DNA from: Flavobacteriaceae bacterium
GTDB taxonomy: Bacteria; Bacteroidota; Bacteroidia; Flavobacteriales; Flavobacteriaceae
Length of the DNA: 40,333 nucleotides
Direction: 5' to 3'
Assembly: GCA_029938265.1 (NCBI GenBank)
Contig: JAOZVI010000007.1
Span: forward strand, 1-40,333
The translations under genes were made by a program, and so were the position numbers. Below the pieces are notes generated by a model. That model was not told where the DNA came from and ran no database searches. It worked only from the letters and a program-made list of their open reading frames with translations. Each line of letters starts with the position of its first letter. Position 1 is the stretch's first letter. Shown piece by piece: positions 1-40,333 of the stretch.

Positions 1-1100
1 GTTTGGTAGGTTTGACTATGCTGATAATGGTAAGTTTAAGTAATTTTAAGTTCACTAAAAAATTACCCGAGGCATTGATTGCTATCATAGTTGTATCAAC
101 TATAGTTTTCGCATTTAATTTAGATGTTGCAACGGTAGGTTCTTTTATTAAAGAAGGTGGAGGAGAAGGTTTAAAGGGAGGTTTACCTACATTACATTTA
201 GAAACTTTTCAAAAAATACCATTTACATGGGAAACAATTGTATTTATTTTACCTTATGCTTTGATTTTAGCAACCATTGGTTTGATCGAATCATTAATGA
301 CATTAAATTTAATTGACGATCTAACGGAAACTCGTGGAAATGCAAATAAAGAATGTATCGCTCAAGGTGGTGCTAATATGGTTACCGGTTTATTTGGAGG
401 CATGGGAGGTTGTGCGATGATTGGTCAATCGATCATCAATATAAAATCAGGTGGTAGAGGTCGTTTATCAGGCATAGTTGCGGCATTAATGCTTTTAAGT
501 TTTATACTTTTTGCGTCAGGTTTAATAGAGCGTGTACCTATTGCTGTATTGGTAGGTGTGATGTTTATGGTGGTGATAGGAACTTTTGCCTGGAGTAGTT
601 TTAGAATATTAAATAAAATTCCGAAAACTGATGTTTTTGTATTGATTTTAGTTTCGGCTTTGACTGTAATTTTTGATCTTGCAATAGCTGTTCTTGCGGG
701 AGTCATTGTTAGTGCTTTGGTTTTTTCATGGGAAAATGCTGTTAGAATTAGAGCCAGAAAACATTTTAAAGATGATGGAACTAAGGTTTATGAAATTTGG
801 GGACCTTTATTTTTTGGTTCAATTTCGGCTTTTAATGAAAAGTTTGATGTAAAAAATGATCCTGAAAATGTTGAAATTGATTTTAAAGAATCTAGGGTTA
901 GCGACCATTCTGCAATGGAAGCAATTAAAAATATTGTTGATAAATATGAAAAAGTCGGAAAAAGGATTAATTTAAAACATCTTAGCGAAGAATGTAAATT
1001 GCTTTTAAACAAAAACAATTTAAAATTTCAAGAGATCATTATTGATTCTATTGATGATCCAAGATATCATATTGTAGAAAATCCGGAGCGGTTTAATTAA
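1..1100 (+). CDS. SulP family anion transporter, C-terminal part with STAS domain (5' end outside window)
   Basis: ORF open from the window edge; multiple hydrophobic segments; SulP-like 'GGANMVTGLFGGMGGCAMIGQSIINIKSGGRGRLSGIVAALMLL'; C-terminal STAS-like 'VEIDFKESRVSDHSAMEAIKNIVDKYEKVGKRINLKHLS'. Confidence 0.9.
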   Translation, partial: LVGLTMLIMVSLSNFKFTKKLPEALIAIIVVSTIVFAFNLDVATVGSFIKEGGGEGLKGGLPTLHLETFQKIPFTWETIVFILPYALILATIGLIESLMTLNLIDDLTETRGNANKECIAQGGANMVTGLFGGMGGCAMIGQSIINIKSGGRGRLSGIVAALMLLSFILFASGLIERVPIAVLVGVMFMVVIGTFAWSSFRILNKIPKTDVFVLILVSALTVIFDLAIAVLAGVIVSALVFSWENAVRIRARKHFKDDGTKVYEIWGPLFFGSISAFNEKFDVKNDPENVEIDFKESRVSDHSAMEAIKNIVDKYEKVGKRINLKHLSEECKLLLNKNNLKFQEIIIDSIDDPRYHIVENPERFN

Positions 1101-1141
1101 AGGATCAACAAGAAAATGGAGTGTTTTTAGAATAGATAATA

Positions 1142-2857
1142 CTATTTTACTACTCTATAAACAGGATATTGTAAATAAGCTTTTTCTGCATATTTTGAAT
1201 GTTTGTAGATATAATTAAGTTGTGCGTACCAATTGTTTGCAAAGTCTTTATCCTTAACCTTTAATTTTTCAAGATCAGTTTTTAATTGTTGGTTTTTATT
1301 TAATATCTCTAATGCAAGATCTTCAAAAACATAGGGCGAAAAACCTTCTTTTTTTTGTAAGATTGAATCAAAAAAGTTCCAGTTAAAAAATGAATCAGGT
1401 GCTTCTGGCTCTAGAGTTTCAATTAAATATCTAAATCCTTTTTGATCAGTTGGAATATACAGATCACCTTTTTTGAATTGTTGTTGAATATTTACTTTGG
1501 TTATTTCGGTATTGTAATGGTTATAGTGTCCTTCGTATGGTCTTCCAGTTGTTTTGTATTTGTCGATCTGATAAGCTTCTACAAACAATAAAGTATCTTT
1601 TTTTAATGTTTGAAATTGAATTTGATTGAGTTCTAATCGTTCAATTATTTTCCACCAACCTTGCGGAATGATATAGGCTTTGGGGATAACGATACTTTTT
1701 TTTGATTTAAAATGATTGTAATATTTTACTGGTTTTGTGAAAGGTTTATTTCTGTTGTACTTTAAACGTTTTAAGCCTGTAACCTCACTTTTTACAAAAC
1801 TACCATTATAACCTTTAAATTGTAATATTGAAGTTTGAGTACTGTCAATTTCCCATTGAATGGGATAGGTTTTATAAAATGGAAGTTTATTATTTGCCTG
1901 ATCTCTTAATATTGTTATTTCTTTACCGTTTTTATTTAAAAAAACTAATGCGGAAAACATCAATTCATAAGTAGCTTTAACTCGTTGTTTGTAGGGTTTT
2001 AACATATGAGTTTCAACCATCAATCCTAAAGTATTGAAAAGTGTTGTATATCCGGTTGAGTAACGCGGATTATCAAAAAATTGTGAAAATCCACTATCGG
2101 GAACCCGATTAAAGACATTTACATAAGGTGTTATGATTAAATTATTTTTATTTAGATCTTTTTCTATTTCAGGCATCATTTTTTCGTTTAAAAATATACC
2201 TAGTTCATCGCCTAATTTATTGTGTTGTGTAAATAAATGTGTTAAAGTGTATTGATAATCTGCACCATTACTAACGTGATTATCAATAAAAATATCAGGA
2301 TCTACCAAATGAAAAATCTTAGAAAATGCTTTTGAATTTTTAGTATCATTTTTGATAAAATCGCGGTTGAGATCAAAATTTCGGGTATTTCCACGAAAAC
2401 CATAAGATTCTGGTCCGTTTTGATTAACTCTTGAATAGGAATTACGATTTAAACTACCACCAACATTGTAAATTGGAATAATACAAATCGTGATGTTTGA
2501 AAATTGTTCATTTAAGTTTTTATTTTTTACAATATCTCTAAGCATCATCATGCTGGCATCAATTCCGTCAGGTTCTCCCGGATGAATACCATTGTTGATC
2601 AGAATTGTATTTTTTGTAGTTTGAGCTTCCGAATTTCTATTAAAAATAACCAAATGTAGCGGTTTACCTGAATCGGTCATTCCAATTTCCTGGATGGAAA
2701 TTTCAGGATAATTATTTGCTAAATTTTTATAGAATTGAATGGTTTGCTGGTAAGTTGCAGTTCTAATTCCATTACTTTTTTCAAATTCGGTCTCAAAATC
2801 TTGAGCATTACTGTATAAAGTAAAACTTAGAAAAAAAAATATGATGAGTCTTTGCAT
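1142..2857 (-). CDS. M14 family zinc carboxypeptidase-like, secreted
   Basis: Signal peptide 'MQRLIIFFFLSFTLYSNAQ'; zinc motif 'GIHPGEPDGIDASMMM'; 'NRDFIKNDTKNS...DIFIDNHVSNGADYQY'. Confidence 0.85.
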   Translation of the reverse strand: MQRLIIFFFLSFTLYSNAQDFETEFEKSNGIRTATYQQTIQFYKNLANNYPEISIQEIGMTDSGKPLHLVIFNRNSEAQTTKNTILINNGIHPGEPDGIDASMMMLRDIVKNKNLNEQFSNITICIIPIYNVGGSLNRNSYSRVNQNGPESYGFRGNTRNFDLNRDFIKNDTKNSKAFSKIFHLVDPDIFIDNHVSNGADYQYTLTHLFTQHNKLGDELGIFLNEKMMPEIEKDLNKNNLIITPYVNVFNRVPDSGFSQFFDNPRYSTGYTTLFNTLGLMVETHMLKPYKQRVKATYELMFSALVFLNKNGKEITILRDQANNKLPFYKTYPIQWEIDSTQTSILQFKGYNGSFVKSEVTGLKRLKYNRNKPFTKPVKYYNHFKSKKSIVIPKAYIIPQGWWKIIERLELNQIQFQTLKKDTLLFVEAYQIDKYKTTGRPYEGHYNHYNTEITKVNIQQQFKKGDLYIPTDQKGFRYLIETLEPEAPDSFFNWNFFDSILQKKEGFSPYVFEDLALEILNKNQQLKTDLEKLKVKDKDFANNWYAQLNYIYKHSKYAEKAYLQYPVYRVVK

Positions 2858-2858
2858 A

Positions 2859-3314
2859 TTATTTTATAATAACTGACTTAGGAACCAATAAAGAAACATC
2901 ACCTTTGTTTTTTATAATATCTCTTACAATACTTGAACTGATATAAGAAGTATCAGCACTGGTGAGTAAAAAAACGGTTTCAATTTTTGACATTTTTCGA
3001 TTGGTTTGGGCAATCGCTTTTTCAAATTCAAAGTCGGCAGGATTTCTCAAACCTCGCAGTATAAAATCGATATCATTTTTTTTGCAATAATCTATTGTTA
3101 AACCTTCATAGGTATCTATCTTGATCTTTGAAATACCTGAATATGTTTTGTTAATAAATTCTTTACGTTGTTCTAATGAGAACATATATTTTTTCGTAGA
3201 ATTTGTACCTATTGCAATGATAATTTCATCAAAAAGAGGTAATGCTCTGTCTATAATGTCGGTATGCCCTAAAGTTAGTGGGTCAAATGATCCGGGAAAT
3301 ACTGCTCGTTTCAT
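2859..3314 (-). CDS. coaD: Pantetheine-phosphate adenylyltransferase
   Basis: N-terminus 'MKRAVFPGSFDPLTLGHTDIIDRA', 'RGLRNPADFEFEKAIAQTNRKM', 'TVFLLTSADTSYISSSIVRDI'. Confidence 0.97.
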   Translation of the reverse strand: MKRAVFPGSFDPLTLGHTDIIDRALPLFDEIIIAIGTNSTKKYMFSLEQRKEFINKTYSGISKIKIDTYEGLTIDYCKKNDIDFILRGLRNPADFEFEKAIAQTNRKMSKIETVFLLTSADTSYISSSIVRDIIKNKGDVSLLVPKSVIIK

Positions 3315-3378
3315 ATTCTCAAATTTAAAAATTAAAGATTTAAAATAGATTAAGTTTGATAATTATTACCAACAACCA

Positions 3379-4356
3379 TTAGTTTTTAAGTGCTATTTCA
3401 ATGGAATTTCCAAATAATTCTTTTAAACTAATACCGGCGGCTTGTGCTTGTTTAGGTAAAATACTTTCGCTTGTTATTCCCGGTACCATATTCATTTCAA
3501 TAAAAAAAGGAATATCTCCAACAATAATAAAATCAGCTCTTGATAAGCCACTTAGATTAAGTGATCTATAAATTTTTTCAGCAGCTTTTTTAACATTTTT
3601 TCGTTGTATTTGGGTTATTCTTGCAGGCGTTATTTCTTGAGATCTACCCAGATACTTTGCTTCAAAATCAAAAAACTCATTTTCACTTACTATTTCTGTT
3701 GTAGGTAATACTTTAATTTTATTTTGATATTGTATAATTCCAACCGAGACCTCAATACCATCTAAAAATTCTTCAACTAAGATTTCATTATCTTCCTTGA
3801 ATGCTTTTTCAATTGCCGGAATCAATTCTTCAAGGGTATGAACTTTAGATATTCCAAAACTTGAACCTCCATGATTAGGTTTGACAAAACAAGGCAATCC
3901 TACTTTTTTTATAATTTTATTGACATCATAAATATCACCTTTGTTGATATAATACGAATTGGCAACTTTAATTCCATATGGTTTTACAAAACTTAATGTA
4001 TCACGTTTATTAAAAGTCACTGCCATTTGATAAAAAGGAGCAGAGGTATGTTTTAATCCCAGTAATTCAAAATATGCTAAGATTGTACCATCTTCACCTG
4101 GATGGCCATGAATTGCATTGAAAATACAGTCGAATTTAATATTAGATTCGTTTACAGTTGTAGTAAAATCCTGAATATTTATTGGATGCTCGGTATTATT
4201 TTCGTCAATATAGACCCATTTATCTTTTAAAATCAGAACTTTAAATAAGTTATATTTTTCTTTATCTAAATTATTGTAAACCACATTGCCACTTTGTAGT
4301 GAAATTTCAACTTCACTGGAATATCCTCCCATAATAATGGCAATATTTTTTTTCAT
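3379..4356 (-). CDS. ddl: D-alanine--D-alanine ligase (start trimmed to MKKNIAIIMGGYSSE)
   Basis: 'MKKNIAIIMGGYSSEVEISLQSG', 'HGHPGEDGTILAYFELLG', 'SRADFIIVGDIPFFIEMNMVPGIT'. The track ORF starts at 4389, but the internal Met at 4356 fits the family start. Confidence 0.95.
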   Translation of the reverse strand: MKKNIAIIMGGYSSEVEISLQSGNVVYNNLDKEKYNLFKVLILKDKWVYIDENNTEHPINIQDFTTTVNESNIKFDCIFNAIHGHPGEDGTILAYFELLGLKHTSAPFYQMAVTFNKRDTLSFVKPYGIKVANSYYINKGDIYDVNKIIKKVGLPCFVKPNHGGSSFGISKVHTLEELIPAIEKAFKEDNEILVEEFLDGIEVSVGIIQYQNKIKVLPTTEIVSENEFFDFEAKYLGRSQEITPARITQIQRKNVKKAAEKIYRSLNLSGLSRADFIIVGDIPFFIEMNMVPGITSESILPKQAQAAGISLKELFGNSIEIALKN

Positions 4357-4503
4357 TTGATTTAATTTTCTAATAACACAAACATACAAAAAAAGATGAA
4401 AAGATTATTCCTTTTTTACTGTAACAAATATGTACTTCTGCGCGTCTATTAAAGAAATGGTTTGATTACTAATATTATATTATAATTCAGAAAATTTATT
4501 TAA

Positions 4504-5751
4504 ATGTTCGATTTCGATCGCTGGCAGGAAATATTTGACTCAATACGCAAAAATAAGTTGCGAACTTTTTTAACGGGGCTTTCGGTAGCATCGGGAATAT
4601 TTATATTGGTTATTTTATTAGGCTTTGGCCAGGGAATGGAAAACGGTATCCGTAAAGAATTTGAAGCAGATGCATCAAATCGTATCTGGATATGGACACA
4701 AGTAACTACTAAAGAATACAAAGGTTTAAATCCTGGAAGACGAATTGAATTACAAAATGCTAATTATGATCATATAACATCAGTTTATATTGATAAACTA
4801 GAAAGTAGATCAGGATTATTTAGGGTACGAGGTGGTACAATTAATTATAAAGAAGAATCAGGTGCATATAGTATTCAGGGCGTGAGCCCTGATTATCAGC
4901 GACTTGAAAATCAAAAAATGGTAAGTGGACGCTATTTGAATTATGCTGATATGGATAATCGTAATAAGGTAGTAGTTATAAGCAACAAGGTCAAACGAGA
5001 ATTGATGAAAAATGTCAAAAATCCTTTAAATGAATATCTCCAGATTTCCGGAATAAATTTTAAAATTATTGGGGTTTTTACAGATGAAGGAGGTGAGCGA
5101 GAAGAGAATAGAATTTTTGTACCATTGACTACTGCTCAATTTGTTTTCAACGGTTCCAATAGAATTGCCAATATGGGTTTTACACTTCAACCAGAAGAGA
5201 GTTTTGAAAAAGCCCTTGAAGTATCTAATAAGTTTACAGCAGATATAAAACAATATTTACAACAATCACATACTGTTTCTCCAGAGGATAATAGTGCAAT
5301 AAATGTACATAATATGCTTGATGAAGCTAAGCGCTTTTATACTTTAACGGATAATATAGCTTTCTTTTTCTGGTTTGTTGGTATTTGTACAATTATAGCA
5401 GGAGTTGTTGGTGTAAGTAATATTATGCTGATCATTGTAAAAGAACGTACACGTGAAATTGGTATAAGAAAAGCATTAGGAGCTAAACCTTGGTCAATTA
5501 TTGGAATGATATTACAAGAATCAGTTTTTGTAACTGCAGTTTCAGGATTTGCAGGATTGATCTTTAGCATGGGGCTTCTTGAAATTGTTGGTCCAAATGT
5601 TGAAGTAGATTATATTTTAAATCCTTCTGTAAACTTTACAATGGCAATTTCTATGGTTTTTTTGTTGATAATAGCTGGAGTTTTGGCAGGTTTTTTCCCG
5701 GCTTGGCGTGCAGCAAACATTCAGCCAATTAAAGCTCTAAGTGACGAATAA
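4504..5751 (+). CDS. ABC transporter permease, MacB/FtsX type
   Basis: 'MFDFDRWQEIFDSIRKNKLRTFLTGLSVASGIFILVILLGFGQGMENG', 'GVSNIMLIIVKERTREIGIRKALGAKP', C-terminal 'FFPAWRAANIQPIKAL'. Confidence 0.93.
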   Translation: MFDFDRWQEIFDSIRKNKLRTFLTGLSVASGIFILVILLGFGQGMENGIRKEFEADASNRIWIWTQVTTKEYKGLNPGRRIELQNANYDHITSVYIDKLESRSGLFRVRGGTINYKEESGAYSIQGVSPDYQRLENQKMVSGRYLNYADMDNRNKVVVISNKVKRELMKNVKNPLNEYLQISGINFKIIGVFTDEGGEREENRIFVPLTTAQFVFNGSNRIANMGFTLQPEESFEKALEVSNKFTADIKQYLQQSHTVSPEDNSAINVHNMLDEAKRFYTLTDNIAFFFWFVGICTIIAGVVGVSNIMLIIVKERTREIGIRKALGAKPWSIIGMILQESVFVTAVSGFAGLIFSMGLLEIVGPNVEVDYILNPSVNFTMAISMVFLLIIAGVLAGFFPAWRAANIQPIKALSDE

Positions 5752-5761
5752 ATAAAAAAAT

Positions 5762-7021
5762 ATGTTTACCAGAGACCGTTGGAACGAAATATTAGAAGCA
5801 CTTACCAGTAATTGGTTAAGGACTCTGTTGACTGCATTTGGCGTTTTTTGGGGTATTTTTATTCTAATTCTGTTACTTGCTGCTGGTAAAGGACTTGAAA
5901 ATGGAATAAAGCAGGATTTTGGTGATATAGCTACAAATACCATGTTTATGTGGACACGTACAGTTACAAAGCCTTATCAGGGGATGCCAAAGGGGAGAAG
6001 GTATAGTTATCGTTTAAGTGATGTGGAAGATATAAGAGAGAACATCCCCAATTTAAGGTATATTTCTCCACGTAATCAGCTTGGCGGATTTAATGGTAAT
6101 AACAATGTTGTAAGAGGTCTAAAAACAGGGGCTTTTAACGTATATGGTGATTATCCTGAAATAATTAAACAGGAACCTATGGATATTACTTCTGGTAGAT
6201 TTATAAATTACGGTGATATCAATGAAAAAAGAAAAATTGCAATTATTGGTGAAGGTGTTAGAAGTAGTTTGTATGATAAAGGAGAAGAAGTTATAGGTAC
6301 TTATATTAAAATTCAAGGAGTTAATTTTAAGGTTATTGGTACTTATAAGAAAAAAAGTTCTGGAGGTGATAATGAAGAAGGTCAAAAAGAAATTTTTGTT
6401 CCATTTACATCTTTTTCACAAGCTTTTAATATGGCCGATAGAGTTGGTTGGATGGCAATAACAGCTAATGATGGTACACCAATTACAAAAATTAAACAAA
6501 ACATATTTGATATCGTTAAAAAGAATCATAAAATTCACCCGGATGATGAAAGAGCAGTTGGTTTTTTTGATCTATTTGAACAATTCAATAGAGTAGAAAG
6601 TTTATTTTTGGCAATAAGAGTGATTGCCTATTTTGTAGGAATTTTAGTTTTATTATCAGGTGTTATTGGTGTTAGCAATATCATGTTAATTGTAGTAAAA
6701 GAGCGAACAAAAGAAATTGGAATAAGAAGAGCTTTAGGTGCCTCTCCGGCTATAATAAGAAGTCAGATTTTAACTGAATCTGTATTTTTAACCATTATTT
6801 CGGGTATGGGAGGAATCGTTTTAGGAGCTTTTTTAATATATATAATTAACTATATTTTAGATTTAAGCGGACCGATAGACATGTTTCTAAACCCAAGTGT
6901 AAACCTGGGTGTTATAACAGCCGCTTTAGCTATTTTAGTAATTTCGGGTTTATTTGCCGGTTTAATTCCTGCTCAAAATGCAATACGAGTAAAACCAATT
7001 GATGCTCTTAGAACAGAATAA
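5762..7021 (+). CDS. ABC transporter permease, MacB/FtsX type (tandem paralogue of the preceding gene)
   Basis: Same architecture and motifs as 4504..5751: 'LRTLLTAFGVFWGIFILILLLAAGKGLENG', 'GVSNIMLIVVKERTKEIGIRRALGASP', 'IPAQNAIRVKPIDALRTE'. Confidence 0.93.
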   Translation: MFTRDRWNEILEALTSNWLRTLLTAFGVFWGIFILILLLAAGKGLENGIKQDFGDIATNTMFMWTRTVTKPYQGMPKGRRYSYRLSDVEDIRENIPNLRYISPRNQLGGFNGNNNVVRGLKTGAFNVYGDYPEIIKQEPMDITSGRFINYGDINEKRKIAIIGEGVRSSLYDKGEEVIGTYIKIQGVNFKVIGTYKKKSSGGDNEEGQKEIFVPFTSFSQAFNMADRVGWMAITANDGTPITKIKQNIFDIVKKNHKIHPDDERAVGFFDLFEQFNRVESLFLAIRVIAYFVGILVLLSGVIGVSNIMLIVVKERTKEIGIRRALGASPAIIRSQILTESVFLTIISGMGGIVLGAFLIYIINYILDLSGPIDMFLNPSVNLGVITAALAILVISGLFAGLIPAQNAIRVKPIDALRTE

Positions 7022-7046
7022 CATTAATTAAAAAATATATTTACAA

Positions 7047-8159
7047 ATGAAGAAGTCAGTAATAATTTTTAGTTTAATTTTTATAGCAGTCACTTTTATA
7101 GGAGCGATGTACTATTTGTATACAAAGAATGCTCAAGATCCGGTTGTTTATAAAACTGAAAAAGCTTCAAAGCAAACTATTATTAAACAAACTGTTGCCA
7201 CAGGTAGTATTCTTCCTTTAGAAGAAGTGCTTATTAAACCCAATATTTCAGGAGTTATTGAAGAAATCTATGTGGAAGGTGGAGATAACTTAAAAGCAAA
7301 TGATCTGATTGCCAAAATTAGAGTGATTCCTAATTTATCAGCTTTAAATAGTGCTAAGAATAACATCCAAAAAGCTAAGATTTCTTTAGATGATGAGAAG
7401 CGAAATTATGATCGTCAAAAAAGTTTATTCGATAAAGGAGTAATTTCCAGACAAGACATTGAAAAGGTAGAAGTTGCTTATAAACAAGCTTTACAAGCTT
7501 ATAATGCAGCCAATCAAAACTATGATATTGTAAAAACAGGATCTACTCGTGGTTTGGGAAGTTCGGCCAATACTTTGATAAGATCAACTGTTAATGGAAT
7601 GGTTTTAGATGTGCCTGTTGAGGTTGGTAATCAGGTAATTGAATCGAATACTTTTAATGAAGGAACAACTATTGCTGCTTTGGCAGATGTAAATAATTTA
7701 ATATTTGAAGGTAAAGTTGACGAATCGGAAGTTGGTAAAATTAAAGAAGGACTCCCTTTAGATATTACTGTTGGAGCAATTGAAAATAAAACTTTTAGTG
7801 CGGTATTAGATTATATTGCTCCTAAAGGAAAATTAGAAAATGGAGCTATCCAATTTGAAATAAAAGGAACATTAACAAAACAAGATACTACGTTTATAAG
7901 GGTTGGTCTAAGTGCAAATGCTTCAATTATTTTGGCAAGAGCAGATAGTGTTTTATCGATTAAGGAAGCCTTGGTTCAATTTGATCCTAAAACTAAAGTA
8001 CCTTTTGTAGAGGTGAAAACCGGAGAACAACAATTTGAAAGAAGAGAAGTTGAGTTGGGTGTTAGTGATGGTATTAACGTACAAGTGAAGGAAGGAATAT
8101 CTTTAGATGATGAGATCAAAGTTTGGAATATCATTAAGCCTATAGGAGGTAATAATTAG
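7047..8159 (+). CDS. Periplasmic adaptor subunit (MacA/HlyD, membrane fusion protein)
   Basis: N-terminal TM; 'SGVIEEIYVEGGDNLKANDLIAKI' lipoyl-like segment; coiled-coil 'RQKSLFDKGVISRQDIEKVEVAYKQALQAYNAANQNYDIV'. Confidence 0.92.
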   Translation: MKKSVIIFSLIFIAVTFIGAMYYLYTKNAQDPVVYKTEKASKQTIIKQTVATGSILPLEEVLIKPNISGVIEEIYVEGGDNLKANDLIAKIRVIPNLSALNSAKNNIQKAKISLDDEKRNYDRQKSLFDKGVISRQDIEKVEVAYKQALQAYNAANQNYDIVKTGSTRGLGSSANTLIRSTVNGMVLDVPVEVGNQVIESNTFNEGTTIAALADVNNLIFEGKVDESEVGKIKEGLPLDITVGAIENKTFSAVLDYIAPKGKLENGAIQFEIKGTLTKQDTTFIRVGLSANASIILARADSVLSIKEALVQFDPKTKVPFVEVKTGEQQFERREVELGVSDGINVQVKEGISLDDEIKVWNIIKPIGGNN

Positions 8160-8190
8160 GCTTTTTTACTTGATTTACTGATTGTTTTTT

Positions 8191-8355
8191 CTATAAATGT
8201 AGATAAGTCAAGCTAGAAGCTATTATAAAGGAAGGTATAAAAAATACATCAATAACAGTTTTTCTTCCTACTATTTCGTAATAACCAAAAACGATTCCTA
8301 TCAATAACAATAAACTTAACAGGAATAGAATAAGATTTATTCTTTTATTTTCCAC
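8191..8355 (-). CDS. Small 54-aa membrane protein, GTG start; not in the supplied ORF track
   Basis: Read by hand: VENKRINLILFLLSLLLLIGIVFGYYEIVGRKTVIDVFFIPSFIIASSLTYLHL*. Two hydrophobic segments separated by a short loop; fills an otherwise empty ~350-bp gap. Confidence 0.4.
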   Translation of the reverse strand: MENKRINLILFLLSLLLLIGIVFGYYEIVGRKTVIDVFFIPSFIIASSLTYLHL

Positions 8356-8484
8356 AATGAATATATTTTCTGACTAGTATGTTGAAAGTAGCAAAATGTT
8401 TTTTATTTGGCCATAACTTTCAATATAAACATATGAAATACTCAAAATTACAAACCATATATGTTTAGTTAAACTAAAAAAAAT

Positions 8485-8492
8485 TATCTTTG
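8485..8492 (+). promoter_or_regulatory. Bacteroidota-type -7 element TATCTTTG upstream of the PASTA gene
   Basis: Matches TAnnTTTG, 18 bp upstream of ATG at 8510. Confidence 0.55.
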
Positions 8493-8509
8493 AAAATTAA
8501 AATAATTCT

Positions 8510-9109
8510 ATGGGGTTTTTTCAATACATAAAAAGTAAAGAATTTTTAGTTACGATCATTTCAATTTTTGCAATCATATTTTTATTGATATTTGGTTTGG
8601 GTAGTTGGCTTAATCATTACACGCATCACAATGAGAAAATTGAAGTTCCAAATCTTGAAAAGATGTCATTATTTGAAACGAAAAGAGAACTGTATAAATA
8701 TGATTTAACATTTGTGGTTATAGATTCGGCTAGTTTTAATCCTGATTATCCTCCAAAATCTGTTATTGAACAAAACCCTGAGCCCGGTGATTTTGTAAAG
8801 AAAAATAGAAAGATCTATTTAACACTGAATCCCTCAGATTATCGAAAGATTGAAGTCCCTGAAGTTTTAGATCAAACTAAAAGACAGGTAGTTACCAGAT
8901 TGAAATCAGCTGGATTTAGAATTGGTAAAGAAAGATTTATACCCGATCTTGGTAAAAATGTTGTCCGTATGTTAGAGATGAAAGGAAAAGAACTAAAACC
9001 CGGTAAAAAAATATCTAAAAATTCAATTATTGATTTGGTTTTGGGAGATGGTTTAGAGGGTAAACAGATGGATAGTATTGTTAAATTAGACTTAGTTCCT
9101 AATGGATGA
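8510..9109 (+). CDS. PASTA-domain membrane-anchored protein (no kinase domain)
   Basis: N-terminal TM 'FLVTIISIFAIIFLLIFGLGSWL'; repeats 'KIEVPNLEKMSLFETKRELYKYDLTFVVIDS...PPKSVIEQNPEPGDFVKKNRKIYLTLNP' and 'KIEVPEVLDQTKRQVVTRLKSAGFRIG'. Confidence 0.9.
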   Translation: MGFFQYIKSKEFLVTIISIFAIIFLLIFGLGSWLNHYTHHNEKIEVPNLEKMSLFETKRELYKYDLTFVVIDSASFNPDYPPKSVIEQNPEPGDFVKKNRKIYLTLNPSDYRKIEVPEVLDQTKRQVVTRLKSAGFRIGKERFIPDLGKNVVRMLEMKGKELKPGKKISKNSIIDLVLGDGLEGKQMDSIVKLDLVPNG

Positions 9110-10124
9110 AACTATTGAAGAAATAAATAACGACGAACTTTATGAACATTATAAATTTACGGCTGCTGAGGGTCAGGAACCCTTGCGTGTTGATAAATTT
9201 TTAATGAATTTTATTGAAAATGCTACGCGTAATAAAATTCAGCAAGCTATAAAAGCTGGTAATGTTTTGGTTAATGATCATGTTGTAAAAGCCAATTACA
9301 AAGTAAAACCACATGATATTGTACGTGTTGTTTTAGCACATCCTCCTCATGAAAATTTATTAATTGCCGAAGATATCCCCATTGATATAATTTATGAAGA
9401 TGATGATGTGATTGTTCTTAATAAATCTGCCGGTATAGTAGTGCATCCCGGACATGGAAATTATAGTGGAACTTTAGTAAATGCCCTCATATTTCATTTT
9501 GAAAATTTACCAAAAAATAGTAATGAACGTCCTGGTTTGGTTCATAGAATTGATAAAGATACCAGCGGTTTATTGGTTGTTGCTAAAACTGAATTCGCAA
9601 TGGCAAATCTAGCCAATCAGTTTTTTGAACGAACTACCAAAAGATTGTATTATGCGCTGGTTTGGGGAAATTTGGAAAATGAAGACGGTACTATTGAAGG
9701 AAATATTGGAAGAAGTTTAAAGAACAGGTTACAAATGGATGTTTTTCCGGAAGGAGACTTTGGAAAACATGCTGTAACGCATTATAAGGTAATTGAAAGA
9801 TTTAGCTATGTAACTCTGGTAGAATGTAAATTAGAAACAGGTAGAACACATCAAATTCGTGCTCATTTTAAATATATTGGACATCCCTTATTTAATGATG
9901 AACGTTATGGTGGGAATAAGATCTTAAAGGGGACTACTTTTACAAAATACAAGCAATTTGTTGAGAATTGTTTTAAAGTTTTACCCCGTCAGGCATTACA
10001 TGCAAAAACACTGGGATTTGTGCAACCTGTTTCTAAGGAGTACTTGAGTTTTAATTCAGAAATCCCAGAAGATATGCGTCTTTGTCTGGAAAAATGGCGT
10101 AATTATACGATTAATCAGAAGTAG
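9102..10124 (+). CDS. rluD: RluA/RluD-family 23S rRNA pseudouridine synthase
   Basis: S4-like N-terminus; 'GLVHRIDKDTSGLLVVAKTEFA'; 'ETGRTHQIRAHFKYIGHPLFNDERYGG'. Overlaps the upstream PASTA gene end by 8 bp. Confidence 0.93.
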   Translation: MDETIEEINNDELYEHYKFTAAEGQEPLRVDKFLMNFIENATRNKIQQAIKAGNVLVNDHVVKANYKVKPHDIVRVVLAHPPHENLLIAEDIPIDIIYEDDDVIVLNKSAGIVVHPGHGNYSGTLVNALIFHFENLPKNSNERPGLVHRIDKDTSGLLVVAKTEFAMANLANQFFERTTKRLYYALVWGNLENEDGTIEGNIGRSLKNRLQMDVFPEGDFGKHAVTHYKVIERFSYVTLVECKLETGRTHQIRAHFKYIGHPLFNDERYGGNKILKGTTFTKYKQFVENCFKVLPRQALHAKTLGFVQPVSKEYLSFNSEIPEDMRLCLEKWRNYTINQK

Positions 10125-10202
10125 TTTTTTGTTGTAAAGAATTCCTTTTTCACATTGATGATAAGGTCTAACGATTTGCTATATATTTTGAATTATTAAA
10201 TT

Positions 10203-10844
10203 ATGAATAAATTCGACATCAATTCATGGAACAGAAAAGCACAACATGAGTTTTTTAAAGATTATGATGATCCATATTTCAATTTAACTACAAATTTAGA
10301 TGTAACCAAATTATATGATTTTTGTAAAGAAAATAATATTTCTTTCTTTTTAGCTTGTTTATATATTGCAATAGAAACGGCAAATGAAATATTGGAATTT
10401 AGATTGAGAATTATTGATGATAAGATATTTGAATATGATTCAATAGATATTGGATCAACAGTATTGAATGATGATAATTCTTTTTCATTTTGTTATTTTA
10501 AAAGACAGGCTTCAATATCAAAATTTAATAAATCAGGAAAAGAAATTCTTAAAAAACATCAGGAAAATGCTGATTTTGATTCTAATAAAGATAAGATAAA
10601 TGTAATTTATGCTTCATCAATTCCCTGGGTTTCTTTTACGAGTATCAAGCATTCAAGGGATATTAAAAGAGAAAAAAGTGGTATTCCAAAATTTGTTTTT
10701 GGGAAATTCTTTAAGGACAATAATATTTTAAAAATGCCTTTTTCTATTGAAGTTCATCACGCATTAATGGATGGTTATCACGTGGGGAATTTTATTGAAA
10801 AATTTCAAAAAAGAATTGATAATATTCTTAAATCAGAACTATGA
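10203..10844 (+). CDS. Chloramphenicol acetyltransferase-like (CAT/CatA family) protein
   Basis: 213 aa; 'IPWVSFTSIKH' and catalytic-type 'EVHHALMDGYHVGNFIEKFQ' at the expected C-terminal position. Confidence 0.88.
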   Translation: MNKFDINSWNRKAQHEFFKDYDDPYFNLTTNLDVTKLYDFCKENNISFFLACLYIAIETANEILEFRLRIIDDKIFEYDSIDIGSTVLNDDNSFSFCYFKRQASISKFNKSGKEILKKHQENADFDSNKDKINVIYASSIPWVSFTSIKHSRDIKREKSGIPKFVFGKFFKDNNILKMPFSIEVHHALMDGYHVGNFIEKFQKRIDNILKSEL

Positions 10845-11599
10845 AGATAGTAATTTCACCTGCTAAATCACTTGATTTTAAAACTCAAATTCCAACGGAT
10901 CAACATACACAATGTATATTTTTAGAGCAAGCAAAAAAGTTAAATGAAGTATTGAGAAAAGAGAGCCCGAAACAACTTTCAAATTTAATGTCAATTTCTG
11001 ATAAATTAGGAGAATTAAATTGGCAGCGTAATCAAAACTGGCAATTGCCATTCTCCAATTCAAATGCAAGACAAGCAATCTATGCATTTAAAGGAACCGC
11101 TTATGAAGGCATAGATCCATATACAATATCGCTTGAGAAAATAGACCAATTACAAGAAAAATTACGAATTCTTTCGGGACAATATGGTATTTTAAAACCC
11201 CTAGATCTGATGCAGCCTTATCGATTGGAAATGGGTACAAAATTAAAAGTTGGACAAAAAGATAATCTTTATAAATTTTGGGGAGATTCTTTAACCAAAA
11301 CATTAAACCAGGAAATGAAAGATGGAGAAATTTTAATTAATTTGGCTAGCAATGAGTATTTCAAGGTTATAAACAAAAAATTACTTAAAGCTCCACTGAT
11401 TACTCCGGTTTTTAAAGATTTTAAAAATGGTAAGTTGAAAATGATCAGTTTTTATGCTAAAAAAGCCCGAGGATTGATGGTGCGTTTTATTATTGAAAAT
11501 AATATTGAAGTAGCCAAAGATCTAATTGGTTTTGATTATGATGGTTATGCTTTTGATGGTAATTTATCAACTGAAACGGAATTGGTCTTTACGAGGTAA
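10841..11599 (+). CDS. yaaA: Peroxide stress protein YaaA family
   Basis: 'MKIVISPAKSLDF', 'RILSGQYGILKPLDLMQPYRLEMGTKL', 'YAKKARGLMVRFIIENNIE'. Confidence 0.95.
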   Translation: MKIVISPAKSLDFKTQIPTDQHTQCIFLEQAKKLNEVLRKESPKQLSNLMSISDKLGELNWQRNQNWQLPFSNSNARQAIYAFKGTAYEGIDPYTISLEKIDQLQEKLRILSGQYGILKPLDLMQPYRLEMGTKLKVGQKDNLYKFWGDSLTKTLNQEMKDGEILINLASNEYFKVINKKLLKAPLITPVFKDFKNGKLKMISFYAKKARGLMVRFIIENNIEVAKDLIGFDYDGYAFDGNLSTETELVFTR

Positions 11600-11697
11600 T
11601 TTTCTCATCATTCGTTTATTTGTGATAGAAAAATGAGTTTTAATTTATATAAAATCAGTAAAGACCTGATCATCATATAATAAAAAGGTCAATAATA

Positions 11698-13221
11698 TTA
11701 TCTTTTTATATTTACCGGATTACTTTTGTTATTATTTCTACTGACTGCAATAATTGTAAAAACACTTCCTTTTTTAATTTTTTTCTTATTGAAATCAAAA
11801 TGGTGTTCTCCGGTTATTTCAATAATTTTTGTTTTATTCTTAAAGTTTATTTTTTCACCTTTATCAAAGTGATAGATTAGAAATTTAATAGCTTCTTTTT
11901 CTTTATTTTCTGATAAAGAGTGCCATGATAATCTTTGATTTTTTGAATTGATCTTTGCAATATTAACATCAAAAACGGGTTCGGGTATAAATTTGATTTT
12001 AGTATTTGTACTCGGTGGAAGGATAGGAAATTGATAATATTTATCTTTTAAGATCTCATTTACATTTAAAGGATCTTTTAAGAATGATTTTCCACTAAAA
12101 TATACACTTCCCTGAATTTGAGGAATTGTTCTATTGAGATCCAATTGTTTTTCAATTTCTGAAGGTTTTTGTTTGCGCCATGCTCTGTTTTCTTTTTTTC
12201 GATCCATTCTATACAAACCATGACCGATATAAAGATTAGTTTCAAAATTATTTTTTGCCCACCAATTTACTATTTTACTGTAATCAGCTTTTTTAAAACC
12301 AATATGCCAATAAACTTGTGGTAAAATATAATCAAGCCAACCATTTTTCAACCAAAAAAGAATATCAGCGTATAGATTGTCGTAATTAGTTTGTCCGGCT
12401 TCAGTATCTGAGCCGTTGACATCTTTACTTTTATTGCGCCAAACCCCAAAAGGACTAATGCCAAATTGAACCCAGGGTTTAATTGATTTTATAGTAGTTT
12501 TCAATTCTTTAATGATAATATTTACATTTTCTCTACGCCAATCATCTATATTATTAGGATATAATTCTCCTCCAAACTTTTCAAAAGACAAGCTATCAGT
12601 AAAAACCTCATCTTTAATTTTATAAGGGTAAAAATAATCATCAAAGTGAATGGCATCAATGTCGTATTGTTGAACGATATCAGTTACTATTTTGTTGGTA
12701 TAGGCTCTGACTTCAGGGTTTCCGGGATCAAAATATTTATTTTTCCCATAATTGATAAACCACTCTGGTTTGTTATAGGTAAGGGATAGAGGATTTGATT
12801 GAAATTTTTTATAATTTACAATAGCCCTGTATGGATTTAACCAGGCATGAAATTCCATTCCTCGTTTACGGGTTTCGCTAATAATAAATGCCATAGGATC
12901 ATAATAAGGAATCGGAGCATCACCATTTCTACCTGTCAGCCAACCCGACCAGTTTTCGTATTTTGAGTTGTAAAAAGCATCAGCTGAAGGGCGAATTTGA
13001 AAAATTACAGCGTTAATATTTAAGCTTTTATAGAGGTCGAGCAACTTGATAATCTCTTCTTTTTGTTCATCTGTACTTAGATCATTTGAGCTGGGCCAAT
13101 CAATATTATCTACGGTTGCAATCCAAACACCTCTAAATTCTCTATCAATATTTTGTTGAGAAGAAATCTTTATAGATAATAAAAGGAGTAATATAAAAAA
13201 GAGTAAAGTATTAGATTTCAT
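11698..13221 (-). CDS. Glycoside-hydrolase-like family 10 (GHL10/DUF187) secreted protein
   Basis: 'REFRGVWIATVDNIDWPSS', 'NAVIFQIRPSADAFYNSKYENWSGWLTG', 'DAIHFDDYFYPY', 'WVQFGISPFGVWRN'. Confidence 0.92.
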   Translation of the reverse strand: MKSNTLLFFILLLLLSIKISSQQNIDREFRGVWIATVDNIDWPSSNDLSTDEQKEEIIKLLDLYKSLNINAVIFQIRPSADAFYNSKYENWSGWLTGRNGDAPIPYYDPMAFIISETRKRGMEFHAWLNPYRAIVNYKKFQSNPLSLTYNKPEWFINYGKNKYFDPGNPEVRAYTNKIVTDIVQQYDIDAIHFDDYFYPYKIKDEVFTDSLSFEKFGGELYPNNIDDWRRENVNIIIKELKTTIKSIKPWVQFGISPFGVWRNKSKDVNGSDTEAGQTNYDNLYADILFWLKNGWLDYILPQVYWHIGFKKADYSKIVNWWAKNNFETNLYIGHGLYRMDRKKENRAWRKQKPSEIEKQLDLNRTIPQIQGSVYFSGKSFLKDPLNVNEILKDKYYQFPILPPSTNTKIKFIPEPVFDVNIAKINSKNQRLSWHSLSENKEKEAIKFLIYHFDKGEKINFKNKTKIIEITGEHHFDFNKKKIKKGSVFTIIAVSRNNNKSNPVNIKR

Positions 13222-13357
13222 TAGTAATTATCAAAATTTTGTTCAGGTTAATAGCAGTTTAAGAAATCAGTTTCAAAAATACATTTAAACAATGAGAAAG
13301 CAAATTTGATACCAAAGAATTTACACTTAATATTTCCAATTTTTAACTTTATACTTG

Positions 13358-15277
13358 TTAAGTATCCAGTTTAAATTTTATGTCTTCTAAGCTCTTTGCA
13401 GAACCAACTAATGTCATTACATCACCAATTCGTAATCGAGTATAACCATGAGTCATTAGCATCTGACCCTTTCTTTCGATAGATAAAATAATTAGATCCG
13501 TAGGTAAACGAAGTTCTCTAATTCGTAATCCGTGATAATCTCTGTTCTTGATTTCAATATCCATGGTATCTTGACCATCATCCATACCTAAAAGTAAAGA
13601 GGTCGCATTTGGAGATCTTACAAAGTGGTCTAATAAGCTTACAATTGCAGTAGAAGGTTCAATAATCAATGTGCCAAGTTTATGAAATTTTTCAAAATTT
13701 TCACGTTGATTTAAACGAACAATTACATCTTCCATTCCAATATGTTCATAAATTTTTTCAGCAATATAATAATTATCGTCATCGTTAAGCATCAGTACAA
13801 CAGCTTCGGTCTTATTTAAGCTTAAGTCTTCTAAATTCTTTACGGATGGGATGAAATTTGAAATAACTTCAAAGTTATTAGTGTTTTCAATGCTACACTC
13901 TTCAAGCGAAACTAACCTTGAATTCCAATTGTGTTTTTCGAGTTGTTGCGCTAAAGCAATAGATTGATTTTCAACACCAAAAATAATTGCATCTCTGGTG
14001 CTTTGTAAATGATCCATTTTTGCACGAAGATGACTTTCTTTTACAATATTTAATGACCATTTAAACAATGGTGGACCTACTAATTGATTGATAACAATAA
14101 TTGCTATGACTATAGTTTCAAATTCATGACCCCATTCAGGAAATGCATTAGAAATAATAGTTGCTAAACCTAAAGCAACACCCGCCTGTGTTAAATAAGG
14201 CATCCAGGCAATAAATAGGTATTTTTTAGGATCTTTAGCCGCAATAACACCAAAAAAACCTGCTAAGATCATAGTAATTAGGCGTAAAATAAATAAAGCA
14301 ACGGCAATTCCAAATACATTTACTAATGTTTGAAATGATAAGGAAGCACCGGTAAGCGTAAAGAAAATAATATAAATAGTAGGACTTATATCATGTAGTA
14401 ATTCTCTAAACTCAAGGCGATGTTTACTTTTGTTGGTTAAAACAAAACTACCGATAATTGCAATTAAAAGTGGTTCCAGTATGATTTCGTGATGAAACCA
14501 ATTTACTGAATTTGTTTTGATGAAATTAGAGAATAAATAAATAGAATAACCTATTAATATTACTGAAATCTTTTTGATATCACCATTAAAAAATAGTTGA
14601 AATGGAATTTCTAATACCTTACCTACAAGATATCCTAAGCCAAATGAGATTGACAATTCCAATATAAGAATAATTAAAAATGATAAATTTATTTCATTAC
14701 CATTGATAAGTGTTTTTGAAACAGAAAAAACAATAGCAAATAGAATAATTACCAATACATCTTTAATAACTGTTACGCCCATTACAGTTTTTGTAAATGG
14801 CCCATTGGCACGCATTTCATTAATTACAGCTATAGCTGAAGAAGGAGACCGTGCAACAAAAATGGTACCAAATAGAATTGAAATTGCAAATTTTGTTGTA
14901 TCCTCAAAATCTGCCATAAAGGGTATTCTATCAGCAAGAAAATAGACGGTCACACTAGTAAGAATAAAAGTGATTACTAATTGTCCAATTGTCATCCATT
15001 TGATACTGTTTAGCCTGCTGCGCAAATCATCTAAATATAACTCAGCACCAGCCGAAAATGCAATAATAGCTAGGGCAATTTCATTTAAAAAGTTAAGTTT
15101 TTTTATAGCCTCAGGAGGAATAAAATTCAAAAAGGAAGAACCTGCAATAATTCCTGTAATGATAAAACCGGTGATTAAAGGAAATTTTATCTTTTGAAAA
15201 ACTTTGGCTATTTGATTAGATGCAATAGCAACAATCAAAAATCCAATAAGTAAAATGATTAGGGTTTTTATATCCAA
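13358..15277 (-). CDS. CPA2-type monovalent cation:proton antiporter with C-terminal TrkA-N-like and TrkA-C domains
   Basis: About 12 hydrophobic segments; 'FPLITGFIITGIIAG', 'AIIAFSAGAELYLDDLR', 'ITVIKDV'-like segment; C-terminal 'YHGLRIRELRLPTDLIILSIERKGQMLMTHGYTRLRIGDVMTLVGS'. Confidence 0.9.
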   Translation of the reverse strand: MDIKTLIILLIGFLIVAIASNQIAKVFQKIKFPLITGFIITGIIAGSSFLNFIPPEAIKKLNFLNEIALAIIAFSAGAELYLDDLRSRLNSIKWMTIGQLVITFILTSVTVYFLADRIPFMADFEDTTKFAISILFGTIFVARSPSSAIAVINEMRANGPFTKTVMGVTVIKDVLVIILFAIVFSVSKTLINGNEINLSFLIILILELSISFGLGYLVGKVLEIPFQLFFNGDIKKISVILIGYSIYLFSNFIKTNSVNWFHHEIILEPLLIAIIGSFVLTNKSKHRLEFRELLHDISPTIYIIFFTLTGASLSFQTLVNVFGIAVALFILRLITMILAGFFGVIAAKDPKKYLFIAWMPYLTQAGVALGLATIISNAFPEWGHEFETIVIAIIVINQLVGPPLFKWSLNIVKESHLRAKMDHLQSTRDAIIFGVENQSIALAQQLEKHNWNSRLVSLEECSIENTNNFEVISNFIPSVKNLEDLSLNKTEAVVLMLNDDDNYYIAEKIYEHIGMEDVIVRLNQRENFEKFHKLGTLIIEPSTAIVSLLDHFVRSPNATSLLLGMDDGQDTMDIEIKNRDYHGLRIRELRLPTDLIILSIERKGQMLMTHGYTRLRIGDVMTLVGSAKSLEDIKFKLDT

Positions 15278-15325
15278 ATTTTAAAATTTTTCTTAAAGAT
15301 AATAAAAGGAATGAATTATCAAAAT

Positions 15326-17134
15326 TTAAAGATCTAATTTAAAAGTTTTTCTTAAAGTGATGATAGCACTATTTTTACTTTTTAATAGTTCGTATTTTTC
15401 TTGAGTTGTATAGGCAATTTTGTTCGTTTCATCTTCATTAATTGTTACTTTAAAATCTAAACTGTAGTTGTTTAGTTTTTTACGTAAATATTTTAATGCT
15501 CTGGGTCTGATCTTGTTAAGTTCGGCTTCCATTAGTTTATTTGAGTAAGTAACATGAATCAGATTGTTTTTAACACCCGGTGTATCAGCATTTAAAATTG
15601 AAGCGAAAATTTTATCACCATTTTTGTGAAGATATTCGATATATTCATGCCAAACTTCTAAAAAAGTATCATTTGTAAACGGATCATTCGGCAGATCTTT
15701 CGTGCTGCTAGTCTTACTTAATTTTGACAGTTCAATAGCTTTTTCTTCATCTTTTTTTCGCTCAAGGCTTTTGATACTTAAAATGGATTTCCTTGAATTA
15801 TTAGAAGTATATTGGAGTTTGGGTTCAGGATCTTTTGGGATTGGAGCCGTCGTTTGTTTTAAGCTTTCTTCTGGAGGGATTTTTGTTTTATTTTCAATAT
15901 TTGATCCTGTAGAATAAGTACTTTTTCCTTCTGTAAATGAAGAAGTTACTTCTTTAATTTTGGTTTTAGATTCCTGTTGAACTTTTTCGGGAATATCTAA
16001 TTTTTCAGCAACAGCATAAGATGCAAAATGAGCCGCAGGAATTATAAAGTGTTCAGACTTTTTTTTTTCGGCATTAAATGTAATCGAAGCGATTTGCATT
16101 AATGTGAGTTCAACTAATAAACGTTGATTCTTACTACTCTTATATTTTATATCGCAATCATTAGCCATATCAATTGCCTGTAGTAAAAAATGAAGATCGG
16201 CCTTGATTGCCTGATCAAGATAAAGTTTTTTAGCAGTATCACCTACTTCTAATAAGCTAATAGTAGCTTTATCTTTTGCAACCAAAAGATCTCTAAAATG
16301 TGAAGCCAATCCAGTTATAAAATGATGTCCGTCAAAACCTTTATCAAGAACATCATTAAAAGCTAACAACACATTAGGAATATCATTTTTGATTACCAGA
16401 TCAGTAATTTTAAAATAGATATCGTAATCGAGAACATTTAAATTTTCGGTTACGTCTTGGCGGGTTAGATCTTTACCGGAAAAACTAACAACTCTGTCAA
16501 AAATAGAAAGGGCATCTCTTAAAGCGCCATCAGCTTTTTGAGCAATGATGTGTAAGGCATCATCTTCGGCATTTACATTTTCTTCTTTGGCAATTTTGTG
16601 TAAATAATTCTTAATATCTATAACACCAATACGTTTAAAATCAAATATTTGACATCTTGATAAAATAGTTGGGATTATTTTGTGTTTTTCGGTTGTGGCC
16701 AAAATAAAAATCGCATGTGCAGGAGGTTCTTCAAGTGTTTTTAAAAATGCATTAAAAGCTGACTGCGATAACATGTGCACCTCATCAATTATATAAACTT
16801 TATATTTACCGGTTTGAGGGGGTATGCGTACCTGATCTGTTAAATTTCGTATATCATCAACTGAATTATTAGAGGCAGCATCTAATTCAAAAATATTAAA
16901 TGCAAAATCCTCATCTTCCGATATATTTTCACTGCTTTCCTGATTTATTCTTTTGGCCAGAATACGTGCACAAGTAGTTTTACCTACACCTCTGGGTCCT
17001 GTAAATAGTAAGGCCTGTGCCAAATGGTTATTCTTTATAGCATTTTCTAAGGTGTTGGTAATGGCTTGTTGCCCCACAACATCACTAAATTTTTGCGGAC
17101 GATATTTTCGAGCAGATACTATAAAATGTTCCAT
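15326..17134 (-). CDS. dnaX: DNA polymerase III subunit gamma/tau (clamp loader ATPase)
   Basis: 'ARKYRPQKFSDVVGQQAITNTLENAI', 'FTGPRGVGKTTCARILAKRIN', 'ELDAASNNSVDDIRNL', 'IIDEVHMLSQSAFNAFLKTLEEPP', 'TEKHKIIPTILSRCQIFDFKRI'. Confidence 0.97.
   Translation of the reverse strand: MEHFIVSARKYRPQKFSDVVGQQAITNTLENAIKNNHLAQALLFTGPRGVGKTTCARILAKRINQESSENISEDEDFAFNIFELDAASNNSVDDIRNLTDQVRIPPQTGKYKVYIIDEVHMLSQSAFNAFLKTLEEPPAHAIFILATTEKHKIIPTILSRCQIFDFKRIGVIDIKNYLHKIAKEENVNAEDDALHIIAQKADGALRDALSIFDRVVSFSGKDLTRQDVTENLNVLDYDIYFKITDLVIKNDIPNVLLAFNDVLDKGFDGHHFITGLASHFRDLLVAKDKATISLLEVGDTAKKLYLDQAIKADLHFLLQAIDMANDCDIKYKSSKNQRLLVELTLMQIASITFNAEKKKSEHFIIPAAHFASYAVAEKLDIPEKVQQESKTKIKEVTSSFTEGKSTYSTGSNIENKTKIPPEESLKQTTAPIPKDPEPKLQYTSNNSRKSILSIKSLERKKDEEKAIELSKLSKTSSTKDLPNDPFTNDTFLEVWHEYIEYLHKNGDKIFASILNADTPGVKNNLIHVTYSNKLMEAELNKIRPRALKYLRKKLNNYSLDFKVTINEDETNKIAYTTQEKYELLKSKNSAIITLRKTFKLDL
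16058..16068 (-). promoter_or_regulatory. Candidate programmed slippage site (A10G) inside dnaX
   Basis: On the minus strand: GCC GAA AAA AAA AAG TCT GAA CAC. A -1 shift on A AAA AAG gives GTC TGA, i.e. one codon then stop (UGA at 16053..16055). Confidence 0.5.
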
Positions 17135-17171
17135 TGTTTATAAATAAAAATAATAAGATCAAACATAAATA

Positions 17172-18947
17172 TTAACTATAGATCTTATCGTATAGATCTT
17201 TGTATTTCTTCAAAATTTCATCCCTTTTTGGTTTAAAAGTTGGTGTGAGTAAATCATTATCTACACTCCAAAAATCGGGGGTAAGTTCTATTCTTTTTAT
17301 TGTTTCCCATTTACCAAATTTTTTATTTCCTTCATCAACTTCCTTCATTATTCGTTCTTTAACTTCAGTTTTTGCAACAATATCACTAAAGGATTCTCCG
17401 ATATCAAGATTATGACGTTTTGCCCATCCTTTAACAAAATCGAAATTTGGTTGTATTAACGCAGCGGCCATTTTTTGTCCTTCTCCAACTACTAAGATTT
17501 GTTCAATAAATCGTGATTGTTTCATCTCATTTTCAAGCAAAGCAGGAGCAATATATTTGCCACCTGAAGTTTTAAAAATTTCTTTTTTCCTTCCTGTAAT
17601 TTTTAAAAACCCTTTGGCATCAACCTCTCCTTTATCACCGGTATGAAAATAATCACCCGTCATAACTTCAGCGGTTTTTTCAGGATCTTTATAATAACCT
17701 TGCATCACATTTGGACCTTTTATCAGGATTTCTCCATCATCAGCAATTTTAATTTCAACATTATCGATTGCTGTTCCTACCGATCCAACCTGGAATAAAT
17801 TACCTTTATACATATTTACTGATACAACGGGAGAAGTTTCGGTTAATCCATAACCTTCCATTACTTGCATTTGAGCAGCAGCAAAAATTCTAGCCAGTCT
17901 GGGTTGTAAAGCAGCACTACCAGAAACCATATTATGTAATTCGCCACCCAACGCTTCTCTCCATTTGCTGAAAATAAGTTTATTGGCAAGTTCTAATTGT
18001 TTTTCGTACCACCATCCATTTGCTCCGTATGGTTCATATTTTAAACCTAGTTCAACAGCCCAAAAGAAAAGACGTTTTTTTATTCCGGTAAGATCAGCAC
18101 CTTTTGCGATAATACTGTCATAGATCTTTTCGAGTAATCGAGGAACAACACTCATAAAATGTGGCTTGATCTCTTTTAAATTATCTGGTATTTTTTCAAT
18201 ACTTTCTGCAAAATAAATTGCAAGTCCGGTTTGCATATACAAATAATGTAGCATTCTCTCAAAAATATGGCATACAGGTAAAAAACTTAAAACTTTTGAT
18301 TTTCCGTCTTCAATTGGTACACGGGGTCTGCTGGCAATCACATTACTTACAATATTGTTGTGAGAAAGCATAACTCCTTTTGGAACACCGGTAGTACCGG
18401 AAGTATAAATTATTGTGGCTAGATCATTGGGTTGTACTTTATCTTTTAGTTTTTCAATCTTATCTTGGTTATTTTCATCTTTACCAAGATCATAAATTTC
18501 CTGCCAGTTTTTACAACCAGGGATATCTTCAAAAGAATAGATCCCTTTTAAAGTAGGTACATCATCTTTAATTGCATTCGCTTTTTCAAATAATACTTCA
18601 TCTGATAGAAAGCAATATTTTACCTCAGCATGATTAAAAATATATTTGTAATCATTTTGACTGATCGTAGGGTAGATAGGAATATTGACAGCTCCCAATT
18701 GTAGGATGCCAATATCTAAAATATTCCACTCAGTACGATTTGTTGTAGAAATTACAGCAATTTTATCCTTTGGTTTGACTCCCAACCTCAATAAACCCCT
18801 GCTAATAGCGTTGGCTTTGTTTACAAATTCTTGACTTGAGGTTGCAACCCATTTACCATTGACTTTGGATACCAATGATTTTTCAAGGTTATATTTTTCG
18901 AGTTGATAATAAGGAAAATCAAAGAGACGTTTTATTTCTATTGCCAT
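17172..18947 (-). CDS. Long-chain acyl-CoA synthetase (AMP-binding)
   Basis: 'IIYTSGTTGVPKGVMLSHNNIV', 'EGYGLTETSPVVSVN', 'YFHTGDKGEVDAKGFLKITGRKKEIFKTSGGKYIAP'. Confidence 0.95.
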   Translation of the reverse strand: MAIEIKRLFDFPYYQLEKYNLEKSLVSKVNGKWVATSSQEFVNKANAISRGLLRLGVKPKDKIAVISTTNRTEWNILDIGILQLGAVNIPIYPTISQNDYKYIFNHAEVKYCFLSDEVLFEKANAIKDDVPTLKGIYSFEDIPGCKNWQEIYDLGKDENNQDKIEKLKDKVQPNDLATIIYTSGTTGVPKGVMLSHNNIVSNVIASRPRVPIEDGKSKVLSFLPVCHIFERMLHYLYMQTGLAIYFAESIEKIPDNLKEIKPHFMSVVPRLLEKIYDSIIAKGADLTGIKKRLFFWAVELGLKYEPYGANGWWYEKQLELANKLIFSKWREALGGELHNMVSGSAALQPRLARIFAAAQMQVMEGYGLTETSPVVSVNMYKGNLFQVGSVGTAIDNVEIKIADDGEILIKGPNVMQGYYKDPEKTAEVMTGDYFHTGDKGEVDAKGFLKITGRKKEIFKTSGGKYIAPALLENEMKQSRFIEQILVVGEGQKMAAALIQPNFDFVKGWAKRHNLDIGESFSDIVAKTEVKERIMKEVDEGNKKFGKWETIKRIELTPDFWSVDNDLLTPTFKPKRDEILKKYKDLYDKIYS

Positions 18948-19092
18948 AATATTTTATTTTACTGCAAAATAATTAATTTGGTTGAATTACAAAAAGTTTT
19001 TTTGAATAAAATCTTAGATTTGTATTAAACGCTACTCAATTCAAATGTTTACCTTTGCATTTCGAAAAATCGAAATTAAATAAAAAATAAAA

Positions 19093-21525
19093 ATGAAAAT
19101 ATCATACAATTGGTTACAACAATTTCTAAAAGTAGATCTTGATATCGAAATAGTTGGTGAAATTCTTACAGATCTGGGTTTAGAAGTTGAAGGGATAGAA
19201 ACGTTTGAAACTGTAAAAGGTAGTTTGAAAGGTATTGTTGTAGGTGAAGTTTTAACTTGTGAACAACATTCAAATGCTGACAGATTAAAAGTAACAACAG
19301 TTGATCTGGGAAATGGAGAACCTGTGCAAATCGTTTGTGGTGCTCCTAATGTCGCCGTTGGTCAAAAAGTTCCTGTAGCAACAATTGGCACAACCCTATT
19401 TTCTGAAAATGGTGAAAGTTTTAAAATAAAAAAAGGTAAAATCCGGGGTGAATATAGTCATGGTATGATCTGTGCCGAAGATGAATTGGGTTTAGGTAAA
19501 AGTCATGATGGCATTATGGTTTTAGATGAAGAAATAAAATCAGGTACTGCCGCTGCTGATATATTTGAAGTAGAATCTGATAAAGTTTTTGAGATTGGTT
19601 TAACTCCCAATCGCGCTGATGGAATGAGCCATTTAGGTGTTGCTCGAGATTTGCGAGCCGGATTATTACAATTAAAAAGTATTAAAAAAGAATTGTTAAC
19701 TCCATCGGTAAGTGATTTTCATGTTGATGAGCGCACTTTTAAAATTAATATTGAGGTTGAAGATAATAAACTAGTACCCAGATACGCAGGGATTACTATA
19801 ACTGATCTAACAATTGAAGAATCACCAAAATGGTTGCAGGACAGGTTACTTTCGATAGGTTTAAAGCCTATTAATAATGTGGTTGATATTACCAATTTTG
19901 TTTTACATGGTTTAGGGCAACCTCTGCACGCATTTGATGCCGGAAAAATTAGAGATAATAAAATTGTAGTTAAGAATTTACCCACCGGAACAAAATTTAC
20001 TACACTCGATGGTATTGAAAGAGAATTACATAAAGATGATATTATGATCTGTGATGGAGAAGATAATCCTTTATGTATTGGTGGGGTTTTTGGTGGAGAA
20101 ACTTCCGGTGTTACCAATAATACGACTAAAATATTTTTAGAAAGTGCTTATTTTAATCCGGTTTCGATTCGTAAAACAGCCAAACGACATAGTTTAAATA
20201 CCGATGCATCATTTAGATTTGAAAGAGGAATCAATCCTGATACTGTTGCTTATGCTCTGAAATATGCAGCAATTTTAATTAAAGATATTGCTAAAGGAAA
20301 GATTGTATCAGATGTAATTGATATTTATCCGGATAAAATTGAAGATTATCAAGTACACCTCTCATACGAAAGGGCGTATAAATTAATTGGTGAAGAGATA
20401 CCTACTGACACTATTAAAAATATATTGGCTTCATTGGATATTAAAATTAATAATCAAACTGAATCCGGCTTAGGATTGACCATTCCTTCTTATCGTGTTG
20501 ATGTTACCCGCGAAGCTGATATAGTAGAAGAGATCTTACGCGTTTATGGTTATAATAATGTTGATACTTCAGCAAAATTAAATACTTCGATTTCATTTTC
20601 TGACAAAGTGACTAATGAGAAGGTTGAAAATATTATTGCTAATATTTTAAATGCTCAAGGTTTTAATGAATCAATGGCAAATTCTTTAACCAAACCTGAG
20701 TACGTTTCATTATCAGAAAATTTAAAGGAAGATCATAGTGTTATTATGCTTAATGCTTTGAGCAGTGATCTGGAAGTAATGCGTCAATCTTTATTATTTG
20801 GCGGACTAGAATCTGTTGCCTATAATATCAACCGAAAAAATAATTCGATAAAATTATTTGAGTTTGGAAAAACCTATCACAAATTTGAAAGCGGATATTC
20901 CGAACCAAAACACCTATCGCTAATTGTAAGTGGAAAAAGAACTCAAGATACATGGAATATAGACGCTAAAGTTTCTGATTTCTTTTTTGTTAAGGGAATA
21001 GTTACATTATTACTGTCTAGATTAGGCTTTGATAAATTAAAAACTTCAGCAACTAAAAATGATATTTTTTCTGAAGCGATTTCTTTGGGTTTTGGGAAAA
21101 TTAAATTGGTTGAATTTGGTACTGTAAAACAAAATATTTTAAAAGAATTTGGTATCAAACAAGAAGTGATATATGCAGATTTTAATTGGGATATTATTAT
21201 GGAGAATATCGATAATAAAGATATGAATGTAAAAGCTTTATCAAAATACCCTGAAGTGAAGCGTGATTTGGCTTTGCTTTTGGATGATGAAGTAAAATTT
21301 TCTGATCTCTATAATGCTGCTTTTCAAAGCGAAAATAAATTATTGAAAAATGTAGATCTTTTTGATGTTTATACCGGTGATAAATTACCAAAAGGCAAAA
21401 AATCTTATGCTTTAAGTTTTGTTTTACAAGATGAAAATAAAACTTTAACCGATAAGCAAATAGATAAGATAATGAAGAAATTACAAGGTACTTTTGCCAA
21501 ACAGTTTAATGCAGAATTGCGATAA
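19093..21525 (+). CDS. pheT: Phenylalanine--tRNA ligase beta subunit
   Basis: 'MKISYNWLQQFLKVDLD', 'EQHSNADRLKVTTVDLGNGEPVQIVCGAPNV', 'ESAYFNPVSIRKTAKRHSLNTDASFRFERGINP', FDX-ACB-like C-terminus. Confidence 0.98.
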   Translation: MKISYNWLQQFLKVDLDIEIVGEILTDLGLEVEGIETFETVKGSLKGIVVGEVLTCEQHSNADRLKVTTVDLGNGEPVQIVCGAPNVAVGQKVPVATIGTTLFSENGESFKIKKGKIRGEYSHGMICAEDELGLGKSHDGIMVLDEEIKSGTAAADIFEVESDKVFEIGLTPNRADGMSHLGVARDLRAGLLQLKSIKKELLTPSVSDFHVDERTFKINIEVEDNKLVPRYAGITITDLTIEESPKWLQDRLLSIGLKPINNVVDITNFVLHGLGQPLHAFDAGKIRDNKIVVKNLPTGTKFTTLDGIERELHKDDIMICDGEDNPLCIGGVFGGETSGVTNNTTKIFLESAYFNPVSIRKTAKRHSLNTDASFRFERGINPDTVAYALKYAAILIKDIAKGKIVSDVIDIYPDKIEDYQVHLSYERAYKLIGEEIPTDTIKNILASLDIKINNQTESGLGLTIPSYRVDVTREADIVEEILRVYGYNNVDTSAKLNTSISFSDKVTNEKVENIIANILNAQGFNESMANSLTKPEYVSLSENLKEDHSVIMLNALSSDLEVMRQSLLFGGLESVAYNINRKNNSIKLFEFGKTYHKFESGYSEPKHLSLIVSGKRTQDTWNIDAKVSDFFFVKGIVTLLLSRLGFDKLKTSATKNDIFSEAISLGFGKIKLVEFGTVKQNILKEFGIKQEVIYADFNWDIIMENIDNKDMNVKALSKYPEVKRDLALLLDDEVKFSDLYNAAFQSENKLLKNVDLFDVYTGDKLPKGKKSYALSFVLQDENKTLTDKQIDKIMKKLQGTFAKQFNAELR

Positions 21526-21573
21526 ACAGGCTTAAGATTTTGAATATCCCCTATCTTTGTAAAAACCTATATT

Positions 21574-22584
21574 ATGTACAAATCTGTAATCCGAAAAACA
21601 CTTTTTAAATTTGATCCTGAAGATGTACATCATTTTACTTTTTCAATATTAAAAACATTTTTTAAATTTCCTTTTTCCGGTAATATTTCAAAGCAGATCT
21701 TTCAGGTAAATGATAAAAAATTGGAACGTGAATTATTCGGTTTAACCTTTAAAAATCCCATTGGTTTGGCGGCAGGATTTGATAAGAATGCCGAACTTTT
21801 TGATGAATTTAATAATTTTGGATTTGGATTTGTAGAAATAGGAACAGTTACTCCTAAACCGCAATCCGGAAACCCTAAAAAGCGAATATTTCGTTTAATT
21901 GATGATGAAGCGATTATCAATAGGATGGGTTTTAATAATGATGGCGTAAAAGTTGTTGCTGAAAGACTTCGCAAGAGAAAAACTGATATTATAATTGGTG
22001 GCAATATCGGTAAAAATAAAGTCACTCCAAATAAAAATGCTGTTGATGATTATCTCATTTGTTTTAATGAGTTATTTGATGTGGTAGATTATTTTGTGGT
22101 AAATGTAAGTTCTCCAAATACACCCAATTTAAGGGAGTTACAAGATAAAAAACCGCTAACAAATTTATTAAATACGCTTCAAACCGAGAATAAAACAAAA
22201 GCAAAACAAAAACCAATTCTTTTAAAAATTGCACCCGATCTAACAAATGAGCAATTATTGGATATCATAGATATTGTAAAAACAACTAAAATTGCAGGTG
22301 TAGTAGCTACTAATACAACAATTTTAAGAGAAGATCTTAAATCTGAAAAACAAAATGAGACCGGTGGATTAAGTGGAAAACCTTTAACAAAAAGATCTAC
22401 TGAAGTAATCCGTTTTCTTTCTGAAAAATCAAATAAAGCTTTTCCGATCATTGGAGTAGGAGGTATCCATTCTGCCCAAGATGCTAAAGAAAAATTAGAT
22501 GCAGGAGCTGATCTGATACAATTATATACCGGTTTTATTTATGAAGGTCCCGGATTGGTGAAGAGAATTAACAAAGCATTATAA
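21574..22584 (+). CDS. pyrD: Dihydroorotate dehydrogenase (quinone), class 2
   Basis: '[22 protein letters not shown]', '[19 protein letters not shown]', 'VVATNTTI', '[35 protein letters not shown]'. Confidence 0.97.
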
Positions 22585-22644
22585 TTTTTTAGTTATCTTT
22601 ATTCATTAAGGTTTTTTTAATTAATTTAAAATTTAAAAAATTAT

Positions 22645-24264
22645 ATGAAATTCTCCCTCTATTTCATGTTATTTATTATTTGCTTTAATTCTTGTGCTAA
22701 TAAAAAGCAATCGTTGGACCAATCAATTTCTATTGGAAACTTGGTAAATGAGTATGCGTTTACCTCTAAAGCATACGATACAACAATTCTTCCTAAAAAC
22801 TTAAAAGCCTTAGATACTTTTTATACTGCAACTACTGTTCAATCAATATGGTTTGATGATTTACTTTTATTGAATAAAATCGGAGAAAATTTTATAAATA
22901 TACTTCACAATGCAAATCAATACGGATTAGATCCAAAGCAATATTCGGTTGATAAGATCCAAAGAATTTATCATATAATTAAAGAATCAAAGACAATTAA
23001 AAACAGAAAAGAGTTAGCATCCTTATTGGGAGAATTGTTAACTAAAAACTATTTTATTTTAGGAAAACATCTTAATTATGGTCTTATTGAAAACGTAGAT
23101 ATATTAACAACTTTATCTAGAAAAGAATTTGTGATTAATATGCCTGATTATTTGTTGATGGCCTATAAAAAAGATAGTGTCATTGATTATTTATTAGCCC
23201 TGCAACCAAGTCAGGATGGTTATAAAAAACTTCAAAAAGGAATGGTAAAATTTTTACAAAGTTCTACGCTATCAAAAGAAAGGGCTAAAGTTAATACTTA
23301 TAAAGTAGATTCGCTAAAAGCAATAGCTCAATCAAAAAAAGCTTTGGTTATACACAGTTATATTCCTAAAAATTCAACCGATACTATTTTTATAAGAGGA
23401 TTGCGAAAATTTCAATACGAACACGGTTTAAAACCCGATGGTATTATTGGTACTAATACGGCTTATGCTCTTTCTAAAAGTCCTTATGAATATTACCAAA
23501 GTGCTGCAGCAAGTCTTGAAAGATGGCGTTGGAAACCATCATGGGGAAAAGATTATATTTATGTAAATATACCAGCATATCGCTTATGGATTAGCTTAGG
23601 TGATACTTTAAAAATTGAGCATAAGGTTGTTGTAGGAAAATTAAGAAATAAAACGCCCGAAGTTTATAGTAAATTGAGTTATATCGCGGCGTATCCATAT
23701 TGGCATGTACCTACAAGTATTTCGGTTAATGAGGTGCTGGTTAAGCAAAAAAAAGACTCAAATTATATGACAAGAAATAATTATGAGGTTTTCACTAAAA
23801 AGTTGGAACCGGTATCGATTAAGCAGATTAATTGGGATGCTGTTAATAGATCTAATTTTAATTTTTATTTCCGTCAAAGGGGAGGAAGTTCAAATGCTTT
23901 GGGCTTAGTGAAATTTATTTTTTATAATAAATATTCAATTTATTTACATGATACCCCTACAAAATATCATTTTAATCGAGAAATAAGAGCTTATAGCCAT
24001 GGTTGTATTAGAGTTCAGGATGCCATGCAATTGGCTGACAATGTTCTGAGGTATGATGAGAATTTATTTTCAATTGACAGTGTTTATTCTTATGTTGAGA
24101 AGTGCAATGAGAAAAAAATGATGTTAACTAAAAAATTGCCTGTATATATACAATATATTGTTTGCGATACTGATAAAGATAATACGATTATTTTTTATAG
24201 GGATGTTTATAAAAAAGATGATGATGTGATAAGATTATTATTTGATAATCAATTAGTTAAATAG
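22645..24264 (+). CDS. L,D-transpeptidase (YcbB/LdtD-like) with peptidoglycan-binding-like domain; lipoprotein-like N-terminus
   Basis: 'MKFSLYFMLFIICFNSCANKK'; PG-binding-like 'FIRGLRKFQYEHGLKPDGIIGTNTAYAL'; 'IYLHDTPTKYHFNREIRAYSHGCIRVQDAMQLA' catalytic motif. Confidence 0.93.
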   Translation: MKFSLYFMLFIICFNSCANKKQSLDQSISIGNLVNEYAFTSKAYDTTILPKNLKALDTFYTATTVQSIWFDDLLLLNKIGENFINILHNANQYGLDPKQYSVDKIQRIYHIIKESKTIKNRKELASLLGELLTKNYFILGKHLNYGLIENVDILTTLSRKEFVINMPDYLLMAYKKDSVIDYLLALQPSQDGYKKLQKGMVKFLQSSTLSKERAKVNTYKVDSLKAIAQSKKALVIHSYIPKNSTDTIFIRGLRKFQYEHGLKPDGIIGTNTAYALSKSPYEYYQSAAASLERWRWKPSWGKDYIYVNIPAYRLWISLGDTLKIEHKVVVGKLRNKTPEVYSKLSYIAAYPYWHVPTSISVNEVLVKQKKDSNYMTRNNYEVFTKKLEPVSIKQINWDAVNRSNFNFYFRQRGGSSNALGLVKFIFYNKYSIYLHDTPTKYHFNREIRAYSHGCIRVQDAMQLADNVLRYDENLFSIDSVYSYVEKCNEKKMMLTKKLPVYIQYIVCDTDKDNTIIFYRDVYKKDDDVIRLLFDNQLVK

Positions 24265-24272
24265 ATGTTATT

Positions 24273-25001
24273 CTAGCTTTCAAAAAGTTGTTCGATTTTA
24301 CTTTTAGCTAAATTTGATTTTTCAAAATAGGTTTTATTAGGATAATATATATATAAGATACTTCCTTCTTTAATTTTTTTAATTATTTCTGAAAATCCTT
24401 TTTCAGGAAGGGCGGGGCAACCTAAACTACGACCTAATCTTCCATTTTTAAAAATGAAGTTATCGCTTACATAATCGGCAGAATGTATAACGATAGCTCT
24501 GTCTCTGGCATTGCTATTTGAAAATTCCAATCCGTCTAAACGCAATGATAAACCATGTTTACCACTATAAGTTTCTGCAGTTTTATAAAAACCTATACTG
24601 CTTTGATAGGAGCCGATCTTATTAGAAAATATTTTTGCAAACTCATTACCAGAATTTCTTCCATGAGCCACTTTGTTTTTAAGGATCAATTTTTTTGATT
24701 CCATGTCAATGAGAAAAAAACGATCTTCATTAGCTGATAAACTCATATCTATAATAGATAGGTATTTTGAATTATTAACTATTTTATCTTTATGTAATTT
24801 TAAAAAACCTTTTAAAGCAGTTTTAAAAGCATTAAAATTTAAATCAGAATCATTTATTTGGTTATATAATACAACAGAATAATCGTCAAAAACTAATGAA
24901 GGAGGGTCAATTGGTAAATCAGGAGATTTATCAATATTATTGAAACTTGAAATTCCAAATGTGACTATTCCAAAAAATAAAAAAATAACTACCCTATTCA
25001 T
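24273..25001 (-). CDS. Murein L,D-transpeptidase catalytic-domain family (YkuD_2-like) protein
   Basis: Signal peptide; 'FFLIDMESKKLILKNKVAHGRNSGNEFAKIFSNKIGSYQSSIGFYKTAETYSGKHGLSLRLDGLE'; 'RAIVIHSADYVSDNF...RLGRSLGCPALPEKG'. Confidence 0.9.
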   Translation of the reverse strand: MNRVVIFLFFGIVTFGISSFNNIDKSPDLPIDPPSLVFDDYSVVLYNQINDSDLNFNAFKTALKGFLKLHKDKIVNNSKYLSIIDMSLSANEDRFFLIDMESKKLILKNKVAHGRNSGNEFAKIFSNKIGSYQSSIGFYKTAETYSGKHGLSLRLDGLEFSNSNARDRAIVIHSADYVSDNFIFKNGRLGRSLGCPALPEKGFSEIIKKIKEGSILYIYYPNKTYFEKSNLAKSKIEQLFES

Positions 25002-25139
25002 AATTCTTTTAAAATAAAAATATCAGTTACAATGTACTGTAAATTAGATTATAATAATTTATACGAGGGGCAATTTAAAAATATTAACTGCAAATTTACT
25101 AATTTATTGCAAATAACAAATTTTTTAATAAAAAATTAA

Positions 25140-25641
25140 CTAATCAAAGGCCTTTGGATATTGAACTATTCCAGAAATATTTTCCAAACCATTTTTTATT
25201 AATTCGATTGCCATAAATGCTTCATCTGGCACCTCAAATGGACATTTTATTTGCCAATTTGAAGCTTTTTGAAATCCAAATTTTGGGTAATAATTTTTAT
25301 GTCCTAATACAATTACTGATTTGAATTTTAAATCTTTTGCCTTTTTCAAACCTGCTCTTACCAAAGCAGAACCTATTTGATGATTTTGAAATTCAGGCAG
25401 TACAGCCATTGGGGCAAGAGCCAGACTGTCATAAATTTCATTACCAATGATTTGAATTTTTGTAAGAAGAATATGTCCTACAATTTCATTATCAATTTGA
25501 GCTACCAAAGATAATTGTGGGATAAATGAATTACTATTTCTTAATTAACTTACTCTCATCGGTCTGTTTAAAAGCCAAATTATTAATTAAACTAATTCTT
25601 TTGTAGTCGGCAGGAATTTCTTCTCTTAATATAATTTGCAT
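25140..25641 (-). pseudogene. GNAT-family N-acetyltransferase, frameshifted
   Basis: Frame A from ATG at 25641 to TAG at 25534: MQIILREEIPADYKRISLINNLAFKQTDESKLIKK*. Frame B continues: LRNSNSFIPQLSLVAQIDNEIVGHILLTKI...FD. Joined, they give a normal GNAT N-terminus. The track lists only the 3' part (25140..25508). Confidence 0.75.
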
Positions 25642-25679
25642 TTAAAAATGTAAATTAAAAATTATTCATCAGGAGCCAT

Positions 25680-26234
25680 TTATTTATAATCATGAATTAC
25701 TTTTACTTCTTCCATACCTACTTTTATAGCTTTTTCATTTAAAGGAATCATATGGTGGTGGCGAGGAGGTAAAGATTTTTCCAGACCTTTATGCACATTT
25801 TCCATTAAAACTATGGGGTGAATTTTTAAAAATGCACCCATGATAACCATATTAAAAGTTTTTTTATTATTTAATTCTGAAGCTTCTTTTGCGCCTTCAA
25901 TTGTAGCAATTTTTATGTCTTTTCGTTTGGGATGATGTGAAATTCCATTAGGATCATAAAGCAATAAGCCACCTGGTTTTACCATACTTTCAAACTTATC
26001 CATTGATTGTTGGTTTAATATAATTGCAGTATCAAATTCATTTAAAACAGGCGAATTTATACGATCATCACTTAAAATTACAGTAACGTTTGCCGTACCA
26101 CCTCTCATTTCAGGTCCATAAGAAGGCATCCAGCTAACCTCCTGATCTTGCATAATACCCGAATATGCTAAAATTTTCCCCAATGATAATACGCCTTGTC
26201 CACCAAATCCTGCAATGATAATTTCTTCAGTCAT
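25680..26234 (-). CDS. 2-oxoacid:acceptor oxidoreductase, gamma subunit
   Basis: 'EEIIIAGFGGQGVLSLGKILAYSGIMQDQEVSWMPSYGPEMRGGTANVTVILSD'. Confidence 0.93.
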   Translation of the reverse strand: MTEEIIIAGFGGQGVLSLGKILAYSGIMQDQEVSWMPSYGPEMRGGTANVTVILSDDRINSPVLNEFDTAIILNQQSMDKFESMVKPGGLLLYDPNGISHHPKRKDIKIATIEGAKEASELNNKKTFNMVIMGAFLKIHPIVLMENVHKGLEKSLPPRHHHMIPLNEKAIKVGMEEVKVIHDYK

Positions 26235-26282
26235 TTTATTTAATTTATTATTTAGTCAATACTCAATACTTTGATCTCACAA

Positions 26283-27059
26283 CTATTTTTTTATATCTCC
26301 AAGGGGAAAATAAGCCAGCATATTTTCATCTAACCATTTATTTGACTCAACAGGTGTCATTTTCCAACCTGAATTACAGTTAGATACAATTTCAATAATT
26401 GAAGTTCCTTTCTTATCTTTTTGATTTTGAAAAGCTTTAATTATTGCTTTTTTTGTTTTAGTTACTAATTTGGCAGTATGCACAGCTTGTCTTGTGGCAT
26501 AAGCGACACCCGGCAATGTAGCCACCATTTCTGTAATTTTTAAAGGATATCCCATAGTTTCTACCACACGACCATAAGGAGAAGTAGACGATTTCATTCC
26601 TGGTAAAGTTGTGGGAGCCATTTGTCCACCTGTCATTCCGTAAATACCATTATTTACAAAAATAATTACAATATTTTCTCCTCGGTTACAAGCGTGTATC
26701 GTTTCGGCGGTACCAATTGCCGCTAAATCACCATCACCTTGATATGTAAAAACATATTTTTCTGGAAATACTCTTTTAATACCTGTTGCTACAGCTGGTG
26801 CTCTACCATGAGCTGCCTGTTGCATATCAATATTCATAAATTCGTATGCCAAAACTGAACAGCCAACTGGTGCAACACCAATGGTGTCTTGTTCGATACC
26901 CATTTCATCAACTACTTCCATTACTAGTCTATGAGCAACCCCATGACCACAGCCCGGGCAATAACTCAGTGTGCAATCATTCATGAGCTTGGTCTTTTCA
27001 AAAACAATTTTACCTTTTTTAATTATTTCTTCTGGTGTTATAACTGCTGTTGTCATCAT
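26283..27059 (-). CDS. 2-oxoacid:ferredoxin oxidoreductase, TPP-binding beta subunit
   Basis: 'SYCPGCGHGVAHRLVMEV', 'HGRAPAVATGIKR', 'FTYQGDGDLAAIGTAETIHACNRGENIVIIFVNNGIYGMTGGQMAPTT'. Confidence 0.95.
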   Translation of the reverse strand: MMTTAVITPEEIIKKGKIVFEKTKLMNDCTLSYCPGCGHGVAHRLVMEVVDEMGIEQDTIGVAPVGCSVLAYEFMNIDMQQAAHGRAPAVATGIKRVFPEKYVFTYQGDGDLAAIGTAETIHACNRGENIVIIFVNNGIYGMTGGQMAPTTLPGMKSSTSPYGRVVETMGYPLKITEMVATLPGVAYATRQAVHTAKLVTKTKKAIIKAFQNQKDKKGTSIIEIVSNCNSGWKMTPVESNKWLDENMLAYFPLGDIKK

Positions 27060-28147
27060 TTTAAAATTTTGTTAATTTCTTTTTCTACTGCATCTAATAC
27101 TTCACTTGGGGAAGGGATCATTCCACCCATTCTGCCAAAATGAGCTACAGGTGCTTTGCCTTCAACGGCTAACAGAACATCTTCTATCATCTGTCCGGCA
27201 CTCATTTCAACCGATAAAAATCCTTTGGTATGATCGGCAAGTTCTGAGATTATTTTTTTTGGGAAAGGCCACAAGGTGATAGGTCTTAATAAACCTAATT
27301 TTAAACCTTTTTCACGTCCTAATTGTACTACTTTTTGACTTATACGGGCACTTGTGCCATAAGCTACTAAAATATAATCAGCATCTTCACATTGAATTTG
27401 TTCATATCTCACTTCATTCTTTTCAGCAGTTTTAAATTTATTCTGCAAATGCTGGTTGTGAATCTCTTGTAATTCCGATTTAAGATTTAATGATGTAATG
27501 ATATTACGCTCTCTGGATTCTGGTTTTCCTGTAGTGGCCCAGCTACCATAACGTTTGATGATCTCTTCATTTGAGAGGCGTTCTTTTTGTTTGGGTAATG
27601 TTACTTTTTCCATCATTTGACCTATAGCTCCATCAGATAAGATCATAACCGGATTTCGATATTTAAAAGCTAGATCAAAACCCAAATTGACAAAATCAGC
27701 CATTTCCTGTACAGTTGAAGGAGCTAAAACTATTAAATTATAATCACCATGACCGCCTCCTTTTACAGCTTGAAAATAGTCTGATTGTCCTGGTTGAATA
27801 GTACCTAATCCTGGTCCGCCACGCATAACATTTGCAATTAAGCAAGGCAACTCGGCTCCTGCCATATATGAAATTCCTTCTAATTTAAGGCTGATTCCAG
27901 GGCTGGATGATGAAGTCATTGCTTTTTTTCCACAAGCTGCAGCTCCATATACCATGTTGATTGCGGCTAATTCACTTTCGGCTTGTAGAACAACCATTCC
28001 TGTTCTTTTAAATGGCTCTTCATGCATCAAATATTCAATAACTTCAGATTGTGGTGTTATTGGGTAACCAAAATAGGCATCAACACCAGATCTTATAGCT
28101 GCTTCTGCCATTGCTTCATTACCTTTCATTAATTTTACTTCTTCCAT
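27056..28147 (-). CDS. vorB: 2-oxoacid:ferredoxin oxidoreductase alpha subunit (3-methyl-2-oxobutanoate/VorB-like)
   Basis: 'LMKGNEAMAEAAIRSGVDAYFGYPITPQSEVIEYL', 'VLQAESELAAINMVYGAAACGKKAMTSSSSPGISLKLEGISYMAGAELPCLIANVMRGGPGLGTIQPGQSDYFQAVKGGGHGDY'. 4-bp ATGA overlap with the beta gene. Confidence 0.9.
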   Translation of the reverse strand: MEEVKLMKGNEAMAEAAIRSGVDAYFGYPITPQSEVIEYLMHEEPFKRTGMVVLQAESELAAINMVYGAAACGKKAMTSSSSPGISLKLEGISYMAGAELPCLIANVMRGGPGLGTIQPGQSDYFQAVKGGGHGDYNLIVLAPSTVQEMADFVNLGFDLAFKYRNPVMILSDGAIGQMMEKVTLPKQKERLSNEEIIKRYGSWATTGKPESRERNIITSLNLKSELQEIHNQHLQNKFKTAEKNEVRYEQIQCEDADYILVAYGTSARISQKVVQLGREKGLKLGLLRPITLWPFPKKIISELADHTKGFLSVEMSAGQMIEDVLLAVEGKAPVAHFGRMGGMIPSPSEVLDAVEKEINKILK

Positions 28148-28177
28148 ATGAATAAGACTTTTTTTAAAGAATGTTTA

Positions 28178-28411
28178 TTATACCTTTTCAGGCTTGTATT
28201 GATATACAGTAATACACATATCAGGACAAACCAAAGCACAAATTTTACAACCGGTACAGGCATCGTGGTTGAAAGGAATGGCTGGATTATAACCTTTTGT
28301 ATTTACCTGTGTATCGAGTTTTAATACATCAAAAGGACAGGCAACAACACATAAATCACAACCTTTACAAGCTTCAATATCTATTACAACGGCACCTCTT
28401 ACTTTTGGCAT
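28178..28411 (-). CDS. 4Fe-4S ferredoxin-type subunit of 2-oxoacid oxidoreductase
   Basis: Two CxxCxxCxxxC clusters: 'CKGCDLCVVACPFDV' and 'CTGCKICALVCPD'. Confidence 0.95.
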   Translation of the reverse strand: MPKVRGAVVIDIEACKGCDLCVVACPFDVLKLDTQVNTKGYNPAIPFNHDACTGCKICALVCPDMCITVYQYKPEKV

Positions 28412-28575
28412 AGAATGGTATTTTAGATTAATATATGGGTTTTACGCTCAGCGAAATTAAAAATTATATTTTTATTAAAAAATGATTAAAATCATTATTT
28501 TTATATAATATTGAAAATAATATATGGTTTTTAGGTTTAATAATTATTAAATTCTCAAAAAAATAATAAATATAA

Positions 28576-31026
28576 TTAAACCAAAGGTTTATATTTTTGA
28601 GGATCAGCCTCATGCATCATGTTATATATTGCTTCAAAAATATCCTCAGTATTTCGGTTAGAGAAATAATCTCCATCGGTTCCGTAAGCCGGTCTGTGTT
28701 CTTCTGAGCATAAAGTAACGGGCTTACTATCTAAATATTGATATGCATTTTGGATCGTCAACACTTCATTTAATATATAAGCTGATGCTCCTCCCGGTAC
28801 ATCTTCATCGATTACCATCAAACGATTCGTTTTTTTAACACTTTTTACAATATCATGAGACAGATCAAAAGGCATTAAACTTTGAATATCGATCACTTGG
28901 CAACTAATGCTAAACTGAGCTAATTGTTCCGCGGCTTCTATTACTAATTTTAATGTAGAACCATAGGATACAAGTGTAATATCTGTTCCCTCCATAATAG
29001 TTTCAACTATCCCGACCGGTGTTCTGAAAGCTCCAAAATTATTGGGTTGTTTTTCTTTAAGACGATAGCCATTCAGGTTTTCAATGATTAATGCAGGATC
29101 GTCGCTTTCTAACATTGTATTGAAAAATCCGGCTGCTTTTGTCATATTACGAGGGACTAATATACAAATTCCCTTTAAAAAATTGTTTAAACCACTCATT
29201 GGTGAACCTGAATGCCAAATACCCTCTAATCTATGACCGCGTGTTCTGATAATTAACGGAGCTTTTTGGCGTCCGGCACTTCTATAATGCAATGAAGCAA
29301 GATCATCACTTAAAGCTGGAAGTGCATATAAAACATAATCTAAGTATTGAATTTCGGCAATAGGACGTAAACCACGCATTGCCATGCCAATTCCCTGACC
29401 TATAATTGTCATTTCACGAATACCGGTATCGCTTACACGCATTTCGCCAAATTTTTTCTGAAGGCCTTCCAGTCCCTGATTTACACCTCCTATATACCCG
29501 GTATCTTCACCAAATATCAAAGTTTCAGGATAATTTGTAAATATTTTATTAAAATTGTCACGTAAAATTGTCCTGGCATCTACTTCTTTAACGTCCTTAT
29601 CATAAGTAGGTTTTACTTCTTTAATTTTAATTGCAGATAAATCAGACTCACTATACAAATGTGAACTATATTTTTTTTGATAGAAACCTTTATATTTTTC
29701 AATCCAATTTTGTAAATCAATTTTTGATGGAAAATTTTCACCGATTAAATAGCGTAAAACTTTTCGGGCGTAAACCAAATTAGTTCTAATCTGTACTTCA
29801 TCATCTGAAGAAAATTCTTCAATTAGCTTTTTAATGAGGGGAGTATTTTTAGATTTGTTTGCAACTTTTTTTAAAATTGCTATTAACTCATCAGCTTCTT
29901 TTTGGAGCGGATTTTTAAATCCGTCCCAAGCATTTCTTTTTGCCAGTCGGGCTTCTTTTTTTGCTTCCTTTTCAATGGTTTCAATTTCGGTTTCGTTTTT
30001 TACAAAACGATAAATTTCACCATCAGTATCCTCAATCTCAAATTTCAATATCCATTCGCGCATTTTGGAATTACAATCAATACTTTTTTCATAAGACAAA
30101 CGCTCTTTACTTTTGTATCGTTCTTGTGAGCCTGATGTTGAATGGCCTATGGGTTGCATAAGATCGGTAACATGGATAATTACAGGAACATGTTCTTCAC
30201 GTGCAATTTTATCAGCTTTTTTGTAAACTTCAATTAAAGCAGGGTAATCATAACCTTTTACAGTGAAAATTTCATACCCGTTTTTACCATCTTCTCTCTG
30301 AAATCCTTTTAGAACTTCAGATATATTTTCTTTTGTTGTGTGATATTTTGCAGGGACTGATATGCCATATTCATCATCCCAAATGCTAATAATCATAGGA
30401 ACTTGAAGAACTCCAGCAGCATTGATAGTTTCCCAAAATGGTCCTTCACTAGTACTGGCATTTCCTATTGTGCCCCATGCTACTTCATTGCCTTTAATTG
30501 AAAATTTTGTAAAATCTTCTAATCCTTTTACACTACGGAAAATTTTTGAAGCCTGAGCTAAACCTAATAAACGTGGCATTTGGCCTGAAGTACTTGAAAT
30601 ATCAGAACTTGAATTTTTTTGTTCAACGAGATTTTTCCAGGTGCCGTCTTCATTTAAAGAATGTGTGGCAAAATGATTGTTCATTTGGCGGCCACCGGAT
30701 TCAGGAGCATTCTTGATATTAGTATCTCCGTAAAGATTGGCAAATAGTTGTTGTGGGGTTAAAGCTCCAATACTCATCATAAATGTTTGGTCTCGGTAGT
30801 AACCTGAACGCCAATCTCCATTTTTGAAGACTTTCGCCATAGCAAGTTGCGGAACTTCCTTACCCCCACCAAAAATACCAAATTTAGCTTTGCCGGTAAG
30901 CACTTCTCTTCTGCCTAATAAGCTACATTCTCTACTGATTATAGCTATTTTGTAATCATTTAGAACTTCATTTTTAAAATCTTCAAAAGATATTTTTTGA
31001 GGAGAACTATTTGATGTTATTGTCAT
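28576..31026 (-). CDS. Fused alpha/beta E1 component of 2-oxoacid (probably branched-chain) dehydrogenase
   Basis: 816 aa; E1-alpha half 'VAWGTIGNASTSEGPFWETINAAGVLQVPMIISIWDDEYGISVP'; E1-beta half 'NYPETLIFGEDTGYIGGVNQGLEGLQKKFGEMRVSDTGIREMTIIGQGIGMAMRGLRPIAEIQYLDY', 'IDEDVPGGASAYIL'. Confidence 0.93.
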   Translation of the reverse strand: MTITSNSSPQKISFEDFKNEVLNDYKIAIISRECSLLGRREVLTGKAKFGIFGGGKEVPQLAMAKVFKNGDWRSGYYRDQTFMMSIGALTPQQLFANLYGDTNIKNAPESGGRQMNNHFATHSLNEDGTWKNLVEQKNSSSDISSTSGQMPRLLGLAQASKIFRSVKGLEDFTKFSIKGNEVAWGTIGNASTSEGPFWETINAAGVLQVPMIISIWDDEYGISVPAKYHTTKENISEVLKGFQREDGKNGYEIFTVKGYDYPALIEVYKKADKIAREEHVPVIIHVTDLMQPIGHSTSGSQERYKSKERLSYEKSIDCNSKMREWILKFEIEDTDGEIYRFVKNETEIETIEKEAKKEARLAKRNAWDGFKNPLQKEADELIAILKKVANKSKNTPLIKKLIEEFSSDDEVQIRTNLVYARKVLRYLIGENFPSKIDLQNWIEKYKGFYQKKYSSHLYSESDLSAIKIKEVKPTYDKDVKEVDARTILRDNFNKIFTNYPETLIFGEDTGYIGGVNQGLEGLQKKFGEMRVSDTGIREMTIIGQGIGMAMRGLRPIAEIQYLDYVLYALPALSDDLASLHYRSAGRQKAPLIIRTRGHRLEGIWHSGSPMSGLNNFLKGICILVPRNMTKAAGFFNTMLESDDPALIIENLNGYRLKEKQPNNFGAFRTPVGIVETIMEGTDITLVSYGSTLKLVIEAAEQLAQFSISCQVIDIQSLMPFDLSHDIVKSVKKTNRLMVIDEDVPGGASAYILNEVLTIQNAYQYLDSKPVTLCSEEHRPAYGTDGDYFSNRNTEDIFEAIYNMMHEADPQKYKPLV

Positions 31027-31049
31027 ATTTTTTATACCTTTTACTTTCG

Positions 31050-31057
31050 CAAATATA
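31050..31057 (-). promoter_or_regulatory. -7 element TATATTTG upstream of the fused E1 gene
   Basis: TAnnTTTG consensus on the minus strand, about 24 bp upstream of the ATG at 31026. Confidence 0.5.
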
Positions 31058-31222
31058 CAAAATAAAAGTGAGAATTGGAAGGGTGGTGTATTGCGTAATA
31101 TTTATGAATAAATACTTGATTAACAATTGTATAAGTATTTATTTCACATTTAAGGTATAGGTCTTAATACAAATGAGAATACTAGGCGAATTATTTAGAT
31201 TTTAACATTAGAAAAGAGATTT

Positions 31223-34033
31223 TTAGTAAAATCCTCTTCTAATAAAACTATAAATTCTAGTGGGATCTGCGGTAAGCACAAATCTGATCTTTGATGCGTA
31301 TTCCGGTTGTGCAGGCTCAAAACCTAAACTGGATTGTAATGGAAAGTATAATTCTAAGAAATTATGAATAAAATTAAACCTAATACCGCTATCATATCTG
31401 AAAAATGGATTATCACCTTTATTTTTAACAAATCCTGCATCTGCATAGATCTCTATCCATCGCCAGACACTCACACTGATATTTGTACTCGTAAGCCATT
31501 GATTAGAGTATTTATTTTCAAAGATCGATTTAAATCCACCATCTGAAATGATGATTTCCTGACTAAAAAAACCTGAATCTTCCGATCTTCCCATATAACT
31601 TTTCTCAAATAAATAATCGCTTGGCCTGTCTAAAGCAAAGCTAAAAAAATCGGTTGTTGTATTATTAAATAAAAAAGTACCAAAAAAGAATCTAAAGTCA
31701 AATTGTCTGTTCTTATCTGTGAGTTTACGATATCTAAAATCTAAAGAAATTTTACTAAAATTTACATTGTATTGAAGATCTACAAAATATCTTAGATCAT
31801 TAATAATATTAGGCTGAGAATAACCATAACGTATATCTAAAATATTATAGCTGTCACTTTCATTTTCAATTCCTCCTTGTGGTATTTCTTTGTCAACAAT
31901 ATTATATTTAACCAATAATGAACTGCCACCTACATCTCTCAAAGATTTTCGGTTAAACTGCACTAAAAAATAAGGGTTTAACTTTCTGTAGAATAAATTT
32001 TTATCATAATGAGATTGACTTCCTGAGATACCGGTGCTATATCTGTAAACGATTGAGTTTTCAGGTAAGTATTGGTATGATAAATATAAAGAACCGATCA
32101 AGCTATGACTTTTAAAAGCATAGGCGGGTGTTATACCAAACAACCATTTCTTTTTAAACATTGCCTGATTGTACAACTGGGGTCCTAGTATCAGTCCGTC
32201 ATAATAATTATACTCGGAATATATATTATAAAAAATTTGATTGTAATATGGGTCTTCAATATCTTTAAAAAAAGTAAATTTTAAAGGTCTGTTTAATAAT
32301 TTTTTATCAATTTTTTCCCAATTGTCCCGTAAGTTAACCTCAGGATAAAGGTATTCGTAATTTAGTGATATTCTGTCAAAACCATTTCTGGGGATTGTAA
32401 CTGTTCTAGATGAATCAATATTTTTTATCCATTGTTTGTATAAAATCTCTTTTTTATCTACACCGTAAAGAGCAACGGGAGCTGTCATATTACTTTTATT
32501 TACAATTTTTATTATAAGAGAATCTTCCTTTTTTTCAACACTTCTTATCGTATAATCGATCTTTTTTTTGGTTTGAATATAATCGACAAAAAAGGCATCT
32601 AAATCATTATCAGTTTTATGGGTTATTATCTCTTTAAAATCGTCACTTTTACTTAACTGTAATACATTTTCTTTATAAAATTGTTGCAAACTTTTTGCAA
32701 CGATCGAGTCATTTAAAATGGCATCTAAATAGCGTAAACCTATTCCAGCTTTGTATTTATTTACAATTTTTCGATTAAAATTAGATAGTGAATCAGCTCT
32801 TGTTATTAATGATTGGTCTAAATTCTTTCTGGCAGCAAATTGATAAACAAAGGGATATTTTCCGTTAAAATCTAATTTTGCCAAACTGTAATTTCGATAC
32901 CCCCATATTTTTGAAATATTACCGGTTGCTTTAATTTCAGGATAGTATTTTGAAACATATTCGATCATCATATATATCTGAATACCATCAGCAAGCCAGT
33001 AATCGTCCCTTTTATTGACCAAAATTGTATTATCAATATATTTTTTAGTCAAAGCTTTAAACATTTTTATATCCCATTCAAAGGCATCACTAAAAGGTGT
33101 TAAAGATTTGGGTAATTGGTTAAGACCATATACAGGATTTTTTTTATAGGTAATATCATTTACCAATAATTTTTTATGAGGGTATTTTCCTAGAAAATCG
33201 GAAATAAAATCCAGTTGTCTGCTTAAAATATCTGTTTTTAAAGGAATGGTTAGATTTTTACTTTTTAAATTTGATATAACCTCAATTGAATCAGTAAGAT
33301 AATTATCAAAACTGCTCAATAATTTTATGCTTAATTCAATATCTGTTCTGTTATTTCCATGTAAATTATAAAGAACTCGGCTATCTCTTATTTGCATTTC
33401 AATGTTTAGATCAGAATGAAGCGAAAAACCCCTGGGAACATCAAAATCTATTTTATAATTTGTGGGATCGATATATAGATCATCCATATCGAGATTACTC
33501 ATCACATGCCATTTGCCGTCATATACAGCTGGTGTTATATACCAATATCTTAGATTATAATTGTTTTCATCAAAACCATAAAGGGTAAAATTATCAATAG
33601 GAATTTTAACGATGTATTGTATATTTAAGGTAATATTTTGTTTTGGTAATAGTGAATTTGGAAGTACAACCTTTACAATATCATTGGCTTCAGAAAGTTC
33701 ATGCCAATTGGTATTTTGTTGATCAATTTCAATATTTTTAATTTTGGAATACCCCCTTTTTTGAATTTTTGCAAAGTATAAACTTTTGTCATAATTGTCG
33801 ATTAATCTTTTTGATAAAAGCGTTTTTCTATCTTTATAAGCGTTGGCCCAATTATGTAAATAAATCGTATCTAATATGTCAGAAGAGTTATTGTAATATG
33901 TGATATCTTGCTGTATTTCAATAGTTTGTAATTTAGGGTCTAACTTTGCCTTAATAGTAATCTCATTAGTTTGCGCCAATAAACTTAAATGGTAGCTAAA
34001 AAATAAAAACAGTATGAAATAAACTTTGCGCAA
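31223..34033 (-). CDS. Secreted protein with degenerate M1 (gluzincin) aminopeptidase-like region and probable C-terminal outer-membrane beta-barrel
   Basis: Signal peptide; M1-like N-terminal beta region 'YNLRYWYITPAVYDGKWHVMSNLDMDDLYIDPTNYKIDFDVPRGFSLHSDL'; 'DDYWLADGIQIYMMIEY' aligns by eye with M1 'DLWLNEGFATYMEY'; alternating aromatic strand pattern and terminal aromatic 'FIRRGFY'. No HEXXH found. Confidence 0.7.
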   Translation of the reverse strand: MRKVYFILFLFFSYHLSLLAQTNEITIKAKLDPKLQTIEIQQDITYYNNSSDILDTIYLHNWANAYKDRKTLLSKRLIDNYDKSLYFAKIQKRGYSKIKNIEIDQQNTNWHELSEANDIVKVVLPNSLLPKQNITLNIQYIVKIPIDNFTLYGFDENNYNLRYWYITPAVYDGKWHVMSNLDMDDLYIDPTNYKIDFDVPRGFSLHSDLNIEMQIRDSRVLYNLHGNNRTDIELSIKLLSSFDNYLTDSIEVISNLKSKNLTIPLKTDILSRQLDFISDFLGKYPHKKLLVNDITYKKNPVYGLNQLPKSLTPFSDAFEWDIKMFKALTKKYIDNTILVNKRDDYWLADGIQIYMMIEYVSKYYPEIKATGNISKIWGYRNYSLAKLDFNGKYPFVYQFAARKNLDQSLITRADSLSNFNRKIVNKYKAGIGLRYLDAILNDSIVAKSLQQFYKENVLQLSKSDDFKEIITHKTDNDLDAFFVDYIQTKKKIDYTIRSVEKKEDSLIIKIVNKSNMTAPVALYGVDKKEILYKQWIKNIDSSRTVTIPRNGFDRISLNYEYLYPEVNLRDNWEKIDKKLLNRPLKFTFFKDIEDPYYNQIFYNIYSEYNYYDGLILGPQLYNQAMFKKKWLFGITPAYAFKSHSLIGSLYLSYQYLPENSIVYRYSTGISGSQSHYDKNLFYRKLNPYFLVQFNRKSLRDVGGSSLLVKYNIVDKEIPQGGIENESDSYNILDIRYGYSQPNIINDLRYFVDLQYNVNFSKISLDFRYRKLTDKNRQFDFRFFFGTFLFNNTTTDFFSFALDRPSDYLFEKSYMGRSEDSGFFSQEIIISDGGFKSIFENKYSNQWLTSTNISVSVWRWIEIYADAGFVKNKGDNPFFRYDSGIRFNFIHNFLELYFPLQSSLGFEPAQPEYASKIRFVLTADPTRIYSFIRRGFY

Positions 34034-34057
34034 TTTTTATAATGATTGATTATGCGA

Positions 34058-34771
34058 TTAAAAATTCGGTTTTAAGTGATGTTTTTTATAAAAAGTATCA
34101 ATTATTTCAATCACTTCATCAGCATCATCAACAATGGTAAATAGATCAAGATCTTGTACGCTAATATTACTGAATTCCTTAAGAACAGTTTTTTTTATCC
34201 AATCTAAAATACCGTTCCAAAACTCACTTCCAACCAAAATAAGCGGGAATTTTCCAATTTTCTTTGTTTGAATTAATGTCATGGCCTCAAATAATTCATC
34301 TAAAGTCCCAAATCCTCCAGGCATGGCAACAAATCCTTGCGCATATTTTACAAACATTACTTTACGAACAAAAAAGTAATCAAAATCTAAATTTTTATCA
34401 CTATCAATATAAGGATTGTCTTTTTGCTCAAAGGGTAGATCAATATTCAATCCCACTGAAATTCCACCGCCACGTCTGGCTCCTTTATTACCTGCTTCCA
34501 TAATGCCAGGGCCTCCTCCGGTAATAACGCCATAACCGTTTTGAGTTAATTTAAAGGCAATATTTTCAGCCATTTCGTAATATTTTTCTCCTGGTTTTGT
34601 TCTGGCAGAACCATAAACACTCACACAGGGACCAATTCGACTCAATTTTTCATAACCATCAACAAATTCACTCATAATTTTAAATATCGCCCATGAATCG
34701 TTGGTTTTAATTTCGTTCCATGTCTTTTGCTTGAGCTTTTCAGCAATCCTTTTGTCTTCTAATGGTGTCAT
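34058..34771 (-). CDS. LOG-family (TIGR00730) Rossmann-fold protein
   Basis: 'VSVYGSARTKPGEKYYEMAENIAFKLTQNGYGVITGGGPGIMEAGNKGARRGGGISVGLNIDLP', 'MPGGFGTLDELFEAMTLIQTKKI'. Confidence 0.95.
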   Translation of the reverse strand: MTPLEDKRIAEKLKQKTWNEIKTNDSWAIFKIMSEFVDGYEKLSRIGPCVSVYGSARTKPGEKYYEMAENIAFKLTQNGYGVITGGGPGIMEAGNKGARRGGGISVGLNIDLPFEQKDNPYIDSDKNLDFDYFFVRKVMFVKYAQGFVAMPGGFGTLDELFEAMTLIQTKKIGKFPLILVGSEFWNGILDWIKKTVLKEFSNISVQDLDLFTIVDDADEVIEIIDTFYKKHHLKPNF

Positions 34772-34806
34772 AATTATAATATTTGATCCTAAAACTAATA
34801 AACCTG

Positions 34807-37632
34807 CTAAAGTAACTCTTTTTTAAGAAATTGACCTGTATAGCTTTTTTTAACATTAATAATTTCTTCAGGTGTACCCTCAAAAAGTATTTCACCGCCT
34901 TTTACACCACCTTTTGGTCCAATATCAATAATAAAATCAGATAATTTGATAACGTCTAAATTGTGTTCAATGATGATTACTGTATTGCCTTTATCAGTTA
35001 ATCTATTCAATACCTTCATCAAAATATTGATATCTTCAAAGTGTAATCCGGTTGTCGGTTCGTCCAAAATATACAAGGTGTTACCTGTGTCTTTTTTTGA
35101 TAATTCTGTTGCGAGTTTTATGCGTTGAGCCTCGCCACCTGATAGAGTAGTTGATTGCTGACCCAGTGAAATATAACCCAAACCTACATCCTTTATTGTT
35201 TTTAATTTTCTATAAATTTTGGGAATATGTTCAAAAAAATGGACAGCTTCGTTTATGGTCATGTTTAAAATATCAGAAATGGATTTTCCCTTATACCGTA
35301 TTTCTAAAGTTTCTCGAGTAAAACGCTTGCCCTGGCAGGTCTCACATTCTACTTCAACATCAGGTAAAAAATTCATTTCTATCACTCTTACTCCGCCACC
35401 TTTACAAGTTTCACATCGTCCATCTTTAACGTTAAAAGAAAATCTTCCGGGTTTATAACCTCTAATTTGAGCTTCAGGAGTTTTTGCAAACAAATTCCGA
35501 ATTTCACTAAAAACACCCGTATAAGTTGCTGGGTTTGAACGAGGTGTTCTACCAATAGGACTTTGATCGATATCGATAATTTTATCGATATTATCTATAC
35601 CTTTAATTGATTTATAGGGTAGGGGTGTTTTTACAGCATTATAAATATGTTGATTCAAAATTGGGTACAGTGTTTCATTGATTAAGGTTGATTTTCCACT
35701 GCCTGAAACTCCTGTTACACAGATCATTTTGCCCAGCGGAATTTCAAGGGTAACATTTTTTAAATTATTTCCTGTAGCTCCTGTTAATACGATCTTTTTA
35801 TTATTTCCTTTTCGTCTTTGTTTAGGAATTTCAAAATATTTTGTACCATTTAAATACGCAGCTGTTATGGTATTACTTTTAAGTAGATTTTTTGGAGTTC
35901 CACAACTAATGACCTCACCTCCATGTCGCCCGGCTTCCGGACCGATATCAATAACATAATCAGATGACACGATCATTTCTTTATCGTGTTCAACAACCAA
36001 AATAGAGTTACCTATATCGCGTAATTTTTGTAAAGATTCAATTAATTTTTGATTGTCGCTTTGATGTAAACCTATACTTGGTTCATCTAATATATATAAA
36101 ACGCCTACAAGTTGAGAACCAATTTGAGTAGCCAATCGTATGCGTTGTGCTTCTCCACCCGATAAAGTTTTTGAACTTCTGTTTAATGTTAAATAATCTA
36201 AGCCAACATCAAGTAAAAATTGAATTCGAGTTTGAATTTCTTTTAAAATTTCTTCAGCAATGATCTTTTGTTTTTTTGAAAGTTTATTGGGTAATCTCTT
36301 AAACCAATCGGCTAAATGTATAATGTCAAGTTCAGTTAGATCAGATATTGATTTATTGTTAATTTTAAAATTTAAAGATTCTTTTTTTAATCGTTTACCT
36401 TTACAAACCGAACAATCATTTTCCTCCATATAAGCTTTTGCCCAACGCTTTAATGAACTTGAGTTGCTATTATAATATTGATTTTGAATAAAGTTTGTAA
36501 TTCCTTCAAAATCAATTTCATAATTTCTTGTAATACCCAATTCCTTTGAAGTGATATCAAACTTTTCTTTACCACCATAGAGTATTATTTCAAGTGCTTT
36601 TGCTGGAATTTTATCAATGGGATCTGAAAGAGAAAAATGATATTTTTCAGCAATTAGATCTAATTGTTTAAAGATCCACGAGCTTTTTTGTTCACCAATG
36701 GGCGCAATTCCACCATTATTAATTGATATTTTCTTATTTGGAATTATTTTGTTAAGATTTATTTCATAAACTTTTCCAATACCATTGCAATGTTTACAGG
36801 CTCCTTTTGGAGAATTAAACGAAAAGGTATTGGGTTCGGGTTTTTGATATGAGATCCCGGTAGTAGGGCACATTAAATTTCGGCTAAAATACCTAAGCTC
36901 TTCATTATCAAAATTAATAACCATAAGCGTATCATCACCGTGATACATTGCAGTTTTTATTGTTTCATTTAATCGTTTACCAATTTTTTCATCAATTAAA
37001 AGTCGGTCAATTACAATCTCAATATCATGTGTTTTATAACGATCTAATTGCATTCCTCTTTCGATCTCTTTTATCTCTCCGTCAATGCGAACACGAATAA
37101 AACCTTGTTTGGCTATGTTAGCGAACAATTCTCTATAATGACCTTTTCTGGATTTAATAACAGGGGCCAAAATCATTATTTTTTGATCTTTGTAATCATT
37201 TAAGATCAGTTCTTCAATGTGTTCATCATTATAACTAACCATTTTATCACCTGTATTATATGAAAAGGCTTCACCGGCTCTGGCAAATAACAAACGAAGA
37301 AAATCATAAATTTCAGTGATAGTACCTACGGTTGAACGCGGGCTTTTACTAGTAGTTTTTTGTTCAATAGCAATTACAGGAGATAAACCTTCAATTTTAT
37401 CAACATCAGGTCTTTCTAAACCACCCAGAAACTGTCGGGCATAAGCTGAAAAAGTTTCAATATATCTACGTTGACCTTCAGCATAAATCGTATCAAAAGC
37501 TAACGAAGATTTTCCGCTACCGCTTATACCTGTAATAACGACCAATTGATCTCGGGGTATTTTTACATCAATATTTTTTAAATTGTGTACCCTGGCTCCT
37601 AAAACTTCTATATAACTTTGCTGTTTTGACAT
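34807..37632 (-). CDS. uvrA: Excinuclease ABC subunit UvrA (start trimmed to MSKQQSYIEV)
   Basis: 'ARVHNLKNIDVKIPRDQLVVITGISGSGKSSLAFDTIYAEGQRRYIETFSAYARQFLG', two 'TLSGGEAQRI' signatures, Zn-finger CxxC pairs. Internal Met at 37632 preferred over 37653. Confidence 0.98.
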   Translation of the reverse strand: MSKQQSYIEVLGARVHNLKNIDVKIPRDQLVVITGISGSGKSSLAFDTIYAEGQRRYIETFSAYARQFLGGLERPDVDKIEGLSPVIAIEQKTTSKSPRSTVGTITEIYDFLRLLFARAGEAFSYNTGDKMVSYNDEHIEELILNDYKDQKIMILAPVIKSRKGHYRELFANIAKQGFIRVRIDGEIKEIERGMQLDRYKTHDIEIVIDRLLIDEKIGKRLNETIKTAMYHGDDTLMVINFDNEELRYFSRNLMCPTTGISYQKPEPNTFSFNSPKGACKHCNGIGKVYEINLNKIIPNKKISINNGGIAPIGEQKSSWIFKQLDLIAEKYHFSLSDPIDKIPAKALEIILYGGKEKFDITSKELGITRNYEIDFEGITNFIQNQYYNSNSSSLKRWAKAYMEENDCSVCKGKRLKKESLNFKINNKSISDLTELDIIHLADWFKRLPNKLSKKQKIIAEEILKEIQTRIQFLLDVGLDYLTLNRSSKTLSGGEAQRIRLATQIGSQLVGVLYILDEPSIGLHQSDNQKLIESLQKLRDIGNSILVVEHDKEMIVSSDYVIDIGPEAGRHGGEVISCGTPKNLLKSNTITAAYLNGTKYFEIPKQRRKGNNKKIVLTGATGNNLKNVTLEIPLGKMICVTGVSGSGKSTLINETLYPILNQHIYNAVKTPLPYKSIKGIDNIDKIIDIDQSPIGRTPRSNPATYTGVFSEIRNLFAKTPEAQIRGYKPGRFSFNVKDGRCETCKGGGVRVIEMNFLPDVEVECETCQGKRFTRETLEIRYKGKSISDILNMTINEAVHFFEHIPKIYRKLKTIKDVGLGYISLGQQSTTLSGGEAQRIKLATELSKKDTGNTLYILDEPTTGLHFEDINILMKVLNRLTDKGNTVIIIEHNLDVIKLSDFIIDIGPKGGVKGGEILFEGTPEEIINVKKSYTGQFLKKELL

Positions 37633-37650
37633 ATATTTTCCAAAAAAGTG

Positions 37651-37658
37651 CAAATTTA
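37651..37658 (-). promoter_or_regulatory. -7 element TAAATTTG upstream of uvrA
   Basis: TAnnTTTG consensus on the minus strand, 18 bp upstream of the preferred uvrA ATG (37632). This places the preferred start downstream of the promoter and argues against the 37653 start. Confidence 0.5.
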
Positions 37659-37679
37659 AACAAATGATATTTATTAGTG

Positions 37680-37727
37680 AAACTCAATCTTGAAGAGTTT
37701 TTAAAAACAAACTCAAAAATGTGAGTT
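37680..37727. repeat. Four-segment alternating inverted repeat (AAACTC / GAGTTT / AAACTCA / TGAGTT)
   Basis: AAACTC 37680-37685; GAGTTT 37695-37700; AAACTCA 37709-37715; TGAGTT 37722-37727. Adjacent segments are mutually complementary. Confidence 0.55.
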
Positions 37728-37879
37728 GATCCGATAGTTAAATGTAATAATTCCGATACCTATGCTGTATTTTTTATTCTGGTTATATCAATTCAGTATC
37801 TAAAAAAAAATAATATTTGAAAAACTTTCTTCTTTAGACTTTAAACTTTTAACTTTATTTGATAAATTGCAATACAATT

Positions 37880-38107
37880 ATGAAATTTATTCATTCTATA
37901 CGATACTTTTTTGAAAAAAGAGGTTTTGATGTTTCATCAAGATTTGCTGATAAGATGGGAATTAGGGCAACAAATGTTCGCTTATTTTTTATATACATAT
38001 CTTTTGTTACAGTGGGATTATCATTTGGAATATATTTAACATTGGCTTTTTTATTACGATTAAAAGACATGCTATATACTAAAAGAAGCTCAGTTTTTGA
38101 TCTGTAA
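37880..38107 (+). CDS. Small PspC-domain membrane protein (start trimmed to MKFIHSI)
   Basis: 'RYFFEKRGFDVSSRFADKMGIRATNVRLFFIYISFVTVGLSFGIYLTLAFLLRLKDML'. Confidence 0.8.
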   Translation: MKFIHSIRYFFEKRGFDVSSRFADKMGIRATNVRLFFIYISFVTVGLSFGIYLTLAFLLRLKDMLYTKRSSVFDL

Positions 38108-38153
38108 TTTGTTAAAGAATGAAAATTAAACAAAAGAGAAAAGAAAGGAACCG

Positions 38154-39161
38154 ATGAAATTAATTAAAATAAAATCCAAAGTTTATATAGCATTATCGTT
38201 TCTTTTTGGAGTAATTGCAGTAGGTACTTTTGGCTACATAATAATTTCAGGTTACAGTTTTGTAGATGCCCTTTATATGACCATAATAACGATTTCTACT
38301 GTTGGTTTTAAAGAAGTAGTACCTTTGGATATCAATTCAAAAATATTTACAATATTTTTGATTTTATTGAGTGTTAGTGTTTATGGATATGTAATTTCGG
38401 TTTTAACCGAATATATTTCAAATAACAAACTTTTTGAAGAACTTAAATTTAAAAAAGTGCAAAACAAAATTGATAAACTTTCCAATCACATAATTGTTTG
38501 TGGGTATGGAAGAAACGGAAAACAGGCAACTGAAAGGTTAAAAAGATATGATAAAGTATGTGTTGTTGTTGAAAGCGATACTGAATTGATAGATCAAATA
38601 ATGCTCGACAATAAATTATTGTGGGTTAAAGGAGATGCAACAAATGATGAAGTTTTGAAAAGAGCAGGTATTGATAAAGCAGAAAGCCTAATTACTACTT
38701 TACCTTCCGATGCCAATAATTTATACGTAGTGCTTTCTGCCCGACAGTTAAATAAAAATTGCAAAATTATCAGTAGAGCCTCAAACGATTCATCCTACAG
38801 TAAATTAAAGATTGCCGGAGCAGATAATGTGATTATGCCTGATAAACTGGGAGGGGAGCATATGGCATCGTTGGTAGTAACACCTGACATTATTGAATTT
38901 ATTGATAGATTATCAATTGAAGGAGAAAGTTCAAATAATATTGAAGAGTTGATCATAGAAAATCTTCCGGAAGAATTTAAAAATAAATCAATTCTCGAAT
39001 TAAATTTAAGAAGAAAGACTGGATGTAATGTAATTGGATTTAAAACACCAGATAAGGAGTATATTATTAATCCTGATGCAAGTACTAGATTAGTTCCCAA
39101 TTCAAAACTAATTGTTATTGGTAAACCGGAACAAATTGAATTATTACATCAACTTTTTTAA
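38154..39161 (+). CDS. Two-TM potassium channel with cytoplasmic RCK (TrkA-N/TrkA-C) domain
   Basis: Pore region 'ALYMTIITISTVGFKEVVPLD'; Rossmann 'HIIVCGYGRNGKQATERLK'; 'VKGDATNDEVLKRAGIDKAESLITTLPSDANNLYVVLSAR'. Confidence 0.93.
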   Translation: MKLIKIKSKVYIALSFLFGVIAVGTFGYIIISGYSFVDALYMTIITISTVGFKEVVPLDINSKIFTIFLILLSVSVYGYVISVLTEYISNNKLFEELKFKKVQNKIDKLSNHIIVCGYGRNGKQATERLKRYDKVCVVVESDTELIDQIMLDNKLLWVKGDATNDEVLKRAGIDKAESLITTLPSDANNLYVVLSARQLNKNCKIISRASNDSSYSKLKIAGADNVIMPDKLGGEHMASLVVTPDIIEFIDRLSIEGESSNNIEELIIENLPEEFKNKSILELNLRRKTGCNVIGFKTPDKEYIINPDASTRLVPNSKLIVIGKPEQIELLHQLF

Positions 39162-39176
39162 TAGAGATAACTTTTA

Positions 39177-40082
39177 ATGAAAAGAATTATAATTACGGGT
39201 AGCAATGGTTTGCTCGGTCAAAAATTAATAAAACTTTTAGTTAAAAAGAATACCTATAATATATATGGTATATCAAAAGATAAAAATTGCTTAAATGATA
39301 AAAGGGGCTACACTTTTATTAATTTAGATATTACTGATCCTAATGCATTAAGTGAACTTATTGAAAAGATCAATCCCTGCTTTATTATACATACGGCAGC
39401 AATGACCAATGTTGATACCTGCGAATTACACAAAAAAGAATGTGATATAATTAATGTTGATGCGGTTAGAACTTTAGTTGAAAGTTGTAAAAAAAATGAT
39501 ATTCATTTAATTCACTTATCTACCGATTTTATTTTTGACGGAAAAAAAGGTTTTTATAAAGAAGATGATATTCCAAACCCTGTTAATTATTATGGTTTAT
39601 CAAAATTGAGGTCAGAGAGAATTATCATCGACTCGAATATTAAACATACAATAATAAGGACAATTTTAGTTTATGGTTTAACCGATGATAATAAAAATAA
39701 TATTGTTTTATGGATTAAGAATTCAATTGAAAATAAACAACAGATCAATTTGGTTACAGATCAGTTACGGATGCCTACATTGGTAGATGATTTGGCACAA
39801 GCTTGCATTTATGCGCTGAAAAATAATATTGAAGGTACATATAACGTGTCAAGTGATCAACTCATAAGTATTTATGAATTGGCTGTTGAGGTTGCCAAAG
39901 CATTTGATTTAGACAAATCTTTTATCAATCCTATACCAACTTCTAGCTTAGATCAGCCAGCTAAACGCCCTCCAATAACCGGATTTGATTTAACAAGGTC
40001 AATTAATGAATTAAAATTACCTTCTTTTTCTTTTTCTGAAAGATTGCAAGTATTTAAAAATCAATTAGAAAGCCTTGATTAA
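39177..40082 (+). CDS. RmlD-like SDR sugar nucleotide reductase
   Basis: 'MKRIIITGSNGLLGQKLIKLL', 'IIHTAAMTNVDTCELHKKECDIINVDAVRTLVESCKKNDIHLIHLSTDFIFDG', YxxxK 'YYGLSKLRSE'. Confidence 0.9.
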   Translation: MKRIIITGSNGLLGQKLIKLLVKKNTYNIYGISKDKNCLNDKRGYTFINLDITDPNALSELIEKINPCFIIHTAAMTNVDTCELHKKECDIINVDAVRTLVESCKKNDIHLIHLSTDFIFDGKKGFYKEDDIPNPVNYYGLSKLRSERIIIDSNIKHTIIRTILVYGLTDDNKNNIVLWIKNSIENKQQINLVTDQLRMPTLVDDLAQACIYALKNNIEGTYNVSSDQLISIYELAVEVAKAFDLDKSFINPIPTSSLDQPAKRPPITGFDLTRSINELKLPSFSFSERLQVFKNQLESLD

Positions 40083-40252
40083 ATATTACAGCATTTATAG
40101 TATATCAATTTGTTAATAACTTTGATGCTAAAGTTCTTTTGTAATATCAAGTTTTATTTTAAATTTGCTGTCCCAAAATTATGGGAATTTTTAGTATAAT
40201 ATATCACTGGAAATAATACTTTAAAAATAAATAAATTTTTCTTTAAAAAGTA

Positions 40253-40282
40253 TTGTTAGTTAAAAAAACTGTTTTATATTTG
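40253..40282 (+). promoter_or_regulatory. Consensus Bacteroidota promoter (-33 TTG, 19-bp spacer, -7 TATATTTG) firing rightward off the window edge
   Basis: TTG 40253-40255; TATATTTG 40275-40282; followed by a GC-richer stretch 'GCACCCGCTTAGAATTGGAGAGGG'. Confidence 0.7.
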
Positions 40283-40333
40283 CACCCGCTTAGAATTGGA
40301 GAGGGATAATATGGGTTGAGATAAGTGGATTTA

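Follow-up and report, generated by a model that had tools for sequence, protein, structure and literature searches.

The dnaX gene of this Flavobacteriaceae bacterium carries a run of ten A residues (A10) that we propose is a programmed slippage site, at which slippage by RNA polymerase would allow both tau and a gamma-like protein to be made from one gene. We give this reading a probability of roughly three in four. From the sequence and its relatives we infer that slippage takes place in this organism and that it would act in transcription rather than in translation, as we do any ratio of the products.

Within the window (the whole stretch of 40,333 nucleotides that was analysed), dnaX, encoding DNA polymerase III subunit tau/gamma, lies on the minus strand at 15326-17134 as an ORF of 602 aa (as tau). 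The protein scores above the cut-off of NCBIfam NF011531 (DNA pol III gamma/tau; 723 bits vs 685). TIGR02397 matches residues 6-348, with AAA+, lid and collar matches over the same span, and the Pfam matches are DNA_pol3_delta2 and DNAX_ATPase_lid. The putative A10 slippage run (16059-16068, minus strand), assigned from sequence and relatives, falls in codons 356-359 (GAA AAA AAA AAG) and adjoins the end of the collar, the gamma/tau boundary. The minus strand around it reads GCC GAA AAA AAA AAG TCT GAA, with G directly 3' of A10 and AAG as codon 359 of 602, exactly as described in the original prediction, which had also anticipated a short product of about 360 aa and the early closure of both alternative frames. 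Translation agrees: a message with A10 gives 602 aa, one with A11 gives 360 aa ending in ...EKKKV, and one with A9 gives 363 aa ending in ...EKKSLNTL. The stops in the two non-tau frames stand 1 and 5 codons past the run. The nearer is a TGA (16053-16055, minus strand), reached one codon on in an A11 message or following ribosomal slippage by -1, and the other is the TAA (16042-16044, minus strand) that closes the A9 frame (AGT CTG AAC ACT TTA TAA). The gamma-like product would be missing the tau-only tail (linker and C-terminal domain; 15326-16058, minus strand), which is matched in other frames in relatives that have dnaX as two ORFs. In the window gene tau is in frame on the DNA, so that this is the single-ORF form and not the two-ORF form.

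No other coding run of As in the window is as long as A10, and eleven runs of A8 come next. The original prediction, which gave 7-8 nt for the other homopolymers checked by eye, missed a T9 (coding sense) at 2831-2839, in the early part of an ORF on the minus strand (1145-2857). This T9 may sit upstream of the true start codon of that ORF. Across the whole 2.73-Mb draft genome, runs of at least ten As occur at about nine places, and the only ORFs that overlap them are dnaX and two short ones (147 and 126 aa).

The RNA:DNA hybrid of RNA polymerase is 9-10 bp long. On an all-A hybrid the polymerase would realign and release dnaX mRNAs with A10 or with As gained or lost. Tau (602 aa) would be translated from messages that keep the register (A7, A10 or A13), and those in the other registers would reach a stop one or five codons on, yielding a clamp-loader subunit of 360-363 aa that resembles gamma, with the AAA+ and collar domains and without the tau tail.

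Taken alone, the A10 of the window gene could be a product of chance, and the weight of the evidence therefore rests on relatives. We collected dnaX from 60 relatives, 80 named genome contigs, and phylum and class samples, giving 322 loci (319 distinct) with an uneven, partly similarity-chosen sampling in which many genomes are MAGs. A run of A9-A13 lies between the collar and the tau tail in 267 of the 319 distinct Bacteroidota genes, most often as A10 (198), and it is identical (A10) in sister genomes of the same genus (L007, L008, L009 and L010). The base that follows the run varies (G in 114 run-bearing loci, T in 78, C in 75). Across these sequences the conserved unit is A10, and the A_AAA_AAG heptamer is not conserved. 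The run is absent in some groups, including Bacteroidaceae, and other classes of the phylum lack it in 15 of 35 sampled genes. In L064, L087 and L107 (Bacteroidaceae), as well as in L062, L093 and L096, dnaX has no A run of eight or more and is mostly a single long ORF. This group has apparently lost the site for slippage.

Both non-tau frames are closed within 10 codons after the run in 243 of 256 loci (95%), compared with 27-29% at control positions. Among genes with tau in frame, the median distance to the first stop is 1 codon in the -1 frame, where control positions give 9, and 5 codons in the +1 frame, where they give 11. For a -1 ribosomal shift the second of these stops would be superfluous, whereas transcriptional slippage, which would populate every register, would use both, in line with descriptions of Thermus (PMC1088944, PMC5009743). 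A comparison of relatives had been suggested as a check together with the original prediction, and in it the unbroken A run and the near stops are retained while the flanks vary.

The position of the tau tail provides a further line of evidence. When a profile of the tau C-terminal domain was searched in all three frames of the 319 loci, 218 had the domain in frame with the N-terminal part, 73 had it in -1 and 8 in +1 (L030, L053, L090, L105, L144, L216, L259 and L273), and 20 gave no match. In the 81 out-of-frame loci (73 needing a shift of -1 and 8 of +1), tau depends on a shift, and a gamma-length protein is the direct product. A run of at least eight As is present in 79 of these 81. In the other two (L226 and L327) the tail is in the -1 frame and the longest A run in the linker is at most 5; these may have a different type of shift site or a sequence error. 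The interval in which the shift has to occur, from the last upstream stop in the tau frame to the downstream stop in the zero frame, has a median of 28 nt and contains the run; it is at most 40 nt long and contains the run in 53 of 78 loci. Tau is expected to be necessary at every replication fork. Assuming that it is essential here as elsewhere, the two-ORF genes make a shift at the run close to a requirement in these relatives. In the window's own genus, L026 has A11 and tau out of frame, in one MAG only. Among run-bearing loci the in-frame or out-of-frame state changed at least 37 times on a quick FastTree tree built from 352 residues. The share of runs that are A10 is alike in all frames (74% in frame 0, 79% in -1 and 75% in +1), which indicates that it is not the protein sequence that maintains the length of the run. 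Thus, the earlier proposal of a gamma-like protein made by slippage gains support from the runs of relatives, the near stops and the tau genes that require a shift.

That proposal had left the choice between ribosomal and transcriptional slippage open. We favour transcriptional slippage over an E. coli-style mechanism because the heptamer is not conserved, both frames are closed, some relatives are of the +1 type and the stimulators known from E. coli are missing. Programmed -1 ribosomal frameshifting of the E. coli type, with A_AAA_AAG (16058-16064, minus strand) as the slip site for gamma and the longer A run as incidental, is the strongest competitor, and we consider it unlikely. The window gene does have the E. 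coli order of A_AAA_AAG, one codon and TGA (L371), and 73 of the 81 out-of-frame relatives need -1. In E. coli, tRNA-Lys(UUU) is the only lysine tRNA, and the UUU anticodon is likewise the only one found among the tRNA-Lys genes here, in a genome that is 90% complete. However, no Shine-Dalgarno-like element precedes the run in the window gene (the sequence before the run is ATTACATTTAATGCCG), and the motif shows no notable enrichment in relatives (8% vs 5% in controls). A stable downstream stem-loop is also lacking in the window (-6.3 kcal/mol, z +0.4, compared with -23.2 kcal/mol in E. coli), and the downstream folding signal over all run-bearing loci is small (mean z -0.54 vs about -0.3 in controls). 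Furthermore, the terminal G of the heptamer is not conserved in relatives, the +1 frame is closed too, and selection keeps A10 although seven As would suffice for a ribosomal shift. The eight relatives that need +1 also speak for transcriptional slippage; a differing direction of the shift was the criterion of Antonov et al. for transcriptional realignment (PMC3711429).

A reading in which only tau is made, the run being no more than the lysine codons of an AT-rich gene and the stops in the alternative frames there by chance, is very unlikely. Given the window protein and its codon usage (88% AAA among Lys codons), the probability of at least nine consecutive As somewhere in the linker is indeed about 0.78. 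A test for avoidance of long A runs, over the coding DNA of the window only, gave no A9 against 2.7 expected, and one A10 against 1.3 expected. The comparison with relatives gives a different picture. Synonymous resampling predicts a run of at least nine As in 74 of the 217 in-frame genes, and 178 of the 217 have one. The linkers of the same genes contain 269 such runs in 111 kb, whereas their N-terminal coding portions, 326 kb in all, contain one. GC-rich relatives also retain the run: at least A9 is present in about half of those above 55% GC, and 7 of the 13 above 60% GC keep it despite the use of AAA for only 23% of Lys. The run holds one position in the gene across the phylum, the near stops in both frames far exceed the control, and an only-tau reading would have to accommodate the 81 loci with tau out of frame. 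Chance from codon usage was rejected as an explanation of the run on these comparative grounds.

We regard as still less probable the suggestion that the two-ORF relatives are uninformative, either because the tail is a separately started protein or because of sequencing errors in the homopolymer. An ATG in the tau frame ahead of the C-terminal domain exists in 25 of 70 loci of the -1 type, but the other 45 have none. Single cases, such as L053 (A9) and L026 (A11), could be errors. However, the out-of-frame type is shared throughout whole groups with the run steady at A10 (Flavobacterium, Weeksellaceae and families f22, f48 and f58), and single-contig genomes show the same state (G028, G030, G038, G053 and G115), so that sequencing error cannot explain the pattern. 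Finally, phase variation at the DNA level, with the run as a tract that toggles dnaX between alleles for tau and gamma, is scarcely credible. Long homopolymers do mutate (as PMC3711429 says for poly-A tracts), but the length of this one is nearly fixed at A10 in every frame, and with tau expected at every fork an off state would be lethal.

Transcriptional slippage at A10 may be assisted in many of these organisms by an RNA hairpin on the 5' side of the run. RNA that ends exactly at the run folds more stably than shuffled sequence (27-nt windows, mean z -1.27, with 29% below -2), and 30-nt windows that end 3-20 nt short of the run give no signal (mean z -0.18 to +0.08). With a hairpin defined as a stem of at least 6 bp that ends within 3 nt of the run and has an energy of -5 kcal/mol or lower, 133 of the 267 run-bearing loci (50%) have one, compared with 15.5% in shuffles (examples are L009, L010, L015, L050, L102, L169 and L295). 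The signal is also present under a null of synonymous codons (mean z -0.99). Taking one value per family outside Flavobacteriaceae (111 groups, in which family codes and NCBI families may overlap), the mean z is -0.87 (p 1.8e-10), and -0.60 under the synonymous null (p 3.4e-07). Hairpins were found beside A10 in 117 of 198 loci and beside A9 in 7 of 41.

In Flavobacteriaceae the common hairpin is CTCTATCA-CTTT-TGATGGAG, with A10 immediately 3'. Its pairs hold in 71% of cells (59 distinct 30-mers), compared with 64% after column shuffling (maximum of 500 shuffles, 68%), and double changes number 30 against a shuffle mean of 15 and maximum of 27. Controls slid along the sequence pair less (35-54%) and have similar counts of double changes, and because of the latter the covariation gives moderate support only. 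Hairpins of unrelated sequence occupy this position in other lineages; Rufibacter (L102), for example, has GACCTCTCTGTGAACGGAGAGGTC-A10. The hairpin is missing from the window gene and from its two nearest sisters (z +0.1 to +0.9); the 30 nt 5' of the run in the window (16069-16098, minus strand) fold weakly (-2.0 kcal/mol, synonymous-null z +0.13). A 5' hairpin (-10.1 kcal/mol) is present in two further members of the genus. Intrinsic terminators have this layout, a hairpin flush with a tract of hybrid length, and so does the slippage site in the Roseiflexus insertion sequence (IS) (PMC5009743). We see even odds that these elements constitute a terminator-like cassette present across the phylum, in which an RNA hairpin flush with a hybrid-filling A10 drives realignment to give tau and gamma, and which is kept while the frame behind it drifts among three. 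The window gene would then be a member without the hairpin, working with A10 alone.

The nearest known counterpart is dnaX of Thermus thermophilus, in which transcriptional slippage occurs at A9 (Larsen 2000, as cited in PMC1088944 and PMC5009743). As in Thermus, the A run of the window gene lies between the collar and the tau tail, tau is in frame on the DNA, near stops occupy both other frames and ribosomal stimulators are lacking. Unlike in Thermus, the run is A10 and not A9, the phylum is a different one, the tau frame flips among relatives, and slippage here is putative. The main text of Antonov et al. (2013; PMC3711429) describes two-ORF dnaX in 17 genes of 12 genera, nine with A10 and all of the -1 type, and proposes transcriptional slippage for them; Bacteroidota/Chlorobi relatives similarly have tau out of frame after A10. 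In contrast to that set, the window gene is a single ORF, and the 81 out-of-frame loci found here include eight of the +1 type and stand beside single-ORF genes whose run is likewise A10. E. coli dnaX shares with the window gene A_AAA_AAG, one codon and UGA, as well as the derivation of gamma from the tau frame, but the window has no AGGGAG motif or stable downstream stem, and both of its frames are closed. Stem-loop-stimulated transcriptional slippage is known from the Roseiflexus IS (Penno 2015, as described in PMC5009743). Half of the run-bearing relatives resemble it in having a hairpin that ends at the tract. They differ in that the tract is a homopolymer, A10, and the gene a housekeeping one, where the Roseiflexus site is U5C5 within a transposase; the window gene itself is without the hairpin, and slippage in these dnaX genes is putative.

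For dnaX of Bacteroidetes, the only earlier report that we found is Antonov 2013, covered in its main text. We found no earlier account of conservation throughout Bacteroidota, in a literature that included few subscription papers and leaves priority uncertain; within the same scope, we found none of +1-type dnaX, of a 5' hairpin abutting the run or of an A10 that stays constant while the frame flips. According to a 2012 review, most bacteria lack a dnaX frameshift signature and may not make gamma (PMC3290774).

If our reading is correct, gamma is made in most of a major phylum, at a site retained over a very long period, and this would argue that gamma matters. Annotation may present dnaX genes of this kind as encoding gamma alone or as defective, which calls for caution. 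The two-ORF relatives offer a natural test, as a presumably essential protein in them would depend on the slip. The 5' hairpin, if it acts as proposed, would carry stem-loop-stimulated transcriptional slippage from a transposon into a core cellular gene.
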